DNA of 64,000 nucleotides, from the NCBI GenBank assembly GCA_902556505.1, contig CACDWM010000001.1, forward strand, positions 1 to 64,000. Direction: 5' to 3'. The notes beneath the pieces were generated by a model. The model searched no databases, was not told the origin of the DNA, and worked only from the letters and a program-made list of their open reading frames with translations. The position numbers and the translations under genes are program-made. Shown one piece after another: positions 1-64,000 of this stretch. Source of the DNA: an uncultured Pelagibacteraceae bacterium (GTDB taxonomy: Bacteria; Pseudomonadota; Alphaproteobacteria; Pelagibacterales; Pelagibacteraceae). Within the stretch, counting starts at the first letter, position 1. Each line of letters opens with the position of its first letter.

Positions 1-924
1 CTATCTGCTCTAGTGATTTCTGTTGTAAGTTTTGCGGGAATTTCTAATGCTGATAGCAAGAAGCCTATCGTTATCCCAACTCATAACTGGTCAAGTCAAA
101 TTGTAATGGCTTATGTTATTGGTGGGATTTTTGAAAGTATGGGCAATAACGTTAAATACGTTAACGCTGACTCACAAGCAGTTTATGAGTCAATTAGAAT
201 TGGAGATGTAACTATATCTCACGAGGTATGGGAATCTGCATTTGGTAAATCTTTTACTACTGCTTTAGATAAAGGTGGTTTATTAGATTGGGGTGATCAT
301 GAGGCAAGAACCCTTGAGGATATGGGATATCCAAACTGGGTTGCTGAAAAAGGATTATGCCCAGGACTACCAGATTGGACAGCTTTAAAAAATCCAGACT
401 GTGCTAAAAACTTTACAACACCTGATTCACCAGATGGAAAAGGAAGAATGTTGGAAGGTCCACAAACTTGGCATGGTGACTTAATTCCACAAAGGGTTGA
501 TGCACTAGGTTTAGGAGATTTATGGTGGGTTAAATTTGCTGGAAGTGCTGATGCACTTTGGGCAGAATTAGCTGCAGCTGAAAAAGAAGGAAGAGGAACA
601 ATTATCTTCAACTGGACGCCTAACTTCACAGATGGTGCTGGTTTTACATTTATTGACTTCCCTCCATACACAGCTGGTTGTAGACCAGAAGATGGTGGAG
701 ATGGTAAATGTGGTTCTCCTGATGGATACTTGAAAAAAGCAGTTCATGAGGATTTCCCAAAAACTCATCCTGATGCAGCAGCAGCATTCAAAAAAATGTC
801 ATTCTCAACAAGTCAAATTGGTGCAATGGCAGCTTTAGTTGATATTGACAAAATGACTCACGAAGATGCAGCTAAAAAATGGTTAGCTGATAACAAGTCA
901 GTTTGGCAAGCATTTACTAAATAA
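1..924 (+). CDS. Glycine betaine/proline-type ABC transporter substrate-binding protein (OpuAC/ProX-like), 5' truncated by window edge
   Basis: ORF open to the window start; 'KKPIVIPTHNWSSQIVMAYVIGGIFESMGNNV' and W-rich OpuAC-type body; ProV/ProW-like genes lie downstream. Confidence 0.85.
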   Translation, partial: LSALVISVVSFAGISNADSKKPIVIPTHNWSSQIVMAYVIGGIFESMGNNVKYVNADSQAVYESIRIGDVTISHEVWESAFGKSFTTALDKGGLLDWGDHEARTLEDMGYPNWVAEKGLCPGLPDWTALKNPDCAKNFTTPDSPDGKGRMLEGPQTWHGDLIPQRVDALGLGDLWWVKFAGSADALWAELAAAEKEGRGTIIFNWTPNFTDGAGFTFIDFPPYTAGCRPEDGGDGKCGSPDGYLKKAVHEDFPKTHPDAAAAFKKMSFSTSQIGAMAALVDIDKMTHEDAAKKWLADNKSVWQAFTK

Positions 925-946
925 GGATTATAGTTAAAAATTAAAG

Positions 947-981
947 ATCTCCCCCAACTTCGTTGGGGGGGATTTTTTTTT
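947..981 (+). terminator. Rho-independent terminator
   Basis: atctcccccaac-ttcg-ttgggggggat followed by a T tract, directly after the SBP stop codon. Confidence 0.92.
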
Positions 982-1006
982 AAATCAATATGTGTAAAAT
1001 GTATCA

Positions 1007-1384
1007 ATGAAAAAATATTCTCTAATAATATTTTTTAGTTTTTTGATCTGCTCATCAGTTTTAGCAAGAAGTACTGGCTGCAAAGAAGGTAACTGTGAAA
1101 ATGGTTTTGGTAAATGGGTTTACACCGATAAAACTACTTATGAAGGGGAGTGGGTTAATACTAAAAAACAAGGTCAAGGAGTAGAGACTTGGCCAAATGG
1201 ATATATTTATAAAGGGGAATTTAAAAATAGTGAATGGAGTGGAATTGGAACGTTAACATTTCCTGATGGCTCCACTTATGAAGGCGAGTGGGCTAATGGT
1301 TTTATGAATGGTCAAGGAACATTTACTTGGTCTGATGGAAAACAAAAAACAGGTATTTGGAAGAACGGAAAGTTACAAGAATAA
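1007..1384 (+). CDS. Secreted MORN-repeat protein
   Basis: Signal peptide followed by repeated YEGEW/YKGEF...G.GT motifs. Confidence 0.85.
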   Translation: MKKYSLIIFFSFLICSSVLARSTGCKEGNCENGFGKWVYTDKTTYEGEWVNTKKQGQGVETWPNGYIYKGEFKNSEWSGIGTLTFPDGSTYEGEWANGFMNGQGTFTWSDGKQKTGIWKNGKLQE

Positions 1385-1935
1385 TGTCTAAAGAAAATTA
1401 TATTAATAAAATAAAAGATTTACCTGAGTCTCTAAGGCAATTTATTGGTCTTATATTTATTACTCTAATAGTAATTGTATCTTTTAGTATTTTAAATGGA
1501 ATTTTTGGACAAGGTGATGATCTGGTAAAAAGAATGAAGTTAGAGGAAGAGAGAATTGCTGAAGAAAAAAAACTAAGTGAGTTAATATCCAAACTACCCT
1601 CTGGAATATTAGTTTCATTTGATGGAACTGATCATTACAAATTAACGGATGATGTATATGAGCAAGTATGTAAAGCTACAAAACTAATTCCTCAAAGAGC
1701 AATAATGGGTGCTAATTTCTTAAATTTTAGAGCACATGAGCTATATACAATTAATGGAAATAAAATTGATGAGACTTTTGTCAAATGGGATGAAGAAAAA
1801 AACAAATGTTTTGCGGGTTTTACAGTTAGTGGAAATAATGTAGGTGTTGATGAAAGTATTACTATAAGTGGAGAAGCTTTAAGTTTTTTAAGTACTGGAA
1901 TTGATACTAGAGTTTATTTTATTAAAAATTTTTAA
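1384..1935 (+). CDS. Hypothetical membrane-anchored protein
   Basis: ORF with one N-terminal TM segment; the ATG at 1384 (MSKENYINKI) overlaps the upstream stop (taATG) and is a likelier start than 1357. Confidence 0.65.
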   Translation: MSKENYINKIKDLPESLRQFIGLIFITLIVIVSFSILNGIFGQGDDLVKRMKLEEERIAEEKKLSELISKLPSGILVSFDGTDHYKLTDDVYEQVCKATKLIPQRAIMGANFLNFRAHELYTINGNKIDETFVKWDEEKNKCFAGFTVSGNNVGVDESITISGEALSFLSTGIDTRVYFIKNF

Positions 1936-2000
1936 TGAGGAAAGGCAACAATTATTAACATTTTAATTTTATAAAATTTAATATAACTTTAAAACAATTT

Positions 2001-3032
2001 ATGTCTGAGACTGTAATCAAATGCGAGTCGGTTTATAAAATTTTTGGACAAAATGCCAAAAAGATGCTTGAAGAGTCTAATGGCAATGTAGACGCAAAAA
2101 CCTTTCAGGAAAGAGGATGTATTGTTGGAGTAAATAATGCTTCTTTTGAAGTTGCAAAAGGAGAAATGTTAGTAGTAATGGGTTTATCTGGTTCAGGTAA
2201 ATCAACACTTCTTAGATGTATTTCAAGATTAACGGATGCTACCGGTGGAAAAATTTTTATTGAAGGTCAAGATTTATTAGAATTAAATAATAAAGAGCTT
2301 ATTGATCTTAGAAGAAATAAAATGGGAATGGTGTTTCAAAGCTTTGCTTTATTACCTCATAAAACAGTTGTTGAAAATATTGCTTTTCCACTTCAGATAA
2401 AAGGCACTAATACTGAAGAGAGTATTAGTAGAGCAATGGAAATGGTAAAACTAGTTGGACTAGACGGAAGAGAGAATTATTTCCCAAGAGAACTTTCAGG
2501 TGGACAACAACAAAGGGTAGGAATCGCAAGGTCATTAGCAGTAGAGCCTGATATATGGTTTTTAGATGAACCTTTTTCTGCATTAGATCCATTGATAAGA
2601 AAAGAAATGCAAGATGAGTTTTTAAGACTTCAGGAAAAATTACAGAAAACCATCATGTTCATCACTCATGATTTTGATGAGGCATTAAAGTTAGCTGATC
2701 GAATAGCAATTATGAAAGATGGTATAATTGAACAATTAGATACACCGGCCAATATCGTGCTAAATCCAGCAACTGAATATGTAAGAAAGTTTACTGAAGA
2801 AGTACCGAGAGAGAAGGTTTTGATTATTGAGGATGTAATGGATGCTTCAAGTAAAGATAATTTAGGAGATTTAAAAGTATCAAAAGATGAAATTATAGAA
2901 AATGTTGCAGAAAAAATACTTACTCAAGAAAAATTAGTAGGAGTAGTTGACTCAAATAATAATATTGTAGGATCAATTAAACCTTCAAAAATAATAGATA
3001 CAGTTTTTGGAGGAAGAAAAAACGGTAGTTAA
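2001..3032 (+). CDS. proV: Glycine betaine/proline ABC transporter ATP-binding protein (ProV/OpuAA-like)
   Basis: Walker A GLSGSGKST, signature LSGGQQQRVGIARSLA, Walker B IWFLDEPFSALDP, C-terminal CBS-like region. Confidence 0.92.
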   Translation: MSETVIKCESVYKIFGQNAKKMLEESNGNVDAKTFQERGCIVGVNNASFEVAKGEMLVVMGLSGSGKSTLLRCISRLTDATGGKIFIEGQDLLELNNKELIDLRRNKMGMVFQSFALLPHKTVVENIAFPLQIKGTNTEESISRAMEMVKLVGLDGRENYFPRELSGGQQQRVGIARSLAVEPDIWFLDEPFSALDPLIRKEMQDEFLRLQEKLQKTIMFITHDFDEALKLADRIAIMKDGIIEQLDTPANIVLNPATEYVRKFTEEVPREKVLIIEDVMDASSKDNLGDLKVSKDEIIENVAEKILTQEKLVGVVDSNNNIVGSIKPSKIIDTVFGGRKNGS

Positions 3033-3035
3033 AAT

Positions 3036-5189
3036 ATGGAGTATTTAAAAAAATATCCAAAATTATTTCAATGGTTATTTTTGTTAATTGTATTTTTTGC
3101 TTTATGTTTTGCAATTGATGTTCCTGAAACTTATAAATTTATAAGAGGCCAGGCTGAATTTGTTAAAGATCCAAACCAAAGTGTTTACTTTTTTCTAGGT
3201 AAAGAGGTTAGGTATTATGCCTTTGATGTATTTTGGAGATTGCCTCCACTTCTAGGATGGCTGCCTATTTGGATAAACGACTCTTTATTTTTCTTAATGA
3301 ATGAATGGATGCCAATGGAGTTTTGGAACGAAGATACTCAAGAATTTAAAACTCGACCATTATTATTAGAGATAAGTAGAAATTTAACTTCATTTATGAC
3401 TTTTTTAATTGAATTAATTAGGGAAATTTTACTTGGAGGTTTAGAAACTATTGTTGCATTTACAAGTTGGGATTTTATTGATGCTTATCCATGGTTAGAG
3501 TTGCCAGGTTTACCTTGGACCATTGTTGCAGCTGGAGCAGCTCTACTATCTTATAAATTAAGTGGAAAAGGATTGGCTTTGTTTGCAGGTTTAACAATGA
3601 TCTATATTTCTATATTTGGTCAATGGAAACCATCAATGCAAACGCTTTCTTTTATACTTGTTGCAGCTCCACTTTCATTTATTTTTGGTTTAGGTCTAGG
3701 TATTGCAGCTTACAAAAGTAAACGTGTTGAAAAAGCATTGTACCCAATTCTTCTAGTAATGCAGACTATGCCACAATACGCTGTATTAGTTCCTGCACTT
3801 GTTTTATTTGGAGTAGGTGATCACGCTGCTGTAATTATTACTATGGTTGTTGCTGTTCCACCAATGATATTATTAACAATATTAGGTTTAAGAGCTATAC
3901 CACCAGAAGTTATTGAAGCTGGAAGAATGAGTGGCTGTACCAATTGGCAATTAATGTTCAAGGTACTAATTCCAACAGCAAGAAGAGATATTTTAATTGG
4001 AGTTAACCAAGTTATTATGGTTTGTTTTTCAATGGCAGTTATATCTGCGTTCATTGGCGCGAAAGGATTAGGATTTAATTTGTTGTTAGCACTTAATCAA
4101 CTAAATATAGGGCTGGCACTTGAGGCTGGTTTATGTATTAGTTTAATTGCAATTTTACTTGATAAAATGTCTTTGGCATGGGCAAATAAACAAACAGATT
4201 ATTTTGGTAATCTGACATTTTTCCAAAGAAATAAAAACGTAATATTTTTTGCAGCTTCATTCGTAATTGGAATAATTCTTGCATATGTTGGGACTTTTAT
4301 TTTCAAAGGTAGTTTTAATTACTTGTTTGAAATTCCTCATAATAAAGGAATATCAACAGCAGATTTTTGGAATAAAGGAGTTGATTGGATTTTTGATACT
4401 TTCTTCGTGTATATTAAAGCATTCAATACATGGTTAATTCAAGATGTGCTTCAGCCGATGAGAGCTTTATATTTAAGAATGCCTGCAGTAGCAACATTGG
4501 TACTAGCAGTTGGTGCAGGATATTTAATTGGAGGAGTTCGATCAGCATTAGTTGTTGCTGCTTTGACTTTGTTTATTGCATTAAGTCCATGGTGGGATAG
4601 AGCACTAGTAACGTTATACATGGCAACTTTTGGTGTAGTTATTTCTTGTTTAATAGGATTTACAGTTGGAACATTATGTTTTCAAAACAAAAAATCCGCA
4701 GCATTTATGCTAGGTGTTTGCGATATATTTCAAACATTCCCATCATTTGTATATTTAATTCCAGTAATGATGCTTTTTGGAATAACAGATACATCTGTTT
4801 TAATTGCTGTAATTGTCTATGCAACAATTCCTGCAACTAGATATACAATAGAAGGACTTAGAAGTGTTCCTGTTGGCTTACATGAAGCTGCAACAATGTC
4901 TGGTGTAAATAAATTTCAAAGATTAACAAAAATTGAGTTTCCATTAGCATTTCCACATATGATGCTTGGTTTAAATCAAACAATAGTTTTTGCTTTATTT
5001 ATGGTGATAATTGGAGCTTTCATTGGAACAGAAGATCTTGGTCAATACATTTTAAAAGCACTTTCAGATAAAAATGGAGCAGGAATTGGTTTAACTCTCG
5101 GTATCTGTGTTGCGTTTATAGGATTGATTTTTGATAATTTGATTAGAACTTGGGTTGGAAAAAGAAAAAAACATCTTGGCATAGCTTAG
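3036..5189 (+). CDS. Betaine-type ABC transporter permease with two fused permease domains (ProW-like, 717 aa)
   Basis: Two EAA loops: EAGRMSGCTNWQLMFKVLIPTARRDILIGV and EAATMSGVNKFQRLTKIEFPLAFPHMMLGL. Confidence 0.9.
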   Translation: MEYLKKYPKLFQWLFLLIVFFALCFAIDVPETYKFIRGQAEFVKDPNQSVYFFLGKEVRYYAFDVFWRLPPLLGWLPIWINDSLFFLMNEWMPMEFWNEDTQEFKTRPLLLEISRNLTSFMTFLIELIREILLGGLETIVAFTSWDFIDAYPWLELPGLPWTIVAAGAALLSYKLSGKGLALFAGLTMIYISIFGQWKPSMQTLSFILVAAPLSFIFGLGLGIAAYKSKRVEKALYPILLVMQTMPQYAVLVPALVLFGVGDHAAVIITMVVAVPPMILLTILGLRAIPPEVIEAGRMSGCTNWQLMFKVLIPTARRDILIGVNQVIMVCFSMAVISAFIGAKGLGFNLLLALNQLNIGLALEAGLCISLIAILLDKMSLAWANKQTDYFGNLTFFQRNKNVIFFAASFVIGIILAYVGTFIFKGSFNYLFEIPHNKGISTADFWNKGVDWIFDTFFVYIKAFNTWLIQDVLQPMRALYLRMPAVATLVLAVGAGYLIGGVRSALVVAALTLFIALSPWWDRALVTLYMATFGVVISCLIGFTVGTLCFQNKKSAAFMLGVCDIFQTFPSFVYLIPVMMLFGITDTSVLIAVIVYATIPATRYTIEGLRSVPVGLHEAATMSGVNKFQRLTKIEFPLAFPHMMLGLNQTIVFALFMVIIGAFIGTEDLGQYILKALSDKNGAGIGLTLGICVAFIGLIFDNLIRTWVGKRKKHLGIA

Positions 5190-5193
5190 TATT

Positions 5194-6672
5194 TTGAAAA
5201 AATTTATTGTCTCCATTGATCAAGGAACAACCTCGTCAAGAGTTGTTTTGTTTGACACTAAAGGGAACATTAAATTTATTTCTCAATATGAATTTAAACA
5301 ATACTTTCCTAGAAATGGATGGGTAGAACATAATCCAAATGAAATTTGGTCGACAACACTTAAAGCATTAAAGCAAGTAATTAAAAAAGCTAAAAGTTTA
5401 AAAGGTAATATACTTACTATTGGAATTACAAATCAAAGGGAAACTACAATTTTGTGGAATAAAAAAACTGGAAAACCTATTTATAATGCGATCGTATGGC
5501 AAGATAGAAGAACCCAGGAATATTGTAAATCTCTAAAGAATAAAAATTATGAAAATACTTTTAGAAAAAAAACAGGGTTATTTATAGATCCTTATTTTTC
5601 TGCAACTAAAATAAAATGGATTTTAGATAATGTTAAAGTTTCAAAAAAATTACAAAAAACTAATAATTTATTGTTTGGTACGGTGGATACCTTCTTGATC
5701 TGGAAATTAACCAAAGGTAAACAGCATTTAACCGAAGCTACCAACGCAAGTAGAACCATGTTGTTTAATATCAACAACAATAAATGGGATAATGAAATTT
5801 TACAGAAATTAAAAATTCCAAGGAGTATCTTGCCTGAGGTAAAAAATTCTGCAGATAATTTTGGAAAAACAGATAAAAGAGTTACAGGAAAAGAAATACC
5901 CATTTCAGCTGTTTTAGGAGATCAACAAGCAGCAGCTGTAGGGCAAGCTTGTTTTGAAAAAGGATCTATAAAAAGTACTTATGGTACTGGTGCTTTTGTA
6001 ATAATGAACACTGGATCAAAAAAAATAAATTCAAAAAATAAGTTATTAACTACAATTTGTTACCGATTAAATAATAAGACTACGTATGCTCTTGAAGGAT
6101 CTATTTTCATAGCAGGAGCAGGCGTACAATGGTTAAGGGATAAAATTAAATTAATTAACAATGCTTATGAAACTGAAAAAATAGCTAAATCAACAAAAAG
6201 CAATAATGAGGTTTATGTTGTACCAGCTTTTAGTGGAATAGGCGCACCTTATTGGAGACCCGATGCAAGAGGTTTAATAACAGGACTTACAAGAGATAGT
6301 GATTGGAAAACTTTAGTGAGAGCAACCGTCGAATCTGTTGCTTATCAAAGTTATGATTTATTTTATTCAATGAATAAAGATGGTTTAAAGCCTAGAATAG
6401 TTAAAATTGATGGGGGTATGGTAGCTAATAATTGGTTTTCACAATTTTTGGCAGATGTAATTAATTTAAAAGTAATTCGACCGAAAGTCTTAGAAACCAC
6501 TGCTCTCGGAGCAGCTTTGTTTGCAGGTTATCAAGTAGGAGAATTCAAATCATTAAATCAAATTAAAAATACATGGAAAAAAGATAAAGCTTTTAAGCCA
6601 AAAATTAATAAAAAACTTAGAAATCATATATTGCATGGTTGGAAGCAAGCAATTAAAAAAACCTTAGCATAA
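5194..6672 (+). CDS. glpK: Glycerol kinase
   Basis: FIVSIDQGTTSSRVVLFD, GLFIDPYFSATKIKWILDN, YGTGAFVIMNTG, ATVESVAYQSYDL; TTG start. Confidence 0.92.
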   Translation: MKKFIVSIDQGTTSSRVVLFDTKGNIKFISQYEFKQYFPRNGWVEHNPNEIWSTTLKALKQVIKKAKSLKGNILTIGITNQRETTILWNKKTGKPIYNAIVWQDRRTQEYCKSLKNKNYENTFRKKTGLFIDPYFSATKIKWILDNVKVSKKLQKTNNLLFGTVDTFLIWKLTKGKQHLTEATNASRTMLFNINNNKWDNEILQKLKIPRSILPEVKNSADNFGKTDKRVTGKEIPISAVLGDQQAAAVGQACFEKGSIKSTYGTGAFVIMNTGSKKINSKNKLLTTICYRLNNKTTYALEGSIFIAGAGVQWLRDKIKLINNAYETEKIAKSTKSNNEVYVVPAFSGIGAPYWRPDARGLITGLTRDSDWKTLVRATVESVAYQSYDLFYSMNKDGLKPRIVKIDGGMVANNWFSQFLADVINLKVIRPKVLETTALGAALFAGYQVGEFKSLNQIKNTWKKDKAFKPKINKKLRNHILHGWKQAIKKTLA

Positions 6673-6679
6673 AGATAAA

Positions 6680-7636
6680 ATGAAAAAAATATTAATTGTT
6701 GGTGCTGGAGCTATGGGAGCTGCTTTCTCGATACCATTGTTAGACAATGGTCACTCGGTTACTTTAACAGAGCCATATAACTTTAAATTATTACAAAAAT
6801 TAAGCTTAAAAAAAAAAATTCACCCATCATTAAATATAAATTTACCAAAAAAATTAAAAATAAATAAATTTTCAAGTGACATTTTAAATCGCAATTGGGA
6901 CTTAATTGTGATTGCTGTGAGCTCCATTGGAATAGACTTGATTGGAAAAAATCTATCAAAAATTAAAAATAAATCACTTATTTTGGTATTAACGAAAGGT
7001 CTTAAATTAGATGGTAGAAATTTAATTTCAATGTCTAGCTTATTGAGAAAGTATAATAAAAATTTAAATTTTTCAGTTTTAAAAGGCCCATGTTTAGCAA
7101 AAGAATTAGCTAGAAAAGTTAAAAGCTTCACTGTTGTTGCAAATAAAAATATTAATACTGCAAAAAAAATTGGGAAATTAATTTCAACAAATTATTATCA
7201 AACTGAATTTAGTAGAGATGTTAATGGAGTTGAGTTTTTATCTGCAATAAAAAATATTTATTCAATGATAATTGGATCTGGACAATGGCATAATACATCA
7301 TCGGCTTTATTCAGAAAATCAATTGATGAAATGAAATATCTTGCAAATTATTTTAAAGGAAAAAAGGAAACTGTTTATGGTCTGGCAGGTTTAGGAGATT
7401 TATACGTAAGTGCAATGGGAGGAAGAAATAGTAAAATGGGAGAATATCTAGGTAAAGGCTATACTTTTGCTCAAGCAAAGAAAAAGTTTATGAAAAATGA
7501 TACAGTAGAAGGTGCTGATTTAGCAATAGAAATTGCTCCTTTTGTATTTAAAAAAATTAATAAAAGAAAAGTCCCTTTAATGATCTCTTTATTAGAGGCA
7601 ATTGTTAAAAATAAAAAATTAAAAATTAAATATTAA
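6680..7636 (+). CDS. gpsA: NAD(P)-dependent glycerol-3-phosphate dehydrogenase
   Basis: N-terminal GAGAMGAAFSIPLLDNGHSVTL Rossmann motif, LKGPCLAKELA, GLAGLGDLYVSAMGGRNSKMG. Confidence 0.92.
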   Translation: MKKILIVGAGAMGAAFSIPLLDNGHSVTLTEPYNFKLLQKLSLKKKIHPSLNINLPKKLKINKFSSDILNRNWDLIVIAVSSIGIDLIGKNLSKIKNKSLILVLTKGLKLDGRNLISMSSLLRKYNKNLNFSVLKGPCLAKELARKVKSFTVVANKNINTAKKIGKLISTNYYQTEFSRDVNGVEFLSAIKNIYSMIIGSGQWHNTSSALFRKSIDEMKYLANYFKGKKETVYGLAGLGDLYVSAMGGRNSKMGEYLGKGYTFAQAKKKFMKNDTVEGADLAIEIAPFVFKKINKRKVPLMISLLEAIVKNKKLKIKY

Positions 7637-7640
7637 TTTT

Positions 7641-8972
7641 TTATTTATTTAAAAAAGTTTTCATAGAGTCATCCATCGCTTTTTCCCAAGGTGTGTGATG
7701 AATTGGTGCAACTGATCCAGTCACGGGAGATGAAAATGATTTATTTCTATAAGTTAGAATATCCTCTACTTTATGATGTTCCCATTCTTTGAAATGTTTT
7801 CTAATTAATTCAAAATCAATTTTAGGATAATCGGACATCTCATGAAGTTCTTTGGTATACTCAGTTTGAAAATCAATCATTTGATCAGGATTTTCTAATT
7901 TTTCTTCCATTGAAACCCACTTATTAATGTCTTTATCCATTTCGTCATTACTAGGCATTTTGATTTTCCCCATTATCACATCTCTTGCATACCATCCTTG
8001 ACAATCAAACATATTAAATGTGTGAAACTGATCCTGCATACCTAAATATAAAAGTTTATGATTATCTTGCCACACAACTCCTTTGTAAAGTTTTGGTGGA
8101 TATAATCTGTTATGTGTTTTTAATTTTAAACTTTCATCTAAAAATGGGAAATGATGAAGGTATCCAGTGCATAAGATAACTACATCAGCATTTTGTTCTG
8201 TTCCGTCTTTAAATATAGCTTTTTTTCCATCTAACCTATCCAAGTAATAAACTTCTTTCATGCCTTTTGGCCATTTAAAGCCCATTGGGTTATGCCTGTA
8301 ACCGATTGTTACACTTTTAGCGCCATATTTATTACATTGTAGAGCCACATCTTCTGCAGAATAACTGCTCCCCAAAACAATTACATCTTTTCCTCTAAAC
8401 TCTTCTGCATCTCTAAAATCATGTGAGTGCATTATTCTTCCCGGGAATGAATTCATTCCTTCGTACTCAGGAATAAAAGGCACAGAAAAATGACCTGTAG
8501 AGACTACCACATAATCGAATGTATCATTTAAAACTTTATTATTTACTTTGTCCTGGTAGCTAATTTCAAACTTATCATTTTTATAAACAGTGTTTGTGAC
8601 TCTTGTATTTAATTTAATCTTACTTTTTATATTTCCTTTGCTCACTCTCCCCAAAATATAATCTTGCAAAACTTCTCTTGGAGGGAAAGAGGGAATTGGC
8701 TTTCCAAAATGTTCATCAAAAGAATAATCAGCAAATTCTAAACACTCTTTAGGTCCATTAGACCATAAGTATCTGTACATACTGTTAGGTACAGGATCTC
8801 CATATTGATCTGAACCAGTTCTCCAGTTGTAGTTCCATAAACCACCCCAACTTTCTTGTTTTTCAAAGCAAACTATTTCAGGAATTTTTTCTCCTTTTTT
8901 TTCTAAATGCTCAAATGCTCTTAAAATTGAAAGTCCACATGGACCAGCACCTATGATTGCTACTTTTGACAT
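7641..8972 (-). CDS. tmm: Trimethylamine monooxygenase (flavin-containing monooxygenase)
   Basis: GAGPCGLSILRAF, CFEKQESWGGLWNYNWRTG, SMYRYLWSNGPKECLEFADYSF, GSSYSAEDVALQCNKYGAKSVT, MGFKWP; close to remembered Methylocella/SAR11 Tmm. Start placed at 8972 (MSKVAIIG). Confidence 0.92.
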   Translation of the reverse strand: MSKVAIIGAGPCGLSILRAFEHLEKKGEKIPEIVCFEKQESWGGLWNYNWRTGSDQYGDPVPNSMYRYLWSNGPKECLEFADYSFDEHFGKPIPSFPPREVLQDYILGRVSKGNIKSKIKLNTRVTNTVYKNDKFEISYQDKVNNKVLNDTFDYVVVSTGHFSVPFIPEYEGMNSFPGRIMHSHDFRDAEEFRGKDVIVLGSSYSAEDVALQCNKYGAKSVTIGYRHNPMGFKWPKGMKEVYYLDRLDGKKAIFKDGTEQNADVVILCTGYLHHFPFLDESLKLKTHNRLYPPKLYKGVVWQDNHKLLYLGMQDQFHTFNMFDCQGWYARDVIMGKIKMPSNDEMDKDINKWVSMEEKLENPDQMIDFQTEYTKELHEMSDYPKIDFELIRKHFKEWEHHKVEDILTYRNKSFSSPVTGSVAPIHHTPWEKAMDDSMKTFLNK

Positions 8973-9049
8973 AAAATTTTTCCTATCATTAATAAATTTA
9001 TAAATATATCTTACTAACAATTTTTAAAAAAATAAAATTATATTTTGTT

Positions 9050-10207
9050 ATGGGTATTAATTGGAATTATCCAACTACTATGTGGATAGGAGAAAATAGA
9101 ATTGAAGATTTATACTCGGCCTGTAAAGAATTAAATATTTCAAAGCCATTATTTGTAACTGACAAGGATTTAATTAACTTAGATTTAATAAAAAATATAA
9201 TATTAAGATTAAAAAAAAATTTTAAAAATTTAGCTATCTTTTCTAATTTTACGGGAAATCCAATTGGAGAAAATATAGAAGAAGGTGTCGAAGTTTATAA
9301 TACCTTGGACTGTGATGGTGTAATTGCTTTAGGGGGTGGAAGTGGTTTAGATGTTGGAAAAGCTATAGCATTCATGTGCAATCAATCTCGACCGTTATGG
9401 GATTTTGAAGATATTGGTGATTACTGGACAAGAGCTGATAGTTCTAAAATTTCAAAAATTATTGCAGTTCCAACCACTGCCGGGACTGGATCAGAAACTG
9501 GTAGAGCATCTGCAATCATAAATAAAGAAACAGGTGCAAAAAAAATTATTTTTCACCCAAAAATGTTACCTTCAATTGTTATTTTAGATCCTTTACTTAC
9601 ATTAGATTTATCTCCAAGATTAACAGCAGCAACAGGAATGGATGCACTTGCTCATAATTTAGAAGCGTTTTGTGCACCAGGATATCATCCAATGGCTGAT
9701 GGGATGGCAATTGAAGGTATGAAATTAATTAAAAATTCATTAATTAAAGCCTTTAAAAATGGAAAAGATATTAAGGCTAGAATGGATTTACTTTCAGCGG
9801 CTTCAATGGGCTCGACTGCGTTTCAGAAGGGATTGGGAGCAATTCACTCATTGAGTCACCCAGTAAACGGTAAATTTAATGTTCACCATGGCTTATCAAA
9901 CGCAATATTTATGCCTTATGTTTTAACATATAATAAACCTTCAATTGAAAATAAAATAATATCAATTTGTGATTATCTAAATTTAAATAAAAATTTTGAT
10001 AGTTTTTTAAATTGGATTTTGGAATTAAGAAAAAATTTAAATATTCCACACAAATTATCAGATGTGATGGATTGTAATAATATTGATTTAGATGAACTTT
10101 CTTTAATGGCATTTGAAGATCCATCAACAGGAGGAAATCCCAAAAAATTAAGTCAAAATGATCTAAAAGAAATGTATCTAAAAAGTATTTCTGGAGAATT
10201 ATTTTAA
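9050..10207 (+). CDS. Iron-containing alcohol dehydrogenase
   Basis: GGGSGLDVGKAIA, PTTAGTGSET, AHNLEAFCAPGYHPMADG, GAIHSLSHPVNGKFNVHHGL. Confidence 0.92.
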   Translation: MGINWNYPTTMWIGENRIEDLYSACKELNISKPLFVTDKDLINLDLIKNIILRLKKNFKNLAIFSNFTGNPIGENIEEGVEVYNTLDCDGVIALGGGSGLDVGKAIAFMCNQSRPLWDFEDIGDYWTRADSSKISKIIAVPTTAGTGSETGRASAIINKETGAKKIIFHPKMLPSIVILDPLLTLDLSPRLTAATGMDALAHNLEAFCAPGYHPMADGMAIEGMKLIKNSLIKAFKNGKDIKARMDLLSAASMGSTAFQKGLGAIHSLSHPVNGKFNVHHGLSNAIFMPYVLTYNKPSIENKIISICDYLNLNKNFDSFLNWILELRKNLNIPHKLSDVMDCNNIDLDELSLMAFEDPSTGGNPKKLSQNDLKEMYLKSISGELF

Positions 10208-10995
10208 TGAAAAAAATATTGATAGTAGAAGGAAACTTACGAGAAGAAAATCAAAGTTTTTCTGAAGCTGGAATTCAAACACATACAGAAAGCCTAAAAG
10301 ATAGTTTAGCTTTTTTCACAGATAAATTAGTGACCCACGTTGTTAATCCTTCTTCAGATGAAAATATCGATAAAAATATTGATGCACTTGAAAGCTACAA
10401 TGGTCTTATTTGGGGTGGTAGTAGTTTAAATATTTATAACAATACTCCAGAAATAAAAAGACAAATTGAATTTATGAAAGAATGTCAGAAAAAAATAAAA
10501 AAAATTTTAGCAATATGTTGGGGCATGCAAGTAGCTGTAACAGCAGCTGGTGGAGAAGTAAAAAAATGCATAAAAGGTTCTCATAGAGGTATTGCTTTAA
10601 ATATAGAAATTAATGAAAATGGTTTAAATCATCCACTTTATAAAAATAAAGTTCAAAAATTTAATACACCAGCATTTAATTTTGATGAAGTCGTAACAAT
10701 GCCAGAAGATTCAATTTTATTAGCCTCAAATTCAATAAATAACGTTCAAGGGATAAATTTTAAAGTTGGTAACTGTAATATATGGGGACTTCAATACCAT
10801 CCTGAGATTACTTATAATAAAATGATCAATTTGATTATTTTCAGAAAAAAGAGACTTTTAGAAAAAGGTGCTTTTAAAGATGAGAATGAAATTGATGATC
10901 ATATTAAACATATAGAAACTGAGAATAACAAATTAGATAAAGTTTCTAGAATGAGAGAATTAGAGAACTGGTTAGACTATCTAAATTTAGAATAA
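10207..10995 (+). CDS. Class I glutamine amidotransferase-like protein (GMP-synthase GATase-like)
   Basis: Cys nucleophile in ILAICWGMQ, His/Glu in LQYHPEI; no synthase domain. Confidence 0.8.
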
Positions 10996-12669
10996 ACCTT
11001 CTATTTCACCTTTATCATTTAATTTTATTGAGTCGGCTGCAGGAACTCTTGGAAGACCTGGCATTGTCATAATTTCTCCACACACAACAACTATAAATTC
11101 AGCACCTGAAGAAAGTCTTACCTCTCTTACAGGCAAAACATGACCTGTGGGTGCACCTTTTAAATTTGGATCTGTCGAAAAACTATATTGAGTTTTTGCA
11201 ATACAAACAGGTAACTTACCGTAACCTTTTTCTTCAAAATCTTTTAATTGTTGTCTAACTTTTGTGTCAGCTACCACTTCAGATGCGCTATAAATTTCTT
11301 GTGCAATTTTTTCTATTTTTTTGAATAACGGAAGATCATCCTCATATAAAAATTTAAATGTATCTTTTTTATCTTCACAAATTTCAGTAACATTTTTAGC
11401 CAGTTCAATAGTTCCTTCACTTCCATTTGACCAATGAGTACATTTAGAGGCTTTTACTCCTTGCGTTTCACAAAAATCTAACAAGGTTTTCATTTCATCT
11501 TCAGTATCAGTAATAAAATGATTAACTGCAACAGTAACAGGTAATCCAAATTTTCTAATATTATTAATATGTCTACGTAAATTTACCATTCCCTCTTTAA
11601 GTGCTGATACATTTTCTTTTTTTAAATCTTCTTTAGCAACCCCACCATGCATTTTCAGTGCTCTTATAGTTGCAACAATGACAACACAATCTGGTTTTAG
11701 ACCGGATTTTCTACACTTAATATCCAGAAATTTTTCAGCTCCCAAATCAGCTCCGAATCCTGCCTCTGTTACAACATAGTCAGCTAATTTAAGTCCAGCT
11801 TTAGTTGCAATAACTGAATTACATCCATGAGCAATATTTGCAAAAGGGCCACCATGAATTATTGCAGGATTGTTTTCTAGAGTTTGAGTTACATTGGGTC
11901 TTATTGCTTCCTTAAGCAAAACAGTCATCGGGCCTTGTGCATTTAAATCTTTTGCATAAATTGCTTGCTTATCTCTAGTATAACCAATTGTAATATTTCC
12001 AATTCTGTTTTCTAAATCTTTTAAATCTGTTGCTAAACAAAAAATAGCCATTAGTTCAGATGCAACTGTAATATCAAAACTATCTTGCCTTGGATAACCA
12101 TTAGCCACCCCTCCTAAATCAACGATAATAGATCTTAATGATCTATCATTCATATCCATTACTCTTCTCCAAACAACTCTTCTAACATCAATGTTAAGTT
12201 TGTTGCCCCAATAGATATGATTATCAATTAGTGCAGATAGTAAATTATGTGCAGATGTAATAGCATGAAAGTCACCTGTAAAATGAAGATTGATTTGTTC
12301 CATTGGTACTACTTGGGCATAGCCACCACCAGCAGCTCCACCTTTCATTCCAAATGATGGACCAAGACTAGGTTCTCTTAAACAAACAATAGATTTTTTT
12401 CCAATTTTATTTAAACCATCGTTTAAACCAACAGAAGTTGTAGTTTTACCTTCACCAGCTGGAGTGGGAGTAATTGCAGTAACTAAAATCAATTTACCAT
12501 TCTCTTTTTTAAGAGTATTCAAATATTCTAGATTTATTTTGGCTATGTGTCTTCCCATTGGACTAAAAGCAAAATTTTCATCTGGTACTCCAACCTTAGA
12601 AAGAATATCTTTTATTGGTTGCATCTTAGCTTCTCGAGCTATTTGAATGTCAGATTTTACTTCGGCCAT
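10987..12669 (-). CDS. fhs: Formate-tetrahydrofolate ligase
   Basis: [65 protein letters not shown]. Confidence 0.97.
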
Positions 12670-12799
12670 AAATAATCCAAATAAATTAAAAGTTTTTTAT
12701 CTGTGACTTCTTATCCTTTTTTGAGATATTTGGAAACTTCTAAAAAATATATATAAAAAAAATAAGCACTATTTAAATTGATTGTTATAAAATTAATTA

Positions 12800-14056
12800 A
12801 TGCAAAAATATTCTATATTTAACCTTGTTAAAAACGCTTTTTCAAACCATGAAAATTGGGATTTGGCTTGGAAAGATCCAGCACCTAAAGAGGAATATGA
12901 TGTTGTGATTATAGGTGGTGGAGGCCATGGTTTAGCTACAGCTTATTATCTTGCTAGAGAACATAATATTACAAATGTTGCAATTATAGAAAAAGGATGG
13001 ATTGGTGGTGGAAACGTAGGGCGTAATACTACAATTATTAGATCCAATTACATGCATGACGAAAATGGTTTGTTTAGCGAGTTTGGAATGGATTTATGGA
13101 GAAAGATGAGTCAGGATCTGAATTACAATGTAATGTTTTCTCCAAGAGGAATTATTAATCTTGCACATTCAGATGCTCAAATGAATGCATACGCGAGAAG
13201 AGGAAATTCTATGAGATTAAATGGAATAGATGCTGTTCTTTTAAATAGAGAGCAAGTTAAAGAAATTATTCCAATGGCTGATTTTTCTGAAAACGTAAGA
13301 TTTCCAATTTTTGGTGGCTTGATGCAACCAAGTGCAGGCACAGCAAGACATGATGCTGTTGCATGGGGTTATGCACGTCAGGCAGATTCAATGGGTGTAG
13401 ATATAATTCAAAATTGTGAGGTGATAGGTTTCGATGTTTCCGCTGGAAAAATAAAGGGAATAAGAACTTCAAGAGGAAATATCAAGGCAAAAAAAGTTGG
13501 TATTTGCGTTGCGGGTAGCACAAATATTTTAGCAGAAAAATTAAATATGACATTACCAATTGAAACTCATTTACTCCAAGCATGTGTTTCTGAGCCAGTT
13601 AAACCAATTTTAGATAATGTAGTTACGTTTGGTGCAGGCCACTTTTATGTAAGTCAGTCAGATAAAGGTGAAATGGTAATGGGTGGAGATTTAGATGGAT
13701 ACAATAGTTATGCACAAAGAGGAAACTTACCAACATTGCAACATGTATTAACTGAAGGTATAGCCATGATGCCATTTTTGAGTAAATTAAAAATGCTTAG
13801 AACGTGGGGTGGTATTATGGATATGTCAATGGATGGTTCACCTATTATTGATAAAACACACATTGATGGTTTGTATTTGAATTGTGGATGGTGCTATGGA
13901 GGATTTAAAGCCACACCTGCATCAGGATGGACATTTGCACACACAATTGCACAAGATAGAGTTCACGAATTAAATGCTGGTTATAGTTTAAATAGATTTA
14001 GTACTGGCCATCTTATTGATGAAAAGGGACTTGGAACAAAAACCTGGATATCGTAA
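12800..14056 (+). CDS. soxB: Sarcosine oxidase beta subunit
   Basis: YDVVIIGGGGHGLATAYYLAREH, NVGRNTTIIRSNY, GWCYGGFKATPASGWTFAHTIA; followed by D, A and G subunits. Confidence 0.9.
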   Translation: MQKYSIFNLVKNAFSNHENWDLAWKDPAPKEEYDVVIIGGGGHGLATAYYLAREHNITNVAIIEKGWIGGGNVGRNTTIIRSNYMHDENGLFSEFGMDLWRKMSQDLNYNVMFSPRGIINLAHSDAQMNAYARRGNSMRLNGIDAVLLNREQVKEIIPMADFSENVRFPIFGGLMQPSAGTARHDAVAWGYARQADSMGVDIIQNCEVIGFDVSAGKIKGIRTSRGNIKAKKVGICVAGSTNILAEKLNMTLPIETHLLQACVSEPVKPILDNVVTFGAGHFYVSQSDKGEMVMGGDLDGYNSYAQRGNLPTLQHVLTEGIAMMPFLSKLKMLRTWGGIMDMSMDGSPIIDKTHIDGLYLNCGWCYGGFKATPASGWTFAHTIAQDRVHELNAGYSLNRFSTGHLIDEKGLGTKTWIS

Positions 14057-14326
14057 ATGCTTTATATAAATTGCCCGCACTGTGGAATGAGGTCTCAAAA
14101 TGAATTTTCATATGGTGGCGATGCAAGTGTTAAAAGACCAGAACTTAATAAAGAAGTTTCTGATCAAGAATGGGATAATTTTGTTTACAATAGAAAAAGT
14201 TTAAGAGGAAAGCATTTAGAGCTATGGCAACATATTTCTGGATGTAGACAATGGATAAAGGTTGAGAGAGATACCGCAACTCATGAAATTTTCAGAACCT
14301 TCAAAGCTGATGAGGAAGTTGCTTAA
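14057..14326 (+). CDS. soxD: Sarcosine oxidase delta subunit
   Basis: INCPHCGMRSQNEFSYGGDA; position between soxB and soxA. Confidence 0.9.
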   Translation: MLYINCPHCGMRSQNEFSYGGDASVKRPELNKEVSDQEWDNFVYNRKSLRGKHLELWQHISGCRQWIKVERDTATHEIFRTFKADEEVA

Positions 14327-17322
14327 TGACTCAAGCTTTTAGAATTGAAAATGGCGGGTTAATAAATAGAGATAAAAAATTATCTTTTAAATTTAACGGA
14401 AAAACTTACTTTGGTTATGAAGGTGACACATTAGCTTCAGCTTTATTAGCAAATGGAGTTCATTTAGTAGGAAGAAGTTTTAAATATCACAGACCTAGGG
14501 GTTTCTTTGGAGCAGGTGTAGATGAACCTTATGCAGTTGTTCAACTTTATAGAAATGGTGAAACAGAGCCAAATATAAAAGCTACAGAACAGGAGTTGTT
14601 TGAGGGTTTAGAGGCTAAAAGTGTTAATTGTTGGCCAAGTGTTAATTTTGATATTGGTGCAATTAATAATTTTTTAAAAATTTTTTTACCAGCAGGTTTT
14701 TATTACAAAACTTTTATGTGGCCTAAAAGTTTTTGGTTTAGAATTTATGAGCCTTTCATTAGAAAAGCAGCTGGTTTGGGTGTAGCCTCAACCAAGCACG
14801 ATAAAGAGAGATATGAACATAAATATGAATATTGTGACTTATTAATTGCAGGATCAGGACCTTCAGGATTAGCTGGTGCATATGCTGCAGCAAAAAATGG
14901 AGCTAAAGTAATTTTAGCAGAAGATAAACCAAGATTTGGTGGATCTTTATTAACTAGTGATGTCAATATTGGTAATCAATCAGGAAAAGATTGGGCTGAG
15001 GGAATAATTGCAGAACTTAAAACAATGCCAAATGTTGTTGTAAAAAATAGATCTCAAATTTTTGGATACTACGATCACAACATGCTTGTGATGTCCGAAA
15101 AAGTTAGTGATCATTTACCATCAACTAAAAAATACCATCCTAATAAAAGACTATGGTACATTCGTGCAAAAGAAGTTTTGATTTCCTCTGGATCAATTGA
15201 AAGACCAATAGTTTTTGGAAATAATGATACACCAGGAGTAATGCTTTCTTCAGCTGCCAAAGAATATTTAAAAGTATATGGTGTTTTAGTTGGAAGAAAA
15301 CCATTGGTGTTTACAAATAATGATAGTGGATACGAAACAGCAATTGAATTTAAAAAAAATGGAGTAGATCCAGTTGTCTTAGACTCAAGGAAAAACGCTG
15401 AGTCAGAAATAATTGATGAAGCAAAAAATTTAGGAATTAACATTAAAAATTCATATGTGGTGGTTGCAGCACAAGGATACAAAAAAGTAAAATCTGCAGA
15501 TATTGCAAGTATTTCTGAAGACAAAAAACAACTTGGTAAAATAGAAAATATTCAATGTGATTGTATTTGTGTTTCAGGTTTTTGGACACCAACTATCCAT
15601 TTAGCTTCACAATCAGGAAATAAAACAAAGTTTAAAGAGGAAATTGATGCATTTGTTCCAGGGCAATCAAAACAAAATGAAATCACTTTAGGTGCAGCTA
15701 ATGGAGTATTTTCTCTAGAGGAAACTTTAAAAACGTCATTTACAGCAGGAAGTGAATTATCAAAAAAATTAACTAAAAAAGATAATGAGATAGCTATTCC
15801 AAATGTTGTTGAAAAGAAATCTTCTCAACACGATAAGTTTTGGTGTGTTCCATTACCAAAAGGTAAAAATTATAAAAGATTTTTAGATTTTCAAAACGAT
15901 GTAGCGGTATCTGATGTAGAAATAGCTTTAAGGGAAGGGTATCGATCAATTGAACATGTCAAAAGATATACGACTTTAGGAATGGCAACAGATCAAGGAA
16001 AAACAAGTAATTTAAACGGATTGCAACTGGTATCAGAAATTGAAAACAAAGTAGTTCCTGCAGTAGGTCATACAACTTTTAGACCCCCATACACTCCAGT
16101 TTCTATTGGTGCAATAGTAGGAAGAGAGGTTGGAAAACATTCAAAACCAACAAGAAAATCTCCAATGCATTCATGGCATGAAAAAAATAATGCAGTTTTT
16201 GTTGATGCAGGTGTTTGGTTGAGACCTCGGTATTATAAAAGAGGAAATGAAAATTTATTCGAGGCATCTAAAAGAGAGGCTAAAAATGTAAGAACAAATG
16301 TAGGTGTTTGTGATGTAACTACTTTAGGTAAAATAGATATTAAAGGACCAGATGCAGCAGTGTTATTAAATAGAGTTTATACAAATGCTTGGCTAAAATT
16401 ACCAGTTGGTAAAGCCAGATATGGTGTAATGTTAAGAGAAGACGGAATTGTTATGGATGATGGAACAACTACAAGAATTTCTGAAAATCATTATCATATG
16501 ACGACAACAACAGCTCAAGCAGCAAACGTACTTTCGCATTTAGAATATTATTTGCAACTAGTTTGGCCTGAATTAAATGTGAATGTAGTTTCAACTACAG
16601 AACAGTGGGCTGGAGCAGCTATCGCTGGACCTAAATCTAGACATTTATTGCAAAAATTATTTCCAAATTCAGATGTATCAAATGAAGGTTTGCCATTCAT
16701 GGGCTATATGGAGGGAGATTTATTTGGTGTTAAAGCAAGAATATTTAGAATTTCATTTTCAGGAGAACTTGCTTATGAAGTAAATGTTGAGTCTGATTAT
16801 GGAAGTTTTATGTGGGAAAAAATCATGGAAGTTGGGGGGGAATTTAACATTCAACCATATGGAACAGAAGCATTATCAACTCTTAGAATTGAAATGGGAC
16901 ATGTTGCTGGATCAGAACTTGATGGCAGAACAATTCCATTCGATAACGCCTTAGAAGGTCTTGTTAGCAAAAAGAAAGATTTTATTGGAAAAAGATCATT
17001 ACAAAGATCTGCATTCACAGCTGAAGATAGACAAAGAATAGTGGGCGTAGTTCCATTAGATAAACAAACAAGTATACCAGAAGGCTCTCATTTGGTTAAA
17101 GATGATAAAGCACCGCTACCAAATCCAAAATTAGGTCATATCTCTGCATCTTGTTGGAGTGTTGAATATGATAATCCTTTTTCTTTGGCAATTTTGAAAG
17201 ATGGAAAAAATATGATCGGTCAAAAGCTTTTTGCGATGTCGCCACTTAAAAACAAAGTAATACCAGTTGAGATAGTTTCGTCACATTATGTAGACCCAAA
17301 AGGTGAAAGAGTTAGATCATGA
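14326..17322 (+). CDS. soxA: Sarcosine oxidase alpha subunit
   Basis: N-terminal 2Fe-2S-like fold (FKFNGKTYFGYEGDTLASALLANGV), FAD domain, C-terminal GcvT domain. Confidence 0.92.
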   Translation: MTQAFRIENGGLINRDKKLSFKFNGKTYFGYEGDTLASALLANGVHLVGRSFKYHRPRGFFGAGVDEPYAVVQLYRNGETEPNIKATEQELFEGLEAKSVNCWPSVNFDIGAINNFLKIFLPAGFYYKTFMWPKSFWFRIYEPFIRKAAGLGVASTKHDKERYEHKYEYCDLLIAGSGPSGLAGAYAAAKNGAKVILAEDKPRFGGSLLTSDVNIGNQSGKDWAEGIIAELKTMPNVVVKNRSQIFGYYDHNMLVMSEKVSDHLPSTKKYHPNKRLWYIRAKEVLISSGSIERPIVFGNNDTPGVMLSSAAKEYLKVYGVLVGRKPLVFTNNDSGYETAIEFKKNGVDPVVLDSRKNAESEIIDEAKNLGINIKNSYVVVAAQGYKKVKSADIASISEDKKQLGKIENIQCDCICVSGFWTPTIHLASQSGNKTKFKEEIDAFVPGQSKQNEITLGAANGVFSLEETLKTSFTAGSELSKKLTKKDNEIAIPNVVEKKSSQHDKFWCVPLPKGKNYKRFLDFQNDVAVSDVEIALREGYRSIEHVKRYTTLGMATDQGKTSNLNGLQLVSEIENKVVPAVGHTTFRPPYTPVSIGAIVGREVGKHSKPTRKSPMHSWHEKNNAVFVDAGVWLRPRYYKRGNENLFEASKREAKNVRTNVGVCDVTTLGKIDIKGPDAAVLLNRVYTNAWLKLPVGKARYGVMLREDGIVMDDGTTTRISENHYHMTTTTAQAANVLSHLEYYLQLVWPELNVNVVSTTEQWAGAAIAGPKSRHLLQKLFPNSDVSNEGLPFMGYMEGDLFGVKARIFRISFSGELAYEVNVESDYGSFMWEKIMEVGGEFNIQPYGTEALSTLRIEMGHVAGSELDGRTIPFDNALEGLVSKKKDFIGKRSLQRSAFTAEDRQRIVGVVPLDKQTSIPEGSHLVKDDKAPLPNPKLGHISASCWSVEYDNPFSLAILKDGKNMIGQKLFAMSPLKNKVIPVEIVSSHYVDPKGERVRS

Positions 17323-17906
17323 TATTAATTTCAGCTCTATCAAATGTTCATGTAAAAGGTCAGTTCGGAGATTATGAAGGTAAAAATGAAAATGATTTAC
17401 TTAAAATATCTGAAATCAAAAATTTATTAATTGTTCAAATAGTTCAGTACAAAAATTCTTTACTTTCATTTGAGGGTATTGATATTGATGGTTTAAAATT
17501 AAAAAATGAACCTTTAACAGTGGTATTTAATGAAAATACAAGAATTATGTGGAATGGACCAAAAAACTGGCTTTTAGTTTCAACAAAAAAAGATTTAATT
17601 AAAAATGTATCAGATAATTTTAAAGATACAGATTTTGCTATAACTGATTTATCTCATTCTAGAGCTATTATTGAAATCGAAGGCAATGATTCGATAGAAG
17701 TTTTGAAAAAAGGATGTCCATTTAATTTTGATACATTAGATAAAAATAATTCAATTAACTCAACTTATAATGGAATAGCTTTCACTGTAGATAGGTTGGG
17801 TGAAAATCCAAATAAAGTAAGGTTATTTGCTTTAAGAAGCTTTGGTGAATCTTTATATCATTCTATCACAGACGCATCTCTTGAATTTGGTTTTAAAGCT
17901 TTGTAA
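17319..17906 (+). CDS. soxG: Sarcosine oxidase gamma subunit
   Basis: Position in the operon; GcvT-like fragment ('FAITDLSHSRAIIEIEGNDSIEVLKKGCPFNF'). Confidence 0.82.
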   Translation: MILISALSNVHVKGQFGDYEGKNENDLLKISEIKNLLIVQIVQYKNSLLSFEGIDIDGLKLKNEPLTVVFNENTRIMWNGPKNWLLVSTKKDLIKNVSDNFKDTDFAITDLSHSRAIIEIEGNDSIEVLKKGCPFNFDTLDKNNSINSTYNGIAFTVDRLGENPNKVRLFALRSFGESLYHSITDASLEFGFKAL

Positions 17907-17916
17907 ACTTAAATTT

Positions 17917-18774
17917 TCAATCTCTTGTTGCAATATAAACACCTATAGAAGTAATTAGAAATCCAATTAAATCTAAACTAGTTAAACTTTCATTTAAGAA
18001 AAGCCATGCCATAAAAGCAGACGTTGCTGGAATTAAAAAAAATATTGATACAGTTTTGCTTGCTGAATTATTTTTAATTAAAAACATTAGTATTGTAAAT
18101 GCTCCAAATGATACCAAAAATATTTGATGACTCATTGCAACAATAAATGTTTGTGAAAAATCAATATATGGATCAACAAACAAAATAATTATCGATAAAT
18201 GAAATATACATCCACCAAGAGCTTGATTCATGTTACTTACAGATAAAGGTAAATTGTTACTCAATTTTTTTTGCCATAAAGTTGAAAATGTAATTGCCAA
18301 CAATGCTATTATTGTTGCGAGCAATCCTGCTGCCGGTATTTTTGAACCAACATCAAAACCTAATACAAGTCCTGCACCAGTAAATCCTAACAAAACGCCT
18401 ATCCATTGTTTTGCAGATACTTTCTCATTTAAAATTGGGCCACTTAATGCATTTGTGAGAACTGGTTGTAGGGTTACAATTAAGGCTGCTATCGCTGTGG
18501 GCATACCTATTGAAATTGAGTAAAAGACACCACCAAGATAAAAACCATGAAATAATACCCCACTAAAAAAAGATTCAAAAAAGTTTCTTTTACTAACTAA
18601 AACTTTTTGTTTTGAATAAATAGAAAATAAAAAAAAACCGAAAGCAACTAAAGAAAATCTAAAGGCTAATGCAGTAAATGGATCACTGTTATCGATAATT
18701 GGTTTGGTAGTTATGAATGCTGAAGACCATAAAATTATAAATATAAAAGGAAAAATTTTGATCATTATATTCAA
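17917..18774 (-). CDS. EamA/DMT-family transporter
   Basis: About 10 TM helices, DMT pattern (FIILWSSAFITTKPIIDNSDP...). Confidence 0.85.
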   Translation of the reverse strand: MNIMIKIFPFIFIILWSSAFITTKPIIDNSDPFTALAFRFSLVAFGFFLFSIYSKQKVLVSKRNFFESFFSGVLFHGFYLGGVFYSISIGMPTAIAALIVTLQPVLTNALSGPILNEKVSAKQWIGVLLGFTGAGLVLGFDVGSKIPAAGLLATIIALLAITFSTLWQKKLSNNLPLSVSNMNQALGGCIFHLSIIILFVDPYIDFSQTFIVAMSHQIFLVSFGAFTILMFLIKNNSASKTVSIFFLIPATSAFMAWLFLNESLTSLDLIGFLITSIGVYIATRD

Positions 18775-18864
18775 TAAACAAATAAATGAACCAAAATCAA
18801 ATAAATACCTATAATGAACAAATTAGACATAGCAATAAAACAATAAATCACCTAAGTTTTAAAT

Positions 18865-19257
18865 ATGATCTCAAAATTTTTAAGAATTTTTATAATTATT
18901 GTATCATTTTTCTTTTTTACAGGTTTTGTTTCTTTTTTTTCATTTCTAGGTCCTGGTGTAACAATTATTACTTCAGGCAACTTATATAAAGCAGGAGCAC
19001 AATTTATAATTAATCAAAGTATAGAAAAAGAAACTGGAAAAAATTCTCTAACTTTAATTAAAGAAGAAATTAATAAAAATTTAATTAAAGAAGAAATAAC
19101 AAAAAATAATTCATTAAATGAAGATTTGAGACAATTAGTTGAAAAAAGAATAAAAATTACCAGACAAAAATTAGAAAATCAAAATTTACAAAAATTAGTT
19201 AAAAAAAGAATAATAATAACTAGATCAAAACTTAATTTAAATAAAATTACTCAATAA
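18865..19257 (+). CDS. Hypothetical protein with N-terminal TM and charged repeat tail
   Basis: ORF with hydrophobic N-terminus; repeats LIKEEI.KN and LV.KRI.ITR.KL. Confidence 0.5.
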   Translation: MISKFLRIFIIIVSFFFFTGFVSFFSFLGPGVTIITSGNLYKAGAQFIINQSIEKETGKNSLTLIKEEINKNLIKEEITKNNSLNEDLRQLVEKRIKITRQKLENQNLQKLVKKRIIITRSKLNLNKITQ

Positions 19258-19687
19258 TATTTAGATATATCAGGTTTTCTTGTTTAGTTTCTTTGCACCA
19301 CATTTCATAGCTTTCACAAACTCTCCATAAATGATCAAAAGCTCGCTGTGAAATTTCTAGTGGAAAATGACTCTTTGTATAATAAAGCTTTGGTATTTTC
19401 ATTAAAAATTTTATCATAGAATCTTTTTGAAGCTCTAAAAGTCTTAAAGTTTCTTCATTAATTTTTTTTTTAGTTATCTTGTCAACGAATTTATTATTTT
19501 TAAGCTCTAAAAACCATTTATCATGAAATTCTCCAGAACTTAAAATTTCATATTCCTTAGTAGTAATAAAAATTTCAAATGCTTGAATGTTATTTACTTC
19601 AGGATTTTGTTTTTTAATTTCTATTATATTTGAATAAACAAATTCAGCGGCTCTCAACACATAAGGCTTTTCAGTCTTATTAGACAT
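19247..19687 (-). CDS. Hypothetical protein (146 aa)
   Basis: Intact ORF with plausible protein-like composition; convergent overlap with 18865-19257. Confidence 0.6.
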   Translation of the reverse strand: MSNKTEKPYVLRAAEFVYSNIIEIKKQNPEVNNIQAFEIFITTKEYEILSSGEFHDKWFLELKNNKFVDKITKKKINEETLRLLELQKDSMIKFLMKIPKLYYTKSHFPLEISQRAFDHLWRVCESYEMWCKETKQENLIYLNIIE

Positions 19688-19690
19688 AAA

Positions 19691-20437
19691 CTAATTTTTA
19701 TGCCTAACCATAGCTGAATGAGCCAAAATTAAGTTAGGATCTAAGAAAACTTTTGAGGATTTAACATTTTTAAATGATTTAAATGCAAAAATTGCAATAG
19801 GGAGCTCTGTACAACCTAAAATGATTTTTTTACACTTCATTTTAACTAATGAATCTATTGCAGGTTTAATTGCTTTTGCTGCGGCCTTTACGTTACCCAT
19901 TTTAACTAATTTAATTGCTTTATTAACTGACAGTTTTTGTATTTTTTGAGATGGCTCTATTAATTGATAATCTTTTTCAAAAAATTTTTTATAAACTCCA
20001 GTTTTAAGAGTACCTTCAGTTGCTAAGAGACCAACTTTTGAGTTTTTCTTACATTTTTTTTTTGTAAATTTGAAAACTTCTTTTGGCATATTTATAATCG
20101 GAATATTGATTTTATTTTTTAAATCATCGAACCAATAATGGGCTGTATTACAAGGTATAACTATAAATTTACATTTGTTTTTTTCCAGAAGCTTACAACC
20201 TTTGAGCAAACTATTTAAAACTTTTTTATATTTTACTCTACTTTTTTTATTTGTAGATTTATTTGAAAGATTTTTAGTTTGAGAGCCTATAGATTCAGGT
20301 CTGCCAGGAATATTTGATTTATTATAAAGTAAAAATAATGGATACTCTTGATCAATTTTTCCTCTATTCAGAACAGCAAGCTTATTACAAAAATCAAGAC
20401 CAGCTTGAGTTCCCATTCCACCTAAAATTCCAATCAT
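19691..20437 (-). CDS. Aspartate/glutamate racemase family protein
   Basis: IGILGGMGTQAGLDF, IVIPCNTAHYWFDDL, IILGCTELPIAI. Confidence 0.9.
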   Translation of the reverse strand: MIGILGGMGTQAGLDFCNKLAVLNRGKIDQEYPLFLLYNKSNIPGRPESIGSQTKNLSNKSTNKKSRVKYKKVLNSLLKGCKLLEKNKCKFIVIPCNTAHYWFDDLKNKINIPIINMPKEVFKFTKKKCKKNSKVGLLATEGTLKTGVYKKFFEKDYQLIEPSQKIQKLSVNKAIKLVKMGNVKAAAKAIKPAIDSLVKMKCKKIILGCTELPIAIFAFKSFKNVKSSKVFLDPNLILAHSAMVRHKN

Positions 20438-20514
20438 AATTTTGATTAATTTATTAATTTTTTATTTTAAATCTATAATTAATAATTGTGTTTAAAGATT
20501 GTTATTAAATAATG

Positions 20515-20565
20515 TATTGGCTGAATAATAAATTTTTTAAAGTTAAATAAATTTTTCAGCCAATA
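20515..20565 (-). terminator. Long hairpin in the 3' UTR of the cold-shock gene (possible terminator)
   Basis: 11-bp perfect inverted repeat TATTGGCTGAA / TTCAGCCAATA. Confidence 0.55.
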
Positions 20566-20577
20566 GGAAGTGTGAAA

Positions 20578-20784
20578 TTATGCAGTTTTTAAGTTAACTG
20601 CTGAAGGACCTTTAGGACCATCTTCAACATCGAAAGTCAAAGCTTGACCCTCATCTAAACCGTTCATACCAGCATCTCTTACTGCTGAAACATGTACAAA
20701 CACATCTTTTTCTTTATCTTCTCTTTCAATAAAACCAAAACCTTTGGTTGGATTGAACCACTTTACTTTACCTTGTAGACTCAT
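20578..20784 (-). CDS. Cold-shock protein, CspA family
   Basis: [31 protein letters not shown]. Confidence 0.95.
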
Positions 20785-20901
20785 ATTTATCTTCTTACTT
20801 TTTGTTATGTTTAATTATTACTTATAATTAAGTAATATTGGCTTTCTTTAGATTTTATTGGGTTTTGTCAACAAAATAGAACAACAATTAAAAATAATTT
20901 T

Positions 20902-21369
20902 TCAATTATCGTCAATAAGCATAGTTAAATAAACAGAATTGATGTCTTTTTTATAGTGTGCAAAAGGTTCGCATACTGTGAAACCAGTTTTTTTAAAAAG
21001 TTTTCTTGCTGGTATAAAAAAATCACCCGCACCTGTTTCAATACTTAATCTTTTTATTTTAAGCTTTTTTGCTTCATTAATTAAATGATTAATAACATTA
21101 ATCCCTTGACCTTGCTTTCTAAAATTGTCATGAATTCTTATAGACTTAAATTCCCCATGTTCTTTATCTAAAAATTTTAAAGCACCACAACCGATCAATT
21201 TTTTATCTTTCCATAAGCTCCAAAATTTAATTGATGGCACTTTTAAACCTGGAATATCTAATACATGAGCACTTCCTTCAGGAGAGGCAGCTCTAAGCTC
21301 AACAAAATGCTTAGTTAGAAGATCATTAACTTCTGAATTATCAAAATTTCCTTCTATTGATTTTAACAT
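20902..21369 (-). CDS. GNAT-family N-acetyltransferase
   Basis: GCGALKFLDKEHGEFKSIRIHDNFRKQGQGINVINHLI acetyl-CoA-binding motif. Confidence 0.85.
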   Translation of the reverse strand: MLKSIEGNFDNSEVNDLLTKHFVELRAASPEGSAHVLDIPGLKVPSIKFWSLWKDKKLIGCGALKFLDKEHGEFKSIRIHDNFRKQGQGINVINHLINEAKKLKIKRLSIETGAGDFFIPARKLFKKTGFTVCEPFAHYKKDINSVYLTMLIDDN

Positions 21370-22416
21370 TTATACTAAAGTTGTGATATGACCCATTTTT
21401 CTTTTTTCTTTTATATCTTTTTTTAAATAATCAAAGAAAAATTCGTTATCATTAAACTTTTGTACGTTTCTATAATGAGTAATTTGATCACCAAGTAAAT
21501 TCATCATTTTAGCATTAGATATTTTTTTTAAAGGAATTTTTTCTAAACCGCACACAGCTCTTACATGATTTTCAAATTGACTCACATTAAAAGCATTTAT
21601 TGTTAGATGTCCTGAATTATGTACTCTTGGTGCAATCTCATTAACGTAAAGATTATCATTTCTATCAATAAAAAATTCTACACACATAGTTCCAACATAT
21701 TTTAGTTCCTCAGCTATAAGCATAGCCCAATCCTTAGATTGGTTAAAAATTTTTTCATTTATTTCCGCAGGAATTTTTGAATATTTTAAAATTTGATCTT
21801 CGTGAGTGTTTTCAATTGGTTCATATATCTCGTATTTATTATTACTGAATCTTGTAATTATAATTGAAATTTCTTTTTTTAATTTAACAAGTTTTTCAAG
21901 AATGTATCCTTTTGAAAAATCAATATTCAATGAATTAAGTTCATTGCTTGATTTAATTGGATATTGACCTTTGCCATCATAACCAAGTGTGGTTGTTTTT
22001 AATATTCCTGGCAAAAAATCTTCCAAAGCATCTATGTCAGATTTTTTTTCAATCGAAACATATCTGGTTGTTCTAATATTTAATTTATTAACAAAATCTT
22101 TTTCAGCCAATCGATGTTGAATTAATCTATTAACTGAAGGCTTTGGTAAAACAGGTTTAAATTTGTTTATTTCATTTAATGTTTCAAATGGAATATTTTC
22201 AAATTCATAAGTTACTAAATCAACTTGATTTATAAATTCTGATATTTTTTCTTTATTATCATAACTTCCTGTAACAAATTGAGTACAAAAATTTTGTGCT
22301 GGCGCATCTATGTCATCACAAAAAACAACAGTTTTAACATTTAATTTTTTAGCTGCTATTGCAAGCATACTTCCAAGTTGACCACCCCCAATGATACCAA
22401 GAGTAATTTCTGACAT
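21370..22416 (-). CDS. purK: 5-(carboxyamino)imidazole ribonucleotide synthase
   Basis: LGIIGGGQLGSMLAIAAKKL, LKTTTLGYDGKGQYPI, VNEIAPRVHNSGHLTINA. Confidence 0.95.
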   Translation of the reverse strand: MSEITLGIIGGGQLGSMLAIAAKKLNVKTVVFCDDIDAPAQNFCTQFVTGSYDNKEKISEFINQVDLVTYEFENIPFETLNEINKFKPVLPKPSVNRLIQHRLAEKDFVNKLNIRTTRYVSIEKKSDIDALEDFLPGILKTTTLGYDGKGQYPIKSSNELNSLNIDFSKGYILEKLVKLKKEISIIITRFSNNKYEIYEPIENTHEDQILKYSKIPAEINEKIFNQSKDWAMLIAEELKYVGTMCVEFFIDRNDNLYVNEIAPRVHNSGHLTINAFNVSQFENHVRAVCGLEKIPLKKISNAKMMNLLGDQITHYRNVQKFNDNEFFFDYLKKDIKEKRKMGHITTLV

Positions 22417-22417
22417 T

Positions 22418-22909
22418 TTATTTTGGAGATTTCTTTACAGATTTAGTTTGTGATGTTCTAAAATTTTTAAGTTTTTTTCGAACATTTGAATTATTATTAG
22501 CAACTATTGCTGCAGCTAATAAAGCAGCATTAACGGCGCCATCCTCTCCTATCGCAAGCGTTCCCACAGGAATTCCTTTAGGCATTTGTGCAATTGACAA
22601 CAAACTATCCAAACCTTTAAGTTTTTTACTTTCAACAGGAACACCAAGTACTGGCACATGTGTAAGTGCTGATATCATACCTGGAAGATGAGCAGATCCT
22701 CCAGCACCTGCAATTATTACTCCTATATTATTTTGCTCAACTTTTGCGGCATATTCATACATTCTTTGTGGTGTTCTGTGAGCAGATATAATTTTTGTTT
22801 CAAATGAAACTTCAATTTTTTTTAGGGTTTTTTCAGCTAGTTTCATTACTTTATAGTCAGATTGACTTCCCATTATGATTGAAACTTTTAATTTGCTATT
22901 TTTTTTCAT
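22418..22909 (-). CDS. purE: 5-(carboxyamino)imidazole ribonucleotide mutase
   Basis: SIIMGSQSDYKVMK, ISAHRTPQRMYEYA, IAGAGGSAHLPGM. Confidence 0.96.
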   Translation of the reverse strand: MKKNSKLKVSIIMGSQSDYKVMKLAEKTLKKIEVSFETKIISAHRTPQRMYEYAAKVEQNNIGVIIAGAGGSAHLPGMISALTHVPVLGVPVESKKLKGLDSLLSIAQMPKGIPVGTLAIGEDGAVNAALLAAAIVANNNSNVRKKLKNFRTSQTKSVKKSPK

Positions 22910-23003
22910 GAAAATTGATCAATCTGTTTATTTCAAAATTAACTTAAAATTTCAATAAAATTAATAGTAATTAAAATACATATTGACTAGAGTTAAGCAT
23001 ACT

Positions 23004-23969
23004 ATGAATTATAAAATCGATAACCTTCAATATTGTAAGTGGTCTAGGAAAATCTTTGAGATCAACAGATCTGCTGGATTAGATGCTGTCCATGTTACCA
23101 TAGTCTACCATGAAGATTTTGATGAATTACAACTAGAAATAAAAAAATGGGAAAAATTATTTCATGAAAACTCTGATTTAATTTTTCCTGGTAAGAATTT
23201 CCAAGATATTGATAAAGCTAATAAAGAAAACAAAACTGCAATATTCTTTGGTTTTCAAAACTGTTCACCAATTGAAGATGACATAAATCTTGTTGAAAAG
23301 GTTCATCAATTAGGATGTAGATTTATGCAACTTACTTATAATAACCAGTCTTTGCTAGCAACAGGTTGTTATGAAAAAGTAGATAGTGGAGTTACAAATT
23401 TTGGACGTGAGGTTATAAGAGAAATGAATAAAATTGGCATTGTAGTTGACATGTCACATTCTGCAGAAAAAAGTACTCTAGATGCAATTGAATTAAGTGA
23501 AAAACCAATTGCAATTACTCATGCCAATCCTTCTTTTTGGCATCCAGCTACAAGAAACAAATCTTCAGATTTATTAAAAATTTTGAGTGATAGCGGTGGC
23601 ATGTTGGGTTTATCAATATACCCTCATCACTTAAAAGATAACACAAATTGTACTCTAGATAGTTTTTGTGAAATGGTGGCAAAAACAGCTGAAATAATGG
23701 ATGTAAAAAAAATAGGAATAGGATCAGATCTTTGTTTAGATCATCCAGATACTGTTGTTGAATGGATGAGAAATGGTTCTTGGTCTAAAAGTAAAAATTA
23801 TGGTGAGGGTTCGAAAAATAAACCAGGTTTTCCAAAACAACCTGACTGGTTTCTTGATGCAAGAGGGTTCTCAAATATTGAAAAAGGTCTAAAAAAAGTA
23901 GGTTTTTCAGATACTGAGACACATGGAATACTTGGAAATAATTGGTACAATTTTTATAAATCAATTTAA
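23004..23969 (+). CDS. Membrane dipeptidase / peptidase M19 family
   Basis: GCRFMQLTYNNQSLLATGC, VVDMSHSAEKSTLDAIE, PIAITHANP, IGIGSDL; ATG at 23004 preferred over TTG at 22983. Confidence 0.88.
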   Translation: MNYKIDNLQYCKWSRKIFEINRSAGLDAVHVTIVYHEDFDELQLEIKKWEKLFHENSDLIFPGKNFQDIDKANKENKTAIFFGFQNCSPIEDDINLVEKVHQLGCRFMQLTYNNQSLLATGCYEKVDSGVTNFGREVIREMNKIGIVVDMSHSAEKSTLDAIELSEKPIAITHANPSFWHPATRNKSSDLLKILSDSGGMLGLSIYPHHLKDNTNCTLDSFCEMVAKTAEIMDVKKIGIGSDLCLDHPDTVVEWMRNGSWSKSKNYGEGSKNKPGFPKQPDWFLDARGFSNIEKGLKKVGFSDTETHGILGNNWYNFYKSI

Positions 23970-23971
23970 TT

Positions 23972-25633
23972 ATGAAAGTAGAATTAAGAGACCCAAACAA
24001 GATAATGAAATTATCAAGGCTTGGATCTTTTCATCAATCAAAATTATCTTTTTTAAGAAGTTTTCTCAATGAATTTAAAGAGTGGGAATATAAAAGAGAT
24101 TTATTTAATTTAAATGAAAATGGTTTTGGAGAAGCTGTCTATTCATTTAAAAAAAATAAAAGAGTTTATTCTTTAGTTTGTTTTGCAAATGAAATCAAAG
24201 ATGAAGAAAGATCAGACAGAGTTATTGCAACAAAATGGGATGCAGCTTTTACATTATATGATGGAGTTCCAACAAAAAAAGATATTGACAGATTAAAAAA
24301 TGAAGTTCCAAAACAAGAAGTCGGTAGACTTTCTTATAAAGAATTAACTTTATCGAGAGCAAACAAATCAATAAGAATTTATAATCATGTAGTTGAAAGT
24401 TTGAGCAAAGGTCAGCAGCCAGATTTAAACTTGTTATCAAAAGTAGGCTATTTATATAGGACTACGGCAGTATATGGCTCAGGTAAATTTGGTCTTGCAG
24501 ATCGATTTCGTATCAAAAATCGTGAAGAAATTAATGGTCCATTCAGATTAGAAATGATGTTGGTTTATTTGGTAAGACAATTTACATTTGATCAAGTTAA
24601 TCATGTTGCTTATCATAAAAATCCAAAAATAGCTGTTAAGCTAGATGATAATATTTGTAAAAACTTGGGAATTGGTAATTCTACAGGCTTGGGCATGGCT
24701 CCTTTCATAGTTAATCACCCAACTCTACTTAATAATTGGATTTTAAGTAGAGAAAAGGCACTTAAAAAAATTAGAGAAATCAAAGACGTAAAAAGTCAAG
24801 ATAGTGATTTATTTATAGATTGTGTAAAAAAATCATTAAGAAATATTACAAGCTGGAATTCAGATAGCGAATATCAACAAAAAAAAATCTCTTCATTATT
24901 AAAGGATGTTGAAAAATTCTTAAATTTTACAGATAAAGATTTTAATTTTGAGAGTGAATATCCTTTTAACAAGATCTATGAATGGTTAGAGGAAAATACT
25001 TGTGAGGAATGTATTGAATACGTAGTTTCAATAATGATGGAACCTTATAACAATATTGTAAATCCTTTGGTAAAAGAAATGAGTTCAGACGAAGAAAAAT
25101 ATTTTAATATTCCAACGTATAGAAAAGTTGATGAATTGAGGAATATAATTGAAGCAAAGTATCCAAACATTTTAGATATTAATTTTGAAGAAAAAGAAAA
25201 TAATAAAAACTTTTGGTTTATTTCAAAAAATAAAGAAGAACCTAGATTGGCAGATCGTTTTGAAGAACATGGATCAGAATTAGAACAGCCATTAGCAATA
25301 GCAAGAGATATAAAAAAACTTTATGACAAATTATTAGTCTCAAAAAATAGTTTAACTATTGCTGAATTTTTAACATCAAATTCTGAATTAAGGCATGTCG
25401 TGAGGAGAGCATTCATTGTAGAAAAATTTCCTTATTCAGAAATACAAGATAATACAATTGGTAAAGATTTAATGCCTATTGATATGTTAAGATTAAAATT
25501 ATCTTTTTTTGGGGCATTAAAATTTGATCCACGATCTGACAAATGGTTAAGAATTTGCATGTTCCAAGGTGCTCCACTTCCAAATGAGTTAAAAAGTTAT
25601 GATGAGCAGTGGGTATATAAAACCAATATTTAA
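23972..25633 (+). CDS. Conserved-looking protein of unknown function (553 aa)
   Basis: Intact long ORF between M19 and DUF3726-like genes; no recognised family motif. Confidence 0.8.
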   Translation: MKVELRDPNKIMKLSRLGSFHQSKLSFLRSFLNEFKEWEYKRDLFNLNENGFGEAVYSFKKNKRVYSLVCFANEIKDEERSDRVIATKWDAAFTLYDGVPTKKDIDRLKNEVPKQEVGRLSYKELTLSRANKSIRIYNHVVESLSKGQQPDLNLLSKVGYLYRTTAVYGSGKFGLADRFRIKNREEINGPFRLEMMLVYLVRQFTFDQVNHVAYHKNPKIAVKLDDNICKNLGIGNSTGLGMAPFIVNHPTLLNNWILSREKALKKIREIKDVKSQDSDLFIDCVKKSLRNITSWNSDSEYQQKKISSLLKDVEKFLNFTDKDFNFESEYPFNKIYEWLEENTCEECIEYVVSIMMEPYNNIVNPLVKEMSSDEEKYFNIPTYRKVDELRNIIEAKYPNILDINFEEKENNKNFWFISKNKEEPRLADRFEEHGSELEQPLAIARDIKKLYDKLLVSKNSLTIAEFLTSNSELRHVVRRAFIVEKFPYSEIQDNTIGKDLMPIDMLRLKLSFFGALKFDPRSDKWLRICMFQGAPLPNELKSYDEQWVYKTNI

Positions 25634-25635
25634 TA

Positions 25636-26247
25636 ATGAAATCACTGAGTGAAATTGAAACTACTGTTAAAAGAGCTTCAAAGGCGGCAGGATATTCTTG
25701 GGGAGTTTCCGAGGAAACAGGAAAAAGTATAAGATTGTTAGAGCTATTTAGTTTACCGGGTATTAAGCACCTTAATGAATATTTAAATCAAAAAAATAAA
25801 AGTAAATTTGAAAATTTAAATTTAATTAGTGAAAATAACTCTTCATCGAATAATCCTTACTGTCCAATTACTTTAGGTGTTAGTTTTTTAGATCAAATAA
25901 ATGTTTTAGAAAATTTAAAAAAAATTGAGTTTAAAAATGTTGCTTATCCAATAATTTTTATTTCCTTCATAAGTCGTTCATCAGAAATTATTGGAAAAAA
26001 AATTAATGTAAAAATAGATGAAAAAAAAATGTTACTAAATCTTAATGTAAATATTATTTCAAATTTTACTGATCAAGAATTTCCAAAGATAGCGAGTACA
26101 ATTGAGGTCAATCTACTTGAAAATAAAGATAACTTTACAGACGATGAATGGAATAATTTATACAAGTTATCCGAAGAAACTTTTGTTGAAGAGAGTGACA
26201 GTTTAAAAGAGGGTGCGGCAGGTGCTGGTTTGACAGATAATGATTGA
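25636..26247 (+). CDS. DUF3726-like protein
   Basis: N-terminus 'SLSEIETTVKRASKAAGYSWGVSEETGKSIRLLE' resembles the DUF3726 pattern. Confidence 0.65.
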   Translation: MKSLSEIETTVKRASKAAGYSWGVSEETGKSIRLLELFSLPGIKHLNEYLNQKNKSKFENLNLISENNSSSNNPYCPITLGVSFLDQINVLENLKKIEFKNVAYPIIFISFISRSSEIIGKKINVKIDEKKMLLNLNVNIISNFTDQEFPKIASTIEVNLLENKDNFTDDEWNNLYKLSEETFVEESDSLKEGAAGAGLTDND

Positions 26248-26407
26248 TAAAATTGATGAAAAAAATCTAAAAGTAGATACTGAAGAATTAAACAATATTT
26301 GTGATGAATGCAAAGAGGAAGACGAGAGTGTTACTCAAAATTTAATTCTTATTGGGTTTAAATTATGTAAATCTTGCAGAGTATCTAAGACTATATTTCC
26401 ACTTTAA
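26240..26407 (+). CDS. Cys4 mini-protein (55 aa, putative zinc ribbon), absent from the ORF track
   Basis: ATG overlaps the 25636-26247 stop; MIDKIDEKNLKVDTEELNNICDECKEEDESVTQNLILIGFKLCKSCRVSKTIFPL with two CxxC knuckles. Confidence 0.6.
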   Translation: MIDKIDEKNLKVDTEELNNICDECKEEDESVTQNLILIGFKLCKSCRVSKTIFPL

Positions 26408-26949
26408 CTGATTTGACTTACTGGAAGCATATTCATTCTACTCATCACAAATGAGATAGACAAAAATGCAATAATTAAAAAGGATAAAAGCACAATTCCA
26501 AAAGATTTAAAATTAGATTTTAAACTCAATATTTGTTTAGTTGAAATTATTAAACCTGCAAAAATCCAGAACTGAGTAAGAAAAATTATTGGTATCATTA
26601 AATCTGGTGTGACTGCAAAAAATCTTAATAAACCAGGGGCATGTGCAAATCCAACAGCTGTTAAAACTTTTTTGAATGAAACTTTGGTTTGCTTATCAGG
26701 AAATAATTTAACTCCAATTACAAAAATAAAAATCGCCCATATTAGCCAAGTAACTATTGCAGTTAGACCGGACATTGCAATAGCTGTTTTAATAATGGTA
26801 TTAGCTGCTACTGCGCCAGCGATACCATCTAGGATCATTATAATCCCAGCAAAGTATATTGACGCTTCTCCAAAATTTTTATTATCCGAATAAAGAGTTT
26901 TATCTAATTTTATTGACTTAAAAATTATATTTAAAAATTCAGCAAACAT
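26404..26949 (-). CDS. Yip1-family membrane protein
   Basis: Five hydrophobic helices, 'FKKVLTAVGFAHAPGLLRFF' typical of Yip1. Confidence 0.75.
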   Translation of the reverse strand: MFAEFLNIIFKSIKLDKTLYSDNKNFGEASIYFAGIIMILDGIAGAVAANTIIKTAIAMSGLTAIVTWLIWAIFIFVIGVKLFPDKQTKVSFKKVLTAVGFAHAPGLLRFFAVTPDLMIPIIFLTQFWIFAGLIISTKQILSLKSNFKSFGIVLLSFLIIAFLSISFVMSRMNMLPVSQIS

Positions 26950-27059
26950 TAATTTTTTTTATTTTTATTTTTTTGAGCCCTATAAGAAACAATTAATGGA
27001 AATATTATTAAAGCAATAGCAATGATAATGCAAACTGCTATTAGAAAACTTTTGGTCAT
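26949..27059 (-). CDS. Putative 36-aa single-TM small protein
   Basis: MTKSFLIAVCIIIAIALIIFPLIVSYRAQKNKNKKN translated by hand from the minus strand; no clear SD. Confidence 0.35.
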   Translation of the reverse strand: MTKSFLIAVCIIIAIALIIFPLIVSYRAQKNKNKKN

Positions 27060-27065
27060 TAGAAT

Positions 27066-27095
27066 TGAAAAGGGGAGCTGAAATTAGCTCCCCTA
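27066..27095 (-). terminator. Rho-independent terminator of dmdA
   Basis: ggggagct-gaaatt-agctcccc perfect 8-bp stem, followed on the minus strand by TTTTC. Confidence 0.85.
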
Positions 27096-27104
27096 TAGTA
27101 AATT

Positions 27105-28463
27105 TTAGCCTTTTACAACTTCTCTTGTATTTGCGTTGAAAGACTCTTTGAATGGAATATCCACAACTACAGCGTCTACAGGTGTTCCTGGAGTGTCCGA
27201 GTATTTTTCTGGAAGATGAACTTTAAACTTAGTTCCAACTTTACCTTTTGGAAATCCATTAGGGTTTAAAGTTCCATCAAATGGAACGTAACCCATAGCA
27301 ATATTAGTTTTCTTTTCCGGATGCCACCATGGAGAAGTAATAAATCCGACTGGATCTCCACCACTTTCTGGTGATACTAACCAAAAATCTGGCGCATAAT
27401 CGTCAATAGGCTTACCACCCAATTCCATTCCAACTAATTGAAGTTTGTATGGTTTTTGACCAGCTTTTATGTCTGCTTTCATTTTCTCTAAAGCAGCTTT
27501 ACCAACATAGTCAGCTTTTTTATTCCATTCACCTTTACCAGATAATGAAACTTGATAACCTAAATTACATTGAAACGGATTATGTTGTTGATCCATGTCC
27601 TGTCCCCAAGAAAGAATACCAGCTTGTATTCTTCTGTGGTGTGCAGGTGCAATAACCATTAACCTATGTTTTTTTCCTGCATCCAATACTGCATTCCACA
27701 TATCTTCAGCATATAAAGTTGCATTTCTTAAATATATCTCATAACCAGCTTCTCCTGAAAAACCAGATTGAGAAATTACACAACTTCTTCCACCAATTGT
27801 TGCTTCTGCTAATCCATAGAAAGGCATATTATCAAAATCAACTTGGTCTCCACAAAGATCTTTCATTAAAGCTTTTGATTTAGGACCTTGAATTTGTACT
27901 GGACATGCATCAATTTCTTCAATTGTACAGTTAAATCTTCCATCCGCATTTACACCTTGTAAATACATTCCAATATCAGAGTCTGACAATGAAAACCAAA
28001 ATTCATCTTTTGAAATTCTTAAAAGAATAGGATCATTTAAAACTCCTCCATAAGCATTACATAAGATTACATATCTTGCTCTCATAGGAGAAATTTTTGT
28101 TGCATCTCTTGTTATAACGTAATCAGTAAATTTTTCTGCATCCGGACCTTTAACTCTTATTTGTCTTTCAACAGCTACATTCCACATTGTTACATGGTTT
28201 ACGATTGCATCATATTCAACCATTGCTCCACCATCTTCAGGTTTTACATAACCTCTTGGATGATAAATTCGATTGTATACAGTTGCTCTCCAACAACCTG
28301 CCTGCATTGATAAATGCCAATAAGGTGACTTTCTTACCCTTGTCGAAATTAATAATTCAACTTTAGTTGGCCCACTCTGTCTTAAATTGTATGGTACTTC
28401 TCTATCTGATTGATCAACAGAAGTAACATGTTGTACTTTAGTATAGTCAAATTCTTTAGACAT
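27105..28463 (-). CDS. dmdA: DMSP demethylase (DmdA), GcvT-fold
   Basis: QSGPTKVELLISTRVRKSPYWHLSMQAGCWRATVYNRIYHPRGY, MWNVAVERQIRVKGPDAEKF, SFSGEAGYEIYLR; matches remembered Pelagibacter DmdA architecture. Confidence 0.88.
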   Translation of the reverse strand: MSKEFDYTKVQHVTSVDQSDREVPYNLRQSGPTKVELLISTRVRKSPYWHLSMQAGCWRATVYNRIYHPRGYVKPEDGGAMVEYDAIVNHVTMWNVAVERQIRVKGPDAEKFTDYVITRDATKISPMRARYVILCNAYGGVLNDPILLRISKDEFWFSLSDSDIGMYLQGVNADGRFNCTIEEIDACPVQIQGPKSKALMKDLCGDQVDFDNMPFYGLAEATIGGRSCVISQSGFSGEAGYEIYLRNATLYAEDMWNAVLDAGKKHRLMVIAPAHHRRIQAGILSWGQDMDQQHNPFQCNLGYQVSLSGKGEWNKKADYVGKAALEKMKADIKAGQKPYKLQLVGMELGGKPIDDYAPDFWLVSPESGGDPVGFITSPWWHPEKKTNIAMGYVPFDGTLNPNGFPKGKVGTKFKVHLPEKYSDTPGTPVDAVVVDIPFKESFNANTREVVKG

Positions 28464-29184
28464 AACTATTCTCCCTCAACCACTTGTTAGTTTCCTTCAA
28501 GCCGCCGAATGTATAAATGTGGAAGTTATCAGTATGCGATTTAACTTTCCCAATTAAATCATTAGGGTCTTTAGGTTTCAATAAATCCAATGCCTTACTA
28601 AAATTAGATTTAAGAAAGTTTAAGGAATTTTTTGCCCCTACAATATTAGCAAATTTAATTAAGCTAGATATTTTTAAAGGCCCAGTGATTCCCACATGCA
28701 CTGGTACACTTTGCTTAGAAATAAAATCTATAATAGGCTGAGGATCTAGTAACCACTGTGTTACAATATAATCAGCATAAGGCTTTTTATCGATCATAGC
28801 TTTTTCTAAATCTGAGTCGGATATATCAGGACTCCCCTCGGGATGTCCAGCAATTCCTATTTTCATTTTTTCAAAATAACCTGTCTCTAAAAGTTGAAAT
28901 GAACTATCAAATTTACCTGCTGGTTCTCTTCCACCTCCAATAATCAAGGCTTGCTTTACGCCTCCATCTTTGCATCTAGAAACATAATCTTTAAGTTCTT
29001 TTTCATCATGCATTGATCTGGCAGGAAAATGGGGTACTGGGTTAAATCCTTTTTTTACAAGTTCTATTGCTTTATCAGCAGTTTCTCTATAATCACCCCC
29101 AGGTAGCATTGTTATATAAATGTCAGACAACGCAGGAACTGTATCAACCTCTGTTTTAGGACCTATTTCCAATGAAAAATTCAT
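28456..29184 (-). CDS. Methylenetetrahydrofolate reductase-like protein (short MetF)
   Basis: PHFPARSMHDEKELKDYV, ALIIGGGREPAGKF, IGIAGHPEGSPDI, YIVTQWLLDPQPIIDFI. Confidence 0.85.
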   Translation of the reverse strand: MNFSLEIGPKTEVDTVPALSDIYITMLPGGDYRETADKAIELVKKGFNPVPHFPARSMHDEKELKDYVSRCKDGGVKQALIIGGGREPAGKFDSSFQLLETGYFEKMKIGIAGHPEGSPDISDSDLEKAMIDKKPYADYIVTQWLLDPQPIIDFISKQSVPVHVGITGPLKISSLIKFANIVGAKNSLNFLKSNFSKALDLLKPKDPNDLIGKVKSHTDNFHIYTFGGLKETNKWLRENSYV

Positions 29185-29241
29185 AGGGAAGATCTTTATT
29201 TATTTTGAAATATGAGTCTAGAAAATTCGATTGAGACTAAT

Positions 29242-30129
29242 TTACTTTTTTAACTGACCTCTGTGCTTTTGAATTCTTTGTCCGTACTGTTGAGTTACTC
29301 TATCAAAGATAATTGCTAGAGCTACGATTGCTAAACCATTCATCATTCCAAGAGCTAAATATTGGTTGGAAATAGCCTGTAAAATAGGGACTCCCAAGCC
29401 TTTTACACCTATCATTGAAGCTATCACTACCATTGCTAAAGCCATCATAATCGTTTGGTTAATCCCAGCAAAAATAGTTGGTAGAGAAAGTGGGATTTGA
29501 ACAGATCTTAATTTTTGCATCGGTGTTGCCCCAAAAGCTTCGCTAGCTTCTAAAGTTTCCTTATCAACTTCTCTAATCCCTAGATTTGTTAATCTTACAA
29601 TTGGAGGTAATGCATAAATACATACTGCAAGTAGCCCTGGAACTTTACCAATACCAAGAAGCATAATGATTGGAATTAAATATACAAAGCTTGGAATAGT
29701 TTGCATCATATCTAAAACAGGTAAAATTGCTTTTTCTGTTCTACGTGATTTTGACATTAATACTCCAATAGGTATTCCAACAACAATACAGACAAGTGTA
29801 GAAACGGAAATGATTGCAACTGTAGCCATACAATTTTTCCACATTCCAAAGTAGCCAATTACCAAGAAACAAACCACTGTACCAATTACAAGCTTAATAC
29901 TTCTTGATCCAATCCAAGCTAATAAAGCAAATACACCAATTACTAAAGGCCATGGACTGTTTACTAATAATTTTTCTAACCAAATTAAAAAATATAGTAG
30001 TGGATCAAAAAAACTTTCTATTCCATCTCCATAAGCTCTTGAAAAATCTTTAAAACTTAAATCAATACCCTTTTTCAGCTCCCTAAGAGCCGTTCTATCC
30101 ATTACAGGAATTTTATTAAAGAAGTCCAT
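29242..30129 (-). CDS. Betaine/choline-type ABC transporter permease (ProW-like)
   Basis: IPSFVYLIPIIMLLGIGKVPGLLAVCIYALPPIVRLT, EASEAFGATPMQKLRSVQIPLSLPTIFAGINQTIMMAL. Confidence 0.9.
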   Translation of the reverse strand: MDFFNKIPVMDRTALRELKKGIDLSFKDFSRAYGDGIESFFDPLLYFLIWLEKLLVNSPWPLVIGVFALLAWIGSRSIKLVIGTVVCFLVIGYFGMWKNCMATVAIISVSTLVCIVVGIPIGVLMSKSRRTEKAILPVLDMMQTIPSFVYLIPIIMLLGIGKVPGLLAVCIYALPPIVRLTNLGIREVDKETLEASEAFGATPMQKLRSVQIPLSLPTIFAGINQTIMMALAMVVIASMIGVKGLGVPILQAISNQYLALGMMNGLAIVALAIIFDRVTQQYGQRIQKHRGQLKK

Positions 30130-30142
30130 AATTTTTATTTAA

Positions 30143-30166
30143 TCAAACCCGCCGAAGCGGGTTTGA
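30143..30166 (-). other. Intercistronic hairpin between SBP and permease genes
   Basis: tcaaacccgc-cgaa-gcgggtttga, 10-bp perfect stem, no long T tract on the minus strand. Confidence 0.8.
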
Positions 30167-30178
30167 TAATATTTTTAA

Positions 30179-31189
30179 TTAAAGTGCTTTTTTGATTTTT
30201 TTTGCAGCATCACTTGAAACCCATTTACTCCAAACACTTTCTTGTGTTTTTAGGAATTCAATTGCAGCATCAGCACCTTCTGCTTGGTTTTCACCCATCC
30301 AAACTAACATACCGTTCATAACTGGACCTGGGTATGTTCTCTTCTTAAAGTATTCCATACCAGCACTTCCAGCTGTATTTTTGAAATTGTCAGTTACGAT
30401 TGTGTAAACTTCAGATTTTGTCCATGAAGTTGCTTTAGGGTCTCCACATTCTTGTTCTGGTAAAACTATACATTTATCCCAGTTATCTTTTCCACCCCAA
30501 GCTCCCATGTCCACAGCTCTCATATCATATTTACCAATGATAGCCGTTGGTGACCAATAGTAACCAAACCAGTTTTCACCTCGCTCAGCAGCTTTAGCAA
30601 TTGAACCATCTAATCCTGCAGCAGAACCTGTTTCAACAATAGCCCAACCTTTTGCTTCCATGTCAAAAGCTTTGTAAAGATTTCTATTACTTAGCTCACA
30701 GTTCCAACCTGGAGGACAAATATGAAAACCACCTTTTGATGGATCTTCTGGATGAGGAAACAGATCTGGTCTTGCTAAAATTGCTTCAGCAGTTGTTAGC
30801 TCTGGATGTTTTTTAAGTGTGTGAGGTAATACCCACCATCCTTCACCCAAACCAGTAATCGGCGCTTTATTAAGTGAGTGCATTCTTCCTTCATCAATTG
30901 CTTTATTCAAAGCGATGATAGCAGCGTTTGCCCAAAATTCTGGAGCAACATCTGGCTCACCTTTTTCTTGCATAGATGCAAAAGTTGGCTGAGTTGCACC
31001 AGGCACAAGCTCAACATTACATCCATAACCTTCTTCTAATATAATCTTATCAACTTCAGCCATAAAGTTTGCTGAAGCCCAGTTCATATTAGCAATCGTT
31101 ATATTTCCACAAGCTGCATTTGCAACACTTCCAAAAGAAGTAAGACCAAACACAACAGCTAGTGAAAGAAGTATTCTTTTAATCTTCAT
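30179..31189 (-). CDS. Betaine/DMSP-type ABC transporter substrate-binding protein (OpuAC-like)
   Basis: Signal peptide MKIKRILLSLAVVFGLTSFGSVANA; OpuAC-like 'ITIANMNWASANFMAEVDKIILEEGYGCNVELVPG'; SD GGGAGA before ATG 31189. Confidence 0.88.
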   Translation of the reverse strand: MKIKRILLSLAVVFGLTSFGSVANAACGNITIANMNWASANFMAEVDKIILEEGYGCNVELVPGATQPTFASMQEKGEPDVAPEFWANAAIIALNKAIDEGRMHSLNKAPITGLGEGWWVLPHTLKKHPELTTAEAILARPDLFPHPEDPSKGGFHICPPGWNCELSNRNLYKAFDMEAKGWAIVETGSAAGLDGSIAKAAERGENWFGYYWSPTAIIGKYDMRAVDMGAWGGKDNWDKCIVLPEQECGDPKATSWTKSEVYTIVTDNFKNTAGSAGMEYFKKRTYPGPVMNGMLVWMGENQAEGADAAIEFLKTQESVWSKWVSSDAAKKIKKAL

Positions 31190-31418
31190 AATATCTCCCA
31201 ACATTTGATTCATTTAAAAGATAAATTGAACATATCGAGGCCAATAATGCAAATTTAATTCAACTACTGGTTGCAGTAAAATTGTCTTTAACTGAACAAA
31301 ATTTTTGTTTAAAGTTTTAATATGATTTTTTCTGCAAATTTTTTTTTCAAAGAATTTGTTTATATTTTAAATTGTAAAACTGTTTTTCAACAAATCATAA
31401 TTAGAGAAAGATAATTTT

Positions 31419-31461
31419 AAGCCTCGATTAATTTTTTAATTAATTAAAAAAAAGGAGGTTT
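31419..31461 (+). promoter_or_regulatory. Candidate RBS-sequestering leader RNA upstream of the Rieske-bhmT operon
   Basis: AAGCCUC (31419-31425) can pair with GAGGUUU (31455-31461) covering the SD; inner 7-bp AUUAAUU/AAUUAAU stem and an A8 strand. Confidence 0.45.
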
Positions 31462-32649
31462 ATGAATTTAAATAAAAAATTATCAGACATCTTAGATCCC
31501 AATAAAATAGAAGTTGTTAAAAATCCTATAGAGAAAGCTCATGGATTACCTAACGAATGTTATTTGAACAATGATTATTTAGAGTTTGAAAAAGAAAAAA
31601 TATTTAAAAATAATTGGACTATGATTGGGGTTGCAAGCTCTGTACCAAATCCAGGCGATGCAAAACCTTTTAATCTTTTAGGAATACCAATACTAATAGT
31701 TAGAAACAAAGAGAATGAAGTAAAAGTTTTTCATAATGTTTGTAGTCATAGAGGTTTCAAATTAGTTGATCAGGAATGTAAATTAAAAAATGTAATAAGA
31801 TGCCCTTATCATTCTTGGTCCTATGATTTTAATGGAAAATTAACTGTTACTCCACATATAGGAGGACTAGGAAAACATGAGGTTGAAGGGTTCGATAAAA
31901 ACAAGAGTAACTTAAAAGAAATTAAATCAAATATTTGGATGGATTTAATTTTTATTAATATTAATTCTAATGCAAAACCATTTGAAGATTTTATTAAACC
32001 TCTAGAGGATAGATGGTCTAAGTTTATTTCTAAAAAAGATCAAAAATTAATAAGACATTCGACTGATAACGGATATTTTAATATGACAGTAAATAGTAAT
32101 TGGAAATTTGCAATTGAGAATTATTGTGAAAGTTATCATTTGCCGTGGATACATCCAGAACTAAATAAAGTTTCAAATATTTCAGATCACTATCATATCG
32201 AAGATGAGAATTTAAATTTTTCAGGACAAGGAAGTAATAAATATTCACAACAGTTTGATGGAAACATTAAATTTAAATGCTTTCCTAACTGGCCTACTGA
32301 ACTTTATGAAAAATCTGAATATGTATCATTATATCCAAACGTAATGTTAGGAATACATATTGATCATTTCTATGCATTTTGGTTAGAGCCAATTTCTAAC
32401 AATCAAACTAAAGAACATTTTGAATTATATTATGTTGGAGACGAAAGTGCCTCTAGTGATGAGTTTAAAGACATAAGAGAAAAAAATTTTGCATTTTGGC
32501 AAGAAGTCATGAATGAAGATGTAACTGCAATAGAAGGAATGCAAAACGGGCGAAATTCTCCAGCTTACAATGGTGGGAATTTTTCACCTGTAATGGATAC
32601 TCCTACTTTGATGTTTCATAAGTGGGTTGCAACCAATTTAACTAAATGA
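31462..32649 (+). CDS. Rieske non-heme iron oxygenase alpha subunit (betaine/choline-type demethylase candidate)
   Basis: Rieske CSHRGFKL...CPYHSWSYDFNGKL, mononuclear Fe motif ENYCESYHLPWIHPEL. Confidence 0.85.
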   Translation: MNLNKKLSDILDPNKIEVVKNPIEKAHGLPNECYLNNDYLEFEKEKIFKNNWTMIGVASSVPNPGDAKPFNLLGIPILIVRNKENEVKVFHNVCSHRGFKLVDQECKLKNVIRCPYHSWSYDFNGKLTVTPHIGGLGKHEVEGFDKNKSNLKEIKSNIWMDLIFININSNAKPFEDFIKPLEDRWSKFISKKDQKLIRHSTDNGYFNMTVNSNWKFAIENYCESYHLPWIHPELNKVSNISDHYHIEDENLNFSGQGSNKYSQQFDGNIKFKCFPNWPTELYEKSEYVSLYPNVMLGIHIDHFYAFWLEPISNNQTKEHFELYYVGDESASSDEFKDIREKNFAFWQEVMNEDVTAIEGMQNGRNSPAYNGGNFSPVMDTPTLMFHKWVATNLTK

Positions 32650-32660
32650 GAGGGTAAATT

Positions 32661-33701
32661 ATGAAAAAAGATCTTATTACAAGATTAAATGAAGGTCCAA
32701 TAATGTGTGCAGAAGGCTATCTTTTTGCAATGGAAAGAAGGGGTTATCTTTCAGCAGGTCCATTTGTTCCAGAAGTTGTTATGGAACATCCTGAGGTAGT
32801 AACTCAGTTACATCGAGAATTTATTAGAGCGGGATCTGATGTTGTTCAAGCATTTACTTATTACGGTCATAGAGAAAAGCTCAGAATAATTGGTAAAGAA
32901 CATTTGTTAGAACCAATGCAAAAAGGTGCTCTTAAAATTGCAAAAGATGCTGCTGCTGAGTTTAAAGATTTAGATCTTATGGTTTGCGGAGACGTGGCTA
33001 ATACAAATGTATTTGATCCAGGGGATCCTAATACTCACAAACAATGTCAACAAATGTATGAAGAACAAGTAGCTTGGGCAAAAGAGGCTGGTGTTGATTT
33101 TGTAATAGCAGAAACAATAAGTTGGACTGATGAAATGAAAATTGCATTAAAAGCAATTAAGGATGCAGGACTTATTGCAGTTTGTAATTTTGCAATTCCT
33201 AGAGGGGATAAAACTAGAGAAGGACATAGTACTGAGGATGCATGTAAGATGATGGAGGATCTGGGCGCTGATGTTGTTGGATTGAATTGTTACAGAGGAC
33301 CTGAAATGACAATGAAATTATTAAAAAAGGTTAGAGAAAAAGTTTCATGTCATGTTGCAGGACTTCCAGTACCTTACAGAACAACAGAGGAAGAACCTGG
33401 TTTCTTAAATATCACTGATCATGGTTGCGACTGTATTCCAGGTGGAAATGCATTCCCAGTAGCTTTAGATAATTTGTTTTGTAATAGATTTGAAATGGCA
33501 GAATTTGCAAAAGATTGTGTTCAGAATAAAATAAATTTTATTGGTATATGTTGTGGTGCCGAAGCTCATCATGTCAGAGAAATGTCTGTTGCAATTGGTA
33601 AAAAACCAATTTCAATGAAATATATGCCAGATATGAGCAAACATTTTCACCATGGAACAGATAAATCTCTTAAAAAAGTAAATAAGGAGATCAAATACTA
33701 A
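32661..33701 (+). CDS. bhmT: Betaine-homocysteine methyltransferase-like (homocysteine S-methyltransferase family)
   Basis: GSDVVQAFTYYGHREKL, VGLNCYRGPEMTM, IGICCGAEAHHVREM (zinc Cys motif). Confidence 0.88.
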   Translation: MKKDLITRLNEGPIMCAEGYLFAMERRGYLSAGPFVPEVVMEHPEVVTQLHREFIRAGSDVVQAFTYYGHREKLRIIGKEHLLEPMQKGALKIAKDAAAEFKDLDLMVCGDVANTNVFDPGDPNTHKQCQQMYEEQVAWAKEAGVDFVIAETISWTDEMKIALKAIKDAGLIAVCNFAIPRGDKTREGHSTEDACKMMEDLGADVVGLNCYRGPEMTMKLLKKVREKVSCHVAGLPVPYRTTEEEPGFLNITDHGCDCIPGGNAFPVALDNLFCNRFEMAEFAKDCVQNKINFIGICCGAEAHHVREMSVAIGKKPISMKYMPDMSKHFHHGTDKSLKKVNKEIKY

Positions 33702-33709
33702 TAATAAAT

Positions 33710-34792
33710 ATGAAGAGAAAAACTTTTTTTGACTCTAGAGACAAATATTTATCATTTGTAAACTCAACTAATGAAAAATCAAAAATTGCTTTTTATTTAT
33801 TTAAAAAAATAGAAAAAATCAGTACTCGGTCACCAATTTTTAACGTATTAGACGCGGGTACTGGTGAGGGAACAATTATATCTACTTTTTTGTCAGGTCT
33901 GCATAAATATTTGCCAAATAAACCTATATTTGTTGTAGGTAAAGAAATAAGTATCGATGATATTAATGTGCTTCTAAGTTTTTTAGGGGATAGATTTGCT
34001 GAACATAAAACTTTAATTTTTAATATTACTAATTGTAGTTATAAAGATTTAAATAACTCTACATCTGACAAAGTAAAATTTGAAAAATTAGAATTAGTTG
34101 GAAAAAAAGGTATTGATTTTACTAAGATCTTAATGAGTTTAAGTCCTTATGTTAGAAAAAATTGGAAATTATCTTTTAATAACAAAAATGGTTCAATTAA
34201 ACCCAAGTCAAAAATTTTTTTGACTATTTACAGAAAAGATCAAAAAAAAAAATTAAAAGACTTTATACCTAGAAATATAAGTGAAATTCCAAAAAAATAT
34301 GATTTTATTATTGCATCTCAATGTTTTAAGCTTCGGTCTCCTTTAATTCAGACTGTAAATAATGTTATTAAACCTCTTTTATCTTTGTTAAATTTTAAGG
34401 GAAAAATGTTCCTTATATACTCATCAGGAAAGGATTTTACAGGATCATTTCTCAAATACTACTATCCAAGGAATGGTTTTTATAAAAATTCAGAACCAAA
34501 AAAATTAATATCTCAAATAAAAAAAAATATAGAAAAAGATAAATTTAAAATTAAACTAGAAAAACTAAAATATACCTTCAATAATTTATCTATCAATTTG
34601 AAGGAATTCTCACTAAATAATATTTTTTCTGTCTGGAATGCAATAAACTATGTGGGGCAAGTTTCTGAAATAGAGCAAAAAAAAGTTTCATTTACTAAAA
34701 AAAATATAAATATTCTTCAAAAGAGATTGTCCAAATTAAAAAATATTTATTTTGAAGACAATATTTTAAATTTTGAAAAAGAAAGGTTATAA
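33710..34792 (+). CDS. Divergent SAM-methyltransferase-like protein, function unknown
   Basis: Motif I-like FNVLDAGTGEGTI; rest divergent and Lys-rich. Confidence 0.55.
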   Translation: MKRKTFFDSRDKYLSFVNSTNEKSKIAFYLFKKIEKISTRSPIFNVLDAGTGEGTIISTFLSGLHKYLPNKPIFVVGKEISIDDINVLLSFLGDRFAEHKTLIFNITNCSYKDLNNSTSDKVKFEKLELVGKKGIDFTKILMSLSPYVRKNWKLSFNNKNGSIKPKSKIFLTIYRKDQKKKLKDFIPRNISEIPKKYDFIIASQCFKLRSPLIQTVNNVIKPLLSLLNFKGKMFLIYSSGKDFTGSFLKYYYPRNGFYKNSEPKKLISQIKKNIEKDKFKIKLEKLKYTFNNLSINLKEFSLNNIFSVWNAINYVGQVSEIEQKKVSFTKKNINILQKRLSKLKNIYFEDNILNFEKERL

Positions 34793-34800
34793 ATAAATTT

Positions 34801-37206
34801 ATGGAGAAAAATGCTAAAGTTGTAATCATAGGTGGTGGTGTGGTGGGTTGTTCTATTCTTTACCATTTATCTAAATTTGGGTTAAAGGATTGCATTTTAC
34901 TTGAGAGAAACGAACTTACCTCAGGATCGTCTTGGCACGCAGCGGGAAATGTTCACGTGATTTCATCTGACCCTAATATCTCTAGGATGATGGCTTATAC
35001 AATAGGCTTATATAAAGAAATAGAAAAAGAGTCAGGTCATTCTGTAGGCTTTAAACCTAGTGGAGGTTTTTATTTAGCTTCAAATGAAGTGTGGGCTGAT
35101 TATTTAAAGAGAGAAAGATCAAAAGCAAGATACATGGGACTTGACCAAGAATTTATTTCTTTAGAGGAAGTTAAAAAGAAAAATCCTCTAATTGATCCAT
35201 CTAGATATTTGTTGGCCTTATGGGATCCTATCGATGGTGAAGTTGATCCTTCAGGAGTTACTTACGCTTTTGCAAAAGCTGCAAAAGTTCATGGTGGAAA
35301 ATATTACACTCACACTGTTGTAAAAGATACAAAACAAAAAGAAGATGGAACTTGGGATGTGTTTACCGAAAAAGGAAATATTAATGCTGAAATAGTAATT
35401 AACGCTGGTGGTTTATGGGCAAGAGAAGTTGGGCAATTAGCTGGATTAAATCTTCCTGTACAACCAATGGAGCACCATTATCTAATCACTGAATCCATTC
35501 CTGAAATTGAAGCAATGGGTGATCAAAGATTGCCAATAGGAACTGATTTTGAGGGAAATATTTACTTTAGACAAGAAGGAAAAGGGATGTTGCTTGGAAC
35601 ATATGAACCTAAATCAACACCTTGGAAAGTAGAAGGGACACCAATGAATTTTGGTCATGAATTATTGGAGCCAAAGTTAGATAATATTGAAGATAGACTA
35701 GCAATCGGTTTTGAAAGAATGCCAGCGCTAGAACGTGCAGGTATTAAGAATATAGTTAATGGACCTTTTACTTTTGGTCCAGATGGAAGTCCTCTGATTG
35801 GTCCAGTACCAGGAATGAAAAATTATTGGGTTGCAGTTGGTGTAATGGCTGGTTTTTGTCAAGGAGGAGGTGTTGGAAAATGTATAGCTGAATGGATTAT
35901 TGATGGTGAACCTTCTATTGATGTTTGGGCAATGGATGTTGCTCGTTTTGGAGATTATGCATCCCCTCAATATGGAACAATAAAATCTTCAGAAAACTAT
36001 GAACGAAGATTTATTATGACATTTCCTAATGAAACTTTACCAAAAGGAAGAAAACAAAAAACTACTGCGCTGTATGATCGTTTTGTAAATCAAGGTGCTG
36101 TTATGGGAGATAGTTTTGGATTAGAAAATGTTTTGTGGTTTGCAAACAATAAAGAAGATGCCCATGAAGAGCCTACTATCAAAAGATCAAGATCTCATGA
36201 TTATGTATCAAAGGAAGTTATTAATGTAAGAGAAAATGTTGGTTTAATTGAAGTTGCAAATTTTTCAAAACATGAATTCAAAGGTCCTGATGCTAGAAAA
36301 TTTTTAGATCACATAATGGCTGGAAGGCTCCCAAAACCTGGAAGAATATCTTTGTCACCAATGTTATCATACAGAGGAAAATTATGTGGCGATCTAACTG
36401 TGGCATGTTTAGATGAAAATGAATTTATGATATTTGGCTCTGGCGCTGCTCAAGAAATGCATAAACGTTGGTTTGAAAGTCACTTAGATAGATTTAATTT
36501 AAATTATAAAAATAGATCTGATGAGTTCCATGGATTATCAATTGCAGGACCTAATTCAAGAAAGGTTTTAGAAAAAATAGTAAGAGATGATGTTTCAAAT
36601 GAAAAATTTAAATTTAGAGATTCTAGAAGGATGTTTGTTGGAGGAGTTCCAGCAATAATAAATAGAATTTCATTTACTGGCGAACTCGGATATGAAATTT
36701 ATGTAGCGCCTCACTATCAATTAAAACTTTACGAAGAATTAATGGAAGCTGGAAAAGAATTTAATATCAAACCCTTTGGCGGAAGAGCATTAATGTCAAT
36801 GAGGTTAGAGAAAAATTGGGGAGCTTGGACTTTAGATTATAGACCAGATTTTACTGCTAAAGAAACAGGATTAGATGTTTTTATTAATTGGGATAAAGAG
36901 TTTATTGGTAAAGAAAGTGCGCAAAAGGAAAATTCTTCAAACAAACTTATACCTTTAATTGTAGAAACCAATGATATTGATGTAACAAATAACGAAGCTG
37001 TTATGAATGGAGATCAAAGTATAGGTTACGTTACTTCAGGTGGTTTTGCACATTTTGTAAACAAGAGTGTTGCATTTACTTTTGTTGATCAGGATAAAAT
37101 TAAATCTGAAAATAAAGTTCAAGTAGAAATAAATGGAGATTTATTTAATTGCTCAATTATTAAAGAACCACTTTATGATCCAAGTGGTAAAAAAATGAGA
37201 AGCTAA
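34801..37206 (+). CDS. DMGDH/sarcosine dehydrogenase-like FAD oxidoreductase with C-terminal GcvT domain
   Basis: VVIIGGGVVGCSILYHLSKFG, ELTSGSSWHAAGNVH, GELGYEIYV GcvT motif. Confidence 0.88.
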   Translation: MEKNAKVVIIGGGVVGCSILYHLSKFGLKDCILLERNELTSGSSWHAAGNVHVISSDPNISRMMAYTIGLYKEIEKESGHSVGFKPSGGFYLASNEVWADYLKRERSKARYMGLDQEFISLEEVKKKNPLIDPSRYLLALWDPIDGEVDPSGVTYAFAKAAKVHGGKYYTHTVVKDTKQKEDGTWDVFTEKGNINAEIVINAGGLWAREVGQLAGLNLPVQPMEHHYLITESIPEIEAMGDQRLPIGTDFEGNIYFRQEGKGMLLGTYEPKSTPWKVEGTPMNFGHELLEPKLDNIEDRLAIGFERMPALERAGIKNIVNGPFTFGPDGSPLIGPVPGMKNYWVAVGVMAGFCQGGGVGKCIAEWIIDGEPSIDVWAMDVARFGDYASPQYGTIKSSENYERRFIMTFPNETLPKGRKQKTTALYDRFVNQGAVMGDSFGLENVLWFANNKEDAHEEPTIKRSRSHDYVSKEVINVRENVGLIEVANFSKHEFKGPDARKFLDHIMAGRLPKPGRISLSPMLSYRGKLCGDLTVACLDENEFMIFGSGAAQEMHKRWFESHLDRFNLNYKNRSDEFHGLSIAGPNSRKVLEKIVRDDVSNEKFKFRDSRRMFVGGVPAIINRISFTGELGYEIYVAPHYQLKLYEELMEAGKEFNIKPFGGRALMSMRLEKNWGAWTLDYRPDFTAKETGLDVFINWDKEFIGKESAQKENSSNKLIPLIVETNDIDVTNNEAVMNGDQSIGYVTSGGFAHFVNKSVAFTFVDQDKIKSENKVQVEINGDLFNCSIIKEPLYDPSGKKMRS

Positions 37207-37832
37207 TGGCACAAAAAGACGTAGGAAACAAAATTCCAATTTATAAACTTAAAACCACCGATGAAGTCATGAAGTACTACGACGAGTGGGGAGATAAAGA
37301 TAAGTATAATAAAGATATGGTTGATTGGAACTATACAGGCCCAAAGGAAACCGTAGCAACTTTCAATAAGCACGAAAGTAATAAAGATACGCTAATCTTT
37401 GATGCAGGCTGTGGAACAGGTCTAGTTGGAGTTGAGTTAAAAAAATATGGTTTTAAAAATTTTCATGGAGCTGATTTATCTCAAACTTTATTAGATACAG
37501 TTCCAAAAGATCTTTATCAAAAATTAGTTAAAGTTGATTTAAACCAACCAATAGAAGCTGAGGATAATTTTTATGGTGGAGTGATGTGTGTTGGTACGTT
37601 TACATTTGGCCATGTAAAACCAAATGCATTAGATGAGTTTATAAGAATAACAAAACCAGGTGGTTTAATTTGCTTCACGATTAATGAAGGAATTCATGAA
37701 GAGTATGGTTTTGATAAAAAAATTGATATACTCAAAGATAGCAATGAGTGGGAAGAAGTAGAATTTTTTAAATCTGACTATATTGCGAGCAAAGATGTTA
37801 ACGCATGGTTAGGGTTGTATAGGGTATTATGA
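37206..37832 (+). CDS. Class I SAM-dependent methyltransferase
   Basis: LIFDAGCGTGLVGVELKKYGFKNFHGADLS, RITKPGGLICFTIN. Confidence 0.85.
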   Translation: MAQKDVGNKIPIYKLKTTDEVMKYYDEWGDKDKYNKDMVDWNYTGPKETVATFNKHESNKDTLIFDAGCGTGLVGVELKKYGFKNFHGADLSQTLLDTVPKDLYQKLVKVDLNQPIEAEDNFYGGVMCVGTFTFGHVKPNALDEFIRITKPGGLICFTINEGIHEEYGFDKKIDILKDSNEWEEVEFFKSDYIASKDVNAWLGLYRVL

Positions 37833-39064
37833 GGTTTAGTAGAAAAATAGCTCCTGAGATAAAACCAAGACAAAATTTTATTACCAAAAAAAGATTAAGA
37901 GAAGACGAGATTGATTTTGATAAATTAAGATCATATCGTTTAGATAGGGTCAGAAAAGAATTGGTAAAAAACAATTTAGAGGCTTGTATTCTCTTTGATC
38001 CAGTGAATGTTCGTTATGCTTTAGATACAGTCAACATGAGCGTCTATAATATGCATAATTTAACAAGATATTGTTTTGTACCGGTCAATGGACCAACAAT
38101 TCTTTATGAGTATTTTAATTGTGAAATATTATCAAAGCATTTAAATCTAATTGACGAAATAAGACCTGCAATCACATGGGATTATTTTAGCAATGGAGAT
38201 CAAGCAAATTTACAATTATCAAAATGGATAAATGAAGTTAAAGATTTATCAAAAAATTATTTTAAAACAAAAAAAATTGCAATCGATGTTTTAAATGGTC
38301 CTGCGGTTACAGCTTTAAATAAAGAAGGTATTGAAGTTGTAGATGCAAAATTGATTTTAGAACAAGCAAGGGTAATAAAATCACCTGATGAATTAATTTG
38401 TATGAAAGCAGCAATAGAAGTTGCAGAAAAAGGTGTATCAAAAATGAGATCAGATCTTAAACCAGGAATGACTGAAGATGAATTGTGGTCAATTTTACAT
38501 AAAACGAATATTGAAAATGGAGGTGAGTGGATTGAGTGTAGGATTTTATCTTCTGGTGAAAGAACAAATCCATGGATGCAAGAGAGTAGTAATAAAGTTA
38601 TGCAACAAGGAGAAATTGTTGCTTTTGATACAGATATGGTTGGTCCATATGGATATTGCGCCGACATATCAAGGGCCTTTGTAGTTGGACATAAATTTAA
38701 TGATCAGCAAAAAAAACTATATTCAATGGCTAGAAATCAAATTGATCATAATTTTAGATTAATAAAACCGGGAATGAGTTTTAAAGAATTTATAAAAAAA
38801 TCTTGGGTTTTGCCTGATGAATATTATGGAAATAGGTATTCATGTATGGTTCATGGAATTGGTTTATGTGATGAGTGGCCTCAAATAAGATATCCAACTG
38901 ATGGTGGAGAAGAAGGTGGAACTTTTGAGAAGAACATGACAATCACACTTGAGAGTTATATTGGTAAAGTTGGTGGTAAAGAAGGTGTAAAACTTGAACA
39001 ACAGTATCTTGTTGGTGATAATGGACTTGAATTAATGTCCCATCATCCGTTAGAAGATATCTAA
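37829..39064 (+). CDS. dddP: DddP-like M24-family protein (candidate DMSP lyase)
   Basis: FDPVNVRYALDTVNMSVYNMHN, GGEWIECRILSSGERTNPWMQE, VAFDTDMVGPYGYCADISRAF, YSCMVHGIGLCDEWPQIRYP closely match remembered Roseovarius DddP segments. Confidence 0.75.
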   Translation: MRFSRKIAPEIKPRQNFITKKRLREDEIDFDKLRSYRLDRVRKELVKNNLEACILFDPVNVRYALDTVNMSVYNMHNLTRYCFVPVNGPTILYEYFNCEILSKHLNLIDEIRPAITWDYFSNGDQANLQLSKWINEVKDLSKNYFKTKKIAIDVLNGPAVTALNKEGIEVVDAKLILEQARVIKSPDELICMKAAIEVAEKGVSKMRSDLKPGMTEDELWSILHKTNIENGGEWIECRILSSGERTNPWMQESSNKVMQQGEIVAFDTDMVGPYGYCADISRAFVVGHKFNDQQKKLYSMARNQIDHNFRLIKPGMSFKEFIKKSWVLPDEYYGNRYSCMVHGIGLCDEWPQIRYPTDGGEEGGTFEKNMTITLESYIGKVGGKEGVKLEQQYLVGDNGLELMSHHPLEDI

Positions 39065-39474
39065 TGAAAATTATTTTAGTAATGGGTTTGCCTGGAGCAG
39101 GTAAAACAACTCTAGCAAATGAAATGGCTCCACTCTTGAATGCAAAAAGATTAAATGCAGACGAAGTAAGAAAAGCCGCAAACGATTGGGATTTTTCAGA
39201 AGAAGGGAGGATAAGACAAGCAAAAAGAATGGCTGAAGCAGCTTTAAAATTAAAAGCAGATGGTCATTATGTAATTGCAGATTTCATTGCACCAACTCCC
39301 GAAGCAAGAAGTTTATTTCCAGCAGACTTTAGAGTTTGGGTAGATACAATTAAGGAAGGAAGATTTGAAGACACTAATCAAATGTTTGTTAATCCTAAGA
39401 ATTTTGATTTTCACGTAACATCTCAGGATGCAAAAAATTGGGCACCAAAAATAATAGAGGAGATAAAAAAATGA
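39064..39474 (+). CDS. APS-kinase-like (CysC-like) P-loop kinase
   Basis: GLPGAGKTTLA; NADEVRKAANDWDFSEEGRIRQAKRMAEAALKLKADGHYVIADFIAP similar to the CysC pattern. Confidence 0.75.
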   Translation: MKIILVMGLPGAGKTTLANEMAPLLNAKRLNADEVRKAANDWDFSEEGRIRQAKRMAEAALKLKADGHYVIADFIAPTPEARSLFPADFRVWVDTIKEGRFEDTNQMFVNPKNFDFHVTSQDAKNWAPKIIEEIKK

Positions 39475-39845
39475 CACACCAATGGGATAACAAAAAACCA
39501 ACAGCACAAATGCTAGGAAGATGGCAACCTTTTCACGATGGACATTATACTTTGTTCAAAGAAATTATTAAAAAAACTGGACAAGTTTGTATTCAAATTA
39601 GAGATGTACAAGGTGTAGATGATAATCCTTTTGATTTTGAAACAGTAAAAAAAAACATTGAAGACAGATTAAATCCTGAGTTTGAAGGACAATTTAAAAT
39701 TATGCTAGTACCTAATATTACAAATATTTGTTATGGTAGGGGAGTTGGATATAAGATTGAGGAAATAGTTTTGGATGAAGAAACTCAAAAAATATCAGCT
39801 ACTAAGATAAGAGCTAAAATGAGAGAAGAGGGAAAGTTAAAATAA
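39471..39845 (+). CDS. Small nucleotidyltransferase (cytidylyltransferase/NadD-like fold)
   Basis: GRWQPFHDGHYTLF (HxGH-like) and ISATKIR motif; ATG at 39471 preferred over 39438. Confidence 0.78.
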   Translation: MTHQWDNKKPTAQMLGRWQPFHDGHYTLFKEIIKKTGQVCIQIRDVQGVDDNPFDFETVKKNIEDRLNPEFEGQFKIMLVPNITNICYGRGVGYKIEEIVLDEETQKISATKIRAKMREEGKLK

Positions 39846-39851
39846 AATTTA

Positions 39852-40703
39852 ATGAACGATAGACTTAAGACTATTGTAGATTTAGAAAAATATCCAATAC
39901 ACGATTTAAATTCACCAATAATTAAAAATCTAGTTAAAAAATGTAAAGAAGAACTGGATCAACATAGTTGTTCAACAATTTCAAATTTTATTTTGCCTAA
40001 ATCACTTAAGGTAATGAATTCTGAGTTAGAAAAACAATTAGACGAAGTTTATATGTCTAAAGAGAGTATAAATGCTTACTTGTATGCAAAGGATGATCCT
40101 TCATTACCAAAAGATCATCCAAAAAGAACTTTTATGAATAGATACAACGGATATTTGAATTCAGATTGTTTTCCAAAAGACTCCGAAATGAAATATCTAT
40201 ATGAAACTGAAGAACTTTTAAAATTTGTATCTGCTTGTTTAGGTGTTTCTCCTATTCACAGATGGGCAGATCCTTTAGCATGTCATGCTTATAATGTTAT
40301 GAAACCAGATGGAGTACTCCCATGGCATTTTGATAGTTGTGAATTTACACTTAGTTTAATGATACAAAAACCTGAGAGGGGTGGTGTATTTGAGTACTGT
40401 CCAAATATTAGAGAACCAGGAAATGAAAATTTCGAGGAAGTTCAAAAAGTAATAGCTGGAGATAGAACTAGAGTGAGACAATTGAAATTAGAGCCAGGAG
40501 ATTTACAAATATTTAAAGGTAGATTTACTTTGCATAGGGTAACAAAAGTTGAAGGCCAAAAATCAAGATATATGTGTATTCCAGCTTATGTTTTAGATCC
40601 ATGGAGAGTAAACACTCCAGAACATTCCAAAGCTATTTATGGTAAAGTTTTACCAATTCATATAGAAAGAAATCAGGTTAGATCCGATGGATTAACTGAT
40701 TAA
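39852..40703 (+). CDS. 2-oxoglutarate/Fe(II)-dependent oxygenase-like protein
   Basis: Facial triad candidate WHFDSCEF...LHRV with KSRY arginine. Confidence 0.75.
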   Translation: MNDRLKTIVDLEKYPIHDLNSPIIKNLVKKCKEELDQHSCSTISNFILPKSLKVMNSELEKQLDEVYMSKESINAYLYAKDDPSLPKDHPKRTFMNRYNGYLNSDCFPKDSEMKYLYETEELLKFVSACLGVSPIHRWADPLACHAYNVMKPDGVLPWHFDSCEFTLSLMIQKPERGGVFEYCPNIREPGNENFEEVQKVIAGDRTRVRQLKLEPGDLQIFKGRFTLHRVTKVEGQKSRYMCIPAYVLDPWRVNTPEHSKAIYGKVLPIHIERNQVRSDGLTD

Positions 40704-41483
40704 ATGACTAGCAACATTAAAATTAAAAAAAATAACAACGAAGTTTCATCAATTATTATTGATGAACCAAAAACTTACAACTCTTTATCATTCAAAAATC
40801 TTTCAGATTTATTAAAGGCATTAAAAAAATTAGATGCTGATAAAAAAGTTAAAGTAATAATATTAGAGGGTGCTGGTAAAGGATTTAGTGCAGGTCATAA
40901 TTTAAAAGAAGTTAGAGGTCTAAAAAAGAGAGATAAATATTTAAAATTATTTAATCTTTGTTCAAAAGTAATGCTTCAAATTGTTGAAGGTAGAAAACCT
41001 GTAATTGCTAAAGTTCATGGAGCTGCATTTGCAGCTGGCTGTCAATTGGTTGCAAGTTGTGATTTAGCATATAGTACTAAGGACGCATTATTTGCTACTC
41101 CTGGTGTCAATATTGGTTTGTTTTGTAGCACACCTATGGTTGCTGTAAGTAGAAAGATAAATCGAAAACCTATGATGAAAATGTTGCTAACTGGAGAACC
41201 TATCAATGCAAATTATGCAAAAGAAATAGGGTTGATAAATGATAATTTTTCAAAAGCCAAATTAAACAATGAAGTGTTAAAAGTAGCAAATAAAATTGCT
41301 TCTAAATCTAATTTAACAATAAAAATTGGAAAGCAAGCTTTTTACAAACAATTAGAAATGCCATTAAATAAAGCTTACGCTTATACAAGTAAAATGATGA
41401 CCCTAAATATGATGGCAATGGATGCAAAAGAAGGAATTTCTGCATTCCTCGAAAAACGAAAACCAAAATGGAAAAATAAATAA
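40704..41483 (+). CDS. Enoyl-CoA hydratase/isomerase family protein (ECHDC3-like)
   Basis: GKGFSAGHNLKEV, VHGAAFAAGCQLVASCDLAY, FATPGVNIGLFCSTPM. Confidence 0.88.
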   Translation: MTSNIKIKKNNNEVSSIIIDEPKTYNSLSFKNLSDLLKALKKLDADKKVKVIILEGAGKGFSAGHNLKEVRGLKKRDKYLKLFNLCSKVMLQIVEGRKPVIAKVHGAAFAAGCQLVASCDLAYSTKDALFATPGVNIGLFCSTPMVAVSRKINRKPMMKMLLTGEPINANYAKEIGLINDNFSKAKLNNEVLKVANKIASKSNLTIKIGKQAFYKQLEMPLNKAYAYTSKMMTLNMMAMDAKEGISAFLEKRKPKWKNK

Positions 41484-41668
41484 TGATAAAGAATATTTTA
41501 ATAGTTCTTTTTATTATTGTTGGGATGTTTGTAATTTATAATTTTAAAGATCATAATCAAAAAAGAGCAATAGATGCCTGTATTGCTGGTAGCCAAAAAC
41601 TAGAAAAACCAATGACAGTTCCTGAAGCTAAAATATTTTGTGAAGAACAAATTAAAAATAAAAAATGA
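41483..41668 (+). CDS. Small single-TM protein (61 aa)
   Basis: Start and stop codons overlap both neighbours (translational coupling); N-terminal TM. Confidence 0.6.
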   Translation: MIKNILIVLFIIVGMFVIYNFKDHNQKRAIDACIAGSQKLEKPMTVPEAKIFCEEQIKNKK

Positions 41669-42099
41669 GTGATATCAAAGAAGTTCTTTCTAAATATAAA
41701 TCAATTGCAATGGTAGGAGTTAGTAACGACACAACAAAAGCATCAACTATAGTAATGAAATATATGCAAAAATATGGATTTAAAGTTTATCCTGTCAATC
41801 CTAGAGCTGAGGGTCAAAAAATTTTAGGAGAAGAGGTTTTTGCTAAAATATCTGATATTAATGATCAGGTTGATATTGTGGATGTTTTTAGACCATCAAA
41901 AGAAGTTTATGCTATTGCAGAAGATGCAGTTAAAATTGGTGCTAAAGTTTTATGGTTACAGCTCGGTATACGAGACGAAAAGGCAAAAGAATTGATGGAA
42001 AAAAATGATATTAAGTATATTGAAAACAAATGTACTAAAATGGAATATCAAAAATACTTTTTAAAAGTTAGACAAGCTTTTCCAGTTTTAAGTGACTAA
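41665..42099 (+). CDS. CoA-binding domain protein (YccU-like)
   Basis: YKSIAMVGVSNDTTKASTIVMKYMQKYGFKVYPVNPRA. Confidence 0.88.
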   Translation: MSDIKEVLSKYKSIAMVGVSNDTTKASTIVMKYMQKYGFKVYPVNPRAEGQKILGEEVFAKISDINDQVDIVDVFRPSKEVYAIAEDAVKIGAKVLWLQLGIRDEKAKELMEKNDIKYIENKCTKMEYQKYFLKVRQAFPVLSD

Positions 42100-43709
42100 T
42101 GAGCAAAATAATTAAATTTTTAGACAGCACATTTTTAGATTTGGGTCGTCAATTTAAATGGACTTATCTACCTCCATTAATGGTTTATATGGCTGCGGGT
42201 ATTTCTGGTTTAACAGGTATTGTTGGTACATTTTTTGTTAAAGATTATTTAAATTTATCAGCAGCATTTTTAGCAGGCCTAGGTTTTTGGGCTGGAATTC
42301 CTTGGGCATTAAAAATGCCATTAGGACATTTAGTAGATCTAATCTGGGAGAGAAAAAATTACATGGTCTATTTTGGAGCTTCATTGATAGCTCTTAGTTT
42401 ACTAATTATGTATGGATTGATTATTCATACTGAAGATATGGCCCAGGTATTTTCGGTAGAAACATGGTTTGTGATAAGTGTAATTTTAGCTCCAGTTGGC
42501 TATGTGGTTCAGGACGTTGTAGCCGATGCTATGACAGTTGAGGCAGTTCCTTTGGTTGATGAAACAGGAAATGATTATTCTAAAGATCAAATAAAAATAA
42601 TGCATACAACAATGCAGACACTTGGAAGGTTTGCTATTATTGGCGGTACAGTACTTGTTGCATTAGTTAATGTAATATTGTTTAGAGATGTGGAAAGTCT
42701 TGAGCAGGCCGATAAGATAAATTTATATGGAACTATCTACATTTATGCTCTTGTAATACCTTTAGTTTCTATACTAGGTGTAATTTTGGCAAATTATTTA
42801 AGACATAAAAAAATACAAACTTTAAAATCTAAAGGTCTAGAATTTAAAGATGAAAGAGGTAACGAAAAAACAAAAATAAACTGGTGGATATTAGGAGGAA
42901 GTTTAGTTTTTGTTATTTTCACATTGTCTATTGGTTCCTTTAAGGTTCCGTTTGCACAAGAAATTGTGTTTATTGGCTCAGTCATAATCATTTTGTTTTT
43001 AATGTTTAAACTTATTAAGGAATTACCTCAGGAACTAAGATTAACAATTGTAGGTACAGCAGTAATTATTTTTGTATTTAGAGCCATGCCAGGTCCTGGG
43101 CCAGGATTAACTTGGTTTGAAATTGATGAGCTTGGATTTAATGAACAGTTTTTTTCTGTTCTATCATTATTGGCATCAATTTTAACATTAGCTGGTATTG
43201 TTTTATTAAGACCTTTTATGGCAAATAATTCAATTGCAAAAATAATTGTAGTTCTAAGTATTGCGGGTGCGATTTTGTTTTTACCAAGTGTTGGAATGTA
43301 TTATGGTTTTCATAACTGGACAGCCTCGTTAACAGGTGGAGTTGTTGATGCTAAGTTTATTGCATTAATTAATACTGCATTAGAGTCTCCGCTTGGCCAA
43401 GTATCAATGATACCTCTATTAGCTTGGATAGCAAAAAATGCTCCAGCACATTTAAAGGCAACCTTTTTTGCAGTTTTTGCATCGTTTACAAATCTTGCAT
43501 TATCAGCAAGTGCATTAGGCACAAAGTATTTAAATGAAATATTTACAGTTACCAGAGAAGTAAAAGATAAAGTTTCTGGGGAAATACAAACAACAGCAGA
43601 TTATTCTGAACTTGGAATACTGTTAATTTTTGTAACACTTTTAACATTAATTCTTCCAATTTTATTTGTATTTATAATTAATAATAGTAAATACAAAACT
43701 ACTGAATAA
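42099..43709 (+). CDS. Multi-pass transporter, MFS/BT1-like
   Basis: About 12 TM; 'GYVVQDVVADAMTVEAVP' resembles the folate-biopterin (BT1) transporter family. Confidence 0.65.
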   Translation: MSKIIKFLDSTFLDLGRQFKWTYLPPLMVYMAAGISGLTGIVGTFFVKDYLNLSAAFLAGLGFWAGIPWALKMPLGHLVDLIWERKNYMVYFGASLIALSLLIMYGLIIHTEDMAQVFSVETWFVISVILAPVGYVVQDVVADAMTVEAVPLVDETGNDYSKDQIKIMHTTMQTLGRFAIIGGTVLVALVNVILFRDVESLEQADKINLYGTIYIYALVIPLVSILGVILANYLRHKKIQTLKSKGLEFKDERGNEKTKINWWILGGSLVFVIFTLSIGSFKVPFAQEIVFIGSVIIILFLMFKLIKELPQELRLTIVGTAVIIFVFRAMPGPGPGLTWFEIDELGFNEQFFSVLSLLASILTLAGIVLLRPFMANNSIAKIIVVLSIAGAILFLPSVGMYYGFHNWTASLTGGVVDAKFIALINTALESPLGQVSMIPLLAWIAKNAPAHLKATFFAVFASFTNLALSASALGTKYLNEIFTVTREVKDKVSGEIQTTADYSELGILLIFVTLLTLILPILFVFIINNSKYKTTE

Positions 43710-43721
43710 AAATTTAATACA

Positions 43722-44291
43722 ATGAAAAAAATTTTCTTAGTGTATGGGCACTACAATGACAATTCATTTAATGCAGCAATTCGAGATGAGTTTGTTAAAC
43801 AATCAAAAGTAAATGGAAATCAAGTTGATGTTGTTGATTTATATAAAGAGAAATTTGATCCTGTTTTTGCTGGAGAGGAACCTGATCACGAAGTTTTAGA
43901 TCATAGAAAAAGAATCGAAGAAAGTGATACAATTGTTTTAATTGCTCCAATTTGGAATTTTAGGATGCCAGCAATAGTAGAAGGTTGGATTGATAAAGTT
44001 TTAGCTCCACCTTGGGCATTTAGATTTAAACAGTTGGTTGGAAATTACGGTTATCCAATTGGAAACTTAAGAGATAAAAAAGCTATAATATTCTGCACAT
44101 ATGGTTCACCAAGATTAGCAATTACAACTTTTTTTTTAAACTTACCAATTAGAAGATTAAAAAGAGGGGTATTTCATATGTGTGGCATATATAACATTGT
44201 TTATAGAAGATATTTTGCAGTACCATTTGTAAGTGATGCAAAGAGACAAGAATTTTTAAATGATGTTAGAAAAACCGCTAATAATCTTTAA
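43722..44291 (+). CDS. NAD(P)H oxidoreductase, flavodoxin-like fold (NQO/KefF-like)
   Basis: FLVYGHYNDNSFNAAIRDEF, DTIVLIAPIWNFRMPAIVEGWIDKVL. Confidence 0.85.
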   Translation: MKKIFLVYGHYNDNSFNAAIRDEFVKQSKVNGNQVDVVDLYKEKFDPVFAGEEPDHEVLDHRKRIEESDTIVLIAPIWNFRMPAIVEGWIDKVLAPPWAFRFKQLVGNYGYPIGNLRDKKAIIFCTYGSPRLAITTFFLNLPIRRLKRGVFHMCGIYNIVYRRYFAVPFVSDAKRQEFLNDVRKTANNL

Positions 44292-44736
44292 ATCTATAAT
44301 TTTATTTTTTTTCTTTATTTCATTTTCGCACGCTGAATTATTAAACCCCAACAGCACAATAAGCCCGAAAGAAGTTATTAAAATTCAATTGAATGGGCTT
44401 CAAAAAAATGATCTTGAATATAAAGATAGTGGTATTGAACAAACTTGGAAATTTGCTCACCCAAATAATAAGAGAGTAACAGGACCATTAAGCAACTTTA
44501 AGATGATGATAAAAAGCGACTCTTATGGGATGATGATTAACCACCTAAGTCACACAATAACTGAGCTTGGAAGTAGTGACAAATGGGCTCAATTTGAAGT
44601 TATCATTCTTGATAAGGACAAAATTTATCACAAATTCAATTGGCAAGTCGAAAAGTACACTTCTGAGGGAACTTTGAAAGACTGTTGGTTAACCACAATG
44701 GTATCCAGTCCAATCCCTCTTGGAAGCTCAATTTGA
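44260..44736 (+). CDS. Secreted DUF4864-like protein
   Basis: Signal peptide; 'EVIKIQLNGLQKND...FAHPNNKRVTGPLSNFKMMI'. Confidence 0.65.
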   Translation: MMLEKPLIIFKSIILFFFFISFSHAELLNPNSTISPKEVIKIQLNGLQKNDLEYKDSGIEQTWKFAHPNNKRVTGPLSNFKMMIKSDSYGMMINHLSHTITELGSSDKWAQFEVIILDKDKIYHKFNWQVEKYTSEGTLKDCWLTTMVSSPIPLGSSI

Positions 44737-44793
44737 TTGTTCACATATACATTTTTGTTTCGTAACAATTAAAAATTTAGTAGGAATCGCAGA

Positions 44794-47226
44794 ATGAAAA
44801 CAAAAACTAAAGTTGTAGTAGTTGGTGGAGGAGTTGTAGGGGTAAGTGCCCTTTATCATTTAGCAAAAAAGGGTTGGTCTGATGTTGTTCTAGTTGAAAG
44901 AAAAGAGTTAACTTCGGGATCTACTTGGCACGCAGCAGGTTTGTTGCCTTTATTTAATATGAGTTATTCAGTTGGACAACTTCATAAATATGCAGTTAAT
45001 CTTTACAAAACATTAGAAGAAGAAACTGGAAAAAATGTTGGCTTTAGCGTTGTTTCAAATATTCGTCTAGCAAGTACAAAAGATAGAATGGATGAATACC
45101 ATCAATACGCAGGTGTTGCTCGAACTATCGGAGTAGATGTTAAATTTTTGAAACCAGAACAAGTAAAAGAAATTTGGCCATTATGTCATACTGATGATTT
45201 AGTTGGCGCAATACAACACCCTGAAGATGGATATATTCAACCAGCAGATTTAACACAAGCATTAGCAACAGGTGCAAGAAATAGAGGAGCAGAAATTTAT
45301 AGAAACACAACCGTCCTATCAATGAGGCAAACAAAAGAAGGATGGGTTGTAGAAACAGATAAGGGATCAATAGAGTGCGAACATGTTATTTCTTGTTCTG
45401 GAAATTTTGCGAGACAAACAGGTGAAATGGTAGGACTAGATATTCCGGTAATACCTGTTGAACATCAATACATTGTTACAGAACCTCATCCTGCAATTCA
45501 AAAAAGAAAAAAAGATGGATTACCAGAGATGGGAGTCTTAAGAGATAGTGATAGCAGATGGTATATGAGAGAAGAAGCTGGAGGATTAATTTTAGGCCCT
45601 TACGAAGATGGTGCACCAGCTTGTTATGTAGAGGGGCCATCAAAAAATTCTGAATATGAATTATTTCAAGAAGACTTAGACAGATTAGCTCCACACATAG
45701 AAGGAGCAATTCATAGAGTACCTGCGTTTGGAGAAGTTGGAGTAAAGAAAGTTTATAATGGAGCAATCTGTTATACTCCTGATGGAAATCCAATTGTTGG
45801 ACCAGCTTGGGGACTTAAGAATTTTTGGATTAATGAAGGACATAGTTTTGGAATAACAGCAGCAGGTGGTGCAGGTTGGCAATTAGCAGAATGGATCGTT
45901 GATGGTGAACCAACAATTGACATGTTAGGAGTTGAACCAAGACGTTACGGTAACTATGCAACTAAATCTTATTTAAAAGCTAAAAATGAAGAAGCATACA
46001 GCCATGTCTTCATAGTTCACTACCCAGATGAAGAAAGGCCAGCTGCAAGACCATTAAGAACAGCTCCTTGTTATGAACGAATGAAAAATTTGGGAGCAGT
46101 TTTTGGTCAGAAATTTGGATGGGAAAGACCTAATTTTTTTGCAACAGATGGAATGGAGCAAAAAGATGATTGGTCATTTAGAAGATCAAAATGGTTTGAT
46201 GCGATTAAGAAAGAATGTCAAAATGTTAAAGAAAACGTAGGTCTTTTAGATATGACTGCGTTTGCAAAATGTAGAATTAGGGGACCTAAAGCAGAGGAAT
46301 TTTTAGATTATTTAGTTGCAAATAAACTTCCAAAAAAAATTGGAAGAATAAATTTATGTCATGCTTTGAACACTAAAGGTGGAGTGCATTCAGAATTTAC
46401 AATAATGAAAGAAGCGGAAAATAGTTATTATCTAGTTTCTGCTGGAGCAAATTTAAGATTAGACCATGATTGGATACAAAAATGGATGCCAGATGATGGA
46501 TCTGTAATATTTGAAGATCTAACAAATAGTACAGGAGTTTTAGTTGTAGCTGGTCCAAAAGCCAGACAATTAATGCAAAAGGTTTCAACAGACGATTTTT
46601 CTAATGAAAATTTCAAATGGTTGACTGCTAAAAATGTTAATGTTGGATATGCTCCAGTAAATGCAATGAGAGTAAACTTTGTGGGTGAGCTTGGTTGGGA
46701 ACTGCATCATCCAATTGAATATCAAAACCATATTTTTGATAAATTAATGGAAGCAGGGAAAGATTTAGGAATTAAACCTTTTGGAATTAGGGCAATGAAT
46801 AGTTTAAGAGTAGAAAAATCTTATAAACTAGTTGGTACAGAATTATCAATTGAATACTCACCATACGAGTCCGGTCTTGATAGATTTGTTCACCCAAATA
46901 AAGGAAACTTTATTGGATTAGAGGCACTTAATAAATGGAGAGAAAAAGGTTTTGATAATAAATTAGTTACTTTAGAGGTTCATAACACTAAAGATGCTGA
47001 TGTGCTTGGAAATAACCCAATTTTTAAAGACGGAAAAGTTGTTGGAAGAGCAACTGGAGGCGAATTTGGATTTAGATTAGATAAATCAATAGCTCTTGCA
47101 ATGGTTAAGCCAGATTGTTCAAATGTAGGCGACAAATTACAAGTTGATATATTAGGTGAAATGTACGACGCTACTGTCCTAAATGAGAGTCCATATGATT
47201 CAGAAAATAATTTATTAAGAGCTTAA
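44794..47226 (+). CDS. DMGDH-like FAD oxidoreductase with GcvT domain (paralogue of 34801-37206)
   Basis: [56 protein letters not shown]. Confidence 0.9.
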
Positions 47227-47975
47227 TGAAAATTTTAGTAGCAGTAAAAAGGGTTATTGATTACAACGTTCAAATCAGAGTTAAAGAAGATGGAACTGGT
47301 GTAGTTACTGACAATGTAAAAATGTCAACCAATCCTCCTGATGATAATGCAATAGAAGAGGCTGTAAAAATTAAAGAGGCTGGTAAAGCTACAGAAGTAG
47401 TTGCAGTAACTGTTGGAGAAGAAAAAGCTCAAGAAACTGTTAGGAAAGCTTTAGCGGTTGGTGCGGACAGAGGCATTCATGTGAAAGTCGATGGAATTCT
47501 AGAGCCACTCGCTGTTTCAAAAATTTTACAAAAAATAGTAGATAAAGAAAAACCAGATTTAGTATTTATGGGCAAACAAGCAATTGATGACGATTGTAAT
47601 CAAACAGGCCAAATGTTGAGTGCTTTATTAAATTGGCCACAAGCAACATTTGCCTCTAAGATTGATGTTAAAGATAATAAATTAGAAGTAACTAGAGAAA
47701 TAGATGAAGGTCTTGAAACAATTGAAATAAATGTTCCAGCTATTGTAACTTGTGATCTTAGGCTGAATGAACCAAGATATGCATCACTACCAAATATAAT
47801 GAAGGCTAAGAAAAAACCTATAGAGGAAATTGCTGCTTCTGATTTAGGCGTGGATGTATCACCAAGATTAGAACAATTAAAAGTAGAGGAACCTCCAAAA
47901 AGAAAAGCAGGCATAAAAGTAGCAAATGTTGCAGAATTAGTTCAAAAATTAAAAAATGAGGCGAAGGTAATTTAA
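47226..47975 (+). CDS. etfB: Electron transfer flavoprotein beta subunit
   Basis: [38 protein letters not shown]. Confidence 0.95.
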
Positions 47976-48928
47976 TGGCAGTTTTACTTATAGCAGAACA
48001 CAACAATAAAGAGTTAAGATCATTTACTCTTAATGCAGCTACAGCAGCATCTCAAATTGACTCAGATGTTCATGCTGTAATTATTGGTCAAAATTCTGCT
48101 GATGCTGCAAAACAATTATCTGAACTTCCAGTAGTAAAAAAAGTATTGAGTGTAGAAGGAGCTCACTATGAAAACTTCACAGCAGAAAATTTTGCTCCAG
48201 TTATTGTTAAACTAGCAGAAAATTATTCTCACATTGTTTGTTCAGCAAATACATTTGGAAAAAATTTGATGCCGCGAATTGCAGCTCATCTTGATACATC
48301 ACAAGTAAGCGACATTATTAAAGTAATATCACCAGATACTTTTTTAAGGCCAATTTATGCCGGTAACGCTTTTGCAACAATTAAGAGTAATGATGCTAAA
48401 AAGTGCGTTACAATCAGACCCACTTCTTTCGATCCCTGTGAGAGTACAGGTGGATCAGCCCCAATTGAAAAAGTGGATGCTAGTGAAGAGTTTTCAAATA
48501 CAAAATTTATTAAAAGAGAAGAAATTAAATCTGATCGACCTGAGCTTGGAACAGCAAGAATTGTTGTATCAGGTGGCAGAGGAATGCAAAGTGGTGACAA
48601 TTTTAAATTAATTACAGAAATTGCTGACAAACTAGGTGCAGCAATTGGAGCATCAAGAGCAGCAGTAGATGCTGGATACATAAGTAACGATCATCAAGTA
48701 GGTCAAACAGGAAAAGTGGTAGTACCAGATCTATATATCGCTGTTGGAATTTCAGGTGCTATTCAACATTTAGCAGGAATGAAGGAAAGTAAAGTTATAG
48801 TTGCAATTAATAAAGATGGTGAAGCTCCAATATTTAGTGTTGCAGATTATGGACTTGAAGCTGATTTATTTGAGGCACTGCCTCAGTTCATGGAAGAGCT
48901 GAACAAATTAAACACTATACAAAAATAA
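47975..48928 (+). CDS. etfA: Electron transfer flavoprotein alpha subunit
   Basis: [47 protein letters not shown]. Confidence 0.95.
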
Positions 48929-48951
48929 TCCTTACAGTTAAAAACTAGAGT

Positions 48952-50571
48952 ATGTCTAGAGAATCGATGGAATATGATGTTGTAATAATTGGTGGAGGAC
49001 CATCAGGATTATCAACTGCAATAAAGTTAAAACAATTAGATCCAAATTTAAATGTTTGTTTATTAGAAAAAGCATCAGAGATTGGAGCTCATATTTTAAG
49101 TGGAAATGTATTTGAAACACGTGCTCTAGATGAATTACTACCAAATTGGAGAGAATTAAATTCTCCAATCAAAACAAAAGTAACTAAAGAAAAATTTTTA
49201 TTTTTAGGAAAAACCAAATTTTTAAGTTGGCCAACTTGGCTCCTACCTGCGGTGCAACAAAATCATAAAAATTATATTATTAGTTTAGCTAATCTGTGTA
49301 GATGGCTTGCTGAACAAGCCGAAAATTTAGGTGTAGAAATCTTTCCAGGATTTCCAGCAAGTGAAATTTTATATAACGAAGATGGATCTGTTAAAGGTGT
49401 TGCAACTCAAGATATGGGTATAGACAAGGATGGTAATAAAAAAGATAGTTTTGAACCTGGTATTGAACTTTTAGGTAAAGTAACTGTTTTTGCAGAAGGT
49501 TGCAGAGGACACTTAGGCAAACAACTTATTGAAAAATTTGAATTAAACAAAGGTAAAGACCCTCAACAATATGGAATTGGTTTTAAAGAAATTTGGGAAA
49601 TAGAGGATAAAAATCATGAAGAAGGCTTAGTTATGCATACAGCTGGATGGCCATTAGATAACAATACATATGGTGGTAGTTTTGTGTATCATGCAGAAAA
49701 TAAACAAGTTTTTCTGGGCTATGTAATTGGTTTAGATTACAAAAATCCACATTTATCACCTTATGATGAATTTCAGAGGTTTAAAACACATCCAGCAATT
49801 AAAAAAATTATAGAAGGTGGAAAAAGAATTTCTTACGGCGCAAGAGCTTTAATTGAAGGTGGATTTCAAAGTTTGCCAAAAATGTTCATGCCCGGAGCTT
49901 TGTTGGTTGGTTGTGATGCTGGAACTTTAAATATGCCAAAAATTAAAGGCTCTCATACAGCTATGAAGAGTGGGATTATTGCAGCCGAAACTATTAATGA
50001 ACACTTAAAAGAAAATAAAGATTTATCTATTTATGAAGATAAATTTAAAAATAGCTGGTTACATAAAGAGCTTTATGAAGCTCGGAACGTGAAACCTAGT
50101 TTTAGCTGGGGATTAATTTTAGGAATAATTTTCACAGGTATCGATCAAATTTTATTTAGAGGAAAACTTCCTTTTACACTTAAACACAAACATGCTGATC
50201 ATGAAACATTAAAACCTGCAAATCAAATGCCAAAAATAGATTATCCAAAATATGATAATGTAATAACTTTTGATAAAACAAGTTCAGTTTATCTAACAGG
50301 AACCAATCATGCAGATAATCAGCCAGTTCATTTAAAACTTAAAGATCCTGATTTACCAATAAATTATACTTTAGAAAAATTTGATGAACCTGCTCAAAGA
50401 TATTGTCCTGCAGGTGTGTATGAAGTTCAAAAAGAAAATGATGTAAATAAATTTGTTATTAATTCTCAAAATTGTATTCATTGTAAAACTTGTGACATTA
50501 AAGAACCTTCTCAAAATATAACTTGGGTTACTCCAGAGGGTAGCGGTGGTCCAAGATATGGAAATATGTAA
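48952..50571 (+). CDS. ETF-ubiquinone oxidoreductase
   Basis: YDVVIIGGGPSGLSTAIKL, C-terminal 4Fe-4S YCPAGVYEV...NCIHCKTCDIK...WVTPEGSGGPRY. Confidence 0.95.
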   Translation: MSRESMEYDVVIIGGGPSGLSTAIKLKQLDPNLNVCLLEKASEIGAHILSGNVFETRALDELLPNWRELNSPIKTKVTKEKFLFLGKTKFLSWPTWLLPAVQQNHKNYIISLANLCRWLAEQAENLGVEIFPGFPASEILYNEDGSVKGVATQDMGIDKDGNKKDSFEPGIELLGKVTVFAEGCRGHLGKQLIEKFELNKGKDPQQYGIGFKEIWEIEDKNHEEGLVMHTAGWPLDNNTYGGSFVYHAENKQVFLGYVIGLDYKNPHLSPYDEFQRFKTHPAIKKIIEGGKRISYGARALIEGGFQSLPKMFMPGALLVGCDAGTLNMPKIKGSHTAMKSGIIAAETINEHLKENKDLSIYEDKFKNSWLHKELYEARNVKPSFSWGLILGIIFTGIDQILFRGKLPFTLKHKHADHETLKPANQMPKIDYPKYDNVITFDKTSSVYLTGTNHADNQPVHLKLKDPDLPINYTLEKFDEPAQRYCPAGVYEVQKENDVNKFVINSQNCIHCKTCDIKEPSQNITWVTPEGSGGPRYGNM

Positions 50572-50946
50572 TTAAGATAAATCTATTGCAAACTTTTTTA
50601 AAGTTTCAATAGGTACATATTTAAGAGTGTTTTCGTGGGTTCTTTTCAAAAATATTGGACATCCTTTACCGGCTTCAACTGCTCTTGCATACCAACTAGC
50701 ACACAAACACCATCCATCTCCATCCTTTAAACCTGGAAAACCAAATTCAGGATGTGGAGTAATTAAATCGTTACCCGCTTCTTTCATCCACTCTAGGCAT
50801 TCGGTAGTAACTTTGGCACAAACTGTATGAAGTCCATGATCATTCTCGTCAGTGTTACAACAACCATCACGAAACCAACCTGTTAAAGGATCATTTGAAC
50901 ATTCTTCCAGGTCTTCACCTAGAACATTTTTTTGTTTTTCACTCAT
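50572..50946 (-). CDS. DUF2237 family protein
   Basis: DPLTGWFRDGCCNTDENDHGLHTVCAKVTTECLEW, GDGWCLCASWY. Confidence 0.88.
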   Translation of the reverse strand: MSEKQKNVLGEDLEECSNDPLTGWFRDGCCNTDENDHGLHTVCAKVTTECLEWMKEAGNDLITPHPEFGFPGLKDGDGWCLCASWYARAVEAGKGCPIFLKRTHENTLKYVPIETLKKFAIDLS

Positions 50947-51413
50947 TAAATTTTAGTAGGATTTGGTTGACCTTTATAAACTTCTTCAGGGTCGAATTTT
51001 TTTTCTTTCTCAAGAAATTCCATTTCAACTTTTCTTCCATTTTCTATTGGTCCCATAGGAATAGATCTATAAAAACATGATCTATACCCGACATGACAAC
51101 TAGCTCCATCACCGATATCAACTGTTAACCATATTGAGTCTTGATCATCATCAATTCTTATTTCAGTAACCTTTTGCGTAAAACCACTTGTTTTACCTTT
51201 GTGCCAGATAGCTTTTCTCGATCTACTAAAATAGTGTGCCTCTTTAGTTTCAATTGTCTTTTTAAGAGCTTCTACATTCATATAACCATGCATCAAAATA
51301 TCCTTTGTTTTTGAACACATAGTAATAACTGGGATTAACCCATCATTATCAAATTTTGGTGATAGAAGACTTCCCTCTTCAATATCGTAGATATTTTCTC
51401 TTTTTTTGAACAT
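50946..51413 (-). CDS. hisI: Phosphoribosyl-AMP cyclohydrolase
   Basis: HGYMNVEALKKTIETKEAHYFSRSRKAIWHKGKTSG, CHVGYRSCFYR. Confidence 0.93.
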   Translation of the reverse strand: MFKKRENIYDIEEGSLLSPKFDNDGLIPVITMCSKTKDILMHGYMNVEALKKTIETKEAHYFSRSRKAIWHKGKTSGFTQKVTEIRIDDDQDSIWLTVDIGDGASCHVGYRSCFYRSIPMGPIENGRKVEMEFLEKEKKFDPEEVYKGQPNPTKI

Positions 51414-51490
51414 ATGCGGTGACTATGTAGCACATATATGAATATATTAAATATTTTTAAATTGAAGTAATTACTGTATAAAAAAGCGCT

Positions 51491-52111
51491 ATGAAATTAG
51501 TAAAAGACACAGATGACAAAAGTTTAGATACAAAGCAGATTTCAGACAAAGAAGCTGAAGACGCTTTTAGAACTATCCTTTCTTGGATGGGTGAAGATCC
51601 AGGTAGAGAAGGATTATTAGAAACTCCTAAGAGAGTGGTAAAAGCTTTTAAAGAATATTTCAAGGGTTACAAAGAAGATCCAAATAAAATCTTAGACAAA
51701 ACTTTTGGTGATGTTGAAGGTTATGATGACATGGTTGTTCAAAAAAATATTTCAGTGCAAAGTCATTGTGAACATCATATGGCACCAATTATTGGAAAAG
51801 CACACGTAGCTTATATTCCAAAGGAAAGAGTTGTAGGATTAAGTAAGTTAGCAAGAGTAGTTGAAGTTTTCTCAAAAAGATTACAAACACAAGAGAGACT
51901 TACAATGCAGATAGCAAACACTTTAATGGAATCATTAGATGCTAAAGGAGTTGCGGTAACTATTGATTCAACTCATCAGTGTATGACAATGAGAGGTATT
52001 AAAAAAGAACAAGCAACCACGGTTACAAATTACTACTTAGGCCAATTCAAAGAAGATTTAAGTTATCAAAATAGATATTTACGATTTATCAGCACTACGT
52101 TAAAAGATTAA
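51491..52111 (+). CDS. folE: GTP cyclohydrolase I
   Basis: EDPGREGLLETPKRVVKAF, SHCEHHMAPIIGKAHVAYIP, STHQCMTMRG. Confidence 0.96.
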   Translation: MKLVKDTDDKSLDTKQISDKEAEDAFRTILSWMGEDPGREGLLETPKRVVKAFKEYFKGYKEDPNKILDKTFGDVEGYDDMVVQKNISVQSHCEHHMAPIIGKAHVAYIPKERVVGLSKLARVVEVFSKRLQTQERLTMQIANTLMESLDAKGVAVTIDSTHQCMTMRGIKKEQATTVTNYYLGQFKEDLSYQNRYLRFISTTLKD

Positions 52112-52112
52112 T

Positions 52113-53114
52113 GTGTCTGATCAATTCAAAGCAATAGTCCTTAACCAAGAAGGTGAAAATTTTTCTCGTGAAGTAAAATCTTTAGATAAAAGTTTCTTAA
52201 AACATGGAGATGTGACTGTAAAAGTACATTATTCAGATTTAAACTTTAAAGATGGAATGATTCTAAAGAATGGAGGAAGATTAGTTAAAGAATATCCTCA
52301 TATTCCAGGAATTGATTTTTCTGGATCTGTTATCGAAAGCGATAATCCAAAATTTAAAGAAGGTGACGAAGTAATTCTTACTGGATTTAGAGTGGGAGAA
52401 GTTTTTTTTGGAGGGTTTTCGCAAATTGCAAAAGTAAGTGGAGATTTTTTAGTTAAAAAACCTGATAGTTTAACTAGCAAACAAGCGATGATTTTAGGAA
52501 CAGCAGGTTTAACTTCTTTAATGAGCGCATTTGCTATTCAAGCAAGAGAAAGTATTTTATTAGGAGAAAAAGTTAACGATGTTTTAGTAACTGGTGCAAC
52601 AGGTGGGGTTGGTAGTTTAGCAGTTATGGCTTTAACTAAATTAGGCTATAACGTTACTGCAGTTACAGGAAAAGATTCTAAGTCAGACTATTTAAAATCG
52701 TTAGGTGCTAAAAACATTATAAATAGGGCTGAATTTGACAAAGATCCTAGACCAATAGATAAGGGTTTATGGGACGGAGCAGTTGATACTGTTGGTGGAA
52801 AAATTTTAGCTAACGCAATAGCACAAACAAAGTCAAATGGAATTATTGCAGTTTGTGGAAACGCGAACAGCAATGAGCTAAATACAAATTTACTCCCTTT
52901 TATGTTAAGAGGTATTAAAGTTTGGGGAATGGACTCTGCTAATTGTAGTATAAAAAGAAGAGAATTTATTTGGGGCGAGGCATCAAAATTAATTGATTTT
53001 GATTTAATTGAAAAATCAGTTTTAACTGTTAGTTTGGAGGAATTAGTTGAAACTTATCCAAAAATTTTAAAAGGTGAAATTGCTGGAAGAGTATTAGTTG
53101 ATTTAAATAAATAA
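52113..53114 (+). CDS. acuI: AcuI/YhdH-type acrylyl-CoA reductase (MDR family)
   Basis: YSDLNFKDGMIL, PHIPGIDFSGSV, VTGATGGVGSLAVMALTKLGYNVTAVTGK; GTG start. Confidence 0.85.
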   Translation: MSDQFKAIVLNQEGENFSREVKSLDKSFLKHGDVTVKVHYSDLNFKDGMILKNGGRLVKEYPHIPGIDFSGSVIESDNPKFKEGDEVILTGFRVGEVFFGGFSQIAKVSGDFLVKKPDSLTSKQAMILGTAGLTSLMSAFAIQARESILLGEKVNDVLVTGATGGVGSLAVMALTKLGYNVTAVTGKDSKSDYLKSLGAKNIINRAEFDKDPRPIDKGLWDGAVDTVGGKILANAIAQTKSNGIIAVCGNANSNELNTNLLPFMLRGIKVWGMDSANCSIKRREFIWGEASKLIDFDLIEKSVLTVSLEELVETYPKILKGEIAGRVLVDLNK

Positions 53115-54001
53115 TGGATTGGGATAAATTAAAAATTTTTCATGCTGTGGCTGAAGCTGGAAGCTTTACGAATGCTACTGTTAATTTAAATCTTAGCCAA
53201 TCAGCAATTAGCAGACAAATACAATCATTAGAACAAGATTTAAAAGTGCAGTTGTTTGAAAGACATGCAAGAGGCTTAACCCTCACGCAAAATGGTGAAT
53301 ATGTTTTTAAAACTGCTCATGAGGTTATTAGCAAACTTAAAGAAGTTGAAACATCATTAGGTGATCAAAAAAGTAAACCAACAGGAAAATTAACAATTAC
53401 AACTGTAAGAAGTTTTGGAACACATTGGTTAACACCAAGAATTCAAGAATTTATGACACTTAATCCAGAAATTGAGATTGAACTCGTTTTTGATGATAAA
53501 GAATTAGATTTGAGTACTCGTCAAGCTGATATTGGAATTTTTATGAGAAGACCAAAACAGCTTAACTATATTCAGAAAAAATTAGTTGATATCAAATACT
53601 ATATTTATGGATCAAATAAGTACTTAGAAAAAAATGGAATGCCGAAGACAATAAATGATTTAAATAAACATAAATTTATTTCATTTGGAAAAGGGGCACC
53701 TTCTCCAGTTTATAATCCTGATTGGGCTTTAAAAATAGGAATGCATGATGGAAAAAAAAGAAAATCTATTATGAAGGTTAATAGTGTTAGTGGCTTATTA
53801 TATGGCGTTGAGTCTGGAGTGGGTTTGGCAGCATTGCCAGAATATTTAGTTTCAAATACTAGTAGTATAATTAAAGTACTTCCTAAAGTAGAAGGACCAA
53901 TAACAGAGGCACATTTTGTGTACCCGCAATCATTAAAAAACACAGCTAGAGTCCAAGCATTTAGAAATTTCTTATTCAGTAAAATTGGCGACTGGAAATA
54001 A
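53114..54001 (+). CDS. LysR-family transcriptional regulator
   Basis: N-terminal HTH: FHAVAEAGSFTNATVNLNLSQSAISRQIQSLEQDLKVQLFER. Confidence 0.93.
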   Translation: MDWDKLKIFHAVAEAGSFTNATVNLNLSQSAISRQIQSLEQDLKVQLFERHARGLTLTQNGEYVFKTAHEVISKLKEVETSLGDQKSKPTGKLTITTVRSFGTHWLTPRIQEFMTLNPEIEIELVFDDKELDLSTRQADIGIFMRRPKQLNYIQKKLVDIKYYIYGSNKYLEKNGMPKTINDLNKHKFISFGKGAPSPVYNPDWALKIGMHDGKKRKSIMKVNSVSGLLYGVESGVGLAALPEYLVSNTSSIIKVLPKVEGPITEAHFVYPQSLKNTARVQAFRNFLFSKIGDWK

Positions 54002-54040
54002 AAATTTCCATATAAATAATATTAAATAGTCCTTGTATTC

Positions 54041-54095
54041 TGCGACAAAATATGCGATTGATAATCATTCGCATTGAGAATAATTCTCATTCGCA
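54041..54095. promoter_or_regulatory. Fur/Irr/IRO-like iron-responsive operator region
   Basis: TGCGATTGATAATCATTCGCA (54053-54073; by eye 14/19 to the classical Fur box) and TGAGAATAATTCTCA (54075-54089; TGA-N9-TCA), upstream of the iron SBP. Confidence 0.75.
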
Positions 54096-54123
54096 AATCA
54101 ATTAGGGTAAAGAAAAGGATACA

Positions 54124-55152
54124 ATGAAAAAAGTAACAATAATAAGCTTATTTGTTTCTTTAATAGTCTCGTCTTTTGCGATTGCAAATGAAGTAAATAT
54201 CTTCAATGCAAGACATTACAAAGCAGATAATGAGCTCTATAGCAAATTTACCAACAAAACTGGAATTAAAGTAAACCTGATTAATGGAAAGGCCAGTGCA
54301 TTAGAAAAAAGAATGATTGAAGAAGGGACTGACTCTTCAGCTGATCTTTATATTACTGCTGATGCTGGAAGATGTGGAGCTTTCAAGGCTAAAGGAATGA
54401 CTCAAAGTGGTTTGGTGTCTCCGACAATTAAATCTTCTGTTCCAAAAAATTTTAGAACTACACACTGGGTAGGAGTAGCAAAAAGAGCAAGAATAATTTA
54501 CTACTCACCAGAAAGAGTAAGTGGCGCTGAATTATCAGGTCTTACATATGAAGATCTAGCTGATCCAAAATGGAAAGGCAGATTAGTAATTAGAAAATCA
54601 AGCAATATTTATAACAAATCTCTTGTAGCCTCATTAATTGAGAATAATGGTAAGAAAGCTGCTGCTGAATGGTCTAAAGAAGTTGTTGCTAATATGGCAA
54701 GAACACCAAAAGGAAACGACAGAGCTCAAATTATGGCAGTTGCAGCTGGAGAAGCTGATATTGCTGTAGCAAATACTTATTACTTGGCACTAATGCTATC
54801 TGGTAATAAAGGAGCAGAACAACAAGCGGCTGCTAAAAAAGTTAAGGCATTTTTTCCTAATCAAAATGATAGAGGAACACACATGAATATTAGTTGTGCA
54901 GCTTTAGTAAAAGGGGCTCCTAATAAAGCAAATGCTATTGCTCTTGTTGACTTTTTATTATCACCAGAGGCTCAGGAACATTTTACAAATAATACTTTTG
55001 AGTTTCCAATGATAGCTGGGGTATCTCCAAATCCATTGGTAGTGAATAATTTAGGATTAGATTTTAAACAAGATTTAACAACTAAAGTTTCAAGCTATGG
55101 AAAAAATCAAGCTGCTGCATTAGAGATAATGACAGCTGCTGGATGGAAATAA
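54124..55152 (+). CDS. fbpA: Iron(III) ABC transporter substrate-binding protein (FbpA/FutA-like)
   Basis: Signal peptide; EVNIFNARHYKADNELYSKF, YYSPERVSGAELSGLTYEDLADPKWKGRL, GVSPNP. Confidence 0.92.
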   Translation: MKKVTIISLFVSLIVSSFAIANEVNIFNARHYKADNELYSKFTNKTGIKVNLINGKASALEKRMIEEGTDSSADLYITADAGRCGAFKAKGMTQSGLVSPTIKSSVPKNFRTTHWVGVAKRARIIYYSPERVSGAELSGLTYEDLADPKWKGRLVIRKSSNIYNKSLVASLIENNGKKAAAEWSKEVVANMARTPKGNDRAQIMAVAAGEADIAVANTYYLALMLSGNKGAEQQAAAKKVKAFFPNQNDRGTHMNISCAALVKGAPNKANAIALVDFLLSPEAQEHFTNNTFEFPMIAGVSPNPLVVNNLGLDFKQDLTTKVSSYGKNQAAALEIMTAAGWK

Positions 55153-55159
55153 GGAAAAA

Positions 55160-55354
55160 GTGAGAAAAAATTTATTTAATTTTAATTTAGACATTTCTCC
55201 AGGCAATAATGGTTCTCCAGAGAGTCAGATAACTTGTGAGCCATGCTTGTCACAATGTGAAAAAATTAAAAAAAAAATAAATAATAGAAAATTATCTGAG
55301 ATCGGAAATGATGATATTGATCGTGTCATTAATGTTTTTGATTTAAAAAGTTAA
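55160..55354 (+). CDS. Small Cys-rich protein/leader peptide (64 aa, CxxCxxxC)
   Basis: GTG start 5 nt after the fbpA stop; ITCEPCLSQCEKI. Confidence 0.5.
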   Translation: MRKNLFNFNLDISPGNNGSPESQITCEPCLSQCEKIKKKINNRKLSEIGNDDIDRVINVFDLKS

Positions 55355-55362
55355 TTTTCAAA

Positions 55363-55429
55363 AAGTGAACATAACTTAATAGTTATTTACCCTACTATTG
55401 ATTATGTTCACTTGAAAAAAAGGGTAAAA
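55363..55429 (+). promoter_or_regulatory. Intercistronic hairpin with anti-SD loop (candidate RBS pseudoknot)
   Basis: 12-bp perfect outer stem AAGTGAACATAA/TTATGTTCACTT, inner stem AATAGT/ACTATT, loop TTTACCCT complementary to SD region AGGGTAAA (55421-55428). Confidence 0.7.
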
Positions 55430-57058
55430 ATGTATTTAAAAAAAATTAATTTTTGGTTTTTAAGTTCTTTATTGGTATCAATTTTTGTTGCCATACCAAT
55501 AGTTACTGTATTTACTAGTTTTTTTGAGGATACATCAAATTATTATCAAATTCTAAAAGATACCTTTTTGTTTGAATATATTTTTAATTCACTAGTTTTG
55601 TTGATTAGTGTTTTAGCTTTAACTTTTTTAATTGGAACTAGTACGGCCTATTTAGTTTCTTTTTATAAATTTCCTTTTAGTAATTTTTTTAAATGGGCAC
55701 TTATATTATCTTTTGCTGTACCTCCTTATATTTACGCATATTCATTGACAGCTTTCTTTGAAAATTATGGAACTTTATATTCGATATTGAAAAATCTGTT
55801 TGGAGAAGCAAATTATAACCAAAGTATTCCAAAGTTTGATGGTCTAATAGGTGCTGTACTTTCTCTATCTTTCTCACTATTTGCTTATGTTTATATTCTC
55901 TCAAGAGCATCATTCCAGTACCAATCTCAAAATTTAATCGATTTAGGTAGAAATTTAGGATTTTCAAAAGCAAAATCCTTTTATTCTTTAATCTTACCTG
56001 CCGCTAGACCAGCAATTGTTGCAGGTCTTTCTCTAGTTGCCATGGAAACTTTAGCTGAATTTGGGGCAGTTGATTTCTTTTCTATAAATACTTTAACAAC
56101 AGGTATTTACAATTCTTGGATTACATTTGATGACTTAGCTTTCTCAAACAGGATATCTTTTTTTCTTCTTTTATTTATTTTTGCAATATTTATTTTGGAA
56201 AATTTATCTAGAAAAAAGGCAAGATATCACGCCAATACTAAAGGTGGATTTAAACAAAAAGAAAAAATTCAACTATCAGGAAGTAAAGCATTTTTTGCAT
56301 TCTCAATTTGCTTCTTAGTTTTTTTCTTAAGTTTTTTATTTCCACTAAGTCAAATGCTTTATTGGACATTAAAATTTCCTGAAAATCTTTTTGATATTCC
56401 AGTAGTAACTTTAACATTAAACACTTTGTACTTGGTGTTGTTATCAAGCTTAGTTTTAATAATTTTTTCTTTAATTTCTAATTATGGAAATAGAGTTTCT
56501 AAAAATAAAACTTTAAACGCTTTATCTACTTTATCTATTTCTGGTTATGCAATTCCTGGAGTAATTTTAGCGGTGGCATTTATAACTTTTATTGCTTGGT
56601 TTGATGAGAATGTTGTAAAAGCACTTGGTTTTTTATCTATAAAAAAAATGTTTATTGGTTCTATTCTAGGACTTGTCCTAGTTTATTTTGTAAGATTCTA
56701 TTCTTTAGCTTTTAACGGAATAAAATCTGGTTATGAGAAAATAAATATTTCCGTTGATGAAAGTTCATATTTACTTGGTTACTCTAAAAAGAAAACATTT
56801 ATGAATATTCATGTACCTTTCTTAAGAAACTCTCTTTTATTTGTTGGAATACTAATTTCTTTAGAAATAATAAGAGAATTGCCAATCACTTTGATTTTAA
56901 GACCTTTTAATTTTGAAACATTTGCAACTACAGCTTATATATCTGCTTCAGAAGACTTATTAGAAGCCGCAGCTGTTCCTTCATTATTTTTAATTTTGAT
57001 TGCAACTCTATTTATAATGCTTACATCTAAATATATACTGAGGGAAAATGAGCGATAG
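55430..57058 (+). CDS. fbpB: Iron(III) ABC transporter permease (FbpB-like)
   Basis: Two permease domains with EAA loops (NLGFSKAKSFYSLILPAARPAIVAGL; LLGYSKKKTFMNIHVPFLRNSLLFV). ATG 55430 preferred because TTG 55412 lies in the hairpin arm. Confidence 0.9.
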   Translation: MYLKKINFWFLSSLLVSIFVAIPIVTVFTSFFEDTSNYYQILKDTFLFEYIFNSLVLLISVLALTFLIGTSTAYLVSFYKFPFSNFFKWALILSFAVPPYIYAYSLTAFFENYGTLYSILKNLFGEANYNQSIPKFDGLIGAVLSLSFSLFAYVYILSRASFQYQSQNLIDLGRNLGFSKAKSFYSLILPAARPAIVAGLSLVAMETLAEFGAVDFFSINTLTTGIYNSWITFDDLAFSNRISFFLLLFIFAIFILENLSRKKARYHANTKGGFKQKEKIQLSGSKAFFAFSICFLVFFLSFLFPLSQMLYWTLKFPENLFDIPVVTLTLNTLYLVLLSSLVLIIFSLISNYGNRVSKNKTLNALSTLSISGYAIPGVILAVAFITFIAWFDENVVKALGFLSIKKMFIGSILGLVLVYFVRFYSLAFNGIKSGYEKINISVDESSYLLGYSKKKTFMNIHVPFLRNSLLFVGILISLEIIRELPITLILRPFNFETFATTAYISASEDLLEAAAVPSLFLILIATLFIMLTSKYILRENER

Positions 57059-58109
57059 TTATTTAGAGATTAAAAATGTTGATTTCACTATAGGTGGAAA
57101 GATCAAAGTTAAGAATGCATCTTTTGTGATTGAAAATGAAGGGGATACTTTGTGTATTCTTGGTCCTTCAGGAATTGGAAAAACTACAATACTTAGAACT
57201 ATAGCTGGTTTAGAAAAAATTGATAAAGGTTCAATAAAATTGAATGGAAAATTATTATCGTCTAAAGATAAAAATGTAGAACCTGAAGATAGAAATATAT
57301 CTTTAGCTTTTCAGGACAACAGTTTATTTCCTCATTACACAGTTGAAAAAAATATTTTATTAGGCGCAGAGAGAAACAAAGGAAAAAGAAAGAAAAAGCT
57401 TAGTTTTAAAGAAATTGTAGATTTTCTTGATATAGAAAAAATATTACCAAAATTTCCACATGAAATTAGCGCAGGGGAAGCACAAAGAGCATCACTTGCA
57501 AGATCGCTATTAACACAGCCTGATCTTTTGCTTTTAGATGAACCCCTATCTAATGTAGATCAAAGTTTTAAAGAAGAAATTCAAGTAAGATTAAAAAAAA
57601 TTTTAAGTAAATTAAAAATTACAACAATAATTGTTACTCATGACTCTTATGAAGCTTTTTATCTTGGTACCAAATGTGCAATTATATTAGATGGTCAAAT
57701 TAAACAGTTTGATGATCCTTATAATGTTTATCATTTTCCAAATTCAGTCGAAGTAGTAAATTTTTTAAATCGTGGAATTTTAATTCCAGCAAAAGTAACA
57801 GGAGAAAATTCATTAGAAAATGACGATCTTGGAACAATTAAAGGTAATTTTATTAAGCATTATCCAAAAGGTTCAAATGTGCAATTATTATTACAACCAG
57901 AGGACCTTGAGCACGACGATAAAAGTAATCTAAAGCTAGAAGTAGTAGATCGAAAATTTAGAGGAACAAACTTTATCTATACTTTAAAAACCAATAGCGA
58001 TTTATTAATTCCAGTTTTTGTTCATTCCCATCACGAGCATCAACATGAAGCTGATGAAAAGTTTGGAATTAAAAGACCGATTAATATTGATCACATAGTT
58101 TGTTTTTAA
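57048..58109 (+). CDS. fbpC: Iron(III) ABC transporter ATP-binding protein (FbpC-like)
   Basis: GPSGIGKTTILRTIAGL, EISAGEAQRASLARSLLTQPDLLLLDEPLSNVD. Confidence 0.92.
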   Translation: MSDSYLEIKNVDFTIGGKIKVKNASFVIENEGDTLCILGPSGIGKTTILRTIAGLEKIDKGSIKLNGKLLSSKDKNVEPEDRNISLAFQDNSLFPHYTVEKNILLGAERNKGKRKKKLSFKEIVDFLDIEKILPKFPHEISAGEAQRASLARSLLTQPDLLLLDEPLSNVDQSFKEEIQVRLKKILSKLKITTIIVTHDSYEAFYLGTKCAIILDGQIKQFDDPYNVYHFPNSVEVVNFLNRGILIPAKVTGENSLENDDLGTIKGNFIKHYPKGSNVQLLLQPEDLEHDDKSNLKLEVVDRKFRGTNFIYTLKTNSDLLIPVFVHSHHEHQHEADEKFGIKRPINIDHIVCF

Positions 58110-58121
58110 TAAAACAAGCAA

Positions 58122-58808
58122 ATGCTTACTAAAAAACAATTATTCACTCGAGGGATGTTAGATATTTCTCCACATATGCTTTCAGTAATTCCATTTGGAA
58201 TAATTTGTGGAGCAATCGGGGTCGAACTCGGATTTCATCCATATTTAGTCTACGCAATGTCTTTCATCATTTTTGGAGGAGCTTCACAAATAGTATTTTT
58301 ACAATTGTTATCAGGAGGTGCATCAAGTTTAGTTGCAGTTGCTTCTGTTGGAATTATAAATTCCAGACATTTATTATATGGAGCAGTTTTATCTGAATAT
58401 TTAGAAAAATTATCTTTTATAAAAAAATTATTAATTTCTTATGTTGTTGTCGATCAAGGATTTGCTGAGTCTAATAAATTTTTCAAAAAAAATAGAAGTG
58501 AAGAATTTTTACATTATCATTTAATTGGCACAGGTTGCACAATGTGGGTTTGTTGGCAAATTGCAACCTTATCAGGCATTGTGTTAGGATCATTTGTTCC
58601 ACAGGAACTTGGATTAAAATTTGCAATTCCTCTAACGTTTATAGCAATTGTTGTTCAGGATTTAAAAAAATTAGATCATGTAATTGTAATGATTACTTGT
58701 GGTTTAAGTTCACTGTTATTTTTTGATGCTCCATTTAAATCCTACATAATTATTTCACCAATAATTGCTCTATTTGTAGCTGCACTATTATTGAGGTTAA
58801 AAAAATGA
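58122..58808 (+). CDS. azlC: AzlC-family branched-chain amino acid exporter subunit
   Basis: AzlC pattern: FGIICGAIGVELGFHPYLVYAMSFIIFGGASQIVFLQLLSGGAS, NSRHLLYGAVLS. Confidence 0.9.
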   Translation: MLTKKQLFTRGMLDISPHMLSVIPFGIICGAIGVELGFHPYLVYAMSFIIFGGASQIVFLQLLSGGASSLVAVASVGIINSRHLLYGAVLSEYLEKLSFIKKLLISYVVVDQGFAESNKFFKKNRSEEFLHYHLIGTGCTMWVCWQIATLSGIVLGSFVPQELGLKFAIPLTFIAIVVQDLKKLDHVIVMITCGLSSLLFFDAPFKSYIIISPIIALFVAALLLRLKK

Positions 58809-59122
58809 CTCTTACTGCAATAATTTTTGCTGGAATATTAACTTACTTTACTAGAATGACTATGATCGCTTTAATAAGTAGAGATATGTTGGGAGATAAA
58901 ATTAAAGCAGTGTTGGAATATGTTCCTTCTGCAGTATTCCCAGCAATAATATTTCCAGGAATATTTATAAATGATTTTGGAACTTTTATAGAAATGAATG
59001 ATCCTAAAATTTTTGGAGCATTAGTTGCTGTAATTGTAGGTTATTTTTCAAAAAATATTATTGCAACAATTTCAGCCGGATTAGTTTCTTATTGGTTTTT
59101 AATATTTGTAGTATTTAATTAG
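58805..59122 (+). CDS. azlD: AzlD-family protein
   Basis: Small TM protein translationally coupled to azlC; TYFTRMTMIALI...VLEYVPSAVFPAIIFP. Confidence 0.87.
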   Translation: MTLTAIIFAGILTYFTRMTMIALISRDMLGDKIKAVLEYVPSAVFPAIIFPGIFINDFGTFIEMNDPKIFGALVAVIVGYFSKNIIATISAGLVSYWFLIFVVFN

Positions 59123-59798
59123 CACCTAGTTTTATATTTCTGTTTACATTGATATCTATTAATTTTGGTTTTGCTAAATTAAGATTTGACATAAGCTCAA
59201 CATATTCATCAACATTTTCAACCTGCAATCTTGGGTTAAATTTTTTTTCATTACCAATTGTACTAGATTCTTTGCCGTTATAATCATGACCTGGATACAA
59301 AATGGTGTCATCAGGTAATTTTAACAATCTATTAAAGATTGAATTATAAGCATCTTTTGAACTTCCGTTTTGAAAATCTGTTCTACCGGTGCCATTAATT
59401 AAAAGAGTATCTCCTGAAAATAAATAGTTTTCCATTAAGAAACTATAACTGTCAGATGTATGACCAGGTGTATACATCGCTTTGATATCTATTTGATCAA
59501 TTTTTATTACTTCATCATCTTTTACTTTAATTTCTACAGTATCAGCAGGGGTGTGTTCCCCCATTAGCGTAGAGCAATTTGTTGCTTGCTTAAGTTTACT
59601 TGCACCAGTTACATGGTCAGCATGAATATGGGTATCTATTACCTTAACTAGTTTTAAATCTAATTCGTTTAGTAACTTAATGTAGCTTTCAACATTCTCA
59701 ATTACTGGATCAATTATGACTGCCTCACGACCTTTTGCAGACGCAATTAAATAGGTATAAGTTGATGATTTCGTATCAAAAACTTGCTTAAAGATCAT
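59115..59798 (-). CDS. MBL-fold hydrolase, ETHE1-like persulfide dioxygenase
   Basis: IDTHIHADHVTGASKLKQ, YTPGHTSDSYSF, FSGDTLLINGTGRTDFQ, YPGHDYNG. Confidence 0.85.
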   Translation of the reverse strand: MIFKQVFDTKSSTYTYLIASAKGREAVIIDPVIENVESYIKLLNELDLKLVKVIDTHIHADHVTGASKLKQATNCSTLMGEHTPADTVEIKVKDDEVIKIDQIDIKAMYTPGHTSDSYSFLMENYLFSGDTLLINGTGRTDFQNGSSKDAYNSIFNRLLKLPDDTILYPGHDYNGKESSTIGNEKKFNPRLQVENVDEYVELMSNLNLAKPKLIDINVNRNIKLGAN

Positions 59799-59853
59799 TG
59801 CTTAAATTAACACATGTACTTGTTTTAATAAATCAAATATCCATATCAATCAT

Positions 59854-60288
59854 ATGTTTAAACTAATTTCATTTATAATTGGTTTCTTTATATTCAGTTT
59901 TTTAAACACAGTAAGTGCTCATAATCATTTTCCTATAACAACTGATTCTAAACTCATGATTGAAAGAGGTAAAATTGCATATGAAAAAAATTGTGTTTCT
60001 TGTCATATGATTAATTTAGCTGGAGCTGAAAACTGGAAAGGCATGGATGAAGATGGACATAGAAAAGCTCCGCCATTAAATGGTACAGGTCATACTTGGC
60101 ACCATGATGACAAAACTTTACATGCAATAATTAAATATGGATTAGTAAAATTAGTTAAAAATTATGAAGGTAAAATGATAGGATTTGAAGATCAATTATC
60201 TGATAAAGAAATTGATAGTATATTGGCTTATGTAAAGTCCTTTTGGCCTATTGATAAGTATGAATATCAAATTAATATGAGTAAGTAA
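59854..60288 (+). CDS. c-type cytochrome (monohaem)
   Basis: Signal peptide; NCVSCHMINLAG haem motif. Confidence 0.88.
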   Translation: MFKLISFIIGFFIFSFLNTVSAHNHFPITTDSKLMIERGKIAYEKNCVSCHMINLAGAENWKGMDEDGHRKAPPLNGTGHTWHHDDKTLHAIIKYGLVKLVKNYEGKMIGFEDQLSDKEIDSILAYVKSFWPIDKYEYQINMSK

Positions 60289-60290
60289 TT

Positions 60291-60728
60291 ATGACAGCGA
60301 CTACATTTCATTGGTCTTGTAAACATACTTGGAGGAGAAGTGCAAAAAATACAGCTTGGTGTGTACTAGGTTGTGCTATTGGAGACTTTGGAACAATATT
60401 ATTTTTTCAATTAACTCAAATTCCTTTTCCAATTTTAGGAATAATGATTTTAGCAATCATCAATGGATTGATTACAAGTATTATCTTAGAAACAATAATT
60501 TTAATGACACAAAATTTTAATTTTGTTAACGCATTCAAAACAGCTTGTGGTATGAGTTTAATTTCAATGATTAGCATGGAAATCATGATGAATTTAACTG
60601 ACTATGTTTTAACTGGAGGCGCAATTTTAACATGGTGGGTGGTACCAATAATGCTGATTGTAGGTTTTTTAACTCCTTGGCCTTATAATTATTGGAGATT
60701 AAAAAAATTTGGAATTGCTTGTCATTAA
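60291..60728 (+). CDS. DUF4396-like membrane protein
   Basis: TWRRSAKNTAWCVLGCAIGDFGTILFFQL; about 4 TM. Confidence 0.75.
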   Translation: MTATTFHWSCKHTWRRSAKNTAWCVLGCAIGDFGTILFFQLTQIPFPILGIMILAIINGLITSIILETIILMTQNFNFVNAFKTACGMSLISMISMEIMMNLTDYVLTGGAILTWWVVPIMLIVGFLTPWPYNYWRLKKFGIACH

Positions 60729-60730
60729 GA

Positions 60731-61258
60731 TTAAAGAATTCTCTTTAATAAATTGTCTCCAAAAAATAGTTTGTGAATAATAACAGCACTTATATGAACT
60801 ATAATTAAACCTATAAGAGTATAATTTGAAAGAATATGAATTTCATAAAACTGATCTGCTAAATCAAAATTTTCGTTAATTTGAATTTCTCTAAAAATTA
60901 TAGTTAATGTTTCTCCATTAAATAATTTTTTTAATATTCCTGAAATTGTTATTGATAAAATAGCAATATATAAAAGCACATGATTCATCTTTGCTAGAAA
61001 TCTTTGTCCTTTAAAAATACTTGGATCTAATTTTGGAGTAGGATTTAGTATATTATTTATTAACCTTATTATTATTATATAAAAAACAGTTAAACCTAAC
61101 GTAACGTGAATATCTTCAATGGTTATTCTTTGATCACCAAAATCTAAATCCACTAGATAGAACCCTAAAGGTATTTGTATAAACAGAATAATTGCGCTGA
61201 GCCAATGTAACGCTTTTGATATAATACCATACTCTGTTAGGGTATTTGTTACATGCAT
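60731..61258 (-). CDS. Cytochrome b561
   Basis: YGIISKALHWLSAIILFIQIPLGFYL, 4 TM, HVLLYIAILSITISG, spaced His residues. Confidence 0.87.
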   Translation of the reverse strand: MHVTNTLTEYGIISKALHWLSAIILFIQIPLGFYLVDLDFGDQRITIEDIHVTLGLTVFYIIIIRLINNILNPTPKLDPSIFKGQRFLAKMNHVLLYIAILSITISGILKKLFNGETLTIIFREIQINENFDLADQFYEIHILSNYTLIGLIIVHISAVIIHKLFFGDNLLKRIL

Positions 61259-61720
61259 ATTTTATATAACCACATAAAAAAATATATTAAAATAATTTTA
61301 TTCTCAATTTTAAGCGTATTTTTCGTCTCATCTAGTAATGCCGAATTAACAGTTGAGGAGATTGTTAAAAGTAGACAAGCATTATTTAGCAAAAACTATA
61401 GTACGGCAAAAAGAGTACAAGCTTTTTCATCAAAAGGAGATTTTGAAAAAGCAAAAAAACTAATGATTGAAATGAGTGAAAATTACAAAGTTTTGATTGA
61501 TTTATTTCCTGAAAATACTGAAGATGAATTTGACACTGAAGCTTTACCAACCGTTTGGGAAGAAAAAGATGCATTTAATGCATTAATGACAAAAGCATCT
61601 GAGGATATGATAAAACTTACATCTGTTATTGAAGATGCCGATGATATAAGAGGAACCCTGAAACAATTTATGTGGAGTAATTGTAAAGCTTGTCACAGTA
61701 GGTATAGAGAAGAACATTAG
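61253..61720 (+). CDS. Cytochrome c'-like (class II) protein
   Basis: Signal peptide; C-terminal haem motif NCKACHSRYREEH. Confidence 0.85.
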   Translation: MHILYNHIKKYIKIILFSILSVFFVSSSNAELTVEEIVKSRQALFSKNYSTAKRVQAFSSKGDFEKAKKLMIEMSENYKVLIDLFPENTEDEFDTEALPTVWEEKDAFNALMTKASEDMIKLTSVIEDADDIRGTLKQFMWSNCKACHSRYREEH

Positions 61721-61735
61721 TTACCAAGATAAAAA

Positions 61736-62263
61736 ATGATACCTCAAAAAGTTAAAGATCATATTGAAGAATATATTAGCCAAGAAGTTTACGTTCAAAT
61801 TGCTATAATTAAGGGCAAAGAAAAGGTTTCAACAGAAAAAGCCATAGATAAGTATTTTAATACAAATCATTTTAGAGATTTTTCAGAGGGTAAACCTTAT
61901 TTTCATTTCATTGATGGATTAAGAGATAAATGCCTTGGAAAACTTAAGAATTCTCCTATGAGAGAGAAGGAAACTGAGGACGAGACTATCAAATTATTAC
62001 AACAAAAATTAAATGATCTAAACGATGATGAGCTTGAAGACACTTATTGGGAAATAGAAACAGGAGAATTTTTTTCAGGAGAGCAAATAATAGAATTAGA
62101 AAAAAATTGCAGTGAATTAATTAAAGAGCTTAATTTTTCAAATAAAGATAAAAAAGAAGTTCAAAAAACTATTTTGAGTTTTTGTGAAAACTATGAAAAG
62201 TTGTGTCAAAAAAAATACCCAGAAGCTCCACTTCCACTAGAAATATTAAAATCTGTAAATTAG
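61736..62263 (+). CDS. Hypothetical protein (175 aa)
   Basis: Intact ORF after cytochrome c'; no recognised motif. Confidence 0.6.
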   Translation: MIPQKVKDHIEEYISQEVYVQIAIIKGKEKVSTEKAIDKYFNTNHFRDFSEGKPYFHFIDGLRDKCLGKLKNSPMREKETEDETIKLLQQKLNDLNDDELEDTYWEIETGEFFSGEQIIELEKNCSELIKELNFSNKDKKEVQKTILSFCENYEKLCQKKYPEAPLPLEILKSVN

Positions 62264-62269
62264 TTTTTA

Positions 62270-62430
62270 AAGGGTTCGCTCTTTAAGTGTATACCTAAAG
62301 AGCTCCCTTGTATCGCCTCTTTGGCATTATAATTCCGAGAGGAATTTATTTTTCGTTATATTTTTGAAATATGAGCTGTTCAGCTAAGTATCAGGTGGTG
62401 AAAGTAATAACATAAACCTCCTTCTATAAA
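62270..62430 (+). ncRNA. Candidate structured RNA (unassigned)
   Basis: Intergenic gap with serial hairpins: AAGGG-GCUCUUUA/UAAAGAGC-CCCUU (62270-62309), AAUUCC-GAGA-GGAAUU (62331-62346), AGCU-GUUC-AGCU-like (62374-62385). Confidence 0.45.
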
Positions 62431-62547
62431 AAAGGTAATTATAATTTAAACAATTTCAATTAATTTATTTTAGTTTTGTGCAAATATATTTATTGAATAC
62501 AACCTAGTGCTTTAGTAGATTCCCGCTAACTTAAGTTACTTCCAAAA

Positions 62548-63405
62548 TTATTTTTTATTTATTAATTCACTAATAAAATTTTCACCGTAACCGTCATCAA
62601 CAGCTTTTTGAAAATAATTTTTATTTACTTCAGCAACTTTTTCAGCTTCAGGAAAATCTTTTAACAAGTCTTGAATATAAGTTAAATCCTTTACAGAATT
62701 ACTTGCCGTAAATTTAAATCCAGTAAAATCACCTTTTAACAGATTGTCAAAAACTCTATTGAGTGCTACAGAATTTCCAGAACCAAGTTTTGCAACGTCA
62801 AATACTTTTTTTAAATCTAAATCCATTTCTGTAGCACTTTTAGCCAAATGATTAACTAATGCAGCATTTCCAAGGGATAAAAAATTATTTAAAAGCTTAG
62901 ATTTTGCACCCATACCAACAGGTCCAAAATGAAAATATTCTTTACAGAAAAAATTAAAGTATGGCTCAGCCATTTTAAAATTTTCATCTGATGCTCCAAC
63001 AATACCCCCTAGTATACCTTGCTCAGCTTGAACGGGTCCTCCCATTACAGGACATTCAACATAATTAATTTTTTTTGCTTTGAATATTTCCTCTGTTTCC
63101 ATTGAGCCAGTTTTGTTGTGAGTAGTGATATCAATAATTAAAGTTTTACTATCTAAAATATCAGATATTTTTTCAGAAATTAATTTTGCTATAGGAGTGT
63201 TGGTAACACACATAAACATTGCATCTAAATTTTTACTAGAAAAATCTTCAAAAGATTTTACTTCTTCAGCTCCATCGCTAACAATTTTCTCAATTGGTTT
63301 TCTATTTTTATTAGCAATTACAAAGAGTTTATTTTTGTGTTTTAAAATATTTTTAGCTATTCCATAGCCCATATATCCAACACCAATAAAACCTATATTT
63401 TTCAT
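62548..63405 (-). CDS. 3-hydroxyisobutyrate dehydrogenase-family NAD(P) oxidoreductase
   Basis: IGFIGVGYMGYGIAKNILKH, CPVMGGPVQAEQGILGGIVG, GAKSKLLNNFL. Confidence 0.9.
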   Translation of the reverse strand: MKNIGFIGVGYMGYGIAKNILKHKNKLFVIANKNRKPIEKIVSDGAEEVKSFEDFSSKNLDAMFMCVTNTPIAKLISEKISDILDSKTLIIDITTHNKTGSMETEEIFKAKKINYVECPVMGGPVQAEQGILGGIVGASDENFKMAEPYFNFFCKEYFHFGPVGMGAKSKLLNNFLSLGNAALVNHLAKSATEMDLDLKKVFDVAKLGSGNSVALNRVFDNLLKGDFTGFKFTASNSVKDLTYIQDLLKDFPEAEKVAEVNKNYFQKAVDDGYGENFISELINKK

Positions 63406-63419
63406 TTAAACCTCACTAT

Positions 63420-64000
63420 TTAACTTTTTTTACCTTCTGTTCTTATGAACATAATACCAAAAACAATAATTCCTATCACCCCAACAATTTTATTATAATC
63501 AAACGGTACGCCGAAAATTAAGAAATTAATAATTGTAGACCAAACTAATTGAGAATATTGAAAATTAGTTACAAATGACAAGTTAGAAAGTTGTATTGCA
63601 TATATAATTAAAGAATGACTTACAAAACCTGCCACACCTAGAATTACCAAATAAAGCCAAAAGATATTCTTCTCTAATGGTACCCAATTAAAAAATATAA
63701 AAATACTAAAAATTATTGCACCTAAAATTGAAGTATAAAATATAGCAGCAAATGGATCGTTATCGCCTGATACAACTTTGGTAAAAAATTGATAAAGAGC
63801 CCAACAAATTGGAGGAACAATAGGGAATATTAAATCTAAACTAAATATTCTCATACTTGGACCTAGCGAATAAACAATCGAGCCAAAGCTTAATAACATT
63901 AAAAGTATACCCTTGGTACTTAATATATCTTTTAAAAAGTATGCTGAAAGTAACGAGACGATCAAAGGAGCTGTAAAGAAAACAACATAAATATCTACCA
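63420..64000 (-). CDS. EamA/DMT-family transporter, 5' truncated by window edge
   Basis: Frame stays open past 63965 to the window end (VDIYVVFFTAPLIVSLLSAYF...); DMT-type helices. Confidence 0.85.
   Translation of the reverse strand, partial: VDIYVVFFTAPLIVSLLSAYFLKDILSTKGILLMLLSFGSIVYSLGPSMRIFSLDLIFPIVPPICWALYQFFTKVVSGDNDPFAAIFYTSILGAIIFSIFIFFNWVPLEKNIFWLYLVILGVAGFVSHSLIIYAIQLSNLSFVTNFQYSQLVWSTIINFLIFGVPFDYNKIVGVIGIIVFGIMFIRTEGKKS

Follow-up and report, generated by a model that had tools for sequence, protein, structure and literature searches.

A 64,000-nucleotide stretch of SAR11 DNA (Pelagibacteraceae), hereafter the window, encodes an M24 protein (P0001) that belongs to the DddP-like M24 superfamily by its predicted fold and by its closest sequence and structure relatives. 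We give about an even chance to the reading that this enzyme of a SAR11 clade is paired with a CntA/GbcA-like Rieske oxygenase and breaks down an osmolyte, N-methylated or of the onium type, for entry into SAR11 betaine catabolism; the osmolyte is probably one other than DMSP. The genome comprises 1.05 Mb in 43 contigs and is 73.6% complete. The M24 ORF overlaps the SAM methyltransferase ORF upstream by 4 nt and shares 1 nt with the ORF downstream, and it is therefore embedded in a compact operon (Table 1). This bears out the sequence-only reading of the same DNA, which had put the gene directly after a SAM methyltransferase in a methyl-transfer operon.

Table 1. Features of the window around the M24 gene (positions in the window).
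Feature	Position	Strand	Basis or remark
DddP-like M24 enzyme, SAR11 clade, 411 aa	37829-39064	+	sequence, profile, residues, predicted fold
Rieske oxygenase alpha subunit, nearest CntA (PDB 6y8j) and GbcA	31462-32649	+	sequence/profile matches
BHMT-like homocysteine S-methyltransferase	32661-33701	+	PF02574
360-aa protein, in a subset of SAR11 loci	33710-34792	+	no Pfam/NCBIfam match
Dimethylglycine-dehydrogenase-like (DMGDH-like) FAD + GcvT protein	34801-37206	+	
Class I SAM methyltransferase	37206-37832	+	4-nt overlap with M24; adjoins M24 in family f31 too (L179)
Small P-loop / APS-kinase-like protein	39064-39474	+	1-nt overlap with M24
Small nucleotidyltransferase-like protein	39438-39845	+	
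PhyH/HalD-like Fe(II)/2-oxoglutarate oxygenase	39852-40703	+	after Rieske-M24 in minimal loci G062, G002
Enoyl-CoA hydratase family protein	40704-41483	+	over cut-off for PRK08139, generic
GcvT-family methyltransferase, earlier called dmdA	27105-28463	-	below DmdA cut-off
MTHFR-like protein, paired with GcvT paralog	28456-29184	-	
ProW/ChoW-like betaine ABC permease and binding protein, two ORFs	29242-30129, 30179-31213	-	

The best sequence matches of the M24 protein in the PDB are RlDddP (9.8e-85) and RdDddP (3.8e-81), and the next M24 enzyme follows at 3.6e-18. The NCBIfam DddP model, NF043017, matches at E=1.2e-104 and 350.6 bits, below its equivalog cut-off of 600 bits. An AlphaFold2 model (mean pLDDT 93.6) compared with the solved structures gives TM 0.89 and rmsd 1.7 A to RlDddP and RdDddP, TM ~0.71 to prolidases and TM ~0.7 to creatinase or DoeA. 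The likeness to DddP goes far beyond chance. The PDB ranking, NF043017 and the predicted fold agree with the earlier view that the protein is DddP-like and not a generic Xaa-Pro peptidase. A Pfam Peptidase_M24 match (3.5e-33) does speak for a generic Xaa-Pro dipeptidase or aminopeptidase, but the peptidase matches are at least 60 orders of magnitude weaker than those to DddP, Asp348 occupies one of the peptidase histidine positions, and RlDddP itself is without Val-Pro activity (PMC5395565). The peptidase reading is disfavoured, and we consider it very improbable.

DddP is reported to have six metal ligands together with Tyr366 and Asp377 (PMC4108388, PMC5395565). All six ligands are present in the M24 protein as D267, D269, D279, H342, E375, and E390 (P0001 numbering), corresponding to DddP D295, D297, D307, H371, E406, and E421, and the equivalents of Y366 and D377 are kept as Y337 and D348. 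The DddP-like segments quoted in the sequence-only reading were likewise all found in the 411-aa translation. Of 73 non-canonical alphaproteobacterial paralogs, however, nearly all carry the ligand set and the Tyr/Asp pair too, which are therefore not evidence for DMSP lyase function. The quoted motifs had been offered as distinguishing DddP; nearly all non-canonical members have them, and we rejected them as proof because they are common to the whole superfamily. Mapping of the residues also shows two differences in the pocket. Canonical DddPs carry W95 (23/23) and F or Y at 278 (23/23), whereas the SAR11 clade has Y or F in place of W95 and M in place of F278 in 34/34 sequences. Consistent with its clade, the M24 protein departs from the canonical pocket (Trp95, Phe/Tyr278), with Tyr73 at the Trp95 position and Met250 at that of Phe278. 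The literature searched did not give the number of the DMSP-binding Trp, and therefore we infer a pocket role for W95. The substrate-binding histidines of M24 peptidases were not found in the M24 protein either, as the RlDddP positions Asp377 and Phe278 are taken by Asp348 and Met250. DddP has been reported with Phe replacing one M24 histidine (PMC5395565), and by residue spacing and this report, position 278 would be one of the peptidase histidines.

To place the protein, NF043017 was searched over 385 alphaproteobacterial genomes. Matches occur in 79 of these, with up to four per genome, and only 12 are over the cut-off. Alignments and trees were built from 134 proteins and then 72, in sets without the named fungal and Oceanimonas DddPs. 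RlDddP and RdDddP both lie in the canonical DddP clade (support 100/99). The SAR11 M24 proteins form their own clade (100/99) outside it, sister to the proteins of f31, a second family of small genomes (100/100). A tree constrained to unite the canonical, SAR11, and f31 proteins is rejected (delta lnL 41, AU p=0.002). Clustered DddP-like M24 paralogs were also seen within single alphaproteobacterial genomes (L155, L160, L167, and L175, the last with four), some of them near a DMGDH-like gene. The sequence-only reading had proposed a DMSP lyase and had tied that identity to placement in the DddP clade, where the SAR11 clade does not fall; by that yardstick the identity fails. The M24 gene encodes a DddP relative on a separate branch and should not be scored as an established source of DMS.

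A functional lyase for DMSP (and DMSOP), that is a divergent DddP providing cleavage in addition to demethylation by DmdA, would agree with the six ligands, the kept Tyr366 and Asp377 equivalents, and the closeness of the predicted fold to RlDddP. Fungal FgDddP is active although it is 32% identical to RdDddP (PMC4108388). Active sites of the DddP family tolerate low identity, and lyase activity could therefore persist in the M24 protein. Against this stand the score of 350 bits, the exclusion from the canonical clade, the changes at W95 and F278, and a setting among genes for quaternary-amine catabolism, where the Rieske partner is constant.

The other DMSP genes of the genome bear on the same question. 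A dmdA gene had been noted 9 kb from the M24 gene, but that GcvT-family protein reaches 223.6 bits where the DmdA model (NF009133) has its cut-off at 410. It is a different paralog, and we rejected a nearby dmdA as context. Among nine GcvT-type matches in the genome, the true DmdA, at 581 bits, lies outside the window on contig C5 (36074-37177). A second DmdA-like protein, also outside the window, was observed on contig C4 (59646-60725; 393.5 bits, just under the cut-off). The genome therefore has demethylation capacity, though away from the M24 gene. The window does contain a homologue of the AcuI/YhdH-family acryloyl-CoA reductase (52113-53114), over the TIGR02823 cut-off, which together with the true DmdA would favor a lyase. 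Such a homologue is over the cut-off in 118/147 Pelagibacteraceae genomes, however, and because it is near-universal in the family it is uninformative; we rejected it as a sign of acrylate handling. DddQ was found in 2/147 of these genomes, neither an M24 carrier. A search for DddK by way of Cupin_2 in this genome (74% complete) returned three weak cupins only, the short one being without DddK-like motifs by eye. With all this considered, we find it quite unlikely that the M24 protein is a DMSP lyase.

The M24 gene is patchy, occurring in 23 of the 147 Pelagibacteraceae genomes surveyed. A CntA/GbcA-like Rieske gene is present in 23/23 M24 carriers and in 16/124 non-carriers (Fisher p=8.5e-17, shared ancestry ignored; both genes counted at E below 1e-60). 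The two genes lie within 10 bp of each other in 18 of the 23 carriers and in the same locus in the other five. Across 80 SAR11 loci, gene order is strongly conserved in two arrangements. In one, opuAC/opuAB are divergent from a run of rieske, BHMT, DMGDH-like, SAM methyltransferase, M24, kinase-like, NTase-like, PhyH, and ECH; in the other, the order is BHMT, DMGDH, SAMMT, rieske, M24. Minimal loci (G062, G002) have rieske, M24, and PhyH alone, beside the GcvT/MTHFR-like pair. SAR11 use of glycine betaine, presumably via BHMT, is discussed in PMC12478193. A literature search for a Rieske and M24 osmolyte pathway and for homarine operons gave nothing matching.

Several neighbors drew separate observations. 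The GcvT-family methyltransferase gene overlaps the MTHFR-like gene (together 27105-29184) and is divergent from the Rieske gene, and this trio recurs in most of the Rieske-containing SAR11 loci viewed, which suggests a tetrahydrofolate-dependent demethylation module. The P-loop kinase-like and nucleotidyltransferase-like proteins (39064-39845) both score far below known-family cut-offs; the pair is kept after M24 in most named SAR11 loci and is missing from the minimal loci. The 360-aa protein has a Rossmann-like N-terminus by eye, and its homologue lies directly upstream of M24 in f31 (L174, L181). A second DMGDH-like FAD + GcvT protein is encoded in the region at 44794-47226, followed by genes resembling ETF beta, ETF alpha, and ETF-QO by eye.

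More distant relatives of the M24 gene are also found among methyl-transfer and demethylation genes. The f31 M24 gene has a SAM methyltransferase and two BHMT-like genes as its neighbors, and beyond them are an FAD oxidoreductase, a DapA-like gene, and an aldehyde dehydrogenase, with MetK and SAH hydrolase on the other side. Sixty non-canonical loci were examined, three from f31 and the rest from other families of alphaproteobacteria; a DMGDH-like gene lies within ~7 kb in 12 of them, compared with ~1.1 expected (1.09, from 5.6 DMGDH-like copies per ~4.1-Mb genome; p=2e-9, Poisson, shared ancestry ignored). DMGDH-like enzymes would use sarcosine or dimethylglycine, and their enrichment near the superfamily and presence in this operon favor an ordinary hydrolase of C-N bonds, of the creatinase or DoeA kind, in which attack by water on an amidine or amide precursor frees sarcosine, dimethylglycine, or betaine. 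Hydrolysis of C-N bonds is common among enzymes of the M24 fold (PMC5395565). However, the M24 protein has the sixth metal ligand of DddP (D297) and an Asp where M24 peptidases carry a substrate-binding His (PMC5395565), and the creatinase and DoeA structures are distant from it. We therefore regard ordinary hydrolysis of this kind as unlikely.

For the reading we prefer, an osmolyte-cleaving M24 enzyme paired with the Rieske oxygenase, the analysis shows the ligands, the predicted fold, the position of the clade, the changes in the pocket, and the linkage to Rieske, and we infer the type of substrate, the step order, and the chemistry. The enzyme would be a homodimer (by homology) with a six-ligand di-metal center and with the peptidase histidine lost. 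The di-metal center would grip a small substrate, onium or N-methylated, by its carboxylate, as in DddP, while Tyr337 and aromatic residues would hold the charged head group. With Asp348 as the putative base, a C-N (or C-S) bond would be broken via beta-elimination or hydrolysis. Demethylation of the methylated product may then fall to the Rieske oxygenase, BHMT, and dimethylglycine-dehydrogenase-like enzymes. The betaine island also contains genes that fit no single pathway, however, so operon company may reflect shared regulation and not a shared pathway. A wider proposal is that Rieske and DddP-like M24 constitute an undescribed two-enzyme route in SAR11 for the breakdown of a marine osmolyte, N-methylated or onium, and that the superfamily consists mainly of betaine-type C-N lyases, with DMSP-cleaving DddP as one derived branch. 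We offer it tentatively, as possible but doubtful.

Few bacterial groups in the ocean are as abundant as SAR11, and metagenome counts of dddP are used to estimate DMS production. Published dddP surveys give thresholds of 1e-30 (PMC8520302) and 1e-70 (PMC5395565). In PMC8520302 the DddP carriers reported after checks of residues and trees include Pelagibacterales, and most matches group with ratified enzymes in these checks. The M24 protein, at 1e-104 with an NCBIfam model that differs from the survey models, should probably clear both thresholds as well as the residue check, and SAR11 dddP counts therefore deserve a clade-level filter. Naming the M24 gene dddP could overstate DMS potential, as it falls outside the clade of structurally characterised lyases. 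Should a betaine-type solute be the substrate of the Rieske-M24 pair, the two genes would mark a route for carbon and nitrogen in SAR11 that has yet to be characterised.

Among known systems, DddP (RlDddP 4rzy/4s00/4s01, RdDddP 4b28; NF043017) is like the M24 protein in its M24 fold, six ligands, Tyr366, and Asp377. The M24 protein differs in being 35% identical, below the cut-off, and in a separate clade, with W95 changed to Y and F278 to M, and in a gene context of Rieske, BHMT, and DMGDH. Creatinase (1chm, 7yto) and the ectoine hydrolase DoeA/EutD (6twk) have the M24 fold in common with it and are non-peptidase C-N hydrolases of small nitrogenous solutes, but they are only 16-18% identical to it at the TM given above, and their active-site residues differ. 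Prolidase and aminopeptidase P have the pita-bread C-terminal domain and the core metal ligands in common with the M24 protein, which is without their substrate histidine, carries one more Asp as a ligand, and resembles them far less than it does DddP (best 3.6e-18). The Rieske partner is closest to the carnitine monooxygenase CntA, with which it aligns over residues 26-372, and is below the GbcA cut-off (127 vs 670 bits).
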